Source of the DNA: Aliarcobacter skirrowii CCUG 10374 | Lineage (GTDB): Bacteria; Campylobacterota; Campylobacteria; Campylobacterales; Arcobacteraceae | Assembly: GCF_003544835.1 (NCBI RefSeq) | Contig: NZ_CP032099.1 | Location: 310,001 to 374,000, forward strand | DNA length: 64,000 nt | Reading direction: 5' to 3' | Part shown: positions 1 through 64,000 of the stretch, one piece after another | Numbering within the stretch: the stretch's first letter is position 1 | How the letters are laid out: every line of letters begins with the position of its first letter | Made by a program: the position numbers and the translations under genes | Notes under the pieces: generated by a model | The model's input: only the letters and a program-made list of their open reading frames with translations | What the model was told of the DNA's origin: nothing | The model's database searches: none

Positions 1-938
1 ATTAAATCAAATACCGATACCACTCCTAAGAATATTGACAAAGGTTCTGCAAGTCGTGATACGACAATTACAGCAGCAGCTAGAGTGATAAACGACAAGG
101 TATTATCAAGAACAAAAAATGCTCCGATAAATACGATTGCTAACAAAGTTACTTCTATCAAAACTCCCATAAGTACAAATGGTATTTGTCCTTTATAAAG
201 TCCTTCTTTTTGTACCTCTTTAACATAAGCTATCGAATCTTGTAATTTTTTAGCATTTATTCCTACTTTATTTACAGCTTTTAGTACTGGTAAGCCTTGG
301 ATATACTCTACAAAATCTGATTCTAATATCCCATTAGCTTGGTTATATTCACTTTTTTCTTCGTGCGAACCTTTTCTTTTCCAACTATACAGTGGAAGTG
401 CTAAAGGAAGCATTGCAAGCATAAGAAGTGCAAGTCGCCAATCCACAAAAAAGGTAACTACGATAATAGTAAAAGGTACAACTACAATTTGCAAAAACAT
501 CGAAGCTACCATTCCCATATGGAGTACCGATTCATCTACATTGCTTGAAAAAGTAGAGTTAAGTTCTCCTGTTTTATAAGTAGCAAGTTTTTCTAAGGGC
601 ATCTCTCTTAGAGCCTTTCCAAGTTTTGTTCTAAGTTCATGAGTAACATCTACAATTTTCCCATTATAATCAAAATCATGCCCTTTCCATTTTGCCCAAA
701 AAGAGAAGATGCTAAAAAGCACCATCAAACCAAGATAAAAGAGGATATCAGACATGATAGGAGTATCTGCAAACATTGCTAAGAGTAGTGGATAAAACAT
801 ACCAAAAGCTAGACCTTGAGCGACAAATGCCAAAGTAAAATAAATTAAACTTTTTTTAAAGCCACTGCTGTACTCACCTGCTAATTCAACACTTAATTTG
901 TAGATTGTGTACATAGAGGCAAATTGATTTTTTCTCAT
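1..938 (-). CDS. ABC transporter, membrane domain (C-terminal part outside window)
   Basis: The reading frame opens at ATG 938 and stays open to the window edge, so only the first 312 or so residues are visible. They contain several hydrophobic segments and the layout of a type IV/exporter-fold ABC permease; the ATPase half would lie beyond position 1. The start overlaps the stop of the preceding ABC gene by 4 bases, which implies translational coupling and a heterodimeric pair. Together with the neighbouring TonB receptor and AraC regulator this matches the YbtP/YbtQ-type siderophore importers, which use an exporter fold. That role is inferred from context; a multidrug or peptide exporter remains possible. 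Confidence 0.8.
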   Translation of the reverse strand, partial: MRKNQFASMYTIYKLSVELAGEYSSGFKKSLIYFTLAFVAQGLAFGMFYPLLLAMFADTPIMSDILFYLGLMVLFSIFSFWAKWKGHDFDYNGKIVDVTHELRTKLGKALREMPLEKLATYKTGELNSTFSSNVDESVLHMGMVASMFLQIVVVPFTIIVVTFFVDWRLALLMLAMLPLALPLYSWKRKGSHEEKSEYNQANGILESDFVEYIQGLPVLKAVNKVGINAKKLQDSIAYVKEVQKEGLYKGQIPFVLMGVLIEVTLLAIVFIGAFFVLDNTLSFITLAAAVIVVSRLAEPLSIFLGVVSVFDL

Positions 939-2719
939 TTTACACCTCCTATATGATGAATATCCCAATTTTGTGCTTTTTCATAATTGCTCCAAAGTTT
1001 TGCATAAATACCGTCTTGTATTGCTAAAAGTTCTTCGTGTTTTCCTTTTTCTTTAACTTCTGCATTATCAAATACTAATATTTGATCCACATCTTTAATA
1101 GTTGAAAGTCTGTGTGCTATTACTATAACTGTTTTATTTTTCATCAAATTTGCTAAAGCTTTAATAATCTCTTCTTCATTTTCTGGGTCTGCAAATGCTG
1201 TAGCTTCATCAAGTACTATAATAGGAGTATTTCTTAGAATAGCTCTTGCAATAGTGATTCTTTGTTTTTGTCCACCTGAAAGATTTGCTCCTCTATCTCC
1301 AGCCATTGTTTCATAAGCATCAGGCAAACTTAGAATAAAATCGTGAATTTGAGCTGCTTTACAAGCTTCTATCATATCTTCATCTGTTGCTGTTGAATTT
1401 GCCATTTTTATATTGTTTGATAAAGTATCATTAAACAAAAAAGTATCTTGAAATACAAATGAAACCGTATCCATCAAGCTTTGTGAATCAGCATCTTTGA
1501 TATCTACACCACCTATTTTGATACTTCCATTTGTCACATCCCAAAATCTTGGTATCAGTTTTGCCACTGTACTTTTCCCAGCTCCACTTGGTCCTACAAG
1601 TGCAGTAACAGTATTTGCTTTGACTTCAAAATTGATATTTTTTAGGGCATAGTTGTCTTTTTCGTTATATTTAAAATCAACATTCTCAAACACTATATCA
1701 GTAGCTTCTATCTTTTTATGTGCCTTTGAGATATTAAGAACTGGTATATCCATAATTTCTTGTATTCTTATAGCTGCTGCACTTGACTTTTTAACAAAAT
1801 TACTCATCCACATTAGTGGCATTAGTGCATCAGCCATCCCTGTACTTACAAGTAGTGCTGCAATAAATGGTGAAAATGACAAGCTCCCATCTATTAAAAA
1901 AAAGAGTCCTGTTATAGTAACTGCAAGAAGTGTGGGCATTGGACTAAGAACAGTCATAGCTATTTTTGCAGGGGTACTAGTTGCTTCAAACCAAGCTTTA
2001 AGATTTATTCTATATTTTGCCAAAGCATCATTATATCTTTTAAAAGAAGTTGTTCCATCATCAAAAGTTCGTACCACTGGCATCGCTTGGACAAATTCAA
2101 TAACAGCTTTGTTTATTTCACCTTGACTTTGCTCATAGTTTTCCCTATGCATCACAGAATCTTTCATCACAGAACGCATAAGCACAGCACCCACTAATAA
2201 AATAGCAATAGCAACTAGTCCCAAACGATAATCAATCACAAAAAGTGCAATCATCGAAGCAAGTGGAGCTACAATTGCCTTAGCAAGCATAGGTGTAGTA
2301 TCTGCTACAAAAGCATGAAGATTTTTCACATCATCAAGAAGAACTTTTTTAATAGCACCCGTTCCAAGAGTAATAATATGCCCTAAGGGAATTTGAGCTA
2401 AATGAGTAGTAATCTCTGTTCTTAAAGTTTGTTCCAGCTTAAAAGCACCCAAATGAGAAATCACAAAAGAGTAAAATTTGGTTAAAAACGAAAGAATCGT
2501 GATGGAAGCTAAAAGTATCAATGCTTCTTGAAATCCAAGTTTAAAACCAAATAAATTGATAGTTCCACCCATAATAAGTCCTATAACATAAGCTAAAAAG
2601 ACAAGTCCTATAACTGATAATATCCCACTAAGAGCAGAAATCACCATCGCTAATCTTATATAACTATTAACAGGGGCTATGATAGACCATAAGCTCTTTT
2701 TATTTGTTTGTTTATTCAT
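935..2719 (-). CDS. ABC transporter, fused membrane and ATPase domains (YbtP/YbtQ-like)
   Basis: 594 residues: six-helix exporter-type membrane domain (about 1-310) followed by a complete ATPase. Walker A reads GPSGAGKST, the signature is LSGGQ, Walker B is IIVLDEATA and the H-loop is AHRLSTI. The stretch after Walker B (AFADPENE) is typical of the YbtP/YbtQ/IrtAB group, which import ferric siderophores despite an exporter fold (family knowledge). The start has AGGA a few bases upstream. It is the first gene of the pair and overlaps the next by 4 bases. A strong hairpin separates it from the upstream TonB receptor gene, so it may be expressed separately or by read-through. Substrate is not shown by the sequence. 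Confidence 0.85.
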   Translation of the reverse strand: MNKQTNKKSLWSIIAPVNSYIRLAMVISALSGILSVIGLVFLAYVIGLIMGGTINLFGFKLGFQEALILLASITILSFLTKFYSFVISHLGAFKLEQTLRTEITTHLAQIPLGHIITLGTGAIKKVLLDDVKNLHAFVADTTPMLAKAIVAPLASMIALFVIDYRLGLVAIAILLVGAVLMRSVMKDSVMHRENYEQSQGEINKAVIEFVQAMPVVRTFDDGTTSFKRYNDALAKYRINLKAWFEATSTPAKIAMTVLSPMPTLLAVTITGLFFLIDGSLSFSPFIAALLVSTGMADALMPLMWMSNFVKKSSAAAIRIQEIMDIPVLNISKAHKKIEATDIVFENVDFKYNEKDNYALKNINFEVKANTVTALVGPSGAGKSTVAKLIPRFWDVTNGSIKIGGVDIKDADSQSLMDTVSFVFQDTFLFNDTLSNNIKMANSTATDEDMIEACKAAQIHDFILSLPDAYETMAGDRGANLSGGQKQRITIARAILRNTPIIVLDEATAFADPENEEEIIKALANLMKNKTVIVIAHRLSTIKDVDQILVFDNAEVKEKGKHEELLAIQDGIYAKLWSNYEKAQNWDIHHIGGVK

Positions 2720-2742
2720 ATATTTTCCTAATAATTTTAAAT

Positions 2743-2783
2743 AAAAAAATAGATACTAATTGTTTATATTAATATCTATTTTT
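2743..2783 (-). terminator. Intrinsic terminator after the TonB receptor gene
   Basis: Arms 2745-2760 and 2768-2783 form a 16-bp stem with a 7-base loop. Read on the minus strand the only imperfect position is a G-U pair, and the stem runs into seven T. On the plus strand the same position is an A-C mismatch, so the fold favours the minus-strand transcript. It sits between the receptor stop (2811) and the ABC gene start (2719). The stem is AU-rich, so efficiency is uncertain. Confidence 0.6.
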
Positions 2784-2810
2784 ATGTTAAAGTTTTTTAT
2801 TGAGTCAATT

Positions 2811-4892
2811 TTAGAATTTATAAATGGCACCTACACCAAATCTTCTTGGTTCATTAAAGCCAGCCATAGCTAAACCTTGCTTTGATTGGTAAAATGTCAC
2901 ATACTCTTCATCTGTAATATTCGTTATATAACTATAAATATCCAAATTTTTTAGTTTATATCCAATTTTGGCATTTGAAATTATTGCTCCATCAGCTTCA
3001 ACCATTTTTTCATTTGCTCCATCGAAATAATTAGTTTTTCCTCTAGCATTAAAATCTACTCTTCCATAAAGTCCACTATCAGCTAAATATGAAACTCCTA
3101 AACTTGCTGTATAAGAAGGAGTATTTTCTATCTTTTCTCCATTATATTTTCTATTTCCATTATCATAATCATCATATTTGGCTTGAATTAATCCTAAGCT
3201 TCCTGAAATACTCAAATTCTCAGTTAAAAAGTATGTTCCATCAAACTCTACTCCTTGTGTATGAGCTTTTTTTGCATTATCTGTTATAAAATTTACACCT
3301 ACAGTTTTATAAATATGAATATCTTCTATGTCCATTCGAAAAATAGCTGTGTTTAAAGCAAAACTATCTCCTATATATTTCGTTCCAATTTCATAATTTA
3401 TTGAAGTTTGAGGATCAAACATATTAGCTTCTTTATTATTTAAATCATTTACAAAATAGTTAAATCCACCTGGCATATACCCTTTTGATATTGAGGCATA
3501 AGTTGTTAAATTATCATTTATTTTATATGAAAGAGCAGCTTTTGGTAAAAAAGTATTCCAAGTTTTTTCCCATTTTCCAAATGAACCATTTGTTCCCATT
3601 GGAGAACCATTCCAAGTAGTAGTTGCAATTCCATTTATATCTTTTTTAATTTTTTGGTATCTTCCTCCTAAAGTTAATTCAAAATCTTCTAAAAAAGGAA
3701 TCATAACTTGTCCAAAAACAGCATGTGTTTTATTATTTGCATCAGAATTTACATTTGCACTATAAACTCCACCCATATAACTCATATCTTGACCATAAGG
3801 ACCTTGTTGTCTATCTTCTTTATCAAAATATAGTCCAGTTACCCATTTTATATCTTGATTTTTACTAGATAATTTAAACTCTTGCGTATAAGTTTCTAAA
3901 TCTGTATAGTTATATTGATTTAAACCATCAGAAGCAGTTTGAGAAATATAATCTGAATCATAATCTCCATCAATATCAGCTTTTTTATGAGTTGTTGTTG
4001 AATCAAATTTAACTTTTTCAAGTTCATAAGTTAAATTTAAAACTTGAGAATTTACCTTTGATTTTTCTATTGTTGGTACATCAAAATTTGCATTTTTTGC
4101 ATTATCTCTTGATAAATTATTAATTGCTATTGTACCATCAGTAGTCATCCCATCAAAAAAGTTTTTTTGACTATAATTGTTTGCAATAGTTAATTTTGCA
4201 GATAAATTATCTGTTGGTTTATAAAGTAAAAAACCACTTGTTTTTCTATTATTTTTTTTATTTGCATCTTTATCTATACCAGCATAGTGGTTTTCTATCC
4301 AGCCATCTGTATGATAAAAAGAACCATTTATTCCAGCAAATAATTTATTATTTATTATGGCTCCACTTGTATTTAGTTTTGTATTAAAAGTATTATCATT
4401 TCCATACTCTGCCCCTATGCTTCCATGCCACTCATTTGTAGGTGATTTTGTAGTTATATTTATAACCGCACCAATTGCGTCTTTTCCATAAAGTGTTCCT
4501 TGAGGTCCTCTTAAAACTTCTATTTGTTCAGCATCTACTAAACTTGGGTCATAGTCAAATCTATCATAATATGGAATTCCATCTACATAAATAACAACAG
4601 GATTATTATTTGTAAACATAGAAGCATTTAAACCTCTAAATGAACTCGTGCCTCCACTAAGTCCATTTTGTCCATTCATATTTGGAACCTCTTTTATTAC
4701 ATCCTGAATAGTTTTAATTCCTTTTTGTTTTATTGTCTCTTCATCAATCACAGTTATACTTTGTGGAACATCTTGTATATTTTCTTCCATTTTATTTGCA
4801 CTAACTGTTATTTTTTCAATTTTAGTTGTTTCTTCTGCAAATAATAGAGAACTTGCAATTAAAGATAAAAACAACATTTTCTTGCTTAGCAT
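2811..4892 (-). CDS. TonB-dependent outer membrane receptor, FyuA-like
   Basis: 693 residues with a signal peptide (about 1-19, cleaved before EETTK), a TonB box near KITVSA, a plug domain to about residue 150 and a 22-strand-type barrel ending in a C-terminal Phe, the BAM recognition end. The plug carries NNPVVIYVDGIPYYD and EVLRGPQGTLYGKDAIGAVI, which resemble the FyuA/pesticin receptor subfamily. It would bind an iron chelate at the cell surface and import it with TonB-ExbBD energy. GGA lies 8 bases before the ATG. It is divergent from an AraC regulator, with a Fur-like palindrome between them, and upstream of YbtPQ-like transporter genes. The exact siderophore cannot be read from sequence. 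Confidence 0.88.
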   Translation of the reverse strand: MLSKKMLFLSLIASSLLFAEETTKIEKITVSANKMEENIQDVPQSITVIDEETIKQKGIKTIQDVIKEVPNMNGQNGLSGGTSSFRGLNASMFTNNNPVVIYVDGIPYYDRFDYDPSLVDAEQIEVLRGPQGTLYGKDAIGAVINITTKSPTNEWHGSIGAEYGNDNTFNTKLNTSGAIINNKLFAGINGSFYHTDGWIENHYAGIDKDANKKNNRKTSGFLLYKPTDNLSAKLTIANNYSQKNFFDGMTTDGTIAINNLSRDNAKNANFDVPTIEKSKVNSQVLNLTYELEKVKFDSTTTHKKADIDGDYDSDYISQTASDGLNQYNYTDLETYTQEFKLSSKNQDIKWVTGLYFDKEDRQQGPYGQDMSYMGGVYSANVNSDANNKTHAVFGQVMIPFLEDFELTLGGRYQKIKKDINGIATTTWNGSPMGTNGSFGKWEKTWNTFLPKAALSYKINDNLTTYASISKGYMPGGFNYFVNDLNNKEANMFDPQTSINYEIGTKYIGDSFALNTAIFRMDIEDIHIYKTVGVNFITDNAKKAHTQGVEFDGTYFLTENLSISGSLGLIQAKYDDYDNGNRKYNGEKIENTPSYTASLGVSYLADSGLYGRVDFNARGKTNYFDGANEKMVEADGAIISNAKIGYKLKNLDIYSYITNITDEEYVTFYQSKQGLAMAGFNEPRRFGVGAIYKF

Positions 4893-4930
4893 TTTATTTC
4901 CTTTTCATCAAAGTTTAAATAAGTCTGAAT

Positions 4931-4949
4931 TATAATGATAGCTATTATT
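4931..4949. promoter_or_regulatory. Fur-box-like palindrome in the divergent promoter
   Basis: The 19 bases match the classical Fur consensus GATAATGATAATCATTATC at 14 of 19 positions and form an imperfect palindrome around GC. It lies 39 bases above the receptor start and 57 bases before the AraC start, where it could repress both. No promoter boxes were fixed with confidence. Confidence 0.5.
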
Positions 4950-5005
4950 GACTTCAATAGTAAATTTAATATATATGGATTTTTTTTTAATATAAAAGGA
5001 TAAAA

Positions 5006-5980
5006 ATGTCTCATAATTTTATAATAGGAGATGTGAGTGAATTTATTACTTCTTTCTCAAATAAAAAGCTTAGTTTAACTTTTCCAGATAATTTTGGTTA
5101 TATGAATTGTAAAAAAGAGATAGTAAGTGATGATATATATTTATTTAAAACTCATGCTCAAGCAAATAAAGATTTTTCGATACAAACAAATTTGAAAGTT
5201 GACAGTTTATTTATAAATATAATACTTGATGGAAAAGTTCAATATCAGTCAAATACTGATGATAAAATAGAAATTTTTAAAAAAAATGATACTTATATAA
5301 AATATATAGATGAAGCTGATTCTATAACAGCATTAGATAAAAACTCTTTTTCTAAAGGGCTTGCAATATCTATAAAGAATGACTTTTTAGAAAAGCAATT
5401 ATCAACTTATTCGTATTTACTTGATAGGATAAAAACTTCTTCCTCTTTTATACATAGAGTAGATAACTCTCTTAATATAAAATTAGCAAATGAACTTTTT
5501 AATTCACCTTTTACAAATGAATTACATAATATCTATCTACAAAGTAAAGTATTAGAAATAATTTATAATCAATTTAAAGAGTTTGAGAAATGTTTTTGTA
5601 AAAAAGAGTTTAATTGCGAAAAAATAAAACTTTCAAATGAAGATATACAAGCTTTATATAAAGCAAGAGATATTATTCTTTTAACACATGATTTTCCTGA
5701 CTTATCAACACTTGCTAGGAAAGTAGCAATAAATGAATTTAAACTAAAATTTGGATTTAAAAAACTTTTTAATACTACTGTTGGAAAAATGATTCTTGAG
5801 CATAAGATGATTTATGCAAAAGCTTTACTTGAAAGTAGTGAATTTTCTATTTTGGAAATTGCAAACTTTGTTGGATATAAATATCAACAAAGTTTTACTA
5901 ATGCTTTTATCCACTTTTTTGGTGTTCGTCCAAAAGATGTTATGAAAAGTAGAAGTTACTACTACTCTTTGACTAAGTAA
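5006..5980 (+). CDS. AraC-family regulator (YbtA/PchR-like)
   Basis: 324 residues. The last 100 form an AraC double helix-turn-helix: the first HTH spans DLSTLARKVAINEFKLKFGF and the second ILEIANFVGYKYQQSFTNAF, ending with the family signature around GVRPKDVMK. The N-terminal 200 residues are the expected ligand-sensing region and resemble PchR/YbtA-type regulators, which sense an iron-siderophore complex and activate receptor genes (family knowledge). AGGA precedes the ATG. It is divergent from the TonB receptor, which is its likely target. Ligand is inferred from context only. Confidence 0.85.
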   Translation: MSHNFIIGDVSEFITSFSNKKLSLTFPDNFGYMNCKKEIVSDDIYLFKTHAQANKDFSIQTNLKVDSLFINIILDGKVQYQSNTDDKIEIFKKNDTYIKYIDEADSITALDKNSFSKGLAISIKNDFLEKQLSTYSYLLDRIKTSSSFIHRVDNSLNIKLANELFNSPFTNELHNIYLQSKVLEIIYNQFKEFEKCFCKKEFNCEKIKLSNEDIQALYKARDIILLTHDFPDLSTLARKVAINEFKLKFGFKKLFNTTVGKMILEHKMIYAKALLESSEFSILEIANFVGYKYQQSFTNAFIHFFGVRPKDVMKSRSYYYSLTK

Positions 5981-6050
5981 CTTACTTTATAGTTTGTTAG
6001 TCAAAAGTAAATAAATATTTATCATATAAAATTCTTTTAAGTTTAAATAA

Positions 6051-6074
6051 TATACTATACCCCCCTATAGTATA
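6051..6074 (+). promoter_or_regulatory. CsoR/RcnR-type operator with a C6 tract
   Basis: Perfect inverted repeat: TATACTATA (6051-6059), six C (6060-6065), TATAGTATA (6066-6074). An AT-rich palindrome around a G/C tract is the operator style of the CsoR/RcnR/FrmR family. It lies 20 bases before the repressor start and covers a TATAAA-like -10, consistent with autorepression of the repressor-pump operon. Confidence 0.7.
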
Positions 6075-6093
6075 AATATTAAAAAGGATTAAA

Positions 6094-6393
6094 ATGGCAT
6101 ATTGTTGCGATGTAGAAAGAAAAAAGTTACAAAATAGAATAAGTCGAATATATGGACAAATACACTCTTTAAAAAACAAATTTAATGATGAAAATTTTAA
6201 ATTAGAAGAGGATCCATATGAGATTATAAGACAATTAACAGCTATAAAAGGTGCAGTAAGTGGTATGACAAACTCATATATTGAACACTTTGCAAAAGGA
6301 CATATGATAGAAAATATCAAAAACGGAAGCAATGCAGAAGCGGTTGCACAAATTGATAATTTACTAGAGATTATTAAAGTATATGGAAAATAG
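6094..6393 (+). CDS. CsoR/RcnR/FrmR-family metal-responsive repressor
   Basis: 99 residues, an all-helical DUF156 protein with the family core RLxRIxGQI (here NRISRIYGQIHSL) and IIRQLTAIKGAVSGM. It should bind the C6 palindrome just upstream and release it on metal binding, controlling itself and the following efflux pump. Odd point: the near-invariant helix-2 Cys ligand (Cys35 in RcnR/FrmR) aligns with Pro41, and a 5-residue insertion precedes it. The only Cys are residues 4 and 5; His are 24, 65 and 70. The ligand set therefore differs from the classic one. Start has GGA 9 bases upstream. The partner gene suggests a DmeR-like Co/Ni or Zn sensor, which is inference. Confidence 0.85.
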   Translation: MAYCCDVERKKLQNRISRIYGQIHSLKNKFNDENFKLEEDPYEIIRQLTAIKGAVSGMTNSYIEHFAKGHMIENIKNGSNAEAVAQIDNLLEIIKVYGK

Positions 6394-6403
6394 GAGAAAT
6401 AAA

Positions 6404-7375
6404 ATGGAAAATTGTAAATTTGGTTTAAGCGAACATAAGCCTTTTTTAAATAAAGAGGATAATCATCATCATAAACACACATCTGAAAATCATGGTAGTT
6501 GTAGTGGACATCATCACGAACACTCGCACTCTCATAATCATAGAACAGCAGATAAAAAAGTGCTAAAAATTGCTTTATTGATTACTATTGTAACAATGTT
6601 TGCAGAGTTTTTTTATGGAGTTTTATCAAACTCTTTAGCACTAATTTCAGATGCAATTCATATGTTTACACACTCTTTTGCTTTGATTATATCACTTGTA
6701 GCAATAATTATTGCTAGTAAAATTGCACCTATATCTAAAACATTTGGATACTATAGAATAGAGGTACTAGCGGCTTTTGTAAATGGTATAACAATAGTTT
6801 TATCAATAGTTTGGATAGTTTATGAAGCTTATGAAAGATTTATTAATCCTCAGATTATTGATATTAAAATGGCTATGATAGTTGCAGTTATCGGACTTGT
6901 TGTAAATATTATTACTGGTGTTATTTTAATGCAAGGTGATAGAGATAATATAAATTTAAAATCTGCATTTATTCATATGTTAAGCGATGCTTTATCTTCT
7001 GTTGCAATAATTATTGGATATATAGTTATTTATTATACATCTTGGTATTTTGTAGATATTATTTTAGCAATTTTAGTTGCATTTGTGATTTTAAAGTGGG
7101 CTATTGATATTCTTAAAAGTTCTATAAATACACTACTTGAAGCATCACCTGTTGATATAAATAGAGTTAAAAATTTTATTGAAAAAAATGATAAAGTAGT
7201 AGAACTACACGATATTCATATCTGGGAGATAACTCAAGATATGTATAATATGACCGCACATGTTAAAATTGATAAAAAAGATTTAGAAAATTATGAAGAA
7301 ATTTTGAAAAATATAAATCATAATTTAAAAGAGAAATTTAAAATAGTTCACACAACTTTTCAGTTTGAGTGGTAG
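6404..7375 (+). CDS. Cation diffusion facilitator, DmeF-like efflux pump
   Basis: 323 residues from ATG 6404, chosen over an in-frame ATG at 6383 because AGGAGA at 6392-6397 serves the later one. A His-rich N-terminus (about 20-45, HHHKH and HEHSHSHNH) precedes six transmembrane segments and a cytosolic ferredoxin-like domain. The helix-2 metal site reads DAIHMFTH, with His where most CDF zinc pumps have Asp, as I recall for the DmeF Co/Ni group; helix 5 has HMLSDALSS. It exports divalent metal from the cytoplasm in exchange for protons. It lies 10 bases after the CsoR-family gene, giving a dmeRF-like operon. Substrate assignment is by family and context. Confidence 0.85.
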   Translation: MENCKFGLSEHKPFLNKEDNHHHKHTSENHGSCSGHHHEHSHSHNHRTADKKVLKIALLITIVTMFAEFFYGVLSNSLALISDAIHMFTHSFALIISLVAIIIASKIAPISKTFGYYRIEVLAAFVNGITIVLSIVWIVYEAYERFINPQIIDIKMAMIVAVIGLVVNIITGVILMQGDRDNINLKSAFIHMLSDALSSVAIIIGYIVIYYTSWYFVDIILAILVAFVILKWAIDILKSSINTLLEASPVDINRVKNFIEKNDKVVELHDIHIWEITQDMYNMTAHVKIDKKDLENYEEILKNINHNLKEKFKIVHTTFQFEW

Positions 7376-7396
7376 CTTTTTTTTATTAAACTTGGA

Positions 7397-7402
7397 TATA
7401 AT
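7397..7402 (+). promoter_or_regulatory. -10 box (TATAAT) for serS
   Basis: A perfect TATAAT preceded by TTGGA, 27 bases before the serS ATG, in the short gap after the efflux gene. No recognisable -35 is seen, as is usual in Campylobacterota. Confidence 0.5.
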
Positions 7403-7429
7403 TGCCCAAAAATTAAAAAAAGAGCCTAT

Positions 7430-8671
7430 ATGATTGATATAAAACTATTACAAAATGATTTTGAAAAAAGTAGCCAACTTTTAGAGAAAAAAGGAGTTTC
7501 TAAAGATATTTTAGAATCTCTTAAAGTTTTAGCACAAAAAACAAAGATAAAAAGACAAGAGCAAGAAGAGACAACAGCAAAACAAAATGTTTTGTCAAAA
7601 GAGTTTCCAAGATATAAAAAAGAGAATCTTGATACTACAAAACTTCAAGAAGAGATAAATAGTTTAAAGTTAAAAAAACAAGAGCTTGAAGATGAAGTTA
7701 GAGTTTTAGAGGATGAGTTATCTGCACTTGCTTTAACAGTTCCAAATTTTCCTGATGAGGATGTTCCTTTTGGAGTTGATGAGAATGAAAATGTTATTTT
7801 AGAAGTAGTTGGAGAGAGACCAAGCTTCTGTTTTGAGCCAAAAGAGCATTGGGATTTATCATGTGATTGGTTGGATTTTCAAAGAGGTGTAAAACTAGCA
7901 AAATCAAGATTTACAGCCTTAAAAGGTGATGGTGCTAGACTTGAGCGAGCTTTAATAAACTATATGCTTGATTTTAATAGAGCAAGAGGATTTAATGAGT
8001 GGTATGTTCCATTTATGGTAAATTCAAATATGCTTATAGGAACTGGACAGCTTCCAAAATTTGAAGAAGATCTATTCAAAATAGAGGGTGAAGATCTATA
8101 TTTAATTCCAACTGCTGAGGTTAGTCTTACAAATTTATATAATGATGAAATTATTGATAAAAGTGAACTACCACTTTTACTTACTTCTTACACTCCTTGT
8201 TTTAGAAAAGAGGCAGGAAGTGCAGGGCGAGATACAAGAGGATTGATTAGACAACATCAATTTGATAAGGTTGAGATGGTTGCTATTACATCACAAGAGC
8301 AATCAGATGAAGTTTTTCAAGAGATGGTTCAGTGTGCTAGTGATTTATTAAGCTCTTTAGGTTTAGCTCACCAAAAAGTTAAACTTTGTAGTGGAGATTT
8401 AGGTTTTGGAGCAGCTGTTACTATAGATTTGGAAGTTTGGCTTCCAGGACAAAATAGATATAGAGAGATCTCATCAATCTCAAATACAAGAGATTTTCAA
8501 GCTAGAAGGGCAAAAATTAGATACAAAGATGATAAAAAAAATATATTAGCACACACTTTAAATGGTTCAAGTTTAGCAGTTGGAAGAACTTTGGTTGCTA
8601 TTATGGAAAATTATCAACAAGCTGATGGAAGTGTGAAAATTCCTGAGGTATTAAAACCATATTTAAAATAA
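7430..8671 (+). CDS. serS: Serine-tRNA ligase
   Basis: 413 residues, typical length. The N-terminal 110 residues are the long tRNA-binding coiled-coil arm; the rest is a class II synthetase core with motif 2 around [20 protein letters not shown] and motif 3 [18 protein letters not shown]. The segment [10 protein letters not shown] is the serine/ATP site. It charges tRNA-Ser (and initiates selenocysteine loading where present). AGAG lies just upstream of the ATG and a TATAAT box at 7397. It stands alone between the metal efflux operon and the convergent nap operon. Confidence 0.97.
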
Positions 8672-8688
8672 GATAAAAAATGTACAGT

Positions 8689-8719
8689 TTTTTAAGAGCT
8701 TAGGAGTTGCTCTTAAAAA
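8689..8719. repeat. Perfect 11-bp hairpin after serS
   Basis: TTTTTAAGAGC (8689-8699) pairs with GCTCTTAAAAA (8709-8719) around a 9-base loop. The T-rich arm leads and the A-rich arm trails on both strands, so there is no T-run after the stem and it is not a standard intrinsic terminator. It may protect or process the serS 3' end. The yajC-secD hairpin at 42391 has the same TTTTAAGA/TCTTAAAA ends. Confidence 0.5.
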
Positions 8720-8742
8720 TAAAATCTTCTTTAATTTCTTTG

Positions 8743-8909
8743 GAGAAAAAAGGGGCTTGAGAGAGACCCCTTTTGGATACTTAGGTTTTAAATTCTATAA
8801 TACTTTTTCATAACCTAAGATTTTAATAGAACGACCTTTTTAAGAGACCTTACCTTAAAATTGCTACATTTTAACTAAGGAGAGATAAGTTTGGTAAAAT
8901 CTCTTGATC
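8743..8909 (-). ncRNA. Candidate small RNA (about 165 nt) downstream of nap
   Basis: On the minus strand a TATTAT box (8921-8916) is followed by four local hairpins (arms 8899-8904/8881-8886; 8868-8880/8848-8861; 8812-8819/8780-8787; terminator 8774-8746) and a T6 tail. This is promoter, structured body and terminator in order. No sequence motif of tmRNA, RNase P or SRP RNA is seen; the size would suit 6S RNA, but the 5' and 3' ends do not pair as expected. It could instead be the 3' UTR of the nap operon. Confidence 0.3.
8746..8774 (-). terminator. Intrinsic terminator, minus strand
   Basis: On the minus strand AAAAGGGG pairs with CCCCTTTT around an 11-base loop and continues to six T. It is the only GC-rich stem in the gap and is directed against transcription from the nap side. 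On the plus strand the stem is followed by GGATAC, so it would not stop serS. Confidence 0.6.
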
Positions 8910-9000
8910 AGTGAAATAATACTCTTACAAAACTTAAAGTTTGCTATTTTAATGCTACTTTTCTTCCAAAATTTAAAATTTTTCCAAAAGTTTTTTTAAT

Positions 9001-9387
9001 TTAAAGCTCTTTTTTATCAAACTCTTTTGCAAAACCTATTAAATCTTTTCTTTTTAAATCGCCTCTATAAACAATATCTTCAACATTGATATCTTTATTA
9101 TTTAAAACTTTTGGAACTGCATCTGAATTTTCTAAAACTTGCATATGACGGCTAAGCTCTTCTTCACTATAACTCATCTGCATATCAGCAGTTATTACAT
9201 TTGGAATTGCTTCAATGACTTTTAGTTTTTTAAGTTCATCTTCAACATTTTCACCCTCTATTGTAATTATAACTCTTCCTTTCTCATCATGCATATGATA
9301 GTCGCAAACACCTGATTTTTTAAGATTTTCAATCACACTTTCTAAATTTTTTGGTAAAGTTGTTACAACTATACTTGAGATATTCAT
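9001..9387 (-). CDS. napD: NapD, chaperone for nitrate reductase maturation
   Basis: 128 residues. The first 85 match NapD: a small cytoplasmic ferredoxin-like fold that opens MNISSIVVTT and includes GRVIITIEG. NapD binds the Tat signal of NapA and guides cofactor insertion (family knowledge). The C-terminal 40 residues, rich in Lys, Asp and Glu, extend beyond the E. coli protein (87 residues). It is the last gene of the nap operon, 11 bases after napL. Confidence 0.9.
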   Translation of the reverse strand: MNISSIVVTTLPKNLESVIENLKKSGVCDYHMHDEKGRVIITIEGENVEDELKKLKVIEAIPNVITADMQMSYSEEELSRHMQVLENSDAVPKVLNNKDINVEDIVYRGDLKRKDLIGFAKEFDKKEL

Positions 9388-9398
9388 TTTTTCTTCCT

Positions 9399-10346
9399 TT
9401 AATTAAGATTATAAAAATTTATTCTAGAATCATCACTTGAGATAACAATTTGATTCTCATTTAAAAATAGAATTTTTGTTAAAATTGCTCTATTTTCTGT
9501 CAAGATAAATTTATCCTCTTTTGATTCTATGTCAAAAACAACAGCATCATTATTTTCATTAAGTAAGATACAAGCTAGTTTAGAACTAGGACTTAAAGCT
9601 CCTGTATAAACTAAAAAATCAAATGATTTATAAAAAGATTTTTTAGAGTTTGTAAAATAAAAAGATGCTCTTCTATCTTGTCCAGTTCCTAAAATAGTAT
9701 CTTTTTTAATATCAACTTGAAAAACTCTATCTACATTTTGACCTTTAAACTCTTTTAGTTTTTTCAAACTTTTTGATTCAAATTGTGTTATTACACCACT
9801 TTCATCTGTAGTAACAAAACTTTTTTTATCACTGCTTAGAGTAAAATCTGAAAAAGATGATTGAGAAACTTGAGTCTGTTTGAGTATTTTACTGTTTTTT
9901 ATATCATATAAAAATATTTGATTTGATAAAAGTGCATAAATAATATGATTATCATCCAAAAATTTTGCTTTTGCAATAAAAAGTCTATTTTTTGAACTTA
10001 CAATATTGTTTAATTTTCCATTTTCATAAATAAATATATCTCTTCCACCATTTTCTCCTTGAGATAGTATTAATACTTTTTCATTTAAAAAATCAACGCT
10101 ATAAATTTTTGACTCAATAATCTCTTGCATAAAATCTTTAATATTTGGAACTTTTATAGATTGTTGAAACTCTTTTTTGCTTATATCAAAAATATCTACC
10201 TTTCCTTTAGAGCTCGCAATAAATATTCTCTCTTTTTCAACAACAAAATCAGTTGCCATTCCATCAATTTCTAAAAAAAATTCTGGCTTTAACTCTTTTG
10301 AATTTAAAAAGATAACAAGAGTGAAAAATATAAAAAATTTAAACAT
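9399..10346 (-). CDS. napL: NapL, periplasmic beta-propeller-like Nap accessory protein
   Basis: 315 residues with a short N-terminal hydrophobic signal (MFKFFIFFTLVIFLNS) and repeated WD40-like strands of the pattern IFDI, IFLYDIKN and VVFDI. NapL is an accessory protein found mainly in Campylobacterota nap clusters; its biochemical role is not settled. Position between napF and napD fits the napAGHBFLD order. The start overlaps the end of napF by 8 bases, so it is translationally coupled. Confidence 0.85.
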   Translation of the reverse strand: MFKFFIFFTLVIFLNSKELKPEFFLEIDGMATDFVVEKERIFIASSKGKVDIFDISKKEFQQSIKVPNIKDFMQEIIESKIYSVDFLNEKVLILSQGENGGRDIFIYENGKLNNIVSSKNRLFIAKAKFLDDNHIIYALLSNQIFLYDIKNSKILKQTQVSQSSFSDFTLSSDKKSFVTTDESGVITQFESKSLKKLKEFKGQNVDRVFQVDIKKDTILGTGQDRRASFYFTNSKKSFYKSFDFLVYTGALSPSSKLACILLNENNDAVVFDIESKEDKFILTENRAILTKILFLNENQIVISSDDSRINFYNLN

Positions 10347-10818
10347 TTAAAACCTTTATAGAGTTAGTTGGACAAACTTTTATGCAAAATCCACAACTTG
10401 TACAGTTGTCATTTATAATAGGTTTAAAAATACCCTCAAAACTTATTGCATTTTCTAAACAAGGATCTTTGCATGAAAAGCACATAGTTTGATTCCAAGA
10501 TAGACAAGTTTTAGTATCTATTTGAATTTTTGCATCTATATTTGATTTATACTTTATATCTAAAACTTCCATATTGCAAGCTTTTGCACAAAGATCGCAA
10601 TATGTACAACCTGAGTTTGAAAAGTTTAAACTAGGAGTTTGGTCTTCTAAAATATAAATAATATTCTCTTCACAAGCTTCACTACAACTTTTTTCTAAGC
10701 ATTTTATGCAATTTGTGAAAAAAATATCTCTATTTTTATAATAAGGAGGTCTAATAATACTCTCTTGCTCTTTTTTAAAAGGTTTAGCAAGAGAGCTAAA
10801 AAGCTCTCTTCTATTCAT
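10339..10818 (-). CDS. napF: NapF, iron-sulfur protein
   Basis: 159 residues with four Cys clusters: CIKCLEKSC, CTYCDLCAKACN, CLSWNQTMCFSCKDPC and CTSCGFCIKVCP, enough for about three to four [4Fe-4S] centres. NapF is cytoplasmic and is thought to help load iron-sulfur or molybdenum cofactor into NapA (family knowledge). The N-terminus MNRRELFSSL has an Arg pair but no hydrophobic core, so export is unlikely. It starts 2 bases after napB and overlaps napL by 8 bases. Confidence 0.92.
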   Translation of the reverse strand: MNRRELFSSLAKPFKKEQESIIRPPYYKNRDIFFTNCIKCLEKSCSEACEENIIYILEDQTPSLNFSNSGCTYCDLCAKACNMEVLDIKYKSNIDAKIQIDTKTCLSWNQTMCFSCKDPCLENAISFEGIFKPIINDNCTSCGFCIKVCPTNSIKVLNV

Positions 10819-10820
10819 AT

Positions 10821-11432
10821 TTATTTAACGCCTTCTTCTATTACATCAAGTAGATTTGATTTATCATTTAAATCACTACTTCTAAACTCTGTTACAAAAT
10901 TATTCTCAGGTACAATTTCACTTTGAGACTGAGGAGCGTGACAAGCTGAACAGTTAAATCTAGCATTTGATAAGTGATCAAGTGGTTTTACAACAGTTTT
11001 TATATCACTACTATTTTCTACTATTTTTCCATCTCTTTGAAGTTGACCTTTTTTATCTATATTTACATCTTCTCTAAAGTTAGTAAAATGAGATTTTGGA
11101 ATAGCAGTTGCTCCCATAGACTCAGCTAACATTGGATCATGGCACATGATACATTGATTATTATCAATTGTAATTGGAAGCATTCCTTCTACATCGTGAG
11201 AGATCATTGGTGGAGCATTCTCAAAAGCTCTTTTAATTTTTGTACTTGCTCCTGCTGGATCAGTCAAATATTTAGTCTCATCTGATACAACTTTAGTCTC
11301 ATCAAGTAAATCAGCATCTCTTAGTCCAAAACTTTTATTCTCTTGAGATTTAGTTTGACTATTGTCACTATTAAAACAAGCAGTAAAAGTTCCTGCAATA
11401 ATTAAAATTAAAGCAAATTTTACTAATTTCAT
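10821..11432 (-). CDS. napB: NapB, diheme cytochrome c subunit
   Basis: 203 residues with two heme-c motifs, CIMCH and CSACH, plus further His residues for bis-His ligation. NapB passes electrons from NapH/NapG to NapA in the periplasm. The N-terminal signal ends GTFTAC at Cys19 followed by a polar FNSDNS stretch, which looks like a lipobox; most NapB proteins are soluble, so lipid anchoring would be unusual. The start overlaps napH by 4 bases (ATGA). Confidence 0.95.
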   Translation of the reverse strand: MKLVKFALILIIAGTFTACFNSDNSQTKSQENKSFGLRDADLLDETKVVSDETKYLTDPAGASTKIKRAFENAPPMISHDVEGMLPITIDNNQCIMCHDPMLAESMGATAIPKSHFTNFREDVNIDKKGQLQRDGKIVENSSDIKTVVKPLDHLSNARFNCSACHAPQSQSEIVPENNFVTEFRSSDLNDKSNLLDVIEEGVK

Positions 11433-12235
11433 TTTTTCTCCTTTATATATTTTCTTAAATCGAAATTTAGTGCATCATCTTCGCACACTTCTACACATCT
11501 TCCACAATTTGTACACTCATCAACTACAGCTTCACTACTTTTATTTATCATATGTAAAACTTGTATTTCAGGGCATACAACCTTACACTTCATACAGTTT
11601 GTACATCTATTGTGATTATGATGAACCCTTATTAGACTAAATCTTCCAATTAGTGAATAAAATCCACCAAGAGGACAAATATGTCCACACCAACCATTTT
11701 TTAAAACAAACAGATCAAACAAAAATATTACAATTATTGTTGCAAATCCAAATCCAAGTCCAAATATCAAACCTCTATGAACCATTGATACAGGAGAAAT
11801 CAACTCAAAAGCTGCAACGCCCATAAAATAAGAGATTATAAAACTAATTAAAATTAGCCAATATCTTAAATTTCTAGTTGCTGGTTGTTTTTTTTGTACT
11901 TCATCAAATTTCAAAACTCTTCTTAAAAAGTTTGCACTATCTGTAATTATATTTACAGGGCAAACCCAAGAGCAAAACGCTCTTCCTCCAAGAGTAAAGT
12001 AGAAAATTGAAATAATTAAAGCACCCAATGCTATATCAAAAGATATAACTGCTCCTGCAAAAATCATTTGTAAAACTGCAAACGGATCACTTAAAGGAAT
12101 TGTTTCTAAAACCAAAGAGCTACTTAAATTCCCCATTAAATAGTTAATTCCATAAATATTTGCCAAAATATATAAAGCTATAATAGAGAGTTGTGTAAAT
12201 CTTCTAGCAATTAAAAATCTATATTTTTTAATCAT
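11429..12235 (-). CDS. napH: NapH, membrane quinol-oxidising iron-sulfur protein
   Basis: 268 residues: four transmembrane segments, cytoplasmic CxxxCP motifs (CSWVCP and CGHICP, characteristic of NapH/NosR/CcoG-type proteins) and two C-terminal [4Fe-4S] ferredoxin clusters (CTNCMKCKVVCP and CTNCGRCVEVC). With NapG it replaces NapC as the menaquinol dehydrogenase for Nap. There is no napC in this operon, as expected for epsilon-type clusters. It overlaps napG by 8 bases and napB by 4. Confidence 0.95.
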   Translation of the reverse strand: MIKKYRFLIARRFTQLSIIALYILANIYGINYLMGNLSSSLVLETIPLSDPFAVLQMIFAGAVISFDIALGALIISIFYFTLGGRAFCSWVCPVNIITDSANFLRRVLKFDEVQKKQPATRNLRYWLILISFIISYFMGVAAFELISPVSMVHRGLIFGLGFGFATIIVIFLFDLFVLKNGWCGHICPLGGFYSLIGRFSLIRVHHNHNRCTNCMKCKVVCPEIQVLHMINKSSEAVVDECTNCGRCVEVCEDDALNFDLRKYIKEKK

Positions 12236-13034
12236 TTAGTAACTCCTGTGTCCCTTTATTTAATGAGTCAATTGCACTCTCTTTGCTTATGTTTGTTTTT
12301 GTCTTTTCTGATGTTGCATTTTTTAATCTTTGCTCATCTGATTCATCCCAACCTTTTATGTAGTGGTCACCAACTTTTCCAAGTGCAATTTCTCGTGGAA
12401 GTACAAAAATTGCTGGTTTTTCAGTAATACAAGCTTTTTCACAAAGTCCACAACCTGTACAAATATCACTATCTACAACAGGTTTTAAAAATGCATGTTT
12501 ACCTGTTCTTTCATTTTTTTCATATACTATATTTATAGCCTCACCTAAAAGTGGACAAGCTCTATAGCAAGCATCGCATTGAATTCCCCAAAAAGCTACA
12601 CAAGATTTTACGTCTACAACTGCAACTCCCATCTCCATTTGTCTTATCTCAAATGCATTATTTGAATCTTTTACAAGTTTTTCATCAAGTGCATCTGTTG
12701 GACAAATAGGAACACAAGGAATATCAACACACATATAACAAGGAATATCTCTTGGTACAAAATATGGAGTTCCCAAAGGTAAATTATCCCCTGGTTTTGC
12801 CAATTTTAGTGTATCAAAAGGGCATGCCTCTACACAAAGTCCACATTTTATACAAGTAGCCAAAAAGTCATCCTCTTTTAGAGCTGCTGGTGGTCGAAGT
12901 ATTAAGTTACTAGCTTTTACCTCACTTAAATATGCACTCCATGTTAAACTACCAAGAATAACCAGACCAATAGTTCTAGCACTTTTTAGAATAAATTTTC
13001 TTCTATTTTCTTGATAGTTTTCAACTATATTCAT
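12228..13034 (-). CDS. napG: NapG, periplasmic ferredoxin-type quinol dehydrogenase subunit
   Basis: 268 residues with a Tat-like signal (NRRKFILKSA before a hydrophobic run) and four [4Fe-4S] clusters: CIKCGLCVEACP, CYMCVDIPCVPICP, CDACYRACP and CTGCGLCEKAC. It carries electrons from NapH to NapB on the periplasmic side. The acidic, Lys-rich C-terminal 40 residues are poorly conserved. It follows napA by 9 bases and overlaps napH by 8, so it is in the same operon. Confidence 0.95.
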   Translation of the reverse strand: MNIVENYQENRRKFILKSARTIGLVILGSLTWSAYLSEVKASNLILRPPAALKEDDFLATCIKCGLCVEACPFDTLKLAKPGDNLPLGTPYFVPRDIPCYMCVDIPCVPICPTDALDEKLVKDSNNAFEIRQMEMGVAVVDVKSCVAFWGIQCDACYRACPLLGEAINIVYEKNERTGKHAFLKPVVDSDICTGCGLCEKACITEKPAIFVLPREIALGKVGDHYIKGWDESDEQRLKNATSEKTKTNISKESAIDSLNKGTQELLND

Positions 13035-13043
13035 CTTTAATCC

Positions 13044-15854
13044 TTATGCTTTATAAATTTTTACAGCACATTTTTTAAAGTCAGTTTGCCCTGATTGTGG
13101 ACAAGTTGCATCTAAACAAACTTTGTTTATAAATACCTTTTCATCAAACCAAGGAACAAATACTAAACCTCTGCTTGGTCTATTTCTTCCTCTTGTTTCA
13201 ACTCTTGCTTTTACTTTTCCTCTTCTTGATTCAACCCAACAAAGCTCCCCTTGTTTTACACCATACTTATTTGCATCTTCAGGGTGCATATAGCAAAGTG
13301 CTTCTGGAACTGCCCTATAAAGTTCTGGAACTCTCATAGTCATAGTTCCACTATGCCAGTGTTCTAGTACTCTTCCAGTACTAAGCCAAACTGGATACTC
13401 TTCATTTGGAATTTCAGGTGGATCCATATATGGTCTTGCAAATATTTTTGCTTTATTTTTTAGAGATTTTTTAGTTTGATCTTTAACCCCTAGTAAATCA
13501 CCTTGAGCTAACTCTTTTGCTAATGTTCCATAGAAGGCAAAATCACTATTTGGATTTGCTTTTTTTGCATATGGATCATATTTTGTATTAAATCTCCAAG
13601 ATGTCTCTTTCCCATCTACAACTGGCCATTTTAGTCCTCTAACTCTATGATAAGTGTCAAAATCAGCTAAATCGTGAGCATGTCCTCTTCCAAAATTTGC
13701 ATACTCTTCAAATAGATATTTTTGTATAAAGAAACCATAACCTTTCCATGGTTTTCCATCGCTACCTATTACATTTCTATTATCACCAAATGCTTCAGTA
13801 TTGTCATATCCAGCTTGAATTTCATCATTTAAATCAGCTTTGTATGATTTGGCTTTTTCATTTGCAAATAAAATCTCATACATAGTTGTATCTTCATTGT
13901 AGCCCATAGCTTTTGCAGCTTCAATAATACTTGGAAGTTTTAATTCACCTTTTGAACTTTGAACTTCTTGTTCACCCCATAAATCTTTAACTGTAAATCT
14001 TTTTGAAAGTTCAACCCACTGCCATGTATCACTCATAGCATCACCAACAGGAAGAACTTGCTGTCTCCAAAGTTGTGTTCTTCTTTCAGCATTTCCATAT
14101 CCACCCCATTTTTCATAAATCATAGCAGATGGTAGAATTAAATCTGATACTTTTGCACTAATTCCAGGGTATGCTTCGCTTGTAACAATGAAATTATCCA
14201 TCTCTCTAGCTGCTTTTACCCAGTGAGTTGCACTTGCAGTATTTTGCCATGGATTGTTTACATTTACCCAAGCAAATTTAGTATTTCCATCTTCTAAATC
14301 TCTCATAATCTTCATAAAAGTTTGAGTTCCCTTTGGATTTATAGTTCCAAGTGGTACATTCCATGCTTTTTCAGTAATTTCTCTATGTTTTGGATTTTCA
14401 TTCATCATATCAGCTGGAAGTCTATGTGTAAATGTTCCAACTTCTCTTGCTGTTCCACAAGCACTTGGTTGACCAGTTAAACTAAATGCACCACTTCCTG
14501 GTTTTGCCTGTTTATTTAGTAAAAAGTGAACATTATATGAAAGTGTATTTACCCAAGTTCCTCTTGTGTGTTGATTCATTCCCATAGTCCAAAAACTTAC
14601 AACTTTTCTATCTTTTTCAATATACCAGTCAGCAAGTTGTTGAAGTTTTTTCTTAAACTCCTCAATATCCTCATCAGGATCTCCTTTAGAAATTTTTGCA
14701 ACATAATCTAAAGTATAAGGCTCTAAAAACTTTTTATACTCTTCAAAACTAATCTCCCAGTGAGCAAGACCACTATCTTTATTAGTCATTTTATCACCAG
14801 CTTTATATCCATAAGGAGCAAGCGCAGGAGCCTCAGTTTCAGATACAATTTTCTCCATCTCTTTGCTTATAGTTTCCATTTCAGCTTTAGAGTATTTTCC
14901 TTCTTTGATTGATTTTTCATCAGATTTTCTCATTCCATAACCAATATTAACAGGACTTGCTGCAAAAACAATATGCTCTTTTACAAAATCCCAATCAATA
15001 GCTTCTGGACGATTGTAAACAATCTCTCTTGCTATATAGTTCCATAAAGCTAAATCTGTATTTGGAGTAAAGATAATCTCTAAATCAGCAATATCAGATG
15101 TTCTATGTCTATAAGTTGATAGATTTATCACTTTAACTTTCTCTGGATTACTAAGTTTTCTATCTGTAACTCTTGACCATAAAATTGGGTGCATCTCTGC
15201 CATATTTGAACCCCAACAAACAACTGTGTCTGTTAGTTCAATATCATCATAACAACCACTTGGCTCATCAATACCAAATGTTTGATAAAAACCAACAACC
15301 GCACTTGCCATACAGTGTCTTGCATTTGGATCAATTCCGTTTGATCTAAATCCAGCTTTCATCATTTTAAGTGCTGCATAACCTTCCATAATTGTGTATT
15401 GTCCACTTCCAAATACACCAATTCCTTCAGGACCTTTCTCTTTTAAAGCAGCTTTGATATGTTTTTCCATCTCATCAAAAGCTCTTTCCCAAGAAATAGG
15501 TGCAAAGTTACCTTTTTTATCAAATTCACCTTTTTTATTTACTCTTAGCAAAGGAGTTTTAAGTCTATCTGCTCCATACATAATTTTTGCATTAAAGTAC
15601 CCTTTAATACAGTTAAGCCCTCTGTTAACTGGAGCTGCTGGATCACCTTTAACAGCAACAATTTTTCCCTCTTTTGTTGCAAGCATAATTCCACACCCTG
15701 TACCACAAAATCTACAGGCTGCTTTATCCCAACGCCAACCACTCTCAGCAACATTTGCTTGTGCTTTTAAATCTGTTGGTACACTCATACCAATAGCTGC
15801 TGCTGCACTTGCGGCTGCTGAACTTTTTAGAAAATCTCTTCGTGAAAGCGACAT
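13044..15854 (-). CDS. napA: NapA, catalytic subunit of periplasmic nitrate reductase
   Basis: 936 residues, close to Campylobacter NapA. A Tat signal (SRRDFLKSS, cleaved near residue 31) is followed by the [4Fe-4S] ligands Cys47, Cys50, Cys54 and Cys82 and the molybdenum ligand Cys181 (ARHCMAS). The enzyme reduces nitrate to nitrite with a Mo-bis-MGD cofactor. AAGGAG lies upstream of the ATG. It is the first gene of napAGHBFLD; an FNR-type box with matching -10 lies 36-77 bases upstream. moaA for the cofactor is nearby under a similar box. Confidence 0.98.
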
Positions 15855-15889
15855 CTCTTCTCCTTTGAAATAAATTTATAAACAATAAG

Positions 15890-15931
15890 ATGTTAACGAA
15901 AAAGGTGTGAAGTAGATTTGATGTTAATCAA
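15890..15931 (-). promoter_or_regulatory. FNR/NssR-type nap promoter
   Basis: A perfect TTGAT-N4-ATCAA palindrome occupies 15918-15931. Reading toward napA, 22 bases follow and then TAACAT (15895-15890, 4 of 6 with TATAAT). That is the exact geometry of a class II Crp/Fnr promoter centred at -41.5, with transcription start expected near 15883 and a 28-base leader. Confidence 0.75.
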
Positions 15932-15970
15932 GATTATTTAAGTATTTAAAGAGATATTTATAAAAAAGAG

Positions 15971-16963
15971 TTAATTTTTAACTCTTTTTTCACAAAATAA
16001 TATTATTTTTTCAAGTTCATTTTTTAGTTCGGCTAATCTTTTTGCAGAGTGCAAAAGTTGCTCTTGAGTCTCTATAGCAATATCTTCACTTCTGTTTAGT
16101 TGAAGAGATATCTCACTTTTATTTTGTAACTCATTTATAATTTCATCAAACTCATTTGTGATCTCTTCAAGTTTAACTGAGGCATTTTTAGATTGCTCTA
16201 ATGCACTGTTTGAATCAATTATTGCACTATTTATCTTTTTTAAAAAATTATTTAATACATTGCTAGCATCAACAAACTCATTTTCAGCCTCAATCTCTAT
16301 TGGTTTTAAAGGATTTGCAAAATTTTGCTCCATCGCTTTTTTAGACTCTTTAATAAACTTTAATGCATTTTTTTTCATATTTTTTAATTCTAAAAAGCTA
16401 TAAAGTATTAGAAAGATAATTAAAATTGCAAAAAAATATTGAGTATTTTTTAAAAAATTAACTTTTTTTTCACTATTAATTGTATATAAAGATACTAAAG
16501 CATCTATCTCGTTTAATAATTTTATATTTTTTGAGTATATTAAATCAACAATCTTTTTTAGCTCTATATCTTCTTTATTTTTTTGCAACAAAGATTTAAA
16601 TTGTTCTATATTTTTATAAAAATCATTCCATAAAAATTCAACTTTAAGTAGTTGATTCTCTATTTGAAATGTTGGAATTTTTTTTAGACTATTCTCTCCT
16701 TTTAAGCTATTTAAATTGTATATAAACTCTTTAATACTACTGTTTAGTTCATCTTTTGAAGCAGTTTTGTTTTGATTTAAGTAGAAGATATTTTTTGAAA
16801 TATTTTGAGAAAGCATTCTTTGTTTACCAGCTATATTTATAATTGTTGCATCTTTGTGATTTTTATCATTTAAATATATTGTGGTAGTAACAATACTTAG
16901 CAATAAAAGTGTAAATAAGATTCCAATAATCTTTATTTTTGTGCTAATACTATTTTTTTTCAT
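15971..16963 (-). CDS. Membrane sensor with PilJ/NarX-like nitrate-type domain and no kinase
   Basis: 330 residues: membrane helix 1 (about 11-30), periplasmic helical domain opening with INIAGKQRMLSQNISK (43-57), membrane helix 2 (about 176-193) and a cytoplasmic coiled-coil region to the end. The opening motif is that of PilJ-type sensor domains and resembles the nitrate-binding P-box of NarX/NarQ. No histidine kinase, GGDEF or chemotaxis signalling hairpin can be found in the cytoplasmic part. The start overlaps the stop of the Crp/Fnr-type gene by 4 bases, and the gene ends just before the nap promoter. It may signal nitrate through that regulator or an unlinked partner; this is inference. 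Confidence 0.75.
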   Translation of the reverse strand: MKKNSISTKIKIIGILFTLLLLSIVTTTIYLNDKNHKDATIINIAGKQRMLSQNISKNIFYLNQNKTASKDELNSSIKEFIYNLNSLKGENSLKKIPTFQIENQLLKVEFLWNDFYKNIEQFKSLLQKNKEDIELKKIVDLIYSKNIKLLNEIDALVSLYTINSEKKVNFLKNTQYFFAILIIFLILYSFLELKNMKKNALKFIKESKKAMEQNFANPLKPIEIEAENEFVDASNVLNNFLKKINSAIIDSNSALEQSKNASVKLEEITNEFDEIINELQNKSEISLQLNRSEDIAIETQEQLLHSAKRLAELKNELEKIILFCEKRVKN

Positions 16964-17625
16964 TCTCCTACTCCTTTAAAAATTGAATTTAATGCTATTT
17001 TATCTTTAATCTCTATTTTTTGATTCTCTATTTCAATAATTCCATCTCTTGATAACTTCTTTAAAACTCTAGAGAGAGTTTCAGGTTGAATGTGTAACAT
17101 AAAACTCACATCTTGTCTTTTTAAGCTATTAAACATTTTTAAATCGCTAGATATCATGAATGCAACTTTTGCAGTTGCATCAAATACAAGCTCTCTATTT
17201 ATTAAACATTGAAGTTTATGATTTTTTTTAAAAAGAGCTTCTACTAACTCATTTACTAATAAATTTTTATCAAAAAAATGCTCTTTTAATTTTTTGAAAT
17301 TAATAAATAGTACTATTGAATCCTCAACAAAAGATGCATTAGAAAAACAGTTTATTTCAGTGTTACTTATAGAGCTTAGTTCACTCACTAAAGAGTCTTC
17401 ATAGATATGATATAGAAAAATTTCATTATCAAATTTATCATATTTATAAACTTTTATCATTCCAGAAACCAAAAAAATAATATTGTTATTTAAATCAGTT
17501 TCATAAAAAAGAATAGACTCTTTTTTATATTTTGATATAAAAGAGAAAGATGATAAAAGTTCAAGATTTTTTTCATCTAAGTTTTTAAAAAAGCTTAAAT
17601 TTCCAAGGCTTTCAAAAAGTGTCAT
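16960..17625 (-). CDS. Crp/Fnr-family regulator, NssR-like
   Basis: 221 residues: N-terminal cyclic-nucleotide-binding-type beta barrel (about 15-120), long dimer helix and C-terminal winged HTH with recognition helix QPETLSRVLKKL. The E-xx-S-R pattern in that helix is what FNR/NssR-type proteins use to read TTGAT-N4-ATCAA, the sequence found before napA and moaA. The FNR-type N-terminal Cys cluster is absent, so it is not an oxygen-labile [4Fe-4S] FNR; it is closer to NssR/DNR nitrosative or nitrogen-oxide regulators. It is divergent from moaA and coupled to the PilJ-like sensor gene. Control of nap is likely but inferred. Confidence 0.82.
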   Translation of the reverse strand: MTLFESLGNLSFFKNLDEKNLELLSSFSFISKYKKESILFYETDLNNNIIFLVSGMIKVYKYDKFDNEIFLYHIYEDSLVSELSSISNTEINCFSNASFVEDSIVLFINFKKLKEHFFDKNLLVNELVEALFKKNHKLQCLINRELVFDATAKVAFMISSDLKMFNSLKRQDVSFMLHIQPETLSRVLKKLSRDGIIEIENQKIEIKDKIALNSIFKGVGE

Positions 17626-17723
17626 AAAAATCCCTCAAATGTTTTGTTTAAGTGATTGTATATTATGCTTGTAAAAATATTAATTAAATTATTTAAGTTT
17701 TTGAATAATTAAAATTAAAAGTA

Positions 17724-17765
17724 TTGATAAAAGTCAAAGAGTATTATATTTTAAGAAGATAGAAT
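17724..17765 (+). promoter_or_regulatory. FNR/NssR-type moaA promoter
   Basis: TTGAT-AAAA-GTCAA (17724-17737) matches the FNR palindrome at 9 of 10 specified bases. After exactly 22 bases comes TAGAAT (17760-17765, 5 of 6 with TATAAT), the same class II spacing as at napA. Transcription would start near 17772, giving a 20-base leader. The site also lies upstream of the divergent Crp/Fnr gene and might feed back on it. Confidence 0.65.
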
Positions 17766-17791
17766 ATTTAATAAAAAAAATAAGGTTTTGT

Positions 17792-18763
17792 ATGTTAATT
17801 GATAAATTTGGAAGAAAACACGATTATTTAAGAGTTTCAGTTACTGAAAGATGTAACTTTAGATGTCACTATTGTATGCCAGAAAAACCATTCTCTTGGG
17901 TTCCAAAAGAGAATTTATTATCATATGAAGATATGTTTAAGTTTATAAAAATAGGTATTGATGAGGGAATAAAAAAGGTAAGAATCACTGGAGGAGAGCC
18001 ACTTTTAAGAGATGATTTAGATAAATTTATAAAAATGATTAGTGATTATAAAAAAGATATAGATTTAGCTCTTACAACAAATGGTTATCTACTTTCTCAA
18101 ATGGCACAAAAATTAAAAGATGCTGGACTAAAAAGAATTAATATCTCTTTGGATAGCTTAAATAAAGATAGAGCTTCAAAAATTGCTCAAAAAGATGTTT
18201 TACAAAGAGTTTTAGAGGGAATTTCAAAAGCAAAAGAGCTTGGACTTAAAGTTAAAATAAATTGCGTTCCACTAAAAGGTATTAATGATATTGATATTTT
18301 AGATATTTTAGATTTTTGTAAAAAAGAGGGTTTTACTGTTAGATTTATTGAGTTTATGGAGAACTCATTTGCAAAAAATAGCGCAAAGGGTCTAAACTCT
18401 GATGAGATTTTAGAGATTATAAAAACAAAATATAAAAATATTGAAAAAGTAGCAAGAGATACAAGCTCTCCAGCTCAATACTATAAATTAGAAGATGGAT
18501 ATGAGTTTGGAATAATTGAGCCTCATAAAGATGATTTTTGTGCCTCTTGTAATCGTATTAGATTAACAGCTGAAGGCTTTTTAATACCTTGCTTATATTT
18601 TGAAGATGCTATGAGTATAAAAGATGCAGTTAGAGCAAATGATATAGAAAAAGCAAGTGAAATATTAAAAAAAGTTTTACAAAATAAACCTGAAAAAAAT
18701 AGATGGTCAACAAAAAGTGATAATGAAATTTCAAGTAGAGCATTTTATGAGACAGGTGGATAA
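17792..18763 (+). CDS. moaA: MoaA, GTP 3',8-cyclase of molybdenum cofactor synthesis
   Basis: 323 residues. Radical SAM cluster Cys21, Cys25, Cys28 (CNFRCHYC), SAM-binding GGEPLL, a second [4Fe-4S] site (CASCNRIR plus a later Cys in LIPC) and the C-terminal GG that is needed for activity. It converts GTP to the cyclised precursor used to make molybdopterin. Its product is required by NapA, encoded divergently about 2 kb away. Both promoters carry FNR-type boxes, so joint induction is likely. Confidence 0.97.
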
Positions 18764-18846
18764 GTAAAATTAAAGCAAATTTTTTATACAATTCGCCCCT
18801 ATTTTAAAAATAGATTAAATTAACATATACCTATTAGGAGGTCAAA

Positions 18847-19119
18847 ATGGCTTTAGATCAGGAAGTAAAAGCAAGTATTATTGCAAAATACGGAAGAAAA
18901 GAGAATGATACAGGTTCTGCTGAGGTTCAAATTGCACTATTAACAGAGCAAGTGAAAATCTTAACTGAGCATTTAAAAGTGTTTAAAAAAGATCACTCTT
19001 CAAGATTAGGTCTTTTAAAAATGGTTGGAAAAAGAAAAAAACTTTTAGCATACTTAAAAAGAACAGATTATGCTAGATTTACAGCATTAGTTGAAAACTT
19101 AGGAATTAGAGCAAAATAG
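18847..19119 (+). CDS. rpsO: Ribosomal protein S15
   Basis: 90 residues, the usual S15 length and fold, with [21 protein letters not shown] and [19 protein letters not shown]. It binds 16S rRNA early in small-subunit assembly. A strong AGGAGG precedes the ATG. It is a single-gene unit closed by the intrinsic terminator at 19138-19171. A small hairpin CTATTTT/AAAATAG lies in the leader (about 18799-18814); whether it takes part in S15 autoregulation is not known. Confidence 0.98.
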
Positions 19120-19137
19120 TTTTTTAGCTTAATTTTT

Positions 19138-19171
19138 AAAAAGGGAAGAGTTTTTGCTCTTCCCTTTTTTT
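19138..19171 (+). terminator. Intrinsic terminator of rpsO
   Basis: AAAAAGGGAAGAG (19138-19150) pairs with CTCTTCCCTTTTT (19157-19169) around a 6-base loop, with the T-run extending to 19171. A textbook rho-independent terminator 18 bases after the rpsO stop. Confidence 0.95.
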
Positions 19172-19205
19172 ATATCCACTCTTTTTAATAATATCTTTTG
19201 TACAA

Positions 19206-19211
19206 TATAAT
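19206..19211 (+). promoter_or_regulatory. -10 box (TATAAT) for the Rrf2 gene
   Basis: Perfect TATAAT 22 bases before the ATG at 19234, directly after the rpsO terminator. TTGTACAA overlaps its upstream side. Confidence 0.5.
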
Positions 19212-19233
19212 CAAAAATTGAAATGGATTTAAA

Positions 19234-19632
19234 ATGTTATTAACAAAAAAGAGTGAATATGCTTTATTATCACTAATTTATATCTCAAAACAAGAAGAGC
19301 CTATAAATGTTGATTTTTTATCAAAAGAGTTAGAGATTTCAAAATCATTTTTGGCAAAAATTATGCAAAGTTTAGCAAAAGATGGATTAGTGACTTCTCA
19401 CAGAGGTGTAAATGGTGGTTTTACACTTAATAAATCAATAGATGAGCTTACAATTTTAGAGATAGTTGTATCAGCAGAAGAGAGAAATCCAGCTGTTTTT
19501 GAGTGTTCTGAATCTATAACATCTTGTCCAAATAATAAAGCAAAATTGTGTTTTATTTGGCCTTTATTAAATAATTTACAATTTAAAGTAAATGATTTTT
19601 TATCTCAACTTACTTTGAAAGATATATTATGA
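19234..19632 (+). CDS. Rrf2-family (IscR/NsrR-like) iron-sulfur regulator
   Basis: 132 residues. N-terminal winged HTH (LSKELEISKSFLAKIMQSLAKDGL, wing SHRGVNGGF) and three Cys at 91, 98 and 106, the arrangement that holds an Fe-S cluster in IscR, NsrR and RsrR. Spacing (x6 then x7) is close to but not the same as IscR. Targets are not shown by the sequence. The stop overlaps the next start by 4 bases, linking it to a DHH phosphoesterase. Confidence 0.88.
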   Translation: MLLTKKSEYALLSLIYISKQEEPINVDFLSKELEISKSFLAKIMQSLAKDGLVTSHRGVNGGFTLNKSIDELTILEIVVSAEERNPAVFECSESITSCPNNKAKLCFIWPLLNNLQFKVNDFLSQLTLKDIL

Positions 19633-20663
19633 GACTTTTTCATATTTCACATACAGATTTAGATGGTTATGGTTGTCAATTTTTAACAAATAAACTTTTT
19701 AAAAATGCTACTTTTTATAATGCAAATTATGGTTTGGAAGTAAAACAAGCATTAAAGCAGGCAATTAGTGATATAAAAAATTATAAAGATGATAAATTAC
19801 TTTTTATAATAAGTGATTTGAATTTAACACAAGATGAGAGCTTTGAGCTTGATAGTGAGATAAATAGTTTAAAAAATAGTGGTTTTGATATAACTTTACA
19901 GCTATTAGATCACCATATAACTGGTAAAAAGAGTTCAGAAAAATACTCTTGGTATTATTTGGATGATAAAAGATGTGCTACAAAAATAGTGTATGACTAT
20001 TTGTTTGAAAATTTTGATAAAGCTATATCTTCTTATAAAGAGTTGGTTGATACTATAAATGCTGTTGATATTTGGCTTGAAAAACAAAGAGATAATTTTG
20101 AGTTTGGTAAAGTTTTAATGAGTTCAATTTCAAAAGCAAGAGAGATAAACTCTATACTTTTTAGCTCTTTAGATAGAGAGTACAAATTTTATCTGCTTGA
20201 AAAAGCAGTTGAATATCTAAATTTAGAAAATAGACATATAATCTTTGATAATGAAATTCATAAGATAAAAAAAGAGTTTTTAAAAGAGAGTGTTGATGAT
20301 ACTTTAGATAACTTAAGTGCAAACTATTTAGTAAAATCTCTTGATAATATAAAAGAGGATTTAACTATTTTTTATAAAGAGCATAAAGGTCTTATGACTT
20401 ACTGTTTGGGAGGAATATCTATTCCGGCAAATAGTTTTTTAAGAGCAAATAGGGATTATGATTTTTTTATAGATATAAATAAAAAAGGAAATGCATCTTT
20501 TAGAGCTGATGGAAAAGTTGATGTAGCAATACTTGCTTCAAAGTTAGCAAATGGTGGTGGGCATGTAAATGCAAGTGGGTGTAAATTTGATGATTTTGTT
20601 GATAGTATAAATTTACAAGATGTAAGAAGTTATATTCAAAGAAAATTAGATAGTATAGATTAA
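19629..20663 (+). CDS. DHH/DHHA1-family phosphoesterase
   Basis: 344 residues. Metal-binding motifs include HTDLDGYG near residue 8, SDLNL, LLDHH near residue 93 and C-terminal DHHA1 with GGGHVNASG. The family hydrolyses phosphodiester bonds in short oligonucleotides, cyclic dinucleotides or pAp with Mn2+ (family knowledge); this one is shorter than RecJ and lacks a membrane or PAS region, so a NrnA/pGpG-type role is plausible but not established. It begins inside the stop of the Rrf2 gene and is followed 19 bases later by a CoA-binding protein. Confidence 0.85.
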   Translation: MRLFHISHTDLDGYGCQFLTNKLFKNATFYNANYGLEVKQALKQAISDIKNYKDDKLLFIISDLNLTQDESFELDSEINSLKNSGFDITLQLLDHHITGKKSSEKYSWYYLDDKRCATKIVYDYLFENFDKAISSYKELVDTINAVDIWLEKQRDNFEFGKVLMSSISKAREINSILFSSLDREYKFYLLEKAVEYLNLENRHIIFDNEIHKIKKEFLKESVDDTLDNLSANYLVKSLDNIKEDLTIFYKEHKGLMTYCLGGISIPANSFLRANRDYDFFIDINKKGNASFRADGKVDVAILASKLANGGGHVNASGCKFDDFVDSINLQDVRSYIQRKLDSID

Positions 20664-20682
20664 TCTTAAAAAAGGAGTGAAA

Positions 20683-21123
20683 ATGGAGTGCGAATTTCCA
20701 ACTGTTAATTCAAATAAAGATGAGATAAAAGAGATTTTTGATAACACTAAAACAATTGCGATTGTAGGTCTTTCTCCAGATAGTGAAAAGGCATCTTTTA
20801 GAGTTGCTTCATATTTACAAAGCAAAGGTTTTAAGATAGTTCCTATATATCCAAAAGAGGATGAGATTTTAGGAGAAAAAGTTTATCGAAGTTTAGAAGA
20901 GATTCCATTTGATATTGATATGGTTGATATTTTTAGAAAACCAGATGCAATAGCAAAAGTTGTTGATGAAGCTATTAGATTAAAAGATTCAAAAAATATA
21001 AAATCTGTTTGGTTTCAATTAGGACTTGCAAATAATGAAGCGGCTCAAAAAGCAGTTGAAAATGGATTAAAAGTTGTACAAAATAAGTGTACAAAAATAG
21101 AGCATAAAGCTATTTATGAATAG
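20683..21123 (+). CDS. CoA-binding domain protein (YccU-like)
   Basis: 146 residues from ATG 20683, chosen over an in-frame GTG at 20677 because AAGGAG lies just upstream of the ATG. A Rossmann-type CoA_binding domain begins TIAIVGLSPDSEKASFRVA and includes IVPIYPKEDEILGEKVYRSLEEI. It is the stand-alone form related to the CoA-binding part of succinyl-CoA synthetase. Function is unknown. The Cys in QNKCTKIEHK near the C-terminus is common in this family. Confidence 0.85.
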   Translation: MECEFPTVNSNKDEIKEIFDNTKTIAIVGLSPDSEKASFRVASYLQSKGFKIVPIYPKEDEILGEKVYRSLEEIPFDIDMVDIFRKPDAIAKVVDEAIRLKDSKNIKSVWFQLGLANNEAAQKAVENGLKVVQNKCTKIEHKAIYE

Positions 21124-21135
21124 GATTAGATTTTT

Positions 21136-22410
21136 CTAATCCTCAATTGTTATAAGTTTTAATTCAAATTTAGCAATAGCTCCACTCTTCCCATCACTTC
21201 TATTTTTTATAGATATTTCAGCATTTAAAGCATCAGCAGCTATTTTTGCAAGATAAAGACCTAATCCAACTCCACTTTTATCTCCAACTTTTTTAAATGG
21301 AGCAAAAACATCTATTTTTTCATCTATTCCAACTCCTTCATCTACTACACTTAAAATAATTGTATTATCTATTTTTTTGAAATATACTTCAATATTTTTT
21401 CCATTTGGAGTAAATTTGATAGCATTTTGTACAAAATTTTGAAGTATCTGCATAAAAAGAGTCTCTTGAATATTTAGCTCAAAGCTAGAGGTGTTTGTAA
21501 TAAATCTCATATTTATCTCTTTTTTTAAAGCTAACATCTTATAATCTTCAACTTTTTTATTTATAAAAGATACAAGCTCAATATTTTTTGACTGTTCAAA
21601 TTGAGCGCCTTCAGTTCTTCCAATATCTAAAATTGAGCTAATCATAATATTCATGCTATTTATTTCACTAATAGTTAATTTTATAGCATCTTCATATTCA
21701 CTTTTTTCTCTTGGTTTTTTAAGCATAAGCTCATTTTTAAGTTTCATAACAGCAAGAGGAGTTTTAAGTTCATGCGCAATTCCTATGTATAACTCTTTTT
21801 TAAATTTAAGGTATGTACCTATACGATTTGTTAAAGAGTTTATAGAGTTTGCAAGTGTTGTAAACTCTGTTGGAAGATTTTTTGTATCAATTTGTGATAA
21901 AGAGTTTTCATCCATATTTGATAATTTTTTATTTATTTCAACAATAGGTTTTAAAAGAGATTTAGCAACTACCAAAGAGTAAATGAGCATTAAAATAAAA
22001 CCAGGAATTGCCAAAGAGAAGAAGTTTTTAAAAATAATTGAATTTAAAATATCTCTTTCAAGAGTTATATCTTTTGTGATTTGTAAAAATGCATCATCAT
22101 TCATAGGAAAAATTAATTTTGCAAATGTTTTATCATCTTGGAAAAATTTTATAAATTTAATATCTTTTTGATTATTTTCTAAAAAAACTACTTCAATCTT
22201 TTGTGTTTCATTAAAGATATTTTTAAATTTATCAAAAGATATGTAAGATTTTTCAATATGTTTAGCTTGCTTTAAAAGATTTTTTTCAATATTACTATAA
22301 AAAGAGCTTTTTGCATATTCATAAAATATAAATGAGAGAATAATTAGAAAAAAAGAGGTAGCTATAATTAGTTTTGTATAAAACTGTTTATAGATACTCT
22401 TAATTTTCAT
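21136..22410 (-). CDS. Sensor histidine kinase
   Basis: 424 residues: membrane helix about 12-32, a periplasmic domain of some 90 residues, second helix about 135-155, a HAMP-like linker, dimerisation domain with IAHELKTPLAV (His near 213), and ATPase domain with N box QNFVQNAIKF, G1 DEGVGID and G2 GVGLGLYLAK. It would autophosphorylate and pass phosphate to the OmpR-type regulator encoded 10 bases upstream. Signal unknown. The adjacent divergent gene encodes a periplasmic chaperone, so an envelope-related signal is conceivable. Confidence 0.93.
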   Translation of the reverse strand: MKIKSIYKQFYTKLIIATSFFLIILSFIFYEYAKSSFYSNIEKNLLKQAKHIEKSYISFDKFKNIFNETQKIEVVFLENNQKDIKFIKFFQDDKTFAKLIFPMNDDAFLQITKDITLERDILNSIIFKNFFSLAIPGFILMLIYSLVVAKSLLKPIVEINKKLSNMDENSLSQIDTKNLPTEFTTLANSINSLTNRIGTYLKFKKELYIGIAHELKTPLAVMKLKNELMLKKPREKSEYEDAIKLTISEINSMNIMISSILDIGRTEGAQFEQSKNIELVSFINKKVEDYKMLALKKEINMRFITNTSSFELNIQETLFMQILQNFVQNAIKFTPNGKNIEVYFKKIDNTIILSVVDEGVGIDEKIDVFAPFKKVGDKSGVGLGLYLAKIAADALNAEISIKNRSDGKSGAIAKFELKLITIED

Positions 22411-22420
22411 AATTTAAATA

Positions 22421-23104
22421 CTATTTTTCCTCAGAAACTTGGTTTGGATAACAAAATCTATAACCTCTTCTTCTAATTGTTTCAATAGTTGAAATATTTA
22501 ATGGTTTATCCATTTTTTGTCTAATTTGATTTATTGCAACCTCAATAACATTTGGAGTTACAAGCTCAGGCTCTTCCCAAATAGCATCAAGCAGTTGCTC
22601 TTTTGAAACAATTTGATCTCTATGACGTGCAAGGTGAGTTAAAACTTCAAAAGGTTTACCTTTTAACTCTATCTCTTCTCCAGCATATTCTATTTTTTCT
22701 TCATCAGGATTGATAATTAAATCATCAATTTCTATAATATTTGTTCCACCAAATCTTAATCTTGCTTCAATTCTAGCAAGTAAAATATCAAAATCAAATG
22801 GTTTTTTAATAAAATCATCAGCACCTGATCTTAGTGCTTCAATTTCACTCTCTTTATCATCTCTTGCAGAGATAATTACAACAGCAGTTCTTGAACTTCT
22901 GTTTTTAACAATTTTACACAGTTCAATACCATCACCATCAGGTAGCATCCAGTCTGTTAAAACTAAATCATAATTTCTAATATCAATAAAGTACTCAGCA
23001 TCTTTGTAGTTTTCAGCGCTATCAACTTGGTAACCAAAATCAACTAATCCTTCTTGCAGTGTTCTATTTAATGTTATTTCATCTTCAATAATCAAAATTC
23101 TCAT
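22421..23104 (-). CDS. OmpR/PhoB-family response regulator
   Basis: 227 residues from ATG 23104 (AAGGA upstream); a longer frame to 23152 exists but lacks a better ribosome site. Receiver domain with acidic pocket EDE (7-9), phospho-acceptor Asp51 (TDWMLPDGDG) and Lys in FIKKPFD, then a C-terminal winged HTH (DAIWEEPELVTPNVIEVAIN, RRRGYRF). It forms a two-component pair with the following kinase gene and is divergent from peb4. Target genes are not evident. Confidence 0.94.
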   Translation of the reverse strand: MRILIIEDEITLNRTLQEGLVDFGYQVDSAENYKDAEYFIDIRNYDLVLTDWMLPDGDGIELCKIVKNRSSRTAVVIISARDDKESEIEALRSGADDFIKKPFDFDILLARIEARLRFGGTNIIEIDDLIINPDEEKIEYAGEEIELKGKPFEVLTHLARHRDQIVSKEQLLDAIWEEPELVTPNVIEVAINQIRQKMDKPLNISTIETIRRRGYRFCYPNQVSEEK

Positions 23105-23212
23105 TTCTATCCTTAAACTTAAGTTAATTTTAATTTTGCGGAAGTATATCATAAAAAAAAGTTTTTTTAAATAGAGTTTAAACTAAAAATATAAAAATAA
23201 AGGAAAATATAG

Positions 23213-23218
23213 TAGAAT
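23213..23218 (+). promoter_or_regulatory. -10-like box (TAGAAT) for the peb4-fba-mdh run
   Basis: TAGAAT (5 of 6 with TATAAT) 37 bases before the peb4 ATG, in the divergent gap with the response-regulator gene. No -35 is evident. Confidence 0.4.
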
Positions 23219-23255
23219 GCACCATTTATTTGAAATTAACTATAAAAGGAATGTA

Positions 23256-24062
23256 ATGAAAAAAATAGTGCTAACTACTGCATCTTTGTTTTTTCTTGCT
23301 ACAAATTTAGTAGCAAATGATTATTATGCAACTGTAAATGGGGATAAAATAACAAAACAAGATATAAATCTTTTAATACAAGATCCAAGAGTCGATTTTA
23401 ATCAACTTCCAGATGAGATGAAAAAACAGATTATTGATGGTGCAATTAATAGAAAACTTCTTGCAAAAAATGCTTTAGATAGTGGTGTTGAAAAAGATGC
23501 TGAATATATTGATGCTATGAATAGAATCAAAGAAGATGTTGCTCTTCAAGTTTGGCAAAAACAGAAAGTTGATAGTATAAAATTTAGCGAAAAAGAGAAA
23601 AAAGAGTTTTATAACAAAAACAAAGAGAAATTCATTATTCCTGAAAATTTTGAAGCTAGACATATTTTAGTTGATAGTGAAAAAGATGCTAAAGATGTTG
23701 TAAAAGAGCTTGATAAAGCTGTAAATAAAGAGGCAAAATTTAAAGAGCTGGCTAAAGCTAAATCAAAAGATGGTGCAGGACAAAATGAGGGATACTTAGG
23801 TAAGTTTTCAGCAAATGATATGGTTCCTGATTTCTCAAATGCAATTAAAGCTCTTAAAAAAGGAACTTATTCAAAAACTCCTGTAAAAACAGAGTTTGGT
23901 TATCATGTGATTTTTTTAATTGATAAAACTCCTTCAAAAGAGTTAAGTTACGATGAAGTTAAAGATAATATTGAAAGAATAATGAAGAGTGAAAAATTAA
24001 ATAAAGATATTGAACAGTTAGTTTCAGATCTTAGAAAAAAAGCAAAAATAGTAATTAAATAA
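23256..24062 (+). CDS. peb4: Periplasmic peptidyl-prolyl isomerase/chaperone, PEB4 (CBF2)-like
   Basis: 268 residues from ATG 23256, with AAAGGA upstream; an earlier in-frame ATG at 23217 would place a non-signal stretch first. Signal peptide about 1-21 (ending LVAN), SurA-like N-terminal helices and a parvulin domain (ARHILVDSEKDAKDVV to TEFGYHVIFL). PEB4 helps outer membrane proteins reach the BAM complex in Campylobacter. The order peb4-fba is the same as in Campylobacter jejuni. It is followed 11 bases later by fba. Confidence 0.92.
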   Translation: MKKIVLTTASLFFLATNLVANDYYATVNGDKITKQDINLLIQDPRVDFNQLPDEMKKQIIDGAINRKLLAKNALDSGVEKDAEYIDAMNRIKEDVALQVWQKQKVDSIKFSEKEKKEFYNKNKEKFIIPENFEARHILVDSEKDAKDVVKELDKAVNKEAKFKELAKAKSKDGAGQNEGYLGKFSANDMVPDFSNAIKALKKGTYSKTPVKTEFGYHVIFLIDKTPSKELSYDEVKDNIERIMKSEKLNKDIEQLVSDLRKKAKIVIK

Positions 24063-24073
24063 GGATGAGAAGA

Positions 24074-25141
24074 ATGGGTGTATTAGATGTTGTAAATGCT
24101 GGAGTATTAACTGGAAGTGAAGCTAAAAAACTATTTGCTTATGCAAAGAAAGAGGGATTTGCTATTCCAGCTGTAAATGTTGTAGGAACAGACTCTATTA
24201 ATGCTGTTTTAGAAGTTGCTGCAAAAGTTAAATCGCCAGTTATTATTCAATTTTCAAATGGTGGAGCTGGTTTTTTTGCAGGAAAAGGTTTAAAAACTAG
24301 CAATGCGGCTATTTTAGGAGCTATTAGTGGTGCAAATCATGTTCACACTATGGCAAAAGCTTATGGAATACCAGTTATTTTACATACAGACCATGCAGCA
24401 AAAAAACTTCTTCCTTGGATTGATGGCTTACTTGATGCTGGAATTGAGCATTTTGCAAAAACAAAAAGACCACTATTTACATCTCATATGTTAGATTTAA
24501 GTGAAGAGAGTTTAGAAGAGAATATTGAAATTTGTGTTGAGTATTTTAAGAAAATGGATACACTTGATATGATGATTGAAATAGAGCTTGGAATTACAGG
24601 TGGAGAAGAGGATGGAGTTGATAATACAAATGTAGATAATTCACTTTTATATACACAACCAAGTGAAGTTGCATTTGCTTATGAGAGTTTAAGTAAAGTT
24701 GGAGAGAACTTTACAATTGCTGCAAGTTTTGGAAATGTTCATGGAGTTTATAAGCCAGGAAATGTTGTATTAAGTCCAAAAATTCTAGATAATTCACAAA
24801 AATATATTGAAGATAAGTTTAAAACAGCTTCAAAACCTGTTGATTTTGTATTCCACGGAGGAAGCGGTTCAGAGCTTCAAGATATTAGAGATGCTATTTC
24901 GTATGGTGTTATTAAAATGAATATTGATACAGATACACAGTGGGCATTTTGGGATGGAGTTAGAGCTTATGAAGCAAAATACAAAGGGTATTTGCAAGGA
25001 CAAATTGGAAATCCTGAAGGTGAAGATAAACCAAATAAAAACTACTATGACCCAAGAAAATGGTTAAGAGCTGGTCAAGAGGCTATGATAGCTAGACTTG
25101 AAGTTGCATTTAGTGATCTATTAGCACTTAATAAAAACTAA
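24074..25141 (+). CDS. fba: Class II fructose-bisphosphate aldolase
   Basis: 355 residues from ATG 24074, preferred over ATG 24065 because AGGA is about 9 bases before the later one and directly abuts the earlier. Zinc-binding HTDHAAKK, the glycine loop GGSGS and NIDTDTQWAFWDG are all present. It interconverts fructose-1,6-bisphosphate with DHAP and G3P, probably for gluconeogenesis in this group. The sequence is very like Campylobacter FbaA, including the MGVLDVV start. Cotranscribed with peb4 and probably mdh (17-base gap). Confidence 0.96.
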   Translation: MGVLDVVNAGVLTGSEAKKLFAYAKKEGFAIPAVNVVGTDSINAVLEVAAKVKSPVIIQFSNGGAGFFAGKGLKTSNAAILGAISGANHVHTMAKAYGIPVILHTDHAAKKLLPWIDGLLDAGIEHFAKTKRPLFTSHMLDLSEESLEENIEICVEYFKKMDTLDMMIEIELGITGGEEDGVDNTNVDNSLLYTQPSEVAFAYESLSKVGENFTIAASFGNVHGVYKPGNVVLSPKILDNSQKYIEDKFKTASKPVDFVFHGGSGSELQDIRDAISYGVIKMNIDTDTQWAFWDGVRAYEAKYKGYLQGQIGNPEGEDKPNKNYYDPRKWLRAGQEAMIARLEVAFSDLLALNKN

Positions 25142-25158
25142 TTTTTTTAGGATATATT

Positions 25159-26091
25159 TTGAATAAAAGAAGAGTTGGGATTGTTGGTGTTGGAAATGTT
25201 GGTTCATCAATTGCCTATAAATTAGCATTTCAAGAGCTTTGTGATGAGATTTTATTAAAAGATATTAGAGAAGATTTTACCAAAGCTATTGCTTTGGATA
25301 TCTCTCAAGCAATAAGTTATAAAAATATAAAAACTACAATAAAAGCTATCTCTTTGGATGAAGATTTCAAAGATTGTGATATTGTAGTGGTTACTGCTGG
25401 AATTGCTAGAAAACCTGATATGAGTAGAGATGATCTTCTATTTACAAATGCTAATATTATGAACTCTATTGTTAAAAATATTGCAAAATACAATCCAAAC
25501 TCTATTTTAATAGTTGTTTCAAATCCTCTTGATGCAATGGTATATCAAGCTTTAAAAACTTCAAACTTTCCAAAACAGAGAGTTTTAGGAATGGCTGGAA
25601 TTTTAGATAGCTCTAGGATGTCATATTTTATAAAAGAGAAACTAGGAAACAAAGATATTGAAGCTATGGTTTTAGGTGGACATGGAGATGATATGGTACC
25701 ACTTATAAAACATACAAAAGTTGATAATATAGCTTTAGATGAGCTTTTAGATGAAAATGAGATTGAAGATATTGTTGAAAAAACAAGAAAAGGTGGACTT
25801 CAAATAGTTGAACTTTTAAAAACAGGTTCAGCATATTTTGCACCAGCTCAATCTACATTTTTGATGCTGGAATCTATTTTAAAAGATAAAAAAACAATCT
25901 ATCCTTGTGCTGTATTATTAAATGGTGAGTATGGTTACTCAAATGTGGTTACTGGAGTTCCTGTTGTTTTAGGTAAAAATGGTGTTGAGAAAATTGTAGA
26001 GCTTGAACTTACAAACAAAGAAAAAGATGAATTTGCTAAATCTGTAAACTCTGTAAAAAATCTAATAGATAAGATTAAAGATAAATTTTAA
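25159..26091 (+). CDS. mdh: Malate dehydrogenase (LDH-like class)
   Basis: 310 residues beginning at TTG 25159, with AGGA about 8 bases upstream. NAD-binding GIVGVGNVGSSIA at the N-terminus; catalytic loop AGIARKPDMSR with Arg at the position that selects malate over lactate; active-site His in GGHGDDMVP. It oxidises malate to oxaloacetate with NAD. It is the third gene after peb4 and fba; directly downstream is a truncated aldehyde dehydrogenase. Confidence 0.94.
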   Translation: MNKRRVGIVGVGNVGSSIAYKLAFQELCDEILLKDIREDFTKAIALDISQAISYKNIKTTIKAISLDEDFKDCDIVVVTAGIARKPDMSRDDLLFTNANIMNSIVKNIAKYNPNSILIVVSNPLDAMVYQALKTSNFPKQRVLGMAGILDSSRMSYFIKEKLGNKDIEAMVLGGHGDDMVPLIKHTKVDNIALDELLDENEIEDIVEKTRKGGLQIVELLKTGSAYFAPAQSTFLMLESILKDKKTIYPCAVLLNGEYGYSNVVTGVPVVLGKNGVEKIVELELTNKEKDEFAKSVNSVKNLIDKIKDKF

Positions 26092-26115
26092 ATAGAATAT
26101 TGTGTATTTTAGTAA

Positions 26116-27513
26116 CAAAAATTAATTAAAATTTATACAAAAATCCCAAGATCAAATGAAAAAGATGTTGATTTAGCAGTTGAAGCTGCAAAAAAAGGTT
26201 TTGAAGAGTTTAAGCATACATCTGTAACTCAAAGAAGTGCTTTATTAAACAAAATTGCAGATATAGTAGAGGCAAATTTAGAGACTTTGGCAGTTGCTGA
26301 AACACTTGATAATGGAAAAGCTGTAAGAGAGACTTTAAATGCAGATTTACCTCTGTTTATTGACCATTTTAGGTATTTTGCATCTGTTATAAGAGCTGAA
26401 TCTGGGACAATTTCTGATTTGGATGAGAACACTATATCTCAAGAGATTTATGAGCCTTATGGAGTTGTTGCTCAAATTATTCCTTGGAATTTTCCACTTC
26501 TAATGGCAGCTTGGAAACTAGCACCTGCAATTGCTGCTGGAAATTGTGTTGTTTTAAAACCAGCTAGTTCAACTCCACTTTCAATACTTCTATTTTTAGA
26601 TTTAATAAAAGATGTTTTACCAAAAGGTGTTATAAATGTTGTAAATGGAGCAGGTGGGAAAATAGGTAAACATCTTGTAACTCATAGAGATGTTAAAAAA
26701 GTTGCATTTACAGGAGAGACAAGTACAGGTCAAGAGATTATGAGATATGCAACTGAAAATATAATTCCATCAACTCTAGAACTTGGTGGAAAATCTCCAA
26801 ATGTCTTCTTTAAATCTATAATGGATGCTGATGATGAGTTCTTTGATAAGGCAATTGAAGGGCTTGTACTATTTGCATTTAATAGTGGAGAGGTTTGTAC
26901 TTGTCCATCAAGAGCTTTAATTGAAGAGTCAATTTATGAACCATTTATGAAAAGAGTAATTGAAAGAGTAAAAGCTATAAAACTTGGAAATCCTCTTGAT
27001 ACAGAAAATACAATGGGTGCTCAAAACTCTTTTAACCAAAAAGAGAAAATTGCAAAATATCTAAAAATTGCAAAAGAGGATGGGGCAGAGTGTTTAGTTG
27101 GTGGAGATATTTATCACTCTTCTATAAATCCAGATGGATTTTATATAGAGCCAACGATTTATAAAGGTCATAATAAAATGAGAATTTTCCAAGAGGAGAT
27201 TTTTGGACCTGTTTTATCTGTAACTACTTTTAAAGATGAGAAAGAGGCTATTGAAATTGCAAATGATACTATTTATGGATTGGGTGCTGGAGTTTGGTCA
27301 AGGGATGCACACCAAATTCATAGAGTATCAAGAGCTATTCAAGCTGGAAGAATTTGGGTAAATTGTTATCATGTTTATCCAGCTCATGCCTCTTTTGGTG
27401 GGTATAAGAAATCTGGAATTGGAAGAGAGACTCATATGATGATGTTAAATAACTATAGACATACAAAAAATATTTTAACTTCATTTAATACAAAAGCTTT
27501 AGGATTTTTTTAA
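26116..27513 (+). pseudogene. Aldehyde dehydrogenase, N-terminus missing (AldB/ExaC-like)
   Basis: The frame is open from 26116 (after TAA at 26113) and encodes an intact ALDH from YTKIPRSNEKDVDLAVEAA onward, through Glu in LELGGKSPN and the catalytic Cys in GEVCTCPSR. Homologous reading starts at 26131 or so, well before any usable start: no ATG, GTG or TTG occurs in frame before TTG 26287, which would lose another 50 or so conserved residues. About 40-45 residues usually preceding the IPRS motif are absent, and no ribosome site is seen. The rest has no stops or shifts, which points to a fairly recent 5' deletion next to mdh. A functional short protein from TTG 26287 (408 aa) is unlikely. 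Confidence 0.75.
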
Positions 27514-27535
27514 TCTCTTGTTAAATCTTAATATT

Positions 27536-27563
27536 AAAGCCCATATGTATATGGGCTTTTTTT
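27536..27563 (+). terminator. Intrinsic terminator after the aldehyde dehydrogenase remnant
   Basis: AAAGCCCATA (27536-27545) pairs with TATGGGCTTT (27550-27559) around TGTA, followed by more T to 27563. It also closes the peb4-fba-mdh run. Confidence 0.93.
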
Positions 27564-27625
27564 ATTTTGAATCAAAATTTAAAATTTGTATTGATAGAAT
27601 ATAAGAATTAAAACAAGGAAACAAA

Positions 27626-28531
27626 ATGAGAAATTTATTTTTAATTTTTTTATTAATATTTACATTAAGTTCATGTGCTACAAATCAAGTTGCTGTATCT
27701 AAATATGAATCTGGTAATTATGAAGATTCTTTTAAAATTCTTAAAGAGTTAGCAAATAAGGGTGATGTTAGAGCTCAAAGAAACTTAGCAATTTTTTATT
27801 ACAATGGAAAAGGTGTAAAACAAGATTTTTCTGAAGCATTAAAATGGTTTAATAAAGCTGATAATACTGAGTATTTGATAGTTAAAGAGAAAGCAGGCAA
27901 AGGTAATGTTGTAGCACAATATGAGTTGTATTTTTTCTATAAAGATGGAAAAGGTGTAAAACAAGATAATGTTGAGGCTATAAAATGGCTTGAAAAATCA
28001 GTAGAGGACGGATATTTAAAAGCAAAAGAGCTATTGGGTGAAGTCTATTTTGAAGGAAAAATTGTAAAACAAAATTATGAAAAAGCATTTAAAATTTTTG
28101 AAGATATAGCAAATCGATATATTGGTGAAAAATATATTATTAGCAATTCTAGAAGTAAAATTGGTGAAATGTATCAAAAAGGTTTGGGTGTAAAGCAAGA
28201 TTATATAAAAGCAGTTTATTGGTATGAAAAATCAGATATATCTATTGAAAGTAGTCAAAATCTTGGTGATATGTATTATTATGGAACTGGAGTAAAACAA
28301 GATTATAAAAAAGCTATTGAAACATATAAAAAAGTTGATTCTTGCCATAATTATTATAATTTAGGAATTATGTACTATAAAGGTGAAGGTACAAAAGTAG
28401 ATAAAGAAAAATCTTATAAGTATTGGACATCTTGTGCTAAATCTTCTAACAAAGAAATGGCAAAAAATATTAAAGAAAAACTTGATATATTATGTAAAGA
28501 AAATCAAGAAATTTGTATAAATAAAAGATAA
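27626..28531 (+). CDS. Sel1-repeat lipoprotein
   Basis: 301 residues. Signal peptide with lipobox LSSC (Cys near 17) followed by about six to seven Sel1-like helical repeats of the form GxGVKQDxxxAxxWxxKA, for example YYNGKGVKQDFSEALKWF. Sel1 repeats are protein-interaction modules; Campylobacterota carry many, some secreted as Cys-rich proteins, but this one has few Cys pairs. Its partner is unknown. It ends in a hairpin shared with the convergent exbD gene. Confidence 0.88.
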   Translation: MRNLFLIFLLIFTLSSCATNQVAVSKYESGNYEDSFKILKELANKGDVRAQRNLAIFYYNGKGVKQDFSEALKWFNKADNTEYLIVKEKAGKGNVVAQYELYFFYKDGKGVKQDNVEAIKWLEKSVEDGYLKAKELLGEVYFEGKIVKQNYEKAFKIFEDIANRYIGEKYIISNSRSKIGEMYQKGLGVKQDYIKAVYWYEKSDISIESSQNLGDMYYYGTGVKQDYKKAIETYKKVDSCHNYYNLGIMYYKGEGTKVDKEKSYKYWTSCAKSSNKEMAKNIKEKLDILCKENQEICINKR

Positions 28532-28550
28532 CTAATTTTAGTTATCTTTT
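28523..28550. terminator. Bidirectional terminator containing both convergent stop codons
   Basis: AAAAGATAACTA (28523-28534) pairs perfectly with TAGTTATCTTTT (28539-28550) around a 4-base loop. Both strands end in a T4 tract. The stop of the Sel1 gene (28529-28531) and that of exbD (28542-28544) both lie inside the stem. Confidence 0.7.
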
Positions 28551-28931
28551 CTCCTCATTCGTAACCAAAGCCAAATTATTCAAACTATATTTTTGAAGCA
28601 AATCTAAAACTTTTACAACTCTTTCATAAGGTACTTTTTTATCAATTCGCACAATTACTGCATCATTTTTATTTTCAATGGCTTTTAAATTATCCTCTAA
28701 AGATTCAAAAGATACTTCAATACCTTTAATAGCAAGTTTATCAACACTAAGCTCTATAAAAATTTGCTCTTTTTTTACCGCTAGCTCTTTTGCATTGGCT
28801 TTTGGCAAATCAAGCATGAGTGCAAGTTCCTCTTTTTTAAAAACACTTGTAACCAAAAAGAAGATTAAAAGAATAAAAACAACATCAATAATAGGTGTTA
28901 AATCAAGTCCTAAAGGCTCTCTTCTTTTCAT
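28542..28931 (-). CDS. exbD: ExbD/TolR-family energy transducer
   Basis: 129 residues: short cytoplasmic N-terminus, one membrane helix with the conserved Asp in LTPIIDVVFILLIFF, and a periplasmic domain with IVRIDKKVPYERVVKVLD. With ExbB it uses the proton gradient to energise TonB-type or Tol-type outer membrane processes. No tonB is adjacent. The start overlaps exbB by 4 bases. It could serve the TonB receptor at 2811-4892. Confidence 0.9.
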   Translation of the reverse strand: MKRREPLGLDLTPIIDVVFILLIFFLVTSVFKKEELALMLDLPKANAKELAVKKEQIFIELSVDKLAIKGIEVSFESLEDNLKAIENKNDAVIVRIDKKVPYERVVKVLDLLQKYSLNNLALVTNEEKR

Positions 28932-29404
28932 TTAGACTCTTTTATTAGCTCTTTTTTTGCTTTTATTTCGATTTTATCAACTAAAGATATGAAGTGATTA
29001 TATGCAATTTGATGAGGAATTGAAACAATAATTCCAGCAATTGTAGTAATTAGTGCAATGGCAATTCCACCTGAAAAAATTGTAGGATCTCCTAAACCTT
29101 TTTGTGTAATATCTTCAAAAGATGTGTAAATTCCAATTACAGTTCCCAAAAGTCCAAGAAGTGGAGCTACAATAGCAATATTTTTTATAATTGTAAGTCC
29201 AGATTCTAACTTTTTAATCTCATACTCAATTTGTGCAGAAATTGAACCATTTAAATCAAGATTTTGAGCGATTTTTGAGATAATTTTATTTACTTGAGGA
29301 AGAGTTGTAAATTTCCAAATAATTATTGTAAAACCAATAATATTTAAAAAAATTAATATATAAACAATTGCTCCACCTTTATCAATATACTCCATTAAGT
29401 TCAT
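28928..29404 (-). CDS. exbB: ExbB/TolQ/MotA-family proton channel
   Basis: 158 residues with three membrane helices: about 12-32, then IVAPLLGLLGTVIGIYTSF and GIAIALITTIAGIIVSIP. The length matches the short ExbB group of Campylobacterota. It forms the proton channel with ExbD. Divergent from the ACC-deaminase-like gene; the 67-base gap must hold both promoters. Confidence 0.9.
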   Translation of the reverse strand: MNLMEYIDKGGAIVYILIFLNIIGFTIIIWKFTTLPQVNKIISKIAQNLDLNGSISAQIEYEIKKLESGLTIIKNIAIVAPLLGLLGTVIGIYTSFEDITQKGLGDPTIFSGGIAIALITTIAGIIVSIPHQIAYNHFISLVDKIEIKAKKELIKESK

Positions 29405-29458
29405 AAATAGCCTTTTTCATTTTTCTTGTATTGTACAAAATTTTTTGTTAATTGATGA

Positions 29459-29464
29459 TAGAAT
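29459..29464 (+). promoter_or_regulatory. -10-like box (TAGAAT) very close to the next start codon
   Basis: TAGAAT ends 7 bases before the ATG at 29472, so transcription would begin at or next to the start codon. No Shine-Dalgarno is seen in between. A leaderless message is possible. Confidence 0.35.
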
Positions 29465-29471
29465 TACTTTT

Positions 29472-30341
29472 ATGAACTATATAAACTCACCAATAGATGA
29501 AATTATTTTAAATAATCAAAAATATTTTGTAAAAAGAGATGACAAGCTTGATTGTGATTTTAGTGGAAATAAGGCTAGAAAATTTTACTACTTTTTAAAT
29601 AGTGATTTAAAAGGTATAAAAAAAATTATTTCTCATGGCTCAAATCAATCAAATGCTATGTACTCTTTATCTGTTTTATGCAAATTAAAAAATCTAAAAT
29701 TTGATTATTATATATCACACATTCCAGATTTTTTAAAAACAAATCCAAGTGGAAATTATAAAAAAGCTTTAGAAAATGGTATGAATTTAATTATTGGTGA
29801 AGTTCCTACAAGTTTTCAAGAAAATGAGCTTTTTATAGCAGAAGGTGGAGCCTTAAAAGAGGCAAAATATGGAATAGAGATTTTAGCAAATGAGATAAAA
29901 ATTTGGGCAAAAGAGCAAAATATAGAGGCTAAAAAACTGAAAATATTTTTACCAAGTGGTACTGGAACAACAGCTTTATATTTGCAACACTATTTGCCAT
30001 TTGAAGTTCTTACAAATTCATGTGTAGCAGATGATGATTATTTAACAAAACAGTTTTTTGCTTTGGAAGATAAAAATCATCCAACAATTTTAAAAAAAGA
30101 TAAAAAATACCATTTTGGAAAGCTTTATAAAGAGTTTTATTTAAAACATTTAGAGCTTTTAAAACAGACAAATATTGAGTTTGATCTGCTTTATGATAGT
30201 TTAGGTTGGATTGTTTTTGAAAATTATGTGAAAAATTGTAAACAAAAAGATGATTGGGTTTTTTTATATATTCATCAAGGTGGTTTAATTGGAAATGAGA
30301 CAATGATAGAGCGTTATAGATATAAATTTACCAATATTTAG
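29472..30341 (+). CDS. PLP-dependent ACC deaminase / D-cysteine desulfhydrase-like protein
   Basis: 289 residues from ATG 29472; a TTG at 29445 is in frame but has no better support. Fold type II PLP enzyme: the Lys in DFSGNKARK should bind PLP, and SHGSNQSNAM and LPSGTGTTALYL match substrate and phosphate-binding loops of the ACC deaminase/DcyD family. Real substrate in Campylobacterota is unknown, with D-cysteine or a related amino acid likely from family knowledge. It ends 15 bases before aroK. Confidence 0.82.
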   Translation: MNYINSPIDEIILNNQKYFVKRDDKLDCDFSGNKARKFYYFLNSDLKGIKKIISHGSNQSNAMYSLSVLCKLKNLKFDYYISHIPDFLKTNPSGNYKKALENGMNLIIGEVPTSFQENELFIAEGGALKEAKYGIEILANEIKIWAKEQNIEAKKLKIFLPSGTGTTALYLQHYLPFEVLTNSCVADDDYLTKQFFALEDKNHPTILKKDKKYHFGKLYKEFYLKHLELLKQTNIEFDLLYDSLGWIVFENYVKNCKQKDDWVFLYIHQGGLIGNETMIERYRYKFTNI

Positions 30342-30342
30342 A

Positions 30343-30348
30343 TATAAT
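30343..30348 (+). promoter_or_regulatory. -10 box (TATAAT) 8 bases before aroK
   Basis: A perfect TATAAT just after the stop of the preceding gene. Start of transcription would fall about 2 bases before the aroK ATG at 30357, and no ribosome site fits between, again suggesting a leaderless message. Confidence 0.4.
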
Positions 30349-30356
30349 CTTCGACT

Positions 30357-30869
30357 ATGAAAAAGAATAATATTATACTAATTGGATTTATGGGTGTTGG
30401 AAAAGGCACAGTTGCAAGAGCCTTAGTTAAAGAGTCTTCAATGTACGCAATTGATACAGATGATTTAATAGAGAGTATGGAGAATAGAGCTATTAAAAAG
30501 ATTTTTGCAAATGATGGTGAAGCTTTTTTTAGAAACTTAGAAAAAAAGACTGCTTTGTGGCTTGAAAATAGTGTTGATAACACTATTATTTCAACTGGTG
30601 GTGGATTTTATAAGCAAGAAAATCTTAAAAATATAGGAACTGTAATATATCTTAAGTCATCATTTGATGGAATTTTAAAAAGAATAAAAAAAGCTCCTAA
30701 TGCAAAAAACAAGTTAAAAAAACGACCACTTCTACAAGATAAAAAAGAGGCTTTAAAGCTTTATGATACAAGAGTTAAAGAGTATGAAAGAGTTGCTGAT
30801 ATTGTAATTGATGTTGAAAATAGAGATTTAAAAGATATAGTAATAGATATTTTAGGACAGATAAAATGA
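30357..30869 (+). CDS. aroK: Shikimate kinase
   Basis: 170 residues. Walker A GFMGVGKGT (Lys16), DTDDLIE for shikimate and metal binding, FRNLEKK and STGGG for substrate, and the lid region KKRPLLQD. It phosphorylates shikimate on the way to chorismate. Overlaps hisD by 4 bases, starting a compact run of housekeeping genes. The upstream 15 bases hold a TATAAT but no Shine-Dalgarno. Confidence 0.96.
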   Translation: MKKNNIILIGFMGVGKGTVARALVKESSMYAIDTDDLIESMENRAIKKIFANDGEAFFRNLEKKTALWLENSVDNTIISTGGGFYKQENLKNIGTVIYLKSSFDGILKRIKKAPNAKNKLKKRPLLQDKKEALKLYDTRVKEYERVADIVIDVENRDLKDIVIDILGQIK

Positions 30870-32161
30870 AAATAATTAATACAAAAGATTCAAACTTTAA
30901 TATTGAGTTTGAAAATATTTTACAAAGAGCAAAAAGTGATATAAAAGGTGTTTCAAAAATAGTTTCAAATATTATTGATGAGATTATTGAAGATGGCAAT
31001 GAGGCTTTAAAAAAGCATATTGAAAAATTTGATAAATGGAGCGTTAAAAGTGATGATGAACTTTTAATTTCTCAAAAAGATATGAAAAAAGCTTATGATA
31101 ATTTAGATGAGAGTTTAAAAAAATCACTTCACACAGCATATGAAAGAATCAAATCATATCACGAAAAACAGCTTCCAAAATCATGGATAGATTTTGAAGA
31201 AAATGGGACAATTTTGGGACAAAAAGTAACTGCTGTTGACAAAGCTGGGCTTTATATACCAGGAGGGAAAGCTGCATATCCAAGCTCTTTATTAATGAAT
31301 GCAATTCCAGCACTGGTTGCTGGGGTTAAAGAGATAGTTGTTTGTACACCAACTCCAAATAATGAAGTAAATGAACTACTTCTTGCAGCTTGTCACCTTT
31401 GTAATGTTTCAAAAGTTTATAAAGTTGGAGGAGCAAGTGCAATTGCAGCTATGGCTTATGGAACACAAACAATTCCTAAAGTAGATGTGATAACTGGACC
31501 TGGAAATATCTTTGTAGCAACTGCTAAAAAGCTTGTTTTTGGTGAAGTTAATATTGATATGATTGCAGGACCTAGTGAAATAGGGATTTTAGCAGATGGT
31601 GATGCAAAAGCAAACTATATTGCAATAGATTTACTATCTCAAGCAGAACACGATGAGATGGCTAGTTCAATTTTGATAACTACTTGTGAAGATTTAGCAA
31701 AAAATACAAGCAAAGAGGTTGATAATTTTTTAGCAAATTTAAGCAGATATGAGATTGCTAAAAAATCAATAGATGAACGAGGTGTTATAATTGTTGCTTC
31801 AAATATGGAAGAAGCAGTTGAACTTATGAATAAGATAGCGCCTGAGCACTTGGAAGTTATGACAAAAAATCCATTTGAACTACTTCCTTTTATAAAACAC
31901 GCTGGAGCAATTTTCTTAGGTGAAAATACTCCTGAACCAATTGGAGATTATATAGCAGGACCAAATCACACTCTACCAACAGGTGGAACAGCTAGATTTT
32001 ATAGTCCTTTAAATGTTGAGAATTTTCTTAAAAAAAGCTCAATTATTAGTTTTTCAAGAAAAGCTATAAATGATTTAGGTGAACCTTGTGCGCTTCTAGC
32101 AGATACAGAAGGTTTAACAGCTCACGCAAAAAGTGTTAGAGTGCGATTGGAAAACAAATAA
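30866..32161 (+). CDS. hisD: Histidinol dehydrogenase
   Basis: 431 residues, standard length. NAD-binding and catalytic segments DVITGPGNIFVATAKK and DMIAGPSEIGILAD, zinc-site residues in SQAEHDEMA, and the catalytic Glu/His pair in APEHLEVM. It oxidises L-histidinol to histidine in two steps. Other his genes are not in the window. It overlaps aroK by 4 bases and the DUF2018 gene by 1. Confidence 0.97.
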   Translation: MKIINTKDSNFNIEFENILQRAKSDIKGVSKIVSNIIDEIIEDGNEALKKHIEKFDKWSVKSDDELLISQKDMKKAYDNLDESLKKSLHTAYERIKSYHEKQLPKSWIDFEENGTILGQKVTAVDKAGLYIPGGKAAYPSSLLMNAIPALVAGVKEIVVCTPTPNNEVNELLLAACHLCNVSKVYKVGGASAIAAMAYGTQTIPKVDVITGPGNIFVATAKKLVFGEVNIDMIAGPSEIGILADGDAKANYIAIDLLSQAEHDEMASSILITTCEDLAKNTSKEVDNFLANLSRYEIAKKSIDERGVIIVASNMEEAVELMNKIAPEHLEVMTKNPFELLPFIKHAGAIFLGENTPEPIGDYIAGPNHTLPTGGTARFYSPLNVENFLKKSSIISFSRKAINDLGEPCALLADTEGLTAHAKSVRVRLENK

Positions 32162-32463
32162 TGAGTAAATTTAAAGATTGGTTTACTGAAGATGAAGATG
32201 ATATATTTTTTGGTAGCCCAAAATCAAAATTTTTTGATATTTTAGAGCAGACTCACAGAGATTTAGTTGAAGATGAGATAGATAAAGTTTTTGAAAAACT
32301 TGCTATTTTAGAGTTGATTGTAAGCAAAGATAAAGATGAAGATTTTGATATAAACTCATATATAAATGAGTTTAAATTAGATAATCTCTCAGAAGTTAAC
32401 TCTGCTAAAAAAGGGCTTTATATGGAAGTTTCTGGAGATATTATTAGTAGATTGGATAGTTAA
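32161..32463 (+). CDS. DUF2018-family small protein
   Basis: 100 residues, acidic and mostly helical, without signal or membrane segment. It resembles DUF2018, a Campylobacterales family that, as I recall, includes the knotted-dimer protein HP0242 of Helicobacter. Function unknown. It is locked between hisD and ispB with 1-base overlap and zero-base spacing, so it is certainly expressed with them; there is no evidence it takes part in either pathway. Confidence 0.75.
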   Translation: MSKFKDWFTEDEDDIFFGSPKSKFFDILEQTHRDLVEDEIDKVFEKLAILELIVSKDKDEDFDINSYINEFKLDNLSEVNSAKKGLYMEVSGDIISRLDS

Positions 32464-33363
32464 ATGGAAGTTTTAGAAGAAGTAAAAAATCAGATAAAAG
32501 TATTTTTAGAAGTTTGCTCTTATCCAAAGGCTTTGGATTTATTAGAAAAATTAGCAACTGGAAAGATGTTAAGAAGTAAACTTATACTTAAAATTGCTGG
32601 GATTAATAGTGAAACTATAAAGCTTTGTGCAGTTGTGGAGATGATTCATGCAGCATCACTTTTGCATGATGATGTAATAGATGAAGCAGATACAAGAAGA
32701 GGAAAACCATCTATTAATGCTTTGTATGATAATAAAACTTCAATTATGTTTGGAGATATTTTATACTCAAGAGCTTTTACAGAACTATCACAAATGGATA
32801 AAAAAGTTGCATATTATGTTTCAAATGCAGTAACTGAACTAAGTATTGGAGAGATGATGGATGTTGATTTAACGCAATCATTTAATAACTCATACGATAA
32901 ATACTTAACAATGATCTATAAAAAAACAGCCTCTTTAATAGAAGCAAGTGCTAGAAGTGCAGCAATAATAGCTGGTCTTGATAGTGAAAAATATGCATTA
33001 TATGGTAAAAATCTTGGACTTGCTTTTCAAATGATTGATGATATTTTAGATATAACTTCTGATAGTAAAACACTTGGAAAACCAGCAATGCTTGATTTTG
33101 TTGAAGGTAAAGTAACAATTCCTTATCTATATTTATATGAAAGAGTTGAAGATAAAGAGTATTTAAAATCTTTATATAAAAAATCTTTAAATGAAGATGA
33201 GTTAAATTGGATAAAAATTCAAATGCAAAATACAAATGCTTTAAATGATGCAATAAAAGAGGCAAAACAGACAGGGCTTCTAGCTATTTCATCTATAAAA
33301 GATGAAAAAAATAGCGAAGAGTTAATAAATATTATGAAAGCTATGATAGAAAGAGATTTTTAA
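32464..33363 (+). CDS. ispB: Polyprenyl diphosphate synthase (octaprenyl type)
   Basis: 299 residues with both aspartate-rich motifs, LLHDDVIDEAD and FQMIDDILDI, plus the RRGKPS and GKMLRSK segments that bind pyrophosphate. It elongates farnesyl diphosphate with isopentenyl units for the side chain of menaquinone. Chain length is not determined by eye; assignment as ispB is by context in Campylobacterota. It lies 1 base before hemA. Confidence 0.88.
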   Translation: MEVLEEVKNQIKVFLEVCSYPKALDLLEKLATGKMLRSKLILKIAGINSETIKLCAVVEMIHAASLLHDDVIDEADTRRGKPSINALYDNKTSIMFGDILYSRAFTELSQMDKKVAYYVSNAVTELSIGEMMDVDLTQSFNNSYDKYLTMIYKKTASLIEASARSAAIIAGLDSEKYALYGKNLGLAFQMIDDILDITSDSKTLGKPAMLDFVEGKVTIPYLYLYERVEDKEYLKSLYKKSLNEDELNWIKIQMQNTNALNDAIKEAKQTGLLAISSIKDEKNSEELINIMKAMIERDF

Positions 33364-33364
33364 T

Positions 33365-34657
33365 ATGAGTTATTTAGTAATTAGTTTTTCACATAAAAAT
33401 TTAGATATTAAACAAAGAGAGAAACTAGCATTTAATAGTGATGAAGAGAAAGATAGATTTATAAAAAAACTTTTGGATTTTGAATCTACAAAAGAGTTGG
33501 TACTTTTATCAACTTGCAATAGAGTTGAGATTATTGTAAAAAGTTCAAATGTAAAACAAAGTAGTAAAAATATAATTGAAAACTTAGCAGATTATTCAAA
33601 ATTAAATTATGAATTTTTATATGATAGAGCTGATATTTATGATAATGATGTTGCAGTTCACCATCTATTTTCTGTTGCATCAGCACTTGATTCACTGGTA
33701 ATTGGTGAGACTCAAATTGTAGGACAGTTAAAAGATGCTTTTAGATTTTCACAAGTTAGAAATTACTGTGATCAAGGTATTTCAAGAGTTATGCACTATG
33801 CTTTTAAGTGTGCTGCTCAGGTGCGAACTGCTACAAGTTTAGGAACAGGTTCTGTATCTGTTGCTTCAACTGCTGTTGCAAAAGCAAAAGAGCTAGTTGG
33901 AGATACAAAAGGTGTAAAAGCACTTGTAATTGGTGCTGGAACTATGAGTGAATTGGCTGTAAAACATCTTTTAGCTTCAGGATTTAGCGTTACAATAGTT
34001 AGCAGAGATATTAAAAAAGCTAAAAATCTAGCTTCAACTTTTGAAGAGAATATAGAAGTAGAGCCTTACTCTAAACTTGAGGAACTTCTTGAGATTATGC
34101 CTGTTATGATAACAGCAACAAGTGCTCCTTATCCAATAATTACTCAAGATAACACTCCAAGCTCAGATATAAATAGATATTGGTTTGATATTGCCGTTCC
34201 AAGAGATATTGATGAGGATATCTCAATGTTTGATTTAGAAATTTTCAGTGTTGATGATTTACAAGAGATTGTAAACTCAAATATGACACAAAGATCAGCT
34301 CAAGCAAAAGAGGCTTATACGATTGTTGGTCAATCAACTTTAGAGTTTTTTGATTGGTTAAAAAGTTTAGATTTAGAGCCACTAATTAAAGATTTGTATC
34401 TAAAAGGTGAAAAAATAATTGATAAAAAACTTCATAATGCTATAAAAAAAGGTTATGTACCAAAAGATTATGAAGATAATATTAGAAAACTTTGTCAAAC
34501 TGTTATAACTGAATATCTACACAATCCAGCAAAACAACTTAAAACTATATCAAGAACAAAACATTGTGATTTGGTTGTTAGTTCAGTTCAAAATATGTTT
34601 TCTCAAAATGTGCAAGATATAGATTTAAAATGCGAACACTTAAATAAAAATATATAA
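33365..34657 (+). CDS. hemA: Glutamyl-tRNA reductase
   Basis: 430 residues. Catalytic Cys51 in LLSTCNRVE, substrate segment SALDSLVIGETQIVGQLK, NADPH-binding VIGAGTMSELAVKHL and the C-terminal dimer helices. It makes glutamate-1-semialdehyde, the first committed step of heme synthesis by the C5 route. Heme is needed for NapB and other cytochromes. Directly follows ispB and precedes proS by 18 bases. Confidence 0.97.
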   Translation: MSYLVISFSHKNLDIKQREKLAFNSDEEKDRFIKKLLDFESTKELVLLSTCNRVEIIVKSSNVKQSSKNIIENLADYSKLNYEFLYDRADIYDNDVAVHHLFSVASALDSLVIGETQIVGQLKDAFRFSQVRNYCDQGISRVMHYAFKCAAQVRTATSLGTGSVSVASTAVAKAKELVGDTKGVKALVIGAGTMSELAVKHLLASGFSVTIVSRDIKKAKNLASTFEENIEVEPYSKLEELLEIMPVMITATSAPYPIITQDNTPSSDINRYWFDIAVPRDIDEDISMFDLEIFSVDDLQEIVNSNMTQRSAQAKEAYTIVGQSTLEFFDWLKSLDLEPLIKDLYLKGEKIIDKKLHNAIKKGYVPKDYEDNIRKLCQTVITEYLHNPAKQLKTISRTKHCDLVVSSVQNMFSQNVQDIDLKCEHLNKNI

Positions 34658-34675
34658 ATTATAGGAAAAAATTAG

Positions 34676-36379
34676 ATGAAATTTAGCAAACTTTTTATAC
34701 CAACAACAAAAGAGACTCCAAGTGATGCAACACTGCCATCTCACCAATATTTAATCAAAGGCGGTTTTATATCTCAAAATGGTTCTGGAATTTATGATTT
34801 TATGCCATTAGGAAAAATTGTTTTAGAAAAGATTAAGAAAATTGTAAAAGAGGAGATGGATGAAGCAGGAGCTTTAGAGGTTCAATTTGGATTTGTAACA
34901 CCTTTAACACTTTGGGAAGAGTCAGGAAGAGACCTTACTATGGGAAGTGAGATGTTGAGATTTAAAGATAGAAAAGGTGGAAGTTTTGTTTTAAGCCCAA
35001 CAAATGAAGAGTCTGTTGTAAATATGGTAAAAAATAGAGTTACATCATACAAAGATTTACCACTTCATCTGTATCAAATCAACACAAAATTTAGAGATGA
35101 AGCACGACCTAGATTTGGACTTATGAGAGGAAGAGAGTTTTTAATGAAAGATGGTTACTCTTTTCACTCTAGTGAAGATGATTTAGTAAGAGAGTTCAAT
35201 CTTATGGAAGAGGTTTATAAAAAAATCTATACAAAATTAGGTTTAGATTTTAGAGTTGTTGAGGCTGATAGTGGAGCTATTGGAGGAAGTGGAAGTAAAG
35301 AGTTTCATGTTCTTGCAAACAGTGGAGAGGATACAATTGTTGTTTGTGACTCTTGCTCTTATGCTGCAAATATTGAAGCTGCAAAAAGAGAAGCAAAAAA
35401 ATATGATTTTGAAGCTGGAGAATTAAAAAAAATAGAGACTCCAAACTGCACAACAATTGAAGATCTTGCAAATTTTTTAAATGTAAAAAAAGAGCAAACT
35501 ATAAAAGCAGTTATAAAAAAAGCAATTTTTAAAGAAAAAGCTAAAATTGTAGTCTTTTTCGTGCGAGGAAGTGATGAGCTTGAAGAGACAAAAGCACAAA
35601 ATAGTATAGATGCTTTGGAGCTTATTGATACTGTTGAAGATGAGATAAAAGAGAGTGGTTTAGTTGCTGGATATTGTGGATTAGTTGATTTACCAAAAGA
35701 TACAATTTTTGTTGTTGATAGTGAGTTAAAAGATTCAAAAGCTATGGTGTGTGGAGCAAATGAAGAGAATTATCATTTGGTAAATGTTGATTTAACTGCA
35801 ATTGAAAATATAAAATATGCTGATTTAATAACTGTTCAAGAAGAAGATACTTGCTCTTGTTGTGGCGGAAAACTCTCATATACAAAAGGAATTGAAGCTG
35901 GACATATTTTCCAACTTGGAACAAAATATTCAAAAGCTATGAATGCAAACTTTTTAGATGAAAATGGAAAAGCAAAACCATTTATTATGGGATGTTATGG
36001 AATTGGAGTTTCAAGATTAGTTGCTGCTGTGATTGAACAAAATCATGATGAAAAAGGATGTATCTGGACAAAAAGTACAACTCCTTTTATGGTAGATATT
36101 ATTGTTTCAAATTCAAAAAATGAAGATGAGGCAAAAGTTGGTGAAGATATTTATCAAAGCCTAAAAAAATTAGGAATAGAGACTATTTTAGATGATAGAG
36201 TAAATGCTAGATTTGGATTTAAAATGGGCGATTTTGAGCTTTTAGGTTTTCCATATGCTGTTATTATTGGAAAAAAACTAAGTGATGGTTTAGTTGAGTT
36301 AGTAAATCGAAAAACTTTAGAAAAAGTTGATGTAAAAGTAGAAGAAATTGTTGCAAAAATTTTAGAACTTACAAAATAG
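34676..36379 (+). CDS. proS: Proline-tRNA ligase
   Basis: 567 residues, the bacterial type with an editing insertion between motifs 2 and 3 (about 225-400). [12 protein letters not shown] and [21 protein letters not shown] mark the class II core; GCYGIGVSR is motif 3 and the C-terminal anticodon-binding domain follows. It charges tRNA-Pro and clears mischarged Ala. AGGA lies upstream of the ATG. Confidence 0.97.
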
Positions 36380-36389
36380 GAGTTTTTTT

Positions 36390-37253
36390 ATGGAGATGTC
36401 AAGTATAGAAAATGGTGTTGAGATTATAAAAAAAGATTTTTTATCTTTTATTCCTCAAAATATATTAGATACTGCTTTAGAGTACTCATGGTCTATTTTT
36501 TTGGCACTTTTAATATTTTTTGTTGGAAAGTGGATTGTAAATAGAGTTGTTAAAGTTTTAGGTAAGTTGTTAAGAAAAATTGATGGAATTGATGAGATTT
36601 TAGTTAAATTTTTGGAAAATATTGCTTATTATTCTTTAATTACAGCTGTTATTCTTGCCGCTTTAAATAAACTTGGAATTACTACAACATCGTTTTTAGC
36701 AATACTTGGAGCCGCTGGTTTGGCTGTTGGTTTAGCTTTAAAAGACTCTTTAGGAAATTTTGCTTCTGGTGTTATGATTATAATATTTAAACCATTTAGA
36801 GTCGGAGATTTTGTAACTGCTGGTGGAGTAACTGGAAGTGTTAGTGAAGTTGGTATTTTTAACTCAGTTTTTGTAACAGGAGATAATCAAAGAATTGTTG
36901 TGCCAAATAGTTCAATTACAAGTGGTTCGATTACAAATGTAAATGCTTTTGATACAAGAAGAGTAGATTTAGTTGTTGGTATATCTTATGATGATGATAT
37001 TAAAAAAGTAAAATATTTATTAACAAATCTTCTTACATCACATGAGAAAATATTAGTTGACAAAGGCATTACAGTTGCTGTTTCGGAACTTGCAGATAGT
37101 TCTGTAAATTTTGTTGTTAGAGCTTGGGTTAATACACCTGATTATTGGGAAGTTAGATTTTTCTTAATAGAAAATATCAAATTGGTATTTGATAAAGAGG
37201 GAATTACGATTCCATATCCACAACAAGATGTTCATCACTATAACAAAGATTAA
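36390..37253 (+). CDS. mscS: Small-conductance mechanosensitive channel MscS
   Basis: 287 residues. Three N-terminal membrane helices, the pore helix rich in Gly/Ala (AILGAAGLAVGLALKDSLGNFASG), then the beta domain (FKPFRVGDFVTAGGVTGSV) and the C-terminal vestibule domain. It opens under membrane tension to release solutes on osmotic downshock. AGGAG lies 7 bases before the ATG. The end overlaps the start of the next gene. Confidence 0.95.
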   Translation: MEMSSIENGVEIIKKDFLSFIPQNILDTALEYSWSIFLALLIFFVGKWIVNRVVKVLGKLLRKIDGIDEILVKFLENIAYYSLITAVILAALNKLGITTTSFLAILGAAGLAVGLALKDSLGNFASGVMIIIFKPFRVGDFVTAGGVTGSVSEVGIFNSVFVTGDNQRIVVPNSSITSGSITNVNAFDTRRVDLVVGISYDDDIKKVKYLLTNLLTSHEKILVDKGITVAVSELADSSVNFVVRAWVNTPDYWEVRFFLIENIKLVFDKEGITIPYPQQDVHHYNKD

Positions 37254-38442
37254 AATACCAAAAATATTAGAAAATATTTTTGAAGATTTAAAATCAGCAC
37301 AAGCCAAACCTATTGTTGTGGGTGGCTGTGTGAGAGATAGTTTTTTAAATAAAGAGATTAAAGATTATGATATTGAAGTTTATAATATAGACTCAATAGA
37401 TAGTTTAAAAAATGTTATCTCAAAATATAAAGAGCCAAAACTTGTTGGAAAATCATTTGGAGTTTTAAAATTAAGTATAAATGACTTTGATTTTGATTTT
37501 TCACTTCCTAGAACTGAAATAAAAACTGGCTTTAAACATACAGATTTTAAAGTCTTTTTAGACTCAAATTTAAGCTACAAAGAGGCTAGTAGAAGAAGAG
37601 ATTTTACTATTAACTCTATTGGTTATGACTACTTTGAAAATAGATTTTTAGATCCATTTGGTGGAATAAAAGATTTAAAAAAAAGAGAGATAAAACATAT
37701 AGATGATAAAACTTTTATAGAAGATAGTTTAAGAGTCTATAGAGCTTTGGGTTTTGCTTCTAGATTTAATTTCAAAATATCAAAAAAAACAAAAAAACTT
37801 TGTAAAAAAATAGTAGAAAATAAAGAGCTAGAGCATCTGCCAAAGCAAAGAGTATTTGATGAGTTTAAAAAGATTTTTCTAAAATCAAAAAAACCAAGTA
37901 TTGCTTTGAAACTTTTTGATGAGTTTAAAATATTTTTTATCTCTTTTAAATCCTCTTATAAAGCTGTTGATAAGTTGGCAAAATATTTAAACAAAAACAG
38001 TTTTGATGAGTTTAGAAAAATATATCTATTTTTCTCACTTATTTTAAAAAATCAAAAAGAAGATGATATTTTAAATTTTTTGCAAAATATTACAGATGAT
38101 AAAAATCTAATTAAAAATATTTTAACTCTTTGCAAAAATAGAACAAAACTAGATGAAAAAGAGTTAAAAAAACTATCTTTGGTTTTAAAATTGCAGGATT
38201 TGATTTTAATAGAAAAAAGTTTAGAGAAAAAAGATATTAAAAAAATAGAAAAACTATCTAAAAAACTGGATATTTCTGATAAACCTTTAGAAATTTTTGT
38301 ACAAGGAAAAGATTTAATATCTTTGGGATTTAAAGAGTCAAAAGAGTTTAAAGAGATTTTAGACTTTTCTTTGAATTTACAAATAGAAAATAATATGAGT
38401 AAAGATAAGATAATTGAAAAGATATTCAATAAATATAACTAG
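37228..38442 (+). CDS. CCA-adding enzyme / poly(A) polymerase-family nucleotidyltransferase
   Basis: 404 residues from ATG 37228, which overlaps mscS by 26 bases; the frame extends to 37189 but the upstream residues do not look like this family. VGGCVRD and the catalytic YDIEVYN (DxE) form the class II nucleotidyltransferase head, followed by SRRRDFTINSIGYD and the helical RNA-binding region. It repairs or adds the tRNA 3' CCA end. No C-terminal HD domain is seen. The last stretch is very Lys-rich. The stop codon lies in a hairpin. Confidence 0.85.
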   Translation: MFITITKIKIPKILENIFEDLKSAQAKPIVVGGCVRDSFLNKEIKDYDIEVYNIDSIDSLKNVISKYKEPKLVGKSFGVLKLSINDFDFDFSLPRTEIKTGFKHTDFKVFLDSNLSYKEASRRRDFTINSIGYDYFENRFLDPFGGIKDLKKREIKHIDDKTFIEDSLRVYRALGFASRFNFKISKKTKKLCKKIVENKELEHLPKQRVFDEFKKIFLKSKKPSIALKLFDEFKIFFISFKSSYKAVDKLAKYLNKNSFDEFRKIYLFFSLILKNQKEDDILNFLQNITDDKNLIKNILTLCKNRTKLDEKELKKLSLVLKLQDLILIEKSLEKKDIKKIEKLSKKLDISDKPLEIFVQGKDLISLGFKESKEFKEILDFSLNLQIENNMSKDKIIEKIFNKYN

Positions 38443-38465
38443 CACTTTTATTAAAAGTGCTAGTT
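38437..38465. repeat. 13-bp perfect hairpin with 3-base loop over the cca stop
   Basis: AACTAGCACTTTT (38437-38449) pairs with AAAAGTGCTAGTT (38453-38465). It includes the stop codon at 38440-38442. There is no T-run after it on the plus strand, so it may stabilise the 3' end or act as a weak terminator. Confidence 0.5.
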
Positions 38466-38618
38466 AATTAATTAGTTACCATATACTTTTATACAGTGAG
38501 CATTGTAAATTAAATTTTGATTTTATAAATTTAAAATATTTAAGATATAAAATAAAATTTATAAGAATTAATAAAGAATAATTCTAATATGATTTAGAAC
38601 TTTAAAAAAGGAGAAAAT

Positions 38619-39059
38619 ATGAAAAAAGTAGTTTTAGCGGCAGCTTCAGTTTTAATGGCAAGTTCATTATATGCAAACAATACAAATACGGGGTGTGGAC
38701 TTGGTACAATAGTTATTAAAGACCAAAGTACAACAATTATGCAAGTTCTTGCAGCAACAACAAATGGAACTTCTGGAAACCAAACATTTGGTATTACAAG
38801 TGGTACATTAAATTGTAAACAACCAGCATCATTTGTATCAAATGATAAATTACACAGATTTATTAATGAAAACATGGATGAATTAGCAATGGATATTTCA
38901 GTTGGAAATGGTGAGACTTTAAACACTGTTGCAACTTTAATGAATATTGAAGATAGAGCAACTTTTGCTTCTAAATTACAAGCAAATTTCACTACAATTT
39001 ATTCAGGTGAAAATGTAAGTTCAGCGGAAGTTATTGACAATATTGCAAAACTTATCTAA
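38619..39059 (+). CDS. DUF3015-family exported protein
   Basis: 146 residues with a signal peptide cleaved after YAN (about residue 20). The segment starting GCGLGTIVIKD and the run QVLAATTNGTSGNQTFGITS are hallmarks of DUF3015, with two Cys (26 and about 66) likely forming a disulfide in the periplasm. Function unknown. AAGGAG upstream of the ATG gives strong expression potential. It is closed by an intrinsic terminator and overlaps the frame of the following DUF4105 gene. Confidence 0.88.
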   Translation: MKKVVLAAASVLMASSLYANNTNTGCGLGTIVIKDQSTTIMQVLAATTNGTSGNQTFGITSGTLNCKQPASFVSNDKLHRFINENMDELAMDISVGNGETLNTVATLMNIEDRATFASKLQANFTTIYSGENVSSAEVIDNIAKLI

Positions 39060-40848
39060 TTTTTTAAAAAAAGCAACAAATATTTTTATATTTTGTTGCT
39101 TTTTTACTTTATCACTACAATCATCAGATCAAATTCAAGAGTATATTTTAGAAAATAGAGTTTATGAAGATAACTACTTTAAAAAACTTCTTCACTACAA
39201 AGGAAGTAGTAGCGAAATAGATTCAACTAACTTTTTTATATCAAAAAATGGAAAATATGATTTAAAAGAGGAGTTATTTGAAACTATAGATGCACTAAAA
39301 AGTGGCGAAAAAGATGTTTTGTGTAGATTTCCACTAAGAGTATCTTGGTTGGAAAAAACTATACCAAATTTAAAAGAGCAAATAAAATATTATGAGTGTA
39401 AAGAGTTAAATGAGTACAAAAAAGAGTTAGAGGCTAAACATATTACTTTGGTATTTCCAAGCTCTCATATAAACTCACCAGCATCTATGTATGGGCACAC
39501 TTTTTTACAACTATCAAGCAAAAAAGATGCACCTCTTTTATCAAATGCTTTAAACTATGCAGCAAAAACAGATGAGAAAAATGGTTTAGTTTTTGCTTTT
39601 AAAGGTGTTTTTGGGGGATATGAAGGGCAATACTCTATATTGCCATATTATGAGAAGTTAAAAACATATAACAATATTGAGCAAAGAGATGTTTGGGAGT
39701 ATGATTTAAATTTTAATCAAGAAGAGATAGATGTTTTAGTTCTTCACGCATGGGAGTTAAAAGACTCATATGCTGATTATTTTTTCTTTAAAGAGAACTG
39801 CTCTTATGCTCTTTTGTGGCTTTTAGAAATTGCAAGACCATCTTTAGAGTTAACAGATAATTTTACTTTTAAAGCAATACCTCTTGATACTATTAAACTA
39901 GTTGAAAAAAATGGTTTAATAAGTGGTTCAAACTATAGATACTCAAATCTTAAAAAGATGAAATATATTTTAAATGAAAAGATAGAAAACAAAGATTTTA
40001 TAGATGATTATATAAACAAAAATCTACCATTAAATGATAATTTATCACTTGATGACAAAATCTCATATCTTGATTTTAAAATAGCCTATACACAATATTT
40101 AAGAAGTGAAAAGGGTACAAAAAAAGATGAGTATGTAAAAAACTATTTAAATATTTTAAAACAAAGAAGCCAATACAATAAACCATCTTTTTTTGATGTG
40201 CAAACTCCAACAAACCCTCTACAATCTCACGGTTCTGCAAGAGCTTCTTTATACTATGATACAAATGATAGTGTTAATTTTACAATTAAACCAGCCTATC
40301 ATAATATTTATGATTTAGAAGATGGTTACTTACAAGGTGCTTATATAGACTTTTTTGAGTTTAGTTTACAAAAGAAAAAAGATGAAGATATAAAAGTTGA
40401 TAAGATAACACTTTTAAAAATAGAGTCATTCTCTCCTAGAGATAAAATCTTTAAACCACTTACTTGGACTATAGATACAGGATATGAGAAGTTTATAGAT
40501 GATAAAGACTCTTTTAAAATAAATCCTAGTTTTGGTGCTACTTTTGGAGAAGAGTATGGATTTTTATATACACTTTTAGATACTAATGCATATTTTCTTT
40601 CAGACAATCAAGACTACTCAATAGGTGCTAGAGTTGGAGCTGTTACAAACTACTTCAAAGATATAAAGCTAGGAGTTGATTATAGATATGCAAAATATGA
40701 TAAAGGTTTTGAGAATAAAAAATTTGAAGCATTTTCTACTATAAAACTTGTAAAAGATCTATCTTTGAGCTTAAAGTATCAAAACAATGATTTATCATCA
40801 AAACAAGACATTTTCAAATTTGGTTTAATGTTCTATTTTGTACCTTAA
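39034..40848 (+). CDS. DUF4105 (Lnb-type N-terminal) exported protein
   Basis: 604 residues if TTG 39034 is used. A hydrophobic signal (IFIFCCFFTLSLQSS) leads to DUF4105 with HINSPASMYGHTFLQL and the conserved NCSYALLWLLE; the last 200 residues look like an outer-membrane beta domain. Function is unknown, possibly hydrolytic given the invariant His and Cys. The start is uncertain: TTG 39034 and TTG 39043 both lie within the end of the DUF3015 gene and no ATG exists before residue 153. Transcripts must pass the terminator at 39067-39105, so the gene depends on read-through. The stop overlaps that of the convergent lnt gene. Confidence 0.82.
   Translation: MTILQNLSNFLKKATNIFIFCCFFTLSLQSSDQIQEYILENRVYEDNYFKKLLHYKGSSSEIDSTNFFISKNGKYDLKEELFETIDALKSGEKDVLCRFPLRVSWLEKTIPNLKEQIKYYECKELNEYKKELEAKHITLVFPSSHINSPASMYGHTFLQLSSKKDAPLLSNALNYAAKTDEKNGLVFAFKGVFGGYEGQYSILPYYEKLKTYNNIEQRDVWEYDLNFNQEEIDVLVLHAWELKDSYADYFFFKENCSYALLWLLEIARPSLELTDNFTFKAIPLDTIKLVEKNGLISGSNYRYSNLKKMKYILNEKIENKDFIDDYINKNLPLNDNLSLDDKISYLDFKIAYTQYLRSEKGTKKDEYVKNYLNILKQRSQYNKPSFFDVQTPTNPLQSHGSARASLYYDTNDSVNFTIKPAYHNIYDLEDGYLQGAYIDFFEFSLQKKKDEDIKVDKITLLKIESFSPRDKIFKPLTWTIDTGYEKFIDDKDSFKINPSFGATFGEEYGFLYTLLDTNAYFLSDNQDYSIGARVGAVTNYFKDIKLGVDYRYAKYDKGFENKKFEAFSTIKLVKDLSLSLKYQNNDLSSKQDIFKFGLMFYFVP
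39067..39105 (+). terminator. Intrinsic terminator after DUF3015, inside the start of DUF4105
   Basis: AAAAAAGCAACAAA (39067-39080) pairs with TTTGTTGCTTTTTT (39092-39105) around an 11-base loop, 8 bases after the DUF3015 stop. The stem and T-run also encode the hydrophobic core of the next protein's signal peptide. Confidence 0.85.
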
Positions 40849-42089
40849 TTAGGTTTTATAACCATATTCTTGCTTCCATTTGCTACATGGTAAATTGTAA
40901 CGCCATATTTTTTTGCATAATACTTTAAAAGTAAAGCTTGTAGTGTTGGCTCATGTGAAGGTGTAAACCAAGCGTTATTTGAAATCATAATCATATTTTT
41001 AACACCATTTAGATTTTCAAAAATCTTTTTATTTGTTCCTTCATAGCAAATAGCATTTCTAAATAGACTATCTTTTATTAAAAAATCTGTTGGTTTATCG
41101 GCTTTTGAGTAATCACTAGCACCACCATAAAATAGATTATTAATTAAATCAACAAAAAATCGAGGCAATGGAATCTCCTCTCCAAAAGGAACAAGCACAA
41201 CTTTTTTTGCAACTTCAAATTGGTTTTTACTAAAAAAATATGAAGCATTGAAATATCCAAATTCATCTTTATAAATAGAACCAGCAATAATATCAATTTT
41301 GTTTGATAAATTTAGTAATCTATCCATTAAAATATAGTTTTCATTTAAAACTAAAGTAAAAATAGTTTCAGGAAGAACTACTACATCATAGTTGTTTTCT
41401 ATTGCATAATCTATTTTTTCAAATATCTTTTTATTTATTTGTGCAAAATTCTCTTTTTGCCATCTTAAATCTTGGCTTATATTAAATTGGCTTAAATATA
41501 TTTTTATATCACTATCTTCAACAATATGCTCTTTTTCAAAAATATTTAGTGCAAAAATCAAAGGTAAAATCGCAACAACTCTTAAATTTTTTAATCTAGC
41601 CTCTAAAACAATTAAACAAGCAATTAAAATAAGTGCAAAAGCCAAATAAGAGCTTGAGAAGTAAGAGTTTATAAAAGCTAAATTTAGTTTTAACCAATCA
41701 AATCCAAAAGGTGCAAAAAATAGATACAAAAATATTAAAATAGCTTTTAAATATAGATTCTTAAATACTCCAAGAGCTAAAAATGACAGTCCATATGATA
41801 TAGCTAATCCAAAAATTATAATAGGAGCTAAATAGCTTAAATCATAGTATTGCAAACTAATAGCAAACCACCAAAACCAAAATATTCCTATGAAAAATCC
41901 AGAAAAAAACATAACAGCTCTTGAAGCTTTTAAAAGTAAAAAAACTCCTAAAACAGCAATAATAGAATCAACTATTTTAAGCTCAATATTAAAGTGTGCT
42001 AAATAGATAAAAGCACTCAAAAGAGTTGAAATAATCAAGCTCTCTATTATAATCTTTTTGCTAAAATATTGGGTTTTTAAAAAAAACAT
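40845..42089 (-). CDS. lnt: Apolipoprotein N-acyltransferase
   Basis: 414 residues, shorter than E. coli Lnt (512). Six or more N-terminal membrane helices (to about 190) and a nitrilase-type domain with the triad Glu (VVLPETIF), Lys (AGSIYKDEFG) and Cys (AICYEG). It adds the third acyl chain to lipoproteins such as the LptE-like and Sel1 proteins here. Ends with MISNNAWF and VANGSKNMVI, typical of the family. It is divergent from yajC. Confidence 0.93.
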   Translation of the reverse strand: MFFLKTQYFSKKIIIESLIISTLLSAFIYLAHFNIELKIVDSIIAVLGVFLLLKASRAVMFFSGFFIGIFWFWWFAISLQYYDLSYLAPIIIFGLAISYGLSFLALGVFKNLYLKAILIFLYLFFAPFGFDWLKLNLAFINSYFSSSYLAFALILIACLIVLEARLKNLRVVAILPLIFALNIFEKEHIVEDSDIKIYLSQFNISQDLRWQKENFAQINKKIFEKIDYAIENNYDVVVLPETIFTLVLNENYILMDRLLNLSNKIDIIAGSIYKDEFGYFNASYFFSKNQFEVAKKVVLVPFGEEIPLPRFFVDLINNLFYGGASDYSKADKPTDFLIKDSLFRNAICYEGTNKKIFENLNGVKNMIMISNNAWFTPSHEPTLQALLLKYYAKKYGVTIYHVANGSKNMVIKPN

Positions 42090-42117
42090 ATCTGACTCTT
42101 ACGTAAAAGGAAATTAA

Positions 42118-42384
42118 ATGCAAGGTGATTTATTAACATCATTACTACCTTTGGTTGCACTATTTGCAATATTCTACTTCTTAATTATAAGACCACAACA
42201 AAAACAAGCTAAAGCTCATAAAGATATGATTGCGGCTCTTAAAAAAGGTGACAAGATTGTAACAAATGGTGGCTTAATGGTTGAGGTTGTAAAAGTTGAA
42301 GAGACATATTTTGTTGTAAAAAATAGTGATAACTCTGAGATGAAATTAGCAAAAGAGTTCGTAGCTAGACTTTTAGCTGAATAA
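42118..42384 (+). CDS. yajC: YajC, Sec translocon accessory subunit
   Basis: 88 residues with one N-terminal membrane helix (LLPLVALFAIFYFLIIRPQ), the RPQQKQAKAHK motif and GDKIVTNGG. YajC associates with SecDF at the inner membrane. AAAGGA upstream of the ATG. First gene of yajC-secD-secF; a 13-bp hairpin separates it from secD. Confidence 0.96.
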   Translation: MQGDLLTSLLPLVALFAIFYFLIIRPQQKQAKAHKDMIAALKKGDKIVTNGGLMVEVVKVEETYFVVKNSDNSEMKLAKEFVARLLAE

Positions 42385-42390
42385 TTTTAG

Positions 42391-42420
42391 TTTTAAGATA
42401 TGAGTTTTCATATCTTAAAA
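42391..42420 (+). repeat. 13-bp hairpin between yajC and secD
   Basis: TTTTAAGATATGA (42391-42403) pairs perfectly with TCATATCTTAAAA (42408-42420) around GTTT, ending 6 bases before the secD ribosome site. It has no T-run, so it more likely sets mRNA stability or relative expression than ends transcription. Confidence 0.5.
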
Positions 42421-42437
42421 TCTTTTAAGGATAAATA

Positions 42438-44003
42438 TTGAAATTTTTAAATTTTAAACTAACAATTTTTTTAGTAGCTTTTATATTTGGAATTGTTTTT
42501 TCTTTTCCATCTTTGTTTCAAACAGAGTCTGGAAAAAAGGTAAATCTAGGACTTGATTTACAAGGTGGACTTCATATGCTTTTAGGTGTAAATACACACG
42601 AAGCAGTAACTTCAAAAATGAGATCTATCGCAACAGCTATAAAACACTTTACAGATGATGAAGAGGTTTTAATAGATGGATTAACTGTTGTAAATGACAA
42701 TATTATTTTCTCTTTGTTGGATAAAGATGATGTTGCAAAAATGGATAAAATGCTTGAAGAGATAAAAGGTCTATCAATTACTAAAGATAATTTAGAGTAT
42801 AAAGTAGAGCTAACACAAGAAGAGGTAATTCAAACAAAAGATTACTCAGTTGCACAAGCTGTTGAGACTATTAGAAATAGACTTGATCAATTTGGACTTA
42901 GTGAACCAACTGTTTTAAGACAAGGTGAGAGTGATATTATTGTTCAACTTCCAGGAATTAAAACAGCAGAGCAAGAGAAAGATGCTAGAGAGTTAATCTC
43001 AAAACCAGCAAATCTTGAGCTTATGGCAATAGATGAAAATAGAGCAGATCAAGTTTATAAAATGACAAATAAAGAGGCATCTTTATATGGAGATATTATT
43101 TTAGAGGATACAAAAAATCCAAATATAAAATATCTTGTAAAAGAGATACCAATTTTAGATGGTAACCAAATTGTTGATGCTCAAGTTGCTTTTAATCAAT
43201 CAAATCAACCAATTATTAACTTTACACTAAACTCAAGTGGAGCTAGAATTTTTGCAGATTTTACAGCAAAAAATGTAGGAAAAAGACTTGCAATTGTACT
43301 TGATGGAAAAGTTTACTCAGCGCCAAATATAAACGAAAGAATTGGTGGTGGAAGTGGACAAATTAGTGGTGGATTTACAGTACAAGAGGCTGGAAATGTT
43401 GCTATTGCACTAAGAAGTGGAGCATTACTTGCAAGTATTAATATGCTAGAGAAAAGAAGTGTTGGACCATCACTTGGAGCTGATAGTATAAAAGCATCTA
43501 TGATTGCTTTAATATCTGGAACAGTTCTAATTTTTCTATTTATGATGCTATATTATAGAAGAGCTGGAATGATTGCAAATATTGCTTTAATTGCAAATAT
43601 ATTTATTCTTTTAGCTGTAATTGCACTTTTTGGAGCAACATTAACACTTCCTGGAATGGCTGGTATTATTTTAACAATGGGTATGGCAATTGACTCAAAT
43701 GTTATTATAAATGAAAGAATAAGAGAGGCTTTAAGAGCAGGAGCTAGTGTGCAAAAAGCTATTGAAGATGGTTACTCAAATGCACTAAGAGCTATTATTG
43801 ATGCAAATGTTACAACACTTTTAGTTGCAATTGTTTTATATGCTTATGGAAGTGGAGCAATAAAAGGTTTTGCTGTAACAATTTCTATTGGAATATTAAC
43901 TTCAATGCTTACATCAATTGTTGGAACTCATGGTATTTATAAAGCACTTTTACCAAAGATTTCAAAAGATAAAAATAATAAAAAATGGTTTGGAGTGGCA
44001 TAA
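42438..44003 (+). CDS. secD: SecD, protein export membrane protein
   Basis: 521 residues starting at TTG 42438, with AAGGA about 7 bases upstream. The N-terminal helix is followed by GKKVNLGLDLQGGLHML (D1 motif), a large periplasmic domain, and five C-terminal helices with GMAIDSNVIINERIRE. With SecF it uses the proton gradient to pull exported proteins through the translocon. It overlaps secF by 1 base. Confidence 0.97.
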   Translation: MKFLNFKLTIFLVAFIFGIVFSFPSLFQTESGKKVNLGLDLQGGLHMLLGVNTHEAVTSKMRSIATAIKHFTDDEEVLIDGLTVVNDNIIFSLLDKDDVAKMDKMLEEIKGLSITKDNLEYKVELTQEEVIQTKDYSVAQAVETIRNRLDQFGLSEPTVLRQGESDIIVQLPGIKTAEQEKDARELISKPANLELMAIDENRADQVYKMTNKEASLYGDIILEDTKNPNIKYLVKEIPILDGNQIVDAQVAFNQSNQPIINFTLNSSGARIFADFTAKNVGKRLAIVLDGKVYSAPNINERIGGGSGQISGGFTVQEAGNVAIALRSGALLASINMLEKRSVGPSLGADSIKASMIALISGTVLIFLFMMLYYRRAGMIANIALIANIFILLAVIALFGATLTLPGMAGIILTMGMAIDSNVIINERIREALRAGASVQKAIEDGYSNALRAIIDANVTTLLVAIVLYAYGSGAIKGFAVTISIGILTSMLTSIVGTHGIYKALLPKISKDKNNKKWFGVA

Positions 44004-44971
44004 TGGAAATTTTTAACAACAACAAAACATATAATTTTATGTCAAAAAAGATCTCATTTTTGGGATTATCAACTATATTAATAGTTGCTTCATTTGTTCT
44101 TTTATTTACAAAAGGTTTAAACTATGGAATTGATTTTTTAGGAGGTACTACTGTTCAAGTTAAATATGAACAAACTGCACCTCTTGATAAAATTAGAGAA
44201 GTTTTAAAGGATACAAGATATTCAAGTTCAACTGTTACTGAGTTTGGATCACCAAATGAGGTAATTATTAGATTTACAGGAAGTTCAAGTGATCTTACAA
44301 ATGATATTAGTGATGATATGAATAAAATTTTAGTTCCAACAGGAGATTTTGAGATTAGAAAAATTGATATGGTTGGAGCAAAAGTTGGAGCAGAGCTTAG
44401 AGAAAAAGGTATTATGGCTCTATCTTTAGCCTTAGTTATACTATTAATCTATATTGCTATTAGATTTGAGTGGAGATTTGCTGTTGCTACAGTTATTGGA
44501 CTTGTTCATGATGTTATTATAACTTTAGGATTAATAAGTCTATTTAGCATAGATGTAAATCTTGATATGATAGCTGCAATTCTTACAGTTGTTGGATATA
44601 CAATAAATGATAAGATTATTGTAAATGACAGAATAAGAGAGAATTTAACAAATGGTAAAGAGAAAGATTTAGATATTTTAATAAATAACTCAGTTAGTCA
44701 AACTCTTTCAAGAACAATTCTTACATCTTCAACAACACTTTTTGTTGTGGCTACAATGCTTCTATTTGGTGGAGAGATTATCTATCCATTCTCATTTACA
44801 CTTTTTGTAGGAATTATAATTGGAACTTACTCTTCAATTTTTGTTGTTTCTCCATTTTTAAAATTCTTAGGATTTAAAATTGATAACTATAGAAGTAAAG
44901 AGGCTATTAAAGAGCAAAAAAGAAAAGAGAAAGAGAAGTTAAGAGCTATGTATGAACAAGGAAGAGTTTAA
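44003..44971 (+). CDS. secF: SecF, protein export membrane protein
   Basis: 322 residues from the ATG that overlaps the secD stop (TAATG). GLNYGIDFLGGTTVQVKY is the SecF form of the D1 motif, and GYTINDKIIVNDRIRENL the conserved helix-4 segment. Six membrane helices in all. The C-terminal tail is basic and Lys-rich. A frame extending to 43985 exists but lacks its own ribosome site. Confidence 0.97.
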   Translation: MEIFNNNKTYNFMSKKISFLGLSTILIVASFVLLFTKGLNYGIDFLGGTTVQVKYEQTAPLDKIREVLKDTRYSSSTVTEFGSPNEVIIRFTGSSSDLTNDISDDMNKILVPTGDFEIRKIDMVGAKVGAELREKGIMALSLALVILLIYIAIRFEWRFAVATVIGLVHDVIITLGLISLFSIDVNLDMIAAILTVVGYTINDKIIVNDRIRENLTNGKEKDLDILINNSVSQTLSRTILTSSTTLFVVATMLLFGGEIIYPFSFTLFVGIIIGTYSSIFVVSPFLKFLGFKIDNYRSKEAIKEQKRKEKEKLRAMYEQGRV

Positions 44972-44974
44972 CAA

Positions 44975-45175
44975 ATGAAAAGATTAGTAGTAGTTTTTTT
45001 AATATTACTAATCACACTTTGTGCAGTAGTATATCTCTTCTTTTTAGAAAAAAATATCAATTCAAAAGATGAAAAAAAAGAGGAAGTTGTTGAAAAAAAA
45101 GTAGATACAACACCAAAGAATTCAACAATTAAAGAGAAAAGAGAGGCTATAAAAGAGGCTTTTGGTATTAAATAG
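44975..45175 (+). CDS. Small single-helix membrane protein of unknown function
   Basis: 66 residues: one N-terminal membrane helix (LVVVFLILLITLCAVVYLFFL) and a charged Lys/Glu-rich tail ending KREAIKEAFGIK. Not recognised. It starts 3 bases after secF and so probably belongs to the sec operon. Its last 8 bases overlap the convergent gene. Could act as a small SecDF or periplasmic partner, but there is no direct evidence. Confidence 0.6.
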   Translation: MKRLVVVFLILLITLCAVVYLFFLEKNINSKDEKKEEVVEKKVDTTPKNSTIKEKREAIKEAFGIK

Positions 45176-45587
45176 AGTCTCTTTTTAGAAGTAAAAATAT
45201 AAAATATGCACCAAATATATTTAAAGGTGATATAACAAAATTATATAAAATATCATCAAGAAATAGTGATAAAACAGCATTTAAAATATATAAAAACATT
45301 AAAAACTTCAATGTAGGATTAACAATCTTTGTTAATATTTCAAAATTTAAAACTTTAATCTTTTGTAAAACAATAACTATAAAAAATATATTAAAAATTA
45401 TAGATATATATGCAAAATTGCTAAAGCCAATTGAAAGTGTATATATTTGAAAAAAGATTAAAAAAAGAAGAGTAGCTAAAGAGCCAAAACTAGCTAAATT
45501 TGATAAAGTTAGAATACTCTTTAAAAAGCAACAAGATGATTTTTTATCCTCTATTTCTAAAAAATCATCTTTCTTATTTTGCTTCAT
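45168..45587 (-). CDS. Hypothetical membrane protein
   Basis: 139 residues with a charged N-terminus, a CC pair (19-20) and four hydrophobic helices. Not recognised. It follows motB by 9 bases on the same strand and may be cotranscribed with motAB. The 3' end overlaps the small gene from the opposite strand. Confidence 0.6.
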   Translation of the reverse strand: MKQNKKDDFLEIEDKKSSCCFLKSILTLSNLASFGSLATLLFLIFFQIYTLSIGFSNFAYISIIFNIFFIVIVLQKIKVLNFEILTKIVNPTLKFLMFLYILNAVLSLFLDDILYNFVISPLNIFGAYFIFLLLKRDSI

Positions 45588-45596
45588 ATTTAAAAA

Positions 45597-46337
45597 TTAA
45601 TTCATCTTTTTAAAGATTGATTCTAAATCCATATCCTCTTCAGATATTGGTTCACCTGTAGTTCTAAGTTCAAATACAACAACTCTTTTATCTTTTAAAG
45701 TTGACTCTTTATTGCTTCCATAACCACTTGAGAATAGTTTTTTAGGATTAACTTTATATTTAACAAGCTCTCTAATTACATTATTAGCTCTTGCAGTTGA
45801 TAAATCAAGAGCATCTTTGTATTTAGAGTTTCTAACTTCACTATCCTCAGCATAACCCTTTACATTTACTTCTGTATCTTCAGGCATTGCTTGAATTAAA
45901 GTTGCAAGATTTTCTAAGAAATCTTTTGCAAATATAGAACTAGCTTCTGCTTTTCCACTATCAAAAACTAAATGAGCTGGAACACTTAAAACAGAACCAT
46001 CTGGAAGCTCTATTAAATTTGCACCTTTATTTCTATTTTGTTCTGCTTCTTGTTGATTCTCTAGTGTATGAACAATAACTTTTCTACCCTCTACATTTTC
46101 AGGATCAGCTTGATCAGTCATAGCTTTCTCTTTTTTTGTCTCTTCTTCTATAATATTTGCAGTTGGAAAATTATAGATTTTTATAAACTCCTCTTTTAAA
46201 GCTTTTTGTTTCTCCACATTTATAGAAGCCAGTGCATAAAGTGCAATAAAAAGTGCAAGTAAAAGACTCAAAAAGTCAGCATAAGGCACGGCCCATTTTT
46301 CACCAGCTGGACACTCTACCTTTTTTTTCTTAGCCAT
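45597..46337 (-). CDS. motB: MotB, flagellar stator protein
   Basis: 246 residues. Short N-terminus then one membrane helix with the proton-carrying Asp21 in PYADFLSLLLALFIALYAL, a plug/linker, and a C-terminal OmpA-type peptidoglycan-binding domain (about 110-235) including LSTARANNVIRELVKYKV and SSGYGSN. With MotA it forms the proton-driven stator. It starts 8 bases after motA. Confidence 0.95.
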   Translation of the reverse strand: MAKKKKVECPAGEKWAVPYADFLSLLLALFIALYALASINVEKQKALKEEFIKIYNFPTANIIEEETKKEKAMTDQADPENVEGRKVIVHTLENQQEAEQNRNKGANLIELPDGSVLSVPAHLVFDSGKAEASSIFAKDFLENLATLIQAMPEDTEVNVKGYAEDSEVRNSKYKDALDLSTARANNVIRELVKYKVNPKKLFSSGYGSNKESTLKDKRVVVFELRTTGEPISEEDMDLESIFKKMN

Positions 46338-46345
46338 TTATATCC

Positions 46346-47098
46346 TTAAAGAGGCATAGGAGTTACCATTTTTGTAAGCTTCAATTTAAGCTCACCTGGT
46401 GCATCTCCCCTTGCTATTGCTTTACAAGCTGCCAAAATCAAGTATTGCTCTTTTATTACTAAATGCCCTTTTGCTTTTAATTTAACTCCCCAAGGTCCTA
46501 AGAAAATATAAGATCCAGCAATTCCCATAACAGTTGCTGTAAATGCTCCAGCAATTCCAGCTGCCATTGCTGGTGGATTGTCAAGTTGTTGAAGAGCAAG
46601 AATAAGACCAAAAACAGCCCCAACAAGACCAATTGTAGGTGAAGTTTCACCTGCATGAAGCCAAAAGTGACTAGCCCCGTGATAATACTCTTCAGTAGCT
46701 TCAATAACAGGTTCTAGTTGCTCCTCTAGTTGCTCCTCTTTACTACCATCAACAACCATACTTAAAGCCTCTTTCAAGAATGCGTGGTCAATATTTTGAA
46801 TATCTTTTTCTAATGCTAAAACACCCTGTTTTTTTACAGTAATTGCATATTCAACAAGCTCATCAATTCTAGCTTCAAAATTTACAGGAGATTTTTTAAA
46901 TATTGTTTTAAACTCCTTAAATGCAGCCTTTACCAAAGAACTTTCAGTAGCTGTAACAGCAGCTAACATAGAAGTTGGAATAACAATTATAAAAGATGCT
47001 ATATGAAGAACTCCAGCAGGATTTCCACCCTCAAGAGTAACCCCAACAGAGATAGAAGTTAAAGCTCCTATTAAACCAATTAGTACAGATAAATCCAT
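46346..47098 (-). CDS. motA: MotA, flagellar stator protein
   Basis: 250 residues with four membrane helices and a cytoplasmic loop (ITVKKQGVLALEKDIQNI) that touches FliG. TSPTIGLVGAVFGLILAL and GIAGAFTATVMGIAGSYIFLGP form helices 3 and 4 with the expected Pro and Thr. A TATAAT box on the same strand is 60 bases upstream. Pairs with motB, implying a motile cell. Confidence 0.95.
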   Translation of the reverse strand: MDLSVLIGLIGALTSISVGVTLEGGNPAGVLHIASFIIVIPTSMLAAVTATESSLVKAAFKEFKTIFKKSPVNFEARIDELVEYAITVKKQGVLALEKDIQNIDHAFLKEALSMVVDGSKEEQLEEQLEPVIEATEEYYHGASHFWLHAGETSPTIGLVGAVFGLILALQQLDNPPAMAAGIAGAFTATVMGIAGSYIFLGPWGVKLKAKGHLVIKEQYLILAACKAIARGDAPGELKLKLTKMVTPMPL

Positions 47099-47157
47099 TT
47101 ATTTTCCTAAAAAAAAATTGTTTTAATAATATCTAAAAGAAATTAAAAATAAGCTGT

Positions 47158-47163
47158 ATTATA
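47158..47163 (-). promoter_or_regulatory. -10 box (TATAAT) for motAB
   Basis: A perfect TATAAT on the minus strand, 60 bases before the motA ATG, within the 146-base divergent gap with the next plus-strand gene. It looks like a housekeeping rather than sigma-28 promoter (no CGATAA-type box found). Confidence 0.45.
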
Positions 47164-47244
47164 AAATATCTCTAAAATTAGTTTTTTATCCTTTTTTTGA
47201 TACTATATTTGATTTTAAATTATCAATATAATAAAAGGATTAAA

Positions 47245-47589
47245 ATGGACTGGGGCAAAGTAACCTATATTTTCCTATCTTTAATGTCGCTTACTACAAC
47301 AGCTGGATTTATTTATGAGCCAAATACTATAGCTCTTTTTATAGCTGCTAGCGTAAACTTAATATCTACAATTATAAAAATTGGTGTAAAAAATCTTTTA
47401 GCAGCTGAACTCTTAGCTAGTTCACTAGTTGCAGATTTACATTTAATACCTGCTTTTTTAGTAGTTGTGTTTAGTGGTGACATACAACTTGCAATAGCCT
47501 TAGCTATTGGAGCTGTTATAGCAAATATTGTATCAATTGCACTATCTTTAATTGAGAGTGCAAAAAGTAGTGAAAAGGAAGATTATTAA
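47245..47589 (+). CDS. Small conserved membrane protein (possibly DUF6394)
   Basis: 114 residues from ATG 47245, supported by AAAGGA 8 bases upstream; an in-frame ATG at 47197 has no such site. Three to four hydrophobic helices, beginning [16 protein letters not shown] and including [22 protein letters not shown] recall similar proteins annotated DUF6394 in Campylobacterota but am not sure. Function unknown. It lies 2 bases before leuS. Confidence 0.65.
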
Positions 47590-47591
47590 AA

Positions 47592-50060
47592 ATGCAATAT
47601 TCTAGTAAAGAATTAGAAAAAAAATGGCAAGAGTATTGGAAAGAAAACAACTCTTTTGAACCAAAAGATGGTTATGAATTACCAAAAAAATATATATTAA
47701 GCATGTTCCCATATCCAAGTGGAAGAATTCATATGGGACATGTTAGAAACTATTGTATTGGTGATGCCTTTGCAAGACACTTTAGAAAAAATGGTTTTAA
47801 TGTTCTTCATCCAATAGGTTGGGATAGTTTTGGAATGCCAGCAGAAAATGCAGCAATTAAAAATAGACTTCATCCAAAAAAATGGACTTATGAAAATATT
47901 GATTATATGAGAGAAGAGCTTAGAAGTTTAGGGCTATCTTTTAGTAAAAACCAAGAGTTTGCAACAAGTGATGAGCTATATACAAAATTTGAACAAGAGA
48001 TTTTTATAAAAATGTATGAAGCTGGTATTGTTTATCAAAAAAGTGCACATTTAAATTGGTGTAATGAGTGTCAAACAGTTTTAGCAAATGAGCAGGTTGA
48101 AGATGGATGTTGTTGGAGATGTGATAACGAAGTTGTTCAAAAAGAGATGCCAGGATATTATATTGCAATTACAAAATATGCACAAAAACTTTTAGATGAT
48201 TTAAAAACTTTAGAGAACTCATGGCCATCACAAGTTTTAACAATGCAAGAGAACTGGATTGGAAGAAGTGAAGGTTTAGAGTTTAAATTTGATTTAACAA
48301 AAGAGACTAGAGCAAAACTTGATAAGATGTTTTCAAGTTTTAAAGTGTTTACAACAAGACCAGATACTATTTATGGTGTAACTTATGTTGCAATTGCACC
48401 TGAGCATGAGATTGTAAAATATATGGTTGAGCAAGAGCTTTTACCAAAAAATAAACTAAACATTATTAAAAGAGTTCAAAAAGTTGCTGAAAAAGATAGA
48501 GCAACTTTAGAAAAAGAGGGTGTTGATTTAGAAATAGAGGTAATTCATCCTTTAACTGGACAAAAAGTTCCAGTTTGGATGGCAAATTTTGTTTTAAGCT
48601 CTTATGGTGAAGGTGCTGTTATGAGTGTTCCAGCACATGATCAAAGAGATTTTGAGTTTGCAAAAAATTATGATTTACCAATAAAGCAAGTTATTTCAAA
48701 AGATGGAAAACATAGTGATGAAAAACTAAAAGAGGCATTTGTTGAAGATGGAATTTTGGTTGATTGTGAAAGTTTTAGTGGATTAACTACAACTCAAGCA
48801 AAACAAGCAATTATTTATCACTTTGAACAAAACTCTTTAGGAAATAAAAAAGTAAACTATAAACTAAGAGATTGGGGAGTTTCAAGACAAAGATATTGGG
48901 GAGCTCCAATTCCTTTTGTTCACTGTCCAAAATGTGGATTAGTTCCTGAAAAAATAGAGAATCTTCCAATAGCACTTCCAGATGATGTTGAAATAACTGG
49001 AGAGGGAAATCCTTTGGCAAATCATCCAACATGGAAAGACTGCTCTTGTCCAAAATGTGGAGAAAAAGCAATTAGAGAAACTGATACTTTAGATACATTT
49101 GTCCAATCTTCTTGGTATTTTTTAAGATATGCAACTAACTATAAAAAGTGGCAAACAGAGGCTATAAATAAAGAAGATAGCAACTATTGGATGGATGTTG
49201 ATCAATATATTGGTGGAATAGAACATGCAATTTTACACCTTTTATATGCAAGATTCTTTACAAAAGTTCTAAAAGATTTAGGATATACAGATTCAAATGA
49301 GCCTTTTAAAAATCTACTTACTCAAGGTATGGTTTTAAAAGATGGTGCAAAAATGAGTAAATCTAAAGGAAATGTTGTTGATCCTGATTTAATTATTGAA
49401 AAATATGGAGCAGATACAGCAAGATTGTTTATTCTTTTTGCAGCTCCTCCAACAAAAGAGTTGGAGTGGAATGATAGTGCTGTTGAAGGTGCTTATAAAT
49501 TTATAAAAAGATTTTATGAAAGATCTATTAATGTTACACAAAATGGTGTAGAAAATATTTTTAAAATAGATCAAAGCTCTTTAAATGATAAAGAGAAAGA
49601 GGCTAGATTAAAAGTTTATGAAGCTTTAATTAAATCAAATGAGGTTTTAACAAAAACTTATGCATTTAATACTTTAATTGCATCTTGTATGGAGGCTATG
49701 AATGCTTTATCATCTCAAGAAAACGAAGCAATTTGGGCTGAAGGTTACTATATTTTGACAAATATATTAGAGCCAATTATTCCTCATACAGCTTGGGAAT
49801 TAGCTAATAAATTTTTTGCTTTATCAAATTTTGATAAGAGTATTGAAGTAAAAGATGAGGTTTTTTCAAAAGATAGTATAGTTTTAGCGGTTACAATAAA
49901 TGGTAAAAAAAGATGCGAAATAGAAGTTGCTATAAATGCTACAAATGAAGAGATTTTAGAACTTGCAAAAGTAGCTGCTAAAAAATGGTTAGAAAATGCA
50001 ACAATTGTTAAAGAGATTGTTGTACCAAATAAACTTGTAAATATTGTAATAAAGGGCTAA
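47592..50060 (+). CDS. leuS: Leucine-tRNA ligase
   Basis: 822 residues. Class I signature HMGH in [14 protein letters not shown], zinc-binding Cys pairs (CNECQ, CCWRC and CPKCG), the CP1 editing domain (about 220-415) with [19 protein letters not shown], the KMSKSKGN loop and a helical anticodon-binding C-terminus. It charges tRNA-Leu. Followed after 1 base by the LptE-like gene. Confidence 0.98.
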
Positions 50061-50061
50061 T

Positions 50062-50571
50062 GTGCTTAAAAAAATCTCTTTTTATATTGTAATAGTTTTA
50101 ATTCTAAGCTCTTGTGGATATAGACCAACAGCACAATTAGCAAAAGAGGAGCTAGGTAAAAATATATTTGTAAAAACAGATATAAGAGCTAGTGATCCTA
50201 GAAACTCTGTTTTAGTTAAAGATGCTGTAACAAAAATATTATCTCAAAGATTAGATTCAAATCTTGTAGATAATCAATTTGAAGCTGAAATAATAATGGA
50301 TTTAAGCATTGGAAGTGTTAGCTTTGGGGTTTTACAATATGATAAAGATGGTTACAATAAACTTTACAAAGCAAAAGTTAATATAAATGTAAAGTATTTT
50401 GATAAAGAGAAATCAAAAACAAAAAGTTTTACAGTTTCTGGAGAGTATGATTTCGCTGTTGATATAGGTGGAGAGATAAATGATACTCATAGATTTGAAG
50501 CAATTAGTAAAGCAAGTGATATGGCTGTAACTGAGATTTTATCAAGAGTTGCAGTTGCATCTTTTGAGTAA
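50062..50571 (+). CDS. lptE: LptE-like LPS-assembly lipoprotein
   Basis: 169 residues starting at GTG 50062. The signal peptide ends in lipobox LSSC (Cys18) followed by GYRP, the typical LptE start, and a small alpha/beta domain. LptE plugs LptD in the outer membrane and helps insert LPS. In Campylobacterota it lies directly after leuS, as here. Similarity outside the N-terminus is low in this family, so the name rests on size, lipobox and position. Confidence 0.82.
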   Translation: MLKKISFYIVIVLILSSCGYRPTAQLAKEELGKNIFVKTDIRASDPRNSVLVKDAVTKILSQRLDSNLVDNQFEAEIIMDLSIGSVSFGVLQYDKDGYNKLYKAKVNINVKYFDKEKSKTKSFTVSGEYDFAVDIGGEINDTHRFEAISKASDMAVTEILSRVAVASFE

Positions 50572-50574
50572 AAT

Positions 50575-51735
50575 ATGTCTTTAAAAACTTTAGACTTAAA
50601 AGGGTTTTTAGAGCATAAAACTCTTTATTATGACAAAATTGATTACAGCTACATAAAAAAATCTGCTGATATTTTATTAAATCATATAAATCTTCCTTTT
50701 ACTATTCATATTGTAGGAACAAATGGAAAAGGTACAACTGGAAGATTTTTAGCTCACTATCTGTATAAAATTGGATTTAAAACTCTACACTATAGCTCTC
50801 CTCATATAAAAAAATTTAATGAAAGAGTCTGGTTAAATGGTTTTGATATAGATGATGAGAGTTTAGAAATAGCTCATAAGTTTTTGCAAAATATTTTAGA
50901 TGAAGAGCTTTTAGAAAAACTTACATATTTTGAATACACAACACTTTTGGCATTTTATATTAGTAAAGATTGTGACTATTTAATTTTAGAAGCTGGGCTT
51001 GGTGGAGAGTTTGATGCAACAAATGTTGTAAAAAATGATCTTAGCCTTATTACAACAATTGGACTTGATCATACATCTTTTTTAGGAGATAGTGTAGAGA
51101 AAATTGCAAGAACAAAGATGCGTTCGGTTGATACAAAGATGATTATTGGTTATCAAGAGTTTGCTAGTGTTTATGATGTTGCAAATAGTGTTAAGCTTGA
51201 GTTAAAAGATGAGTTTAATAAAGATATAGAGATTTTAAGAGTTGAAGATTTTAATATAGATTATAACTTTACATTTGCATCATATTTAAAAAGAAATTTA
51301 GCACTTGTTTTAAAATGTTTAAAAGAGTTAAAAATTGATATAAATCTTGAAATTTTCAACTCAACTCCAATTTTTGGAAGATGTCAAAAGATAAAAGATA
51401 ATATATTTATAGATGTTGGACACAATCCTTTGGCTGCAAAAGTGATTTTTGAAGAGTTTAAAAATAAAAAATTAACTTTGATTTACAACTCTTATGATGA
51501 TAAAGATTACAAAGAGGTTTTGACAATTTTAAAACCAATTATAGATGAGGTATATATTGTACCTTTGGAAGATAAGAGAGTTGTAAAAAAAGAGATTTTG
51601 GAAAGTTGTTTAAAATCACTTGATATTAAAGAGATAAAGAGTTTAGAGTTTGATAATAAAAAAATCTATCTTGCTTTTGGTTCATTTTTAGTTGTTGAGA
51701 GATTTTTGGAGCTAATTTCTTATGAAAAACCTTGA
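50575..51735 (+). CDS. folC: FolC, folylpolyglutamate/dihydrofolate synthase
   Basis: 386 residues of the Mur ligase fold. ATP loop VGTNGKGTTGRFLAHYL, then HYSSPHIKKFNERVWLNG and the magnesium-site EAGLGGEFDATNVV; the C-terminal domain has DVGHNPLAAKV. It adds glutamates to folates and may make dihydrofolate. Overlaps the next gene by 14 bases. Confidence 0.94.
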   Translation: MSLKTLDLKGFLEHKTLYYDKIDYSYIKKSADILLNHINLPFTIHIVGTNGKGTTGRFLAHYLYKIGFKTLHYSSPHIKKFNERVWLNGFDIDDESLEIAHKFLQNILDEELLEKLTYFEYTTLLAFYISKDCDYLILEAGLGGEFDATNVVKNDLSLITTIGLDHTSFLGDSVEKIARTKMRSVDTKMIIGYQEFASVYDVANSVKLELKDEFNKDIEILRVEDFNIDYNFTFASYLKRNLALVLKCLKELKIDINLEIFNSTPIFGRCQKIKDNIFIDVGHNPLAAKVIFEEFKNKKLTLIYNSYDDKDYKEVLTILKPIIDEVYIVPLEDKRVVKKEILESCLKSLDIKEIKSLEFDNKKIYLAFGSFLVVERFLELISYEKP

Positions 51736-53830
51736 AGAAGAGCTAGAAAAACTATATTTAGAAAAATCAAATATTGAAGAGCGAATTGCACAACTTGAGA
51801 GTTTAAAAAATCAAAATATAAAAAAAGAGTTCTCAAAAGATGAAAAAATTTCACTTTTTAGAGAATTATTTGTTGCAAGAGCTGATATATATGCTAAAAA
51901 ATGGCGAAGTCGTGATGGAGCTAAAGAGGGATTTAGTGCTGTAACTGCCACTTTTATGGGTGAAGATTTTTTGCCACTTACAAACAAAGAGTTAGAGGAG
52001 CATTTAAGAGGAAATCTTTTTTTAGCATCATATTTAATAAATAAAAATCAAGAGTGCTCTTATGTTGCTTTAGAGTTAAATAGTGAAGATGTTTTTAAAC
52101 TTCAAAGAGCTTTACAAGAGTTAAATATAGAAGCCTCTTATAGTTTAAGCTCTTATAACTCTGTTTTTGCATGGATATTTTTTAAAGAGAAAATTGCTTC
52201 AAAAATATCTTTCTCTTTCTTATATTTTTTGCAAAAAAAAGCAAATATAAGTGCTAAAATCTATCCAAATAGTGAGTTTTGTACAAATGAAAAATTAGGA
52301 AACTTTATAGAGTTGCCTTTACAATTAGAGCATAGAAGAAAAAACAGAACAGTTTTTTTAGATATAAATACAAAGAAAATATATGAAGATCAATGGTCAT
52401 ATCTATCAAGTGTTAAAAAAGCAACAAAAGAGCAAATTTATAGTTTTGCACAGGTTTTAAGTGCAAAAAATATTCAAAAAGATTTAAAGCATATAAATTT
52501 TCCAATAAATAAATTTGAAATAGTTTTAAATAGTGGAATAGAGATTCCAATTAAAAACTTATCAAAGAGTTTTATTAGTAAGCTAAAATCATTTGCTACT
52601 TTTTTAAATCCTCAAGTAAAACTTCTAACACAACTTAGAAAACCACTTTACAACACTCCAAAATATCTAAAAGGGTATGAAGAGAGTAGTGATTATTTAA
52701 CACTTCCAAGAGGTGTAAAGATTAGTTTATTTGAATATTTTAAAGAGAATTTATTAGATTTTTCAATAAAAGATGAGAGAGTTTTTGAAAAAATTGAGAC
52801 AAAAAGTGTGAAATATACTCTAAGACCAGAGCAAGAGGATGCTATAAAAGAGATTTTAAAATCACAAGAGTCAATTTGTGTTGCTCCTCCTGGTTTTGGT
52901 AAAACTCTTTTGGGAGCAAAAATATTTGAGTTAAGAGCTGTAAAAACTTTGATTATTGTAAATAAAAATATGCTACTTGATCAGTGGATTAGCAGATTTG
53001 TTGACTATTTTGGATATAAAAAGAGTGATATTGGATATTTAGGAAAAGGTCAAAACAAACTAAATAGTAATATTGATGTTGCAACAATGCAAAGCTTAAA
53101 TAACTCTCCAGATTTAATCAAAAACTATACTCAAGTAATTGTAGATGAGTGTCACCATATTCCAGCACTTACATTTGAGCAGATAGTAAAAAATTTCAAA
53201 GGAACTTATATTTTAGGGCTTAGTGCAACTCCTAGAAGAAAAGATGAGTTAGATCCAATTTTATACCAACAATTAGGAGATATATCTTATGAGTATAAAA
53301 AACCAAAAACACATACAAATATATTAAAAGTTATAAAAACAGATTTTGTAAGTAGTAGCGATAACTACTCAACAATAATAGGAGAGCTTGTAACAAATGA
53401 GAATAGAAATAGACAAATTGTTGATGTAATAAAAGAGCATAAAGATAGAAAAACTCTTTTGCTTAGTGATAGAATTGAACACTTAAATCTTTTAGAGAAT
53501 ATTTTAAAAGAGCAAAAAATTGATTTTGTAAGTGTTCATGGAAGTCAAAATAAAAAAGAGCAAGTAGAAAATATGCAAAAAGTAAAAACAAGTTCACTTA
53601 TACTTGCAACAAGCTCATTTTTTGGAGAAGGAATAGATTTTCCTCATCTAAATACAATTATTTTTGCAACTCCAATATCTTTTTATGGAAGATTAATTCA
53701 ATATCTTGGAAGAATTGGAAGGGGAAATCAAAAGTGCTTGGCTATTGATTTTTTAGATAGCCAAAATCCAATTTTGAACTCAACTTATAAAAAAAGGCTT
53801 GAAGGTTATAAACAGATGCATTATAAATAA
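51722..53830 (+). CDS. Archaeo-eukaryotic-primase-like domain fused to SF2 helicase
   Basis: 702 residues. An N-terminal coiled coil (1-30) leads to a region (about 44-235) that matches TOTE-type primases: FRELFVARADIYAKKW, GNFIELPLQ and DQWSYLSS. The catalytic positions are altered: the DxD motif reads ELN (118-120), and the second-motif His (GAHVWIFF in the family, from memory) is SVFAWIFF (147-154). The C-terminal half is an SF2 helicase with APPGFGKT (near 388), DECHH (near 475), SATPRR and YLGRIGRG. It may bind and remodel nucleic acid without making primers. It overlaps folC by 14 bases; a role in defence or repair is inference. Confidence 0.7.
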   Translation: MKNLEEELEKLYLEKSNIEERIAQLESLKNQNIKKEFSKDEKISLFRELFVARADIYAKKWRSRDGAKEGFSAVTATFMGEDFLPLTNKELEEHLRGNLFLASYLINKNQECSYVALELNSEDVFKLQRALQELNIEASYSLSSYNSVFAWIFFKEKIASKISFSFLYFLQKKANISAKIYPNSEFCTNEKLGNFIELPLQLEHRRKNRTVFLDINTKKIYEDQWSYLSSVKKATKEQIYSFAQVLSAKNIQKDLKHINFPINKFEIVLNSGIEIPIKNLSKSFISKLKSFATFLNPQVKLLTQLRKPLYNTPKYLKGYEESSDYLTLPRGVKISLFEYFKENLLDFSIKDERVFEKIETKSVKYTLRPEQEDAIKEILKSQESICVAPPGFGKTLLGAKIFELRAVKTLIIVNKNMLLDQWISRFVDYFGYKKSDIGYLGKGQNKLNSNIDVATMQSLNNSPDLIKNYTQVIVDECHHIPALTFEQIVKNFKGTYILGLSATPRRKDELDPILYQQLGDISYEYKKPKTHTNILKVIKTDFVSSSDNYSTIIGELVTNENRNRQIVDVIKEHKDRKTLLLSDRIEHLNLLENILKEQKIDFVSVHGSQNKKEQVENMQKVKTSSLILATSSFFGEGIDFPHLNTIIFATPISFYGRLIQYLGRIGRGNQKCLAIDFLDSQNPILNSTYKKRLEGYKQMHYK

Positions 53831-53929
53831 TATTTTTTATAAATATTATTAATTAATCTAATATAACTTTTTATTATAATTTAACTAAAGTTTCTATAAA
53901 CTTCTTAATATTTCAAATAAGGAGAAACT

Positions 53930-54445
53930 ATGAAACTATTAAAAATTTTGGTATTTGCTTCAATACTTTTAACTTCAGCTTTTAGTGCTGAGTTTGTAAG
54001 CTATGATGAGCTAAGCAAAAAATTAAAAAGTGACGCAAAAAAATCAGGAATGATGGCAACAACTAAAGAGGTAAAAGATGCTCTAAAAGCTAAAGATTGG
54101 GCAGTTGTTGATGTAAGAACTATGGAAGAGTGGGCAGGTGCTTCTATAAAAGGAAGTTATAGAGTTGGAAGAGAAGCACCTGAAAAAGCTTTAGAAAATA
54201 TTGTTTTAGACGATGATGAAAATTTTGTAAAGCAGAATTTAGTTGTAGTTTGTAACACAGCATCAAGAGCAGCTATTGAAGCTCAAGCTTTTAAACAAAT
54301 GGGATTTAAAACTGTAAAGATTTATGAGATAAATAGATGGATTGATGAGTGTAATCCTGTTGTTACAAAATATAGTGCAGGCGAGCATAAAGATGGAACT
54401 AAAACAAAGTTTGGTAACTACTACGCTGAACATTGTAAAAAATAG
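53930..54445 (+). CDS. Periplasmic rhodanese-domain protein
   Basis: 171 residues with a signal peptide (about 1-20, ending FSA). The rhodanese domain has VVDVRTMEEWAGASIKGS and the catalytic loop VVVCNTASRA (Cys108). The C-terminal Cys (CNPVV and EHCKK) are additional. It likely moves sulfane sulfur in the periplasm; partner unknown. AAGGAG upstream of the ATG. Single-gene unit. Confidence 0.88.
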   Translation: MKLLKILVFASILLTSAFSAEFVSYDELSKKLKSDAKKSGMMATTKEVKDALKAKDWAVVDVRTMEEWAGASIKGSYRVGREAPEKALENIVLDDDENFVKQNLVVVCNTASRAAIEAQAFKQMGFKTVKIYEINRWIDECNPVVTKYSAGEHKDGTKTKFGNYYAEHCKK

Positions 54446-54451
54446 TTTTAA

Positions 54452-54475
54452 AAGTAGAAAAGAGATTTTCTACTT
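54452..54475. repeat. Hairpin between convergent rhodanese and OlsF-like genes
   Basis: AAGTAGAAAA (54452-54461) pairs with TTTTCTACTT (54466-54475) around GAGA, 6 bases after the rhodanese stop and directly before the stop of the minus-strand gene. On the minus strand it continues TTAAAA. A weak bidirectional terminator is likely. Confidence 0.5.
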
Positions 54476-56182
54476 CTAAACTATATATCTCATCTTTATA
54501 TGCTCTTTTATCTTTTCAATTTCAACTAAAATAAATCCATCAATACAATCATTAAAATCTTTATCAACACTAAAATCTAAAAATCTTACACCATCATCAA
54601 TAGTTAATTCACTATATTGTTTATATAAAGGTGGAATTGTAACACCCATATTTGTTAAAGCAGATTTTAAAACTTTAAAATCCTGTTTTTTATCATCTAA
54701 AACAAAAAAATCCTTTATATCGCTTAGACGATTTGTATAAAAGTATGGATCTTTTGCTTGAACTAACTCTTTTTCGCTTCTGTAGTAGTGGCTATAATAA
54801 AGAGTCATTAAATCTTTTGCAATAGAGGGAAAAGAAGCTGGAATTGATACAGGTCCAAACATATATTTTATATTTGGATTTGCTTTTAAATATGCACCAA
54901 TTCCAAACCAAAGATAATCTAAAGCTCTAGTTCCCCAATATTTTGGTTGAACAAAACTACGCCCAAGTTCAATTGAATTTTGAAGATAAAAGATAAAATC
55001 ATCATTAAATTTAAATAAAGAGTTTGAGTAAAAACCTTTTACGCCATATTTTTCAAAAACCAAATTTGCATTTGCAATTCTATATGCTCCTACAATCTCA
55101 AGTTCACTTTTATCATATAAAATAATGTGTTGATAGTAAATATCATATTTATCAGTATCTCTTTTTTTATTTACACCCTCACCAACTTTTCTAAAAGATA
55201 GCTCTCTTAATCTTCCAATCTCTTTTAAAACTATAGAGTCTTCAACATAATCATACAGATATATTCTTTTTCCATCATTTGTTTGACCAAGGAGTTGAGA
55301 TTTTTTTAGTTCGTTTAGTAAATCAATTCTACTTACAGGATGAGCAATTGCATTTTGAGTTTGAAAATATGATTTTTTGCCTTTATTTAAAGCATAAAGA
55401 TGTTTTTTATATAAATTTACTATAAATTTTTTATTTAAACCTTTTGGAATAATATTCTCATTTGGAATAATTTTTCCAATCTTTATATTTATACTTTTTG
55501 ATTTTTTGTTAAACATTTCATTTGATAATAAAAGAGTTGAAAAAGTCTTATTTAGCAAAGAGATTGTATAAAAAGTTTTAGAGTTTTTTGCATCTAAATA
55601 TATTGGTAAAATTGGTGCATTGCTATTTTTTGCAAAATTTAAAAAACCTTTACTCCAAGCTTTATCAACTACTCCTTTAGGTGTAGCACGACTTACTTCT
55701 CCAGCTGGAAAAATTATAAGTGCTTCATTGTTATTTAAAGATTCATAAACTCTTTTTATGCTCTCTTTTGTCTGTTTATCTTTGAAGTTATCAATTGGGA
55801 TTAAAAGCGAATTTAAAGCCTCAAAACTACTTAAAAAATCGTTTGCTAAGATTTTTACATCTTTTCTAACACTTCCTACAAGTTTTAGTAAACACAAAGC
55901 ATCAAGACCACCTAAAGGGTGATTTGCAATAATTACAACTTTTCCAGTTGTTGGAATATTTTGTAAATCGTTGCTTGAAACTGTATAATCAAAGTCAAAA
56001 TAGTCTAAAACAGCATCAACAAAATCAAAACCCTTTAGGTGTGAATTTTGTGATAAGAACTTATTTATTCTATCTTCATGAACTATTTTTTTTGCTACTT
56101 TAAGCAAAGATTTTTTTAACAGACTATTTTTTGTTTTTATATTTGGGAACTTATTTTCAATCTCTTTTTGAATATTAACCAT
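54476..56182 (-). CDS. Bifunctional ornithine lipid synthase, OlsF-like
   Basis: 568 residues. N-terminal lysophospholipid-type acyltransferase (about 40-270) with IIANHPLGGLD and IIFPAGEVSRA, joined to a C-terminal hemolysin/GNAT-type N-acyltransferase (about 285-490) with ELGRSFVQPKYWGTRALDYLWFGI split around Arg-rich contacts. This is the OlsF architecture, which makes ornithine lipids from ornithine and acyl-ACP in one protein and occurs in epsilonproteobacteria (family knowledge). Ornithine lipids are phosphorus-free membrane lipids. Substrate preference is not visible here; the N-terminal half alone would look like PlsC. Confidence 0.75.
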   Translation of the reverse strand: MVNIQKEIENKFPNIKTKNSLLKKSLLKVAKKIVHEDRINKFLSQNSHLKGFDFVDAVLDYFDFDYTVSSNDLQNIPTTGKVVIIANHPLGGLDALCLLKLVGSVRKDVKILANDFLSSFEALNSLLIPIDNFKDKQTKESIKRVYESLNNNEALIIFPAGEVSRATPKGVVDKAWSKGFLNFAKNSNAPILPIYLDAKNSKTFYTISLLNKTFSTLLLSNEMFNKKSKSINIKIGKIIPNENIIPKGLNKKFIVNLYKKHLYALNKGKKSYFQTQNAIAHPVSRIDLLNELKKSQLLGQTNDGKRIYLYDYVEDSIVLKEIGRLRELSFRKVGEGVNKKRDTDKYDIYYQHIILYDKSELEIVGAYRIANANLVFEKYGVKGFYSNSLFKFNDDFIFYLQNSIELGRSFVQPKYWGTRALDYLWFGIGAYLKANPNIKYMFGPVSIPASFPSIAKDLMTLYYSHYYRSEKELVQAKDPYFYTNRLSDIKDFFVLDDKKQDFKVLKSALTNMGVTIPPLYKQYSELTIDDGVRFLDFSVDKDFNDCIDGFILVEIEKIKEHIKMRYIV

Positions 56183-56249
56183 CTTTTTCTCCTACAAAAT
56201 GTAGGAATATTAGATGATTTAGGTTGCAAATTGGTTACATTTTTAGTTA

Positions 56250-56660
56250 TTAAGAGTAGAACTCAACAGATTTTAATCTAGCAGCTCTTCTTGCATCTGA
56301 ATTGCTCTCTTGTGGCTCATCATCCTTATCTATATATATTTTTCTTCTATTTTGTTGATTATCTTTTGGTTTTTGTTTCTCAAGTTCAAGTTTAGCAACT
56401 AGCTCTTCAAGTTTATCTTCTAGTTTACTATTCTCTTTTAAAAGCAAATCTTTTTGTAGTGCTAAATCATTTAACTCTTTTTTTAACTCTCTAGCTCTTT
56501 GTTTGTAAGCATCTTTTTCTCTATCAAGAATATTATTCATCTCTTTTAAATTGTTATTTTCTTGCTCTAAAAGCAGATTTTTTTTCATTAAGATTACATT
56601 TTCACTTTTTAATCTTTGTGCATCTTGCATAGCAACTCGGCTTAAAAGTTCATAGTTCAT
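56250..56660 (-). CDS. Coiled-coil protein of unknown function
   Basis: 136 residues. Residues about 10-95 are an unbroken coiled coil rich in Leu, Lys, Glu and Asn (for example LLLEQENNNLKEMNNIL); the tail is charged with RRAARLKSVEFYS at the end. No membrane segment. Not recognised. It is monocistronic between the OlsF-like gene and the convergent-free mfd run. Confidence 0.65.
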   Translation of the reverse strand: MNYELLSRVAMQDAQRLKSENVILMKKNLLLEQENNNLKEMNNILDREKDAYKQRARELKKELNDLALQKDLLLKENSKLEDKLEELVAKLELEKQKPKDNQQNRRKIYIDKDDEPQESNSDARRAARLKSVEFYS

Positions 56661-56765
56661 ATAAAATCCTTAAGTAAAGATGGCTTAAATTGTACAATAA
56701 AAATTAGTAATTTAGCATAAATCTATATTATGTTAAAATTTCGGAATTTTTTTGCAAGGTTTATG

Positions 56766-57068
56766 ATGATTACAATAGATGTTTTAGTGTTATTAGATAT
56801 AAAAGGTTTACAAGATAGAGAGAAATTTGAGAAGCATGTTAAAAAAGAGGGTTTTATAAAAGTAGAAAATGAGGAGTTTGTATATACAGGAAACTCAACA
56901 ACTACAACTTTTGCTACAAAAGCTTATATCTTGGAAGTATTTAAAAAAGGTTTACAAAAAAGTGGTTTTGAAGATGCTTCTTTGGTTTTTTTATTAAATG
57001 AAACACCATATCCTCCATACAAATATGACAAAAATACAGATGATTTTGAATTAAGTGAAGCAAAATAG
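56766..57068 (+). CDS. Small conserved protein upstream of mfd, function unknown
   Basis: 100 residues from ATG 56766, chosen for best spacing from AAGG at 56755-56758; ATG 56763 and 56730 are in frame alternatives. Mixed alpha/beta, no signal, with FATKAYILEVFKKGLQKSGF and a Pro/Tyr-rich NETPYPPYKYDK tail. Not recognised. The stop overlaps the mfd start by 1 base, so it is translationally linked with mfd. Confidence 0.6.
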   Translation: MITIDVLVLLDIKGLQDREKFEKHVKKEGFIKVENEEFVYTGNSTTTTFATKAYILEVFKKGLQKSGFEDASLVFLLNETPYPPYKYDKNTDDFELSEAK

Positions 57069-60052
57069 TGAAAAATATTTATAGCTATTTAAAAAATTTA
57101 AAAGAGCAAAAAAGATTAAAAGAGTGTGAACTTTTAGTTGTAAATGATGATAAAGAGGCAAAAATAGCATCTGATATTATCTCATTTTTAGGTTTTTCTC
57201 CTTTTACACTTCCAGATTTTAGAGCAAATTTCAAAGATGATTTACTCTCTTTTAAAGAGGAGCTTCAAGATATAACAAAAACTTTAAGTAGTTTTTATGA
57301 GTACAAAAAAGAGAATAAAATCTTAATCTCTCCAATAAGAACTATTAGTTTTCCTCTTCCAAAAAAAGAGTGTTTTGATAGCTTTACAATCAACTTTGCA
57401 GATAAACTAGATTTACAAGAGTTAAAAGAGAAACTTTACAACTGGGGATACTACTTTGTAGATATTGTAACAAGTGAAGGAGAGGTATCTTTAAGAGGGG
57501 ATATTTTTGATATAGCTTCTTTGGGAAGTGAGTTTGGATATCGTGTAAGTTTGTTTGATGATGAGGTTGAGAGTATTAGAAAATTTGATATAGAAGATCA
57601 AAAATCTTTTAAAGATGAGATTGAGAGTTTTACTATAAAACCTGCATTTTTGGCTCTAAATTCAGCTACTTATGAAAATTTAAATGAAAAAATAGAGACA
57701 ATTTCTAGTGATGCGTTTATAAAAGATATTCACTCTTTAGGATTTTGGTATTTAGATGATATGGCAATTTATTTACCACAAAATATGAGTAGTTTTATAA
57801 CTTTAAATGCTTTAAGTGAACTTGATGAAGCATATATTTTTGAAGAGAAAAGATTAAACAAAGATAAGTTTCTAACACTTCCAAAAATTATTGAAGATGA
57901 TAGATACAAAGAGATAAGCCCATCAAATATAAAAGAGTTTATAACTTTTCACAAAGATAAAAAAATCACACTTATTTCAAGTAGTGAAGCTAGAGTAAAA
58001 GCTGTTGATTTAAGCTTAGATGATAAAGATATAAAATACATTTTTAGCCATGAGATAATAAATCTTTTAAGTAGTGATGAGGTAATTATCTCATTAAACA
58101 AAGAGATTAAAAAGAAGCGAAAAAAACGGGTTAAATTTGTAATTGATGAGTTGGTTTTAAATGATTTTGTAGTTCATGAAAAACATGGAATTGGAGTTTA
58201 CAAAGGAATTGAACCTGTTACTATTATGGGGGCTAAAAGAGATTTTGTAGTAATAAACTATCAAGGAGAAGATAGACTTTTAATACCTGTTGAAAATTTA
58301 GATACTATTGACAGATATGTTGCAGATGGCGAGAGTTATGCAATTGTTGATAAACTTGGGAAGGGAAGTTTTGCAAAACTAAAAGAGAAAGTAAAAGATA
58401 GATTATTTGAAATTGCAAATGATATTATAAAACTAGCAGCTGCAAGAGAGCTTGTAAATGGTATTAAAATAGATATAGATGAGTTTTTGATTAGTGAGTT
58501 TCAAAGTAAAGCAGGATTTTCTTATACAAAAGATCAAACTAGAAGTATAAATGAGATTTTTGCTGATATTAGTAGTGGTAAAGTTATGGATAGGCTTTTA
58601 AGTGGTGATGTTGGTTTTGGAAAAACAGAAGTTGCTATGAATGCACTACTTGCAGTTATAAATAGTGGTTACCAAGCTATATTTGTATGTCCTACAACAC
58701 TTTTAGCATCTCAACACTACCACTCAATTTCAAAAAGATTTAAAGAGTTTGGAATAGATGTTTATAGGCTAGATGGAAAAAGTAGTGCAAAAGAGAAAAG
58801 CAGTATTAAAAAAGGTCTTGAAGATGGAAGTGTTAAATTTGTAATAGGAACGCACTCTTTACTTGATATAAAAACTTCTAATCTTGCACTTGTGATAATT
58901 GATGAGGAGCATAAGTTTGGAGTTAAACAAAAAGAGAAATTAAAAGGACTTAGAGAAGATGTTCATATTTTTTCTATGAGTGCAACACCAATTCCAAGAA
59001 CTCTAAATCTAGCCTTATCAAAACTAAAAGGAATGAGCACTCTTTTAACACCTCCAAGTGAGAGATTAGGAGTGCGAACTTTTGTAAAAGAGTATAGTGA
59101 TGGTTTAATAAAAGAGATAGTTTTAAGAGAGAAAAGAAGAGGTGGACAGCTATTTTATGTTCACAATAACATAGCCTCTATTGAAGCTAAGAAAAAAGAT
59201 TTAGAGAAGCTTATTCCAAATATCAAAGTAGATATTATCCACTCTCAAATAAAATCAGTAGATGCTGAAAAAATAATTGAAGCTTTTGAAAATAAAGAGT
59301 TTGATATTTTACTTGCAACTTCAATAGTTGAATCAGGAATCCATCTACCAAATGCAAACTCAATAATAATTGATGGAGCAGATAGATTTGGAATTGCAGA
59401 TTTACACCAACTAAGAGGAAGAGTTGGACGAAGCAACAAAGAGGGGTATTGTTACTATGTTGTTGAAGATAAGAGCAAAATAACACCTGAAGCTATAAAA
59501 AGATTAGTTGCATTAGAGTCTAACTCATATTTAGGAAGTGGAACAGCACTTGCTCACCAAGATTTAGAAATAAGAGGTGGTGGAAATATTATAGGTGCTG
59601 AGCAAAGTGGACATATAAAGCAAATTGGTTATGGTCTGTATCTTAAGATGCTTGAAGATACTTTGGCAGTTTTAAGTGGTGAGCAAAAAGATGAGAAGAA
59701 GAGTGTTGATATTAAACTTGCTATTAGTGCATTTATTAGTAGTGATTATATAGTTGAAGATAGAATTAGACTTGAACTTTATAGAAGATTAAGCCGTGTA
59801 AATGATACATCTAGCCTTTATGCTATTGAAGAGGAGATGGAAGATAGATTTGGAAAACTTGATACTCCTACAAAACAGTTTATGGATCTGATTTTGATAA
59901 AAATTTTGGCTATGTCAAAAGGAGTTGAACAAATAAGCTCTTATGAGATGAATGTTACATTTGTAAAAGATGGTATAAAAGAGACAATAAAATCAAGAAG
60001 CAAAGATGATGACGATATTATAAGTGCGACTTTACAGTATTTAAGAAAATAG
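57068..60052 (+). CDS. mfd: Mfd, transcription-repair coupling factor
   Basis: 994 residues starting at GTG 57068. N-terminal UvrB-like region, RNA-polymerase-interacting domain (VLNDFVVHEKHGIGVYKG, about 355-420), and RecG-like translocase with LLSGDVGFGKTE, IIDEEHKFGV, SATPIPRTL and GRVGRSNKEGYCYYV; C-terminal UvrB-binding-type domain. It removes stalled RNA polymerase from lesions and recruits UvrA. Shorter than E. coli (1148), as in related Campylobacterota. Coupled to the small upstream gene. Confidence 0.97.
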   Translation: MKNIYSYLKNLKEQKRLKECELLVVNDDKEAKIASDIISFLGFSPFTLPDFRANFKDDLLSFKEELQDITKTLSSFYEYKKENKILISPIRTISFPLPKKECFDSFTINFADKLDLQELKEKLYNWGYYFVDIVTSEGEVSLRGDIFDIASLGSEFGYRVSLFDDEVESIRKFDIEDQKSFKDEIESFTIKPAFLALNSATYENLNEKIETISSDAFIKDIHSLGFWYLDDMAIYLPQNMSSFITLNALSELDEAYIFEEKRLNKDKFLTLPKIIEDDRYKEISPSNIKEFITFHKDKKITLISSSEARVKAVDLSLDDKDIKYIFSHEIINLLSSDEVIISLNKEIKKKRKKRVKFVIDELVLNDFVVHEKHGIGVYKGIEPVTIMGAKRDFVVINYQGEDRLLIPVENLDTIDRYVADGESYAIVDKLGKGSFAKLKEKVKDRLFEIANDIIKLAAARELVNGIKIDIDEFLISEFQSKAGFSYTKDQTRSINEIFADISSGKVMDRLLSGDVGFGKTEVAMNALLAVINSGYQAIFVCPTTLLASQHYHSISKRFKEFGIDVYRLDGKSSAKEKSSIKKGLEDGSVKFVIGTHSLLDIKTSNLALVIIDEEHKFGVKQKEKLKGLREDVHIFSMSATPIPRTLNLALSKLKGMSTLLTPPSERLGVRTFVKEYSDGLIKEIVLREKRRGGQLFYVHNNIASIEAKKKDLEKLIPNIKVDIIHSQIKSVDAEKIIEAFENKEFDILLATSIVESGIHLPNANSIIIDGADRFGIADLHQLRGRVGRSNKEGYCYYVVEDKSKITPEAIKRLVALESNSYLGSGTALAHQDLEIRGGGNIIGAEQSGHIKQIGYGLYLKMLEDTLAVLSGEQKDEKKSVDIKLAISAFISSDYIVEDRIRLELYRRLSRVNDTSSLYAIEEEMEDRFGKLDTPTKQFMDLILIKILAMSKGVEQISSYEMNVTFVKDGIKETIKSRSKDDDDIISATLQYLRK

Positions 60053-60071
60053 ATTTTTAGGGGGGAATATT

Positions 60072-60503
60072 ATGTTTAAAAATAGTATTGAAACAAAAAT
60101 ATTAATAGAATCAAATATAGAAAATGTTTGGAAAGAATTTATAAATTTTGAAGAGTATAAGAACTGGAATCCAGCTATTTATGAAGTTACTGGCAATTTA
60201 AAAGAGAATGAAATTATAAAAATCGTTGTAAATGCAAATGGTTCACAAATGGTGTTTAAACCAAAGATTTTAAAGTATAAAGAAAATAGTGAACTTAGAT
60301 GGTTGGGTAAATTATTTATTCCAAAAATATTTGATGGAGAGCACTATTTTATAGTAAAAGATAATTTAGATGGAACAACTACTTTTATACATGGTGAAAA
60401 TTTTAGTGGAATTTTGATTCCATTTTTTAAAAAAATGATTTTAGATACAAAAAAGAATTTTGAAGCTATGAATGAAGAGTTGAAAAAAAGAGTTGAAAAA
60501 TAA
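60072..60503 (+). CDS. SRPBCC (START-like) domain protein, copy 1
   Basis: 143 residues covering a single SRPBCC helix-grip domain. Conserved blocks INFEEYKNWNPAIYE, MVFKPKILKYKENSELRWLGK and GILIPFFKKMILDT match the polyketide-cyclase-like group that binds small hydrophobic ligands. Close paralogue of 61560-62000. A GGGGG tract lies just before the ATG, 19 bases after mfd. Ligand unknown. Followed by a GyrI-like gene 2 bases later. Confidence 0.82.
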   Translation: MFKNSIETKILIESNIENVWKEFINFEEYKNWNPAIYEVTGNLKENEIIKIVVNANGSQMVFKPKILKYKENSELRWLGKLFIPKIFDGEHYFIVKDNLDGTTTFIHGENFSGILIPFFKKMILDTKKNFEAMNEELKKRVEK

Positions 60504-60505
60504 AA

Positions 60506-60976
60506 ATGCAAATAAAAACACAAAAAGTAAAAATGAAAGTTACAAGAATCAAAAAATTAATGATTTCAGGAATAAGTGTAGTTACAAATAATGAGTTTGA
60601 AATGAGTGAAGAAAATGGCAAAATAGCTGGACTTTGGGAAGAATATTTTCAAAAAGATATTTATAAAAAGACTTTTGACAAAGCAAATAGTGATTTTATG
60701 TATGGAGTTTATAGTAACTACGAATCAGATGCAAGTGGGAACTATAAAGTAACCGTTGGTGTTGAAGTTACAAAACCAAAAAATGCCATTGTTATTGAAG
60801 ATAAAAAATATTTAGTTTTTACAAAACAGGGTGAACTTCCAATGGTTGTAGTTGAATTGTGGGAAGAGATTTGGGCTTATTTTGAAAAAAATAGCGAATA
60901 TGAAAGAGCTTTTGAAATAGATTTTGAAAAATATGCAAAAGAAGATGAAGTAGAGATTTTTGTTTCAATAAAATAG
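60506..60976 (+). CDS. GyrI-like / effector-binding domain protein
   Basis: 156 residues consisting of one effector-binding domain (SOUL-like fold). GLWEEYFQKDIYKKT, MYGVYSNYESDASGNYKVTVGVEV and VVELWEEIWAYFEKNSEYERAFEIDFEKY fit the stand-alone YdeE/GyrI group, which binds cationic or hydrophobic small molecules. No DNA-binding domain. The ATG at 60533 is an alternative start. Placed between two SRPBCC paralogues, so ligand binding of some shared compound is conceivable. Confidence 0.8.
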   Translation: MQIKTQKVKMKVTRIKKLMISGISVVTNNEFEMSEENGKIAGLWEEYFQKDIYKKTFDKANSDFMYGVYSNYESDASGNYKVTVGVEVTKPKNAIVIEDKKYLVFTKQGELPMVVVELWEEIWAYFEKNSEYERAFEIDFEKYAKEDEVEIFVSIK

Positions 60977-61016
60977 ACGATTAATATAAATACAATTTAA
61001 TAATTATATTAAAAGC

Positions 61017-61484
61017 TTAAGAGTTTTTAATTAAAAAAAAACTCTCATAAACTCCATCTTCTTTTTGATAAAAGTAGCCATTTCTTAGATAAAAATCTGA
61101 AGCAGGGCTATTTTGTTGAGTTATTAAATAACTTCTCACTATTTTTAAATTTTTTAATTCATGATGAAGATGCGAAATTAGTTCTTTTCCTATACCTTTA
61201 TTTTGTTTTTGAGTTTTTACACACATTTCTCTAAGATAAAATGCATTCCCTTTTGTATAAGGTTCAATATTTCCTAATACAAAACCCCAAATTAAATTTT
61301 CATAAGTTGCAATAAATCCTACAAAACCTTTTGATTCAAAAATATAATTTAATCTATTATTTGCTTCTTCATAAGTCCAAGACTCTTCCCATAATGATTG
61401 GTTAAATATTTCTTTGTAAAGTTCCGCACAATTTTTTATATCTGATTTTAAAATTTTTCTGATTAGCATAATATTTTTTATCAT
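61017..61484 (-). CDS. GNAT-family acetyltransferase
   Basis: 155 residues (or 150 from ATG 61469). GNAT fold with the acetyl-CoA loop QNKGIGKELI and C-terminal strand FYLRNGYFYQKEDGV. Substrate unknown. It is on the opposite strand to its neighbours, between the GyrI-like and second SRPBCC genes, which suggests insertion into a formerly continuous group. Confidence 0.82.
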   Translation of the reverse strand: MIKNIMLIRKILKSDIKNCAELYKEIFNQSLWEESWTYEEANNRLNYIFESKGFVGFIATYENLIWGFVLGNIEPYTKGNAFYLREMCVKTQKQNKGIGKELISHLHHELKNLKIVRSYLITQQNSPASDFYLRNGYFYQKEDGVYESFFLIKNS

Positions 61485-61559
61485 TTTTAAACTTTTAAAA
61501 TGTTTAATTTATATGCAACATAGTAGAATTTAGTTTAAATATATAAATAAGGTTTTAAA

Positions 61560-62000
61560 ATGTTTAGAAAAGAGATAGAAACAACTATAAATATAAATGC
61601 TTCAGCAAATAAAATTTGGAATGTACTTATAAATTTTGAAGAGTATGAAAATTGGAATTCTTTTATAATTTCTGCAAATGGGCAAGCTGAAATAAATAAA
61701 AATTTAAAAATCACAATAAAGGTAGATGATTATAAAATGATGAGTTTTAAACCAAAGATTTTAAAAGTTAAAGAAAATAATGAACTTTGTTGGTTAGGTA
61801 AAGTTTTTGTAAGTGGGATTTTTGATGGACTTCATTATTTTTTAATAAAAGAGAATAATGATGGTACTTGTACTTTTACTCAAGGGGAAAAATTTAATGG
61901 AATTCTAATTCCATTTTTTGGAAAAACTTTTATAAATACAATAAAAGGTTTTGAAAAAATGAATGAAGAATTAAAAAAAAGAGCAGAAAATGATTTGTAA
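61560..62000 (+). CDS. SRPBCC domain protein, copy 2
   Basis: 146 residues, clearly a paralogue of the 60072 gene: the same INFEEYxNWN, FKPKILKxKENxELxWLGK, IFDGxHYF and GILIPFF blocks and the same MNEELKKR tail. The two genes are 1 kb apart, so this is a local duplication with divergence. ATAAGG precedes the ATG by about 8 bases. The end overlaps the chorismate mutase start by 11 bases. Confidence 0.82.
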   Translation: MFRKEIETTININASANKIWNVLINFEEYENWNSFIISANGQAEINKNLKITIKVDDYKMMSFKPKILKVKENNELCWLGKVFVSGIFDGLHYFLIKENNDGTCTFTQGEKFNGILIPFFGKTFINTIKGFEKMNEELKKRAENDL

Positions 62001-62274
62001 AAATATACGAGAAGTAAGAAATAACATAAATAATATTGATGAGCAAATAGTAAAACTAATTGCTTTAAGAGGTAGTTTTGTAAAACAAGCAGCAAAGTTT
62101 AAAAAAGATAGCGATTCTGTAAAAGCACCAACAAGGGTGGAAGAGGTTATTTCTAAAGTAAAAAATTTAGCAAAAATAACTGGTGCAAATGAAGAAGTTG
62201 TTGAAAATGTTTATAGAACGATGATTGATAGTTTTATAAACCTTGAGATGAAAGAGTTTGAAAATCTAAAATGA
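61990..62274 (+). CDS. AroQ-type chorismate mutase-like protein
   Basis: 94 residues, all helical. IREVRNNINNIDEQIVKLIALRGSFV and the FKKDSDSVKAPTRVEEV loop match stand-alone AroQ/PchB proteins, which convert chorismate to prephenate or isochorismate to salicylate plus pyruvate. The PAP/APxRVE loop is more PchB-like, but mutase activity cannot be excluded. It overlaps the SRPBCC gene (11 bases) and the next gene (4 bases). Confidence 0.82.
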   Translation: MICKNIREVRNNINNIDEQIVKLIALRGSFVKQAAKFKKDSDSVKAPTRVEEVISKVKNLAKITGANEEVVENVYRTMIDSFINLEMKEFENLK

Positions 62275-62813
62275 AAGAGTTTTTAGAAGAGACGCAAATA
62301 ATTGACTTTAAAAATAAAGAAGTTTTTAGTCTCGCACAAGAGTTGGCAAAAGATTGTAAAAGTGATGAAGAAATAGCAAAAAACTGTTTTTTGTATGTAC
62401 GAGATAATATTCATCATAGTGGTGATTTCAAAGATGAAATTACAACTTATAAAGCAAGTGATGTTTTGAAATACAAAACGGGTTGGTGTTATGCAAAATC
62501 CCATCTTTTGTCTGCACTTTTAAGAGCAAATGGTATTCCTACGGGATTTTGCTATCAAAGATTATCTTGTAGTGAATATAAAAAAGATATTTATTGTTTA
62601 CATGGATTAAATGCAATTTATCTAAAAGAATTTGGTTGGTATAAAGTTGATGCAAGAGGAAATAAAAAAGGTGTAAATGCACAGTTTACTCCACCTTTGG
62701 AACAACTTGCTTTTAAACTAGAAAAAGATGAGTTTGATTTACCATATATTTATTCTAAACCTTTAGATGTTGTAATTGAAGCTTTGAAAAAAATAAAACT
62801 TATGATGAAATGA
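62271..62813 (+). CDS. Transglutaminase-like (cysteine-protease-fold) protein, probable frameshift at the end
   Basis: 180 residues. Catalytic triad Cys73 (TGWCYAKS), His111 (YCLHGLNAIY) and Asp127 (YKVDARGNKK). The family often cleaves or cross-links peptides; substrate unknown. The frame ends KIKLMMK at 62813. If the A7 tract at 62787-62793 had one more A, translation would continue KKNKTYDEMIDVFPD and stop at 62854, just before the next gene. That reading resembles the usual family end, so a homopolymer slip or a natural frameshift is likely. Confidence 0.78.
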   Translation: MKEFLEETQIIDFKNKEVFSLAQELAKDCKSDEEIAKNCFLYVRDNIHHSGDFKDEITTYKASDVLKYKTGWCYAKSHLLSALLRANGIPTGFCYQRLSCSEYKKDIYCLHGLNAIYLKEFGWYKVDARGNKKGVNAQFTPPLEQLAFKLEKDEFDLPYIYSKPLDVVIEALKKIKLMMK

Positions 62814-62863
62814 TAGATGTTTTTCCTGATGTTTCATTTTTATCGGAAAAATAAATAGTAAAT

Positions 62864-63388
62864 ATGAAAACTATTTACATAATTCGGCATTTCAAAGTAA
62901 AAGATAGTACAAATAAAAGATTAAATTCAAATGAATTTACACATTGGATAGAAGAGTATGATAATTTTGATTTAGAATATTTAAACCTAAATCTACCAAA
63001 ATTTGATAAAATCTATGTTAGTTCACAAAATAGGGCTATTAAAACAGCAAATTATTTAAAACTTGATTATGAAATAAGTGATTTGTTAGTTGAAGTTGAA
63101 GCTTTTGCTTTTACTAAAACGAAACTAAGATTTTCAAAATTCTTTTGGTTAGTTATATCAAGAATACTTTGGTTTTTTAACTTTACTAAAAATGAAACAA
63201 AAAAAGACACAAAAAGTAGAGCAATGAAATTTGTATCTAAAATAGAAAATGAAAAAAATGAAACTATTTTAATAATATCTCATGGATTGTATTTAAAAGT
63301 ATTGATTGGACTGTTAAAAAAGTTGGGTTATAAGTGCAATGATGATTTTAATATAAAAAATGGAAAATTATACAAGTTATATAAATGA
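62864..63388 (+). CDS. Histidine phosphatase-family protein
   Basis: 174 residues. The phosphoglycerate-mutase fold shows IIRHFKVKD (catalytic His with RHF in place of RHG), SSQNRAIKTAN (Arg) and IISHGLYLKVL (second His). A hydrophobic patch FFWLVISRILWFFNF (about 92-106) is unusual for a soluble member and may be a lid or membrane contact. Substrate unknown. Starts 10 bases after the shifted end of the transglutaminase frame. Confidence 0.78.
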   Translation: MKTIYIIRHFKVKDSTNKRLNSNEFTHWIEEYDNFDLEYLNLNLPKFDKIYVSSQNRAIKTANYLKLDYEISDLLVEVEAFAFTKTKLRFSKFFWLVISRILWFFNFTKNETKKDTKSRAMKFVSKIENEKNETILIISHGLYLKVLIGLLKKLGYKCNDDFNIKNGKLYKLYK

Positions 63389-63405
63389 TTTTTAAAGGAT
63401 AAAAT

Positions 63406-63642
63406 ATGGCATTTTCAAAAGAAGAAAAAGAAGAACTTTTAAAAGTAAAGTTTGTGGGTGAAACTGTAATAAAGAGATTTGAACAAATAGGAATTGACTC
63501 TTTAGAAAAACTTTCAAATAGTAGTGTAGAAGAGATAACAGATATAGTTTCAGATATTTTAGGAAGTAGTTGCTGGAAAAACTCTCCACAAGCTAAAAAA
63601 GCTGTTTCTAATGCTATTGAGTTTGCGAGAGAAATAGTTTAA
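63406..63642 (+). CDS. Helix-hairpin-helix protein (Cdd1-like)
   Basis: 78 residues. KFVGETVIKRFEQIGIDSLEKLSNSSVEEI forms a helix-hairpin-helix and the rest matches the short pathogenicity-locus/Cdd1 group, with a Cys in SSCWKNSP. Such HhH modules usually bind DNA non-specifically; role unknown. AAAGGA lies upstream of the ATG. Confidence 0.7.
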   Translation: MAFSKEEKEELLKVKFVGETVIKRFEQIGIDSLEKLSNSSVEEITDIVSDILGSSCWKNSPQAKKAVSNAIEFAREIV

Positions 63643-63654
63643 AAAGAGGAGAAT

Positions 63655-64000
63655 ATGAATAGATATAATCTAAATAGAATAATAGATGATTATGAAAAAA
63701 AACTTCTACTTTATTCTTCTATTAATAATTCAAAAGAATTAACTTCATTAAATGAAAATTATTATGAAGTTTTAGCAGATATTATAATAAATGAAAATGA
63801 TTTACCTTTTGAATATTTAATTAATAGATTAGAAAACTATTTTAAATATAACATAGATATAAAAGAAAAAAAATTGGATTTTAAACATCATCAATTTAGT
63901 TTATTAGGAAGTTATGTTTATAAAAAATTATTTGATAAATTTGGTATTGATACATTTGATAAGTACATTGAAATAATTAAAAAAAATATTTTCTCAGAAA
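63655..64000 (+). CDS. Hypothetical protein, cut by the window end
   Basis: Starts at ATG 63655 with AGAGGAGA just upstream and stays open to the edge (115 residues visible). The visible part is acidic, Asn/Lys/Tyr-rich and mostly helical, with no signal or membrane helix. Not recognised. The very low GC content is like the neighbouring accessory genes. Confidence 0.6.
   Translation, partial: MNRYNLNRIIDDYEKKLLLYSSINNSKELTSLNENYYEVLADIIINENDLPFEYLINRLENYFKYNIDIKEKKLDFKHHQFSLLGSYVYKKLFDKFGIDTFDKYIEIIKKNIFSE

Follow-up and report, generated by a model that had tools for sequence, protein, structure and literature searches.

A kinase-less PilJ/NarQ-type sensor gene coupled to a Crp/Fnr regulator gene beside nap in Aliarcobacter skirrowii, a pair that recurs in other Campylobacterota

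In the window, by which we mean the whole stretch of 64,000 nucleotides of Aliarcobacter skirrowii CCUG 10374 DNA that was analyzed, the napAGHBFLD genes adjoin a gene pair encoding a Crp/Fnr regulator and a PilJ/NarQ-type sensor that lacks a kinase. This pair is a conserved unit and not a chance arrangement, and the feature is broader than the window, since the pair recurs across the phylum Campylobacterota. We lean toward viewing the two proteins as a phosphorylation-free transmembrane pair, in which a nitrate receptor would control its Crp partner by direct contact and the partner would act at a box before napA. Nitrate as the ligand, the direct contact and the sign of the effect are what we infer. 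The coordinates of all features are collected in Table 1.

Table 1. Positions of the gene pair, its parts and the adjoining nap genes in the window
Feature	Position	Strand	Basis
Sensor ORF, kinase-less PilJ/NarQ-type, 330 aa	15971..16963	-	PF13675 E 4.7e-16, AF2 model
TM helix 1, residues 12-30	16874..16930	-	hydropathy peak 2.27
N-box INIAGKQRMLSQ, residues 42-53, predicted nitrate site R49	16805..16840	-	published pattern and alignment
TM helix 2, residues 170-193	16385..16456	-	hydropathy
HAMP-like segment, residues ~195-248	16220..16381	-	structural suggestion only
C-terminal cytoplasmic signature RSEDIAIETQEQLLHSAKRLAELKNEL, residues 291-317, candidate docking/output helix	16013..16093	-	alignments
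Crp/Fnr regulator, 221 aa, NssA clan	16960..17625	-	Pfam, tree, CRP/FNR fold
TTGA-N6-TCAA box, far edge 77 bp before napA	15918..15931	.	conserved in relatives
napA, presumed main target	13044..15854	-	NCBIfam NF010055, 1445 bits
napG, napH, napB, napF, napL-type, napD-type	9001..13034	-	NCBIfam and gene order

The sequence-only reading of this DNA had described a PilJ/NarX-type sensor with two membrane helices and no kinase, encoded by a gene overlapping that of a Crp/Fnr regulator, and this description was borne out. Both ORFs were found, the Crp/Fnr gene lying upstream with its stop overlapping the sensor start by 4 nt. PilJ (PF13675) is the sole Pfam family over its cut-off in the sensor (59.3 bits against 26.6), two hydrophobic helices are evident, and no HisKA, HATPase or MCP domain of Pfam scored over its cut-off in the window protein. 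The best NCBIfam match of the sensor is NarQ, at a sub-threshold score covering residues 1-307 (1.8e-7). PF13675 was also matched in 69 of 70 sensor relatives (E up to 1), and no kinase core was found among the 25 commonest families in 70 members, weak H-kinase_dim matches being seen in five of them (best 0.012). The whole-genome search returned a single PilJ-family match in the genome of the window. For the adjoining operon, NCBIfam placed napG and napH above cut-off and napB, napF and napD below threshold, while the napL-type label is one that we assume. Elsewhere in the window, an aldehyde-dehydrogenase-like frame at 26130-27513 appears by eye to be missing its 5' end and is possibly a truncated gene; its first listed start is a TTG at 26287, and a homologous-looking frame extends upstream of it without a start.

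Along the sensor, TM1 is followed by a periplasmic helical bundle carrying the N-box, then by TM2, the HAMP-like segment, a coil and a C-terminal helix (residues 289-329 in the model). The N-box exactly matches the pattern [IVL]-[ND]-x-A-G-x-Q-R-M-L-[ST]-Q given for nitrate-binding PilJ domains in the available part of PMC6381276, where the N-box arginine of such domains is described as contacting nitrate on the dimer axis. Residue R49 of the sensor aligns with the P-box arginine of NarQ and with the N-box arginine of McpN. The AF2 model has a mean pLDDT of 80 and a pTM of 0.54 and is weakest at the C-terminal hairpin (pLDDT about 41-67). Its top Foldseek matches are NarQ fragments spanning the sensor, TM and HAMP parts (5jgp, 1.8e-4, TM-score by target 0.73; 5jeq, 0.80), with McpN ranking after them. 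When residues 1-248 of the model were compared with NarQ 5iji, 222 positions aligned at a Z score of 14.9 and an rmsd of 4.0, values to be read with caution, since helical bundles give such scores broadly; over the periplasmic part of the model, Z 15-17 was reached by several further sensor bundles. Pfam gave no HAMP match to the window protein, and the HAMP-like segment is a suggestion from structure.

How conserved the pairing is was surveyed in 120 Campylobacterota regions (L052-L171), centered on sensor matches and some Crp matches, in which an iterated sensor HMM called 108 sensor-type ORFs. Directly downstream of a same-strand Crp-HMM ORF were 102 of these, at gaps of -62 to +63 nt (-4 in 47/102); without L138, L139 and L140, which were chosen by their Crp match, the proportion is 99/105. 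This is the outcome of the gene-neighbor survey that the sequence-only reading had called for, and the observation it had named as telling against the idea, a sensor conserved without the regulator, was absent, the six unpaired ORFs being contig edges or other architectures. They comprise L071, in which the contig starts within the sensor, a 562-aa ORF (L106_7753, E 2.5e-9), and L132-L135. In a second collection, consisting of the best 80 of 269 loci and drawn partly from the same species, with its named groups all Campylobacterota, 77 of 79 tail-bearing ORFs were paired and the other two touch a contig edge. The four ORFs L132-L135 (in G234, G126, G158 and G273) are of 293-561 aa, carry two or four N-boxes, have no paired Crp and show at most one clear hydrophobic helix region; they are possibly periplasmic nitrate-binding proteins.

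Within the genus sample, the sensor and its Crp partner are both present in 24 of 25 genomes. The remaining genome (G001) has neither the sensor nor a good Crp match nor napA, and one draft genome (G015) has the pair and no napA match. Across the phylum sample, NapA was matched in 250 of 298 genomes and the sensor query in 77, so nap does not require the sensor at this scale. After removal of G126, G158, G234 and G273, whose matches are not paired sensors, all 73 sensor genomes have NapA (compared by eye). Three further pair genomes were found via Crp, with NapA in G223 and G258 and absent from G145, and the G145 sensor (L140) has no N-box. Some genomes carry two pairs (L142/L143 in G034, L067/L076 in G278 and L068/L078 in G213), which differ in subtype and in each of which the sensor adjoins a Crp of its own. 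A decaying pair was seen in G354, where a broken sensor frame (L264) leaves a 179-aa remnant with the tail behind an intact Crp gene.

The Crp partner matches the Pfam families HTH_Crp_2 (9.6e-10) and cNMP_binding (1.7e-7), and structure comparison gives a CRP/FNR fold. In a midpoint-rooted tree of 125 Crps, 19 solo Crps stand apart from all paired Crps with a support of 1.0, and this solo group includes two Wolinella succinogenes Crps and the second Crp of the window genome (L170), while three unpaired Crps (L136, L137 and L264) fall inside the paired clan. The W. succinogenes genome is taken to be G194, as its NrfA is identical over 507/507 residues to 1fs9_A, which we take to be the W. succinogenes NrfA. 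This genome has three Crps: L096, which lies near nap and has a tandem sensor as its partner; L279, which is 34 % related; and L278, which lies directly before a split nosZ with no room for a sensor gene between. Identities to the W. succinogenes Crps presumed to be NssA, NssB and NssC are 44.2/30.3/22.8 % for the window Crp, 45.0/28.6/27.6 % for L113 and 45.2/28.6/25.5 % for L102. The last two sets resemble the 44.8/29.2/26.1 % given for the Nitrosophilus labii Crp in the accessible text of PMC11539149, and on this basis the paired, nap-neighboring W. succinogenes Crp is probably NssA. The window Crp is placed with it in the NssA clan, apart from the presumed NssB and NssC. Positions N96, R144, N166 and Q180 are clan-specific and thus candidate surfaces; Q180 lies beside the recognition helix, and DNA reading may explain its clan specificity. 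The second Crp/Fnr of the window genome (L170, G000:C1:1906680-1907282) shares 42.7 % identity with the Crp taken to be NssB in W. succinogenes, and a TTGAYN4RTCAA site at 1907317-1907330 near its start could point to autoregulation of L170.

The clan also bears on an alternative that we regard as unlikely, namely that the Crp senses a signal of its own, be it NO, redox or a ligand in the cytoplasm, as is thought for NssB/NssR, and that the sensor tunes the amount of Crp or is a co-transcribed accessory. Members of the NssA clan without a sensor do exist beside nap (L136 and L137, in G285 and G043), which means that the regulator is not strictly tied to the sensor, and no sensor gene adjoins solo relatives, among them the presumed NssB and NssC. 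In a 73-sequence Crp alignment, Cys93 of the window Crp is invariant and Cys140 nearly so; the two could be a redox or metal site, and a second input through them, by redox or NO, is possible. However, an accessory role does not sit well with the pairing of 102/108 sensors or with a tail signature no less invariant than other parts of the sensor.

As for where the regulator acts, Crp-type boxes had been proposed before both napA and moaA, and the napA box stood while the moaA box did not. A perfect TTGA-N6-TCAA box was found within 250 bp of napA in 33/37 relatives (28/32 at pair loci and 5/5 elsewhere), against a background of 140/4000 random stretches and 52/1125 other ORFs, making the box before napA a real phylogenetic footprint. 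In the window a perfect box is also present at 17724-17737, 68 bp before moaA; moaA was rejected as a co-regulated target on finding a box within 250 bp in 0/32 relatives. Autoregulation of the crp gene was likewise unsupported (box at crp in only 2/42). The window as a whole has 5 boxes against 4.88 expected, and a genome-wide regulon was dropped when a refined box gave 27 sites versus 19 control sites in the window's own genome, so the box alone predicts little. A box precedes nosZ in 12/13 nosZ loci. A scan of ten nrf-linked loci for perfect intergenic boxes close to a gene start gave none. Since two nap loci (L161 and L162) have the box and lack the pair, a similar box is probably also recognized by solo Crps of the NssB kind, and the box is therefore not specific to the paired regulator.

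To relate the N-box to respiratory context, 103 paired sensors (window included) were sorted by their nearest marker and scored as strict (published N-box pattern) or loose (near variants). NosZ, NosD, NrfA, NrfH and uroporphyrinogen methyltransferase were named by NCBIfam, and NirS and NorB/NorC, for which NCBIfam gave no match at the threshold used, by eye. Strict N-boxes predominated among nap-linked sensors (31 of 34, with 2 loose and one, L094, without an N-box, its R being changed), nrf-linked sensors (10 of 12, with 2 loose) and nir/nor-linked sensors (4 of 4). Sensors with uroporphyrinogen methyltransferase next door were divided (5 strict and 5 loose of 10), as were the 30 with no listed marker (14 strict, 12 loose, 4 without an N-box); many pairs, for example Helicobacter-like ones, stand beside none of the respiratory operons searched for. 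The 13 nosZ-linked sensors include 1 loose N-box (L062) and 12 without an N-box; nosZ-linked sensors in the range L076-L088 have lost the N-box GxxR and retained the C-terminal signature. The 12 without an N-box form one clade, which makes the loss one evolutionary event and means that the relation between N-box and operon is not independent evidence. The N-box-less nosZ-linked sequences suggest ligands other than nitrate.

Since pairs also stand near nrf, nir-nor and nosZ, the family need not be nitrate-only, and the pair could be real while the ligand in A. skirrowii is something else, such as nitrite or another respiratory anion. We think this quite improbable given the exact N-box of the window sensor and the strict or near N-boxes in 32/33 nap-linked (without the window), 4/4 nir/nor-linked and 12/12 nrf-linked sensors; moreover, in the part of PMC6381276 available, PilJ domains without the N-box did not bind nitrate, whereas McpN, which has it, did.

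The second conserved element of the sensor is the C-terminal cytoplasmic signature, a motif of roughly (S/T/K)-E-D-I-x-I-(Q/E)-(S/T)-x-E-x-L...L..L(K)..L. In the window and the 102 other paired sensors, E293 is kept in 103/103, I297 in 102/103, L303 and L313 each in 100/103 and L310 in 97/103. It is present in single-PilJ sensors (about 300-345 aa), tandem-PilJ sensors (about 425-490 aa) and N-box-less sensors alike, and we infer that it would be the output element of the sensor. A tail-only profile was run against 397 genomes and a subset of its matches was fetched and inspected. Every fetched match at 1e-17 or better was either a PilJ sensor next to a Crp or the broken L264, and the weaker ones were one paired PilJ sensor (L269) and otherwise proteins of MCP length or a 390-aa membrane protein without an adjacent Crp; among the fetched matches from these 397 genomes, the tail was not found on a sensor domain other than PilJ. 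That the sensor works with a separate histidine kinase or a chemoreceptor array, with no direct wiring to Crp, is the poorest of the alternatives and very unlikely: the tail is helical and HAMP-like, MCPsignal is weakly matched in 7/70 relatives (best E 0.003), the tail profile weakly matches MCP-length frames, and some 4 to 7 kb away, at 21136-23152, there are genes for a histidine kinase and a response regulator, but the conserved unit contains the Crp gene and no kinase gene. In the synteny of the genus the neighboring kinase goes with moaA/rpsO, and in other families most pairs do not have it as a neighbor.

Covariation between sensor and Crp was calculated from 190 pairs (151 after near-copy removal, Neff 89.5). 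No enrichment was found in the signature, where 0.76 % of signature pairs fell in the top 1 %. The top pairs mostly involve residues of the periplasmic and TM parts, the majority of them out of reach of Crp; these pairs look like phylogenetic signal and locate no docking site.

Direct control of Crp by a nitrate receptor, the mechanism that we favor, would work as follows. The sensor would be a dimeric receptor of the NarQ/PilJ type, with nitrate bound at its periplasmic N-box, and binding would be relayed through the TM helices and the HAMP-like segment to the C-terminal helical hairpin with the signature. This hairpin would contact the co-translated Crp/Fnr protein and set its activity, either by freeing Crp from the membrane or by keeping it in the form that binds DNA, and the regulator would then act at TTGA-N6-TCAA upstream of napA. 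Because translation is coupled, the unit contains no kinase and the tail is invariant, a stoichiometric contact fits better than a catalytic relay. A wider proposal, which we put forward tentatively and consider doubtful as a whole, is that a phylum-wide class of receptors switches Crp/Fnr proteins through one C-terminal helix, with nap, nrf, nir-nor and nosZ each having their own receptors and the N-box-less nosZ branch of one family responding to another ligand, possibly a nitrogen oxide such as N2O.

The pair would fill a gap in what is described for this phylum. According to the portions of PMC6682613 and PMC8139620 available, NssA contributes to the nitrate up-regulation of nap and nrf by a sensing mechanism that is not understood, and the latter calls for more work on the sensing of nitrate, NO and N2O by the Nss regulators. 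The available text of PMC6682613 also states that Campylobacterota are without orthologues of regulators such as NarP, and that Nap of Sulfurospirillum multivorans was reported to be unresponsive to nitrate. No description of such a receptor/Crp pair was found in the open-licence papers searched. The sensor is a candidate receptor for the nitrate branch in Campylobacterota, with a predicted binding residue, output segment and partner, and, if the mechanism holds, a receptor resembling NarX would here act on a Crp/Fnr protein with no phosphotransfer in between.

Among known systems, the E. coli sensors NarX/NarQ appear to share with it the order of TM, PilJ-type bundle, TM and HAMP, the last being a structural suggestion for our sensor, and have a G-x-x-R in their P-box. 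They differ in having a histidine-kinase core and NarL/NarP as partners, whereas the sensor ends in a short conserved C-terminal helix and is partnered by a Crp/Fnr protein. McpN of Pseudomonas aeruginosa has a PilJ domain with the same N-box, but carries an MCP signaling hairpin that the sensor lacks. On the regulator side, the Crp partner is probably orthologous to NssA of W. succinogenes, with which it has 44.2 % identity and shares the clan, the nap neighborhood and the box, although NssA is described without a membrane partner in the available parts of PMC6682613, PMC11539149 and PMC8139620. Solo Crps of the NssB/NssC/NssR type share the Crp/Fnr fold and respond to nitrogen oxides, yet the presumed NssB and NssC fall in another clan and stand without a sensor next to them (NssR is outside the tree set). 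The front half of the receptor appears to be of a known kind, as is the regulator; what is new is that the two are conserved as a pair without a kinase and that the sensors have a putative output signature in common.

Follow-up and report, generated by a model that had tools for sequence, protein, structure and literature searches.

A predicted Prim-Pol fold without its metal site, fused to an SF2 helicase in the folC operon of Arcobacteraceae

The protein analyzed here resembles several described systems in part. The class A CAPPs (MsCAPP and MpCAPP; 7NQD, 7NQE, 7NQF, 7P9J) have a Prim-Pol fold in common with it (profile E 1.6e-25), and a third CAPP type consists of a Prim-Pol followed by a helicase (PMC8211822). 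Mutation of both motif I Asp residues in MpCAPP abolishes synthesis (PMC8211822), as does the change of DID to LIL in PolpTN2 (PMC5862659), and a survey of archaeo-eukaryotic primase (AEP) families describes the acidic motifs I and III of Prim-Pols as nearly universally conserved (PMC5862659). The TOTE conflict systems, named for TPR, OB, TBP and Effector (Aravind et al. 2022, as cited in PMC12458937), gave their name to the Pfam family of the AEP domain considered here. SF2 helicases of the XPB, RadD and UvsW types have a similar helicase core, from which the present protein differs by its fused Prim-Pol fold. Plasmid-borne AEP-SF2 helicases of Arcobacter, Aliarcobacter and Proteobacteria, annotated as DEAD/DEAH box helicase family proteins and carrying the Pfam AEP-TOTE domain, have the same domain order, with about 40% identity to the Campylobacterota copies. 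They keep DxD, sxH and hD and are found patchily, beside toxin-antitoxin genes, unlike the folC-linked gene described below.

We analyzed a window of 64,000 nucleotides from Aliarcobacter skirrowii CCUG 10374 (contig NZ_CP032099.1, positions 310,001 to 374,000), in which an ORF beginning with ATG, and sharing its first 14 nt with the end of folC, encodes a helicase preceded by a coiled coil, an AEP domain and a linker module (Table 1). CAPPs are active primases that keep DxD and His, are coupled to Cas genes and, in the case of MsCAPP, contain TPR and C-terminal domains, whereas the window protein lacks both catalytic elements, has an SF2 helicase in place of those domains and is encoded next to folC. 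With a folC operon instead of cas linkage and ELN instead of an active DxD, it falls outside the CAPPs. It also departs from the TOTE operon type, as TPR-, OB- and TBP-domain partners were not found adjoining the window gene or its relatives.

Table 1 Features of the primase-helicase gene and its operon in the window.
Feature	Coordinates	Strand	Evidence
lptE-like gene, same operon	50062..50571	+	PF04390
folC-like gene directly upstream, 14 nt overlap	50575..51735	+	ORF list, Mur ligase domains, conserved linkage
Whole gene: coiled coil, pseudo-AEP, linker module and SF2 helicase, 702 aa	51722..53830	+	ORF list, Pfam, 92/104 family genomes
N-terminal coiled coil, residues 1-31, putative oligomerization	51722..51814	+	AF2 models, weak GCN4-type profile matches
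Archaeo-eukaryotic primase (Prim-Pol) fold, catalytically eroded, residues 41-241	51842..52444	+	PF22548, PADLOC PrimPol, Foldseek MsCAPP
Motif I remnant ALELN, residues 116-120; VIDLD in intact relatives	52067..52081	+	
Motif II remnant SYNSVFAW, residues 144-151; SGNGIHIW in intact relatives	52151..52174	+	
Motif III FLD, residues 212-214; Asp retained in window protein	52355..52363	+	
Linker module between AEP and helicase, residues 265-355 (LRKPLYNTP, LPRG)	52514..52786	+	Alignment, AF2
Helicase RecA-like lobe 1, residues 365-506	52814..53239	+	PF04851 (ResIII) E 1.4e-26; XPB, UvsW fold matches
Walker A CVAPPGFGKTL, residues 386-396	52877..52909	+	APPG and GKT invariant in all orthologs
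Helicase motif II DECHH, residues 475-479	53144..53158	+	DE-x-HH invariant in all orthologs
Helicase lobe 2, motifs IV-VI (QYLGRIGR), residues 564-668	53411..53725	+	PF00271 (Helicase_C) E 1.3e-15

The initial annotation, made from the letters and their translations, had read the N-terminus as a TOTE-type AEP domain, and this is borne out by Pfam (PF22548, residues 41-241, E 2.6e-48) and by the PADLOC model for CRISPR-associated PrimPol (residues 14-277, E 7.5e-34). An AF2 model of residues 1-262 (mean pLDDT 87.5) contains the N-terminal alpha/beta part and the RRM-like catalytic fold by which AEP/Prim-Pol proteins are recognized, preceded by a single helix at residues 2-31. Foldseek ranked MsCAPP highest among the matches of the AEP model (7NQE, 7P9J and 7NQF; E 7.8e-15, TM 0.76 on the target), followed by weaker matches to LigD polymerase, RepB' and Prim-PolC. 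The whole-protein model has a mean pLDDT of 86.4 and a pTM of 0.56, leaving the mutual placement of the domains uncertain; its best fold matches are XPB II (5TNU) and T4 UvsW (2OCA). The attached helicase was annotated as keeping all its motifs, and motifs I, II, III, V and VI are indeed near-invariant across 87 orthologs, in agreement with an SF2 helicase of the XPB/UvsW type. Scores against the XPB equivalog (NF045503, 65 vs a cut-off of 610 bits) and the RadD equivalog (NF053632, 59 vs 720 bits) fell far below their thresholds, and the score against the PrimPol_Msp model (67 vs 200 bits) was below its own.

The catalytic motifs of the AEP domain are eroded where the initial annotation had placed the damage, at residues 118, 120 and 149. 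Motif I reads V-A-L-E118-L-N120 in the window protein vs V-I-D-L-D in intact relatives, and F149 in 144-SYNSVFAW-151 takes the place of the motif II His of S-G-N-G-I-H-I-W. In a profile alignment, DLD, HIW and FID of the intact relatives pair with DID, HIW and FVD of MsCAPP; the window protein has E118-L-N120, F149-A-W and F-L-D214 at these three sites. Judged by the motifs given for AEP enzymes in PMC10345425, it departs from motif I (hhhDhD/E) and motif II (sxH) and agrees with motif III (hD/E). The DxD pair is absent from 76 of 76 AEP-bearing orthologs, 72 full-length and 4 shortened. Among the 72 full-length proteins, residue 118 is Glu in 64, Lys in 5 and Gln in 3, residue 120 is never Asp, residue 149 is His in just 3 (genera g5 and g8), and residue 214 is Asp in 58, Glu in 5 and Asn in 9. 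Whole genera have Lys, Gln, Ser or Cys at 118, and residue 120 is mostly Leu; motif III has Glu or Asn in many members of g9 and Asn in g88. As the His survives in g5 and g8, the metal pair was probably lost before it.

Several trivial explanations of the missing site were considered. The fold match and the invariant residues that flank the motifs (W151, F212, P199-L200 and R205) exclude misalignment, and the occurrence of the same pattern in complete single-contig genomes excludes sequencing or MAG error. We searched all conserved Asp, Glu and His columns of the AEP region and found no replacement acidic pair; D55, D65, D82 and D123, still conserved in the orthologs, are likewise conserved in intact relatives. 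Neither of the two outcomes named in the initial annotation as contradicting it, a structural search without AEP matches or a nearby Asp pair filling the metal site, occurred. One residue, E92, is newly acidic in the pseudo-AEPs, but it lies on the HLxG helix. A plasmid copy acting as a catalytic partner in trans was rejected, as the A. skirrowii genome has a single AEP-TOTE domain. The alignments and models together indicate that the AEP fold is retained without its metal site. Given an acidic E118 in 64/72 and D214 in 58/72 orthologs, it could conceivably still bind a single metal ion or a nucleotide.

DUF1882 (HP0184 of Helicobacter pylori, 2ATZ) is another AEP relative whose metal motif has changed, in this case a stand-alone protein. 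It has an AEP-like fold, a weak AEP-TOTE match, HLxG and a changed motif I (DxN), and differs from the window protein in its size of about 180 aa, its retained motif II His and its lack of a helicase. Motif I reads NIVIDYN in 8/8 DUF1882 proteins inspected (L205, L206, L207, L208, L210, L212, L215 and L216), all from Campylobacterales outside Arcobacteraceae. The family was not found in any of 61 Arcobacteraceae genomes, with 112/150 genomes of the order as a positive control, and it was accordingly discarded as a stand-in there.

The primase-helicase gene was found in 92 of 104 Arcobacteraceae genomes, including Aliarcobacter, Arcobacter, Poseidonibacter and Halarcobacter. Nearly all copies lie downstream of lptE-folC, either directly or with genes for an M23 peptidase and a bactofilin in between, and a KefB-like gene often follows. 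The neighbors in the window are leuS, lptE, folC and a rhodanese gene; M23, bactofilin and KefB-like genes appear in relatives. The overlap with folC and the conserved linkage agree with the housekeeping operon named in the initial annotation, and the syntenic lptE-folC position across the family indicates vertical inheritance within that operon. Two MAG records titled Helicobacter pylori PMSS1 (L161) and Desulfosporosinus (L171) carry Arcobacteraceae-type AEP-less genes, and their titles look mislabelled.

To place the gene among its relatives, we calculated a tree from the helicase region and included outgroups from Proteobacteria, Bdellovibrionales and deltaproteobacteria. The folC-type orthologs form one clade with 100/100 support, placed within a set of relatives whose DxD and sxH are intact, some of them plasmid copies from Escherichia, Massilia, Undibacterium and Acinetobacter. 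This topology implies that the loss of DxD is derived and happened once, and we infer that the active site was lost before the sampled Arcobacteraceae diverged. Relatives at about 40% identity retain DxD, the His of sxH and motif III, and the intact copies of Arcobacter and Aliarcobacter are carried on plasmids, among them A. cloacae pACLO and A. cibarius pACIB. AbiEi/AbiEii genes adjoin these copies on plasmids and contigs (L222, L223, L096, L097, L032 and L040), and the neighbors of other intact relatives encode HipA, RelE/ParE, a DUF4143-type ATPase or a YhcG nuclease. Linkage to HipA or RelE/ParE was also seen in other phyla (L218, L220 and L221), and the AEP-helicase copy of the Aliarcobacter faecis plasmid (L040) is frame-broken. 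A phage origin was rejected: phage matches have about 25% identity and are confined to the helicase half.

The dead domain still evolves under constraint. Over 21 close ortholog pairs, dN/dS was 0.02-0.15 for the AEP domain (median 0.092) and 0.01-0.12 for the helicase (median 0.059), the medians being derived from the table of these pairs. Between genera, the orthologs are 49% identical in the AEP domain vs 70% in the helicase, and the intact relatives 70% vs 67%. These values show that purifying selection on the pseudo-AEP is altered and weaker, yet present. At about 30 AEP positions, conservation across the 72 orthologs reaches 95% or more; these include the derived E92 and R96 (window 51995-52012, residues 92-97, E-E-H-L-R-G), where intact relatives have Gln at 92 and usually Glu at 96 alongside the invariant His94-Leu95-x-Gly97. 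E92 and R96 may be a charge swap beside HLxG, and they hint at a new surface.

Other lineages have gone further. Genus g4 has a shortened AEP region, covering about 160 of 201 columns, in proteins about 650 aa long. Genera g2, g83 and g85 have complete proteins of 474-478 aa without an AEP domain; their ORFs start right after the upstream gene, and the coiled coil, which is retained, leads directly into the linker module, which is conserved with or without the AEP. Pfam detected no AEP domain in the two of these orthologs that were scanned. They are monophyletic (99/99 support, and 99 in a larger tree), and the g83 and g85 copies remain at the folC-M23-bactofilin locus, with the g2 copy relocated beside der. 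The persistence of the helicase in these three genera shows that the AEP is not needed there for the core role of the helicase. In genome G348 (L110 and L169), an AEP-less ortholog contains several in-frame stops, so the gene was broken after the AEP domain had already gone, and genome G291 has only a decayed relic with short colinear matches between the bactofilin and KefB-like genes (L232:3400-3900). The relic and the broken gene indicate that the gene is not universally required. The AEP-less genome G043 has an additional, shorter copy consisting of the helicase alone (L039; 307 aa ORF, 47-50% identical to the window helicase) outside the der locus. The initial annotation had described a domain preserved without its chemistry; the loss of chemistry and retention of the fold stand, but "preserved" is too simple for a domain that diverges faster than its helicase, is shortened in g4 and is absent from g2, g83 and g85.

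We consider it reasonably probable that the protein is a domesticated AEP-SF2 helicase of the plasmid type whose Prim-Pol site was destroyed once and whose work is done by the helicase, the dead AEP serving as an accessory targeting or regulatory module. This reading builds on the fold, the motif loss, the single origin, the constraint and the later deletion, as read from the sequences above, and the clean removal of the AEP in one clade argues for its division of labor. A plasmid-type AEP-SF2 helicase would have become fixed in the host chromosome; the coiled coil would form an oligomer, the pseudo-AEP would hold single-stranded or junction DNA without synthesis, and the helicase would translocate on duplex DNA and remodel a fork, gap or branch in the service of host genome maintenance. 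The role of nucleic-acid sensor or recruiter for the helicase, suggested in the initial annotation, is possible for the pseudo-AEP. Its elaboration is held more tentatively: a conflict-type plasmid primase-helicase captured by the chromosome, its dead fold rebuilt as a DNA or nucleotide sensor gating a host helicase, with Q92E and E96R as the signature and one clade later dispensing with the sensor role. That the AEP is instead a non-functional leftover, persisting through fold stability or the rarity of deletions with no role of its own, would fit its faster divergence, its shortening in g4, its deletion in one clade and the loss of the whole gene from some genomes. We think this unlikely, since a useless domain would drift, and the dN/dS values of the 21 close pairs and the conserved positions, including E92 and R96, which intact relatives lack, run against it.

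Conflict-type surroundings raise the question of an anti-phage or anti-plasmid sensor, in which the dead AEP would recognize foreign DNA and the helicase act on it. The intact relatives are plasmid-borne and sit beside AbiEi/AbiEii, HipA and RelE/ParE, and a stand-alone Thermus Prim-Pol limits environmental DNA uptake (PMC7693054). The Thermus enzyme, however, is a different protein and catalytically normal, and the folC-linked gene, which has lost its enzymatic part, has no defence genes beside it in its housekeeping operon and is vertically inherited and fixed, not patchy. Because only the intact plasmid relatives have conflict-type neighbors, defence is a minority reading that we regard as doubtful, and a defence role for the folC-linked copy is unsupported. 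Continued polymerase or primase activity through a non-canonical set of E118, E122/D123 and D214 strikes us as extremely improbable. The motif definition does tolerate Glu at some positions (PMC10345425), and residues 118 and 214 are acidic in most orthologs as counted above, but the former is replaced throughout whole genera, Leu prevails at residue 120, 69/72 orthologs have lost the motif II His, and E122/D123 occur in intact relatives as well and so are not replacements.

It is unusual for a whole bacterial family to carry a fixed pseudo-primase fused to a helicase that still works, because motifs I and III were reported to be near-universal in a survey of AEP families (PMC5862659). For annotation, the case cautions that an AEP-TOTE assignment does not equal a primase. 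The stages of the process coexist in the sampled genomes: intact, DxD lost with the His kept, both lost, shortened, deleted and decayed. With natural versions of the protein that have the domain and others that do without it, the value of a non-catalytic polymerase fold becomes directly testable in Arcobacteraceae.
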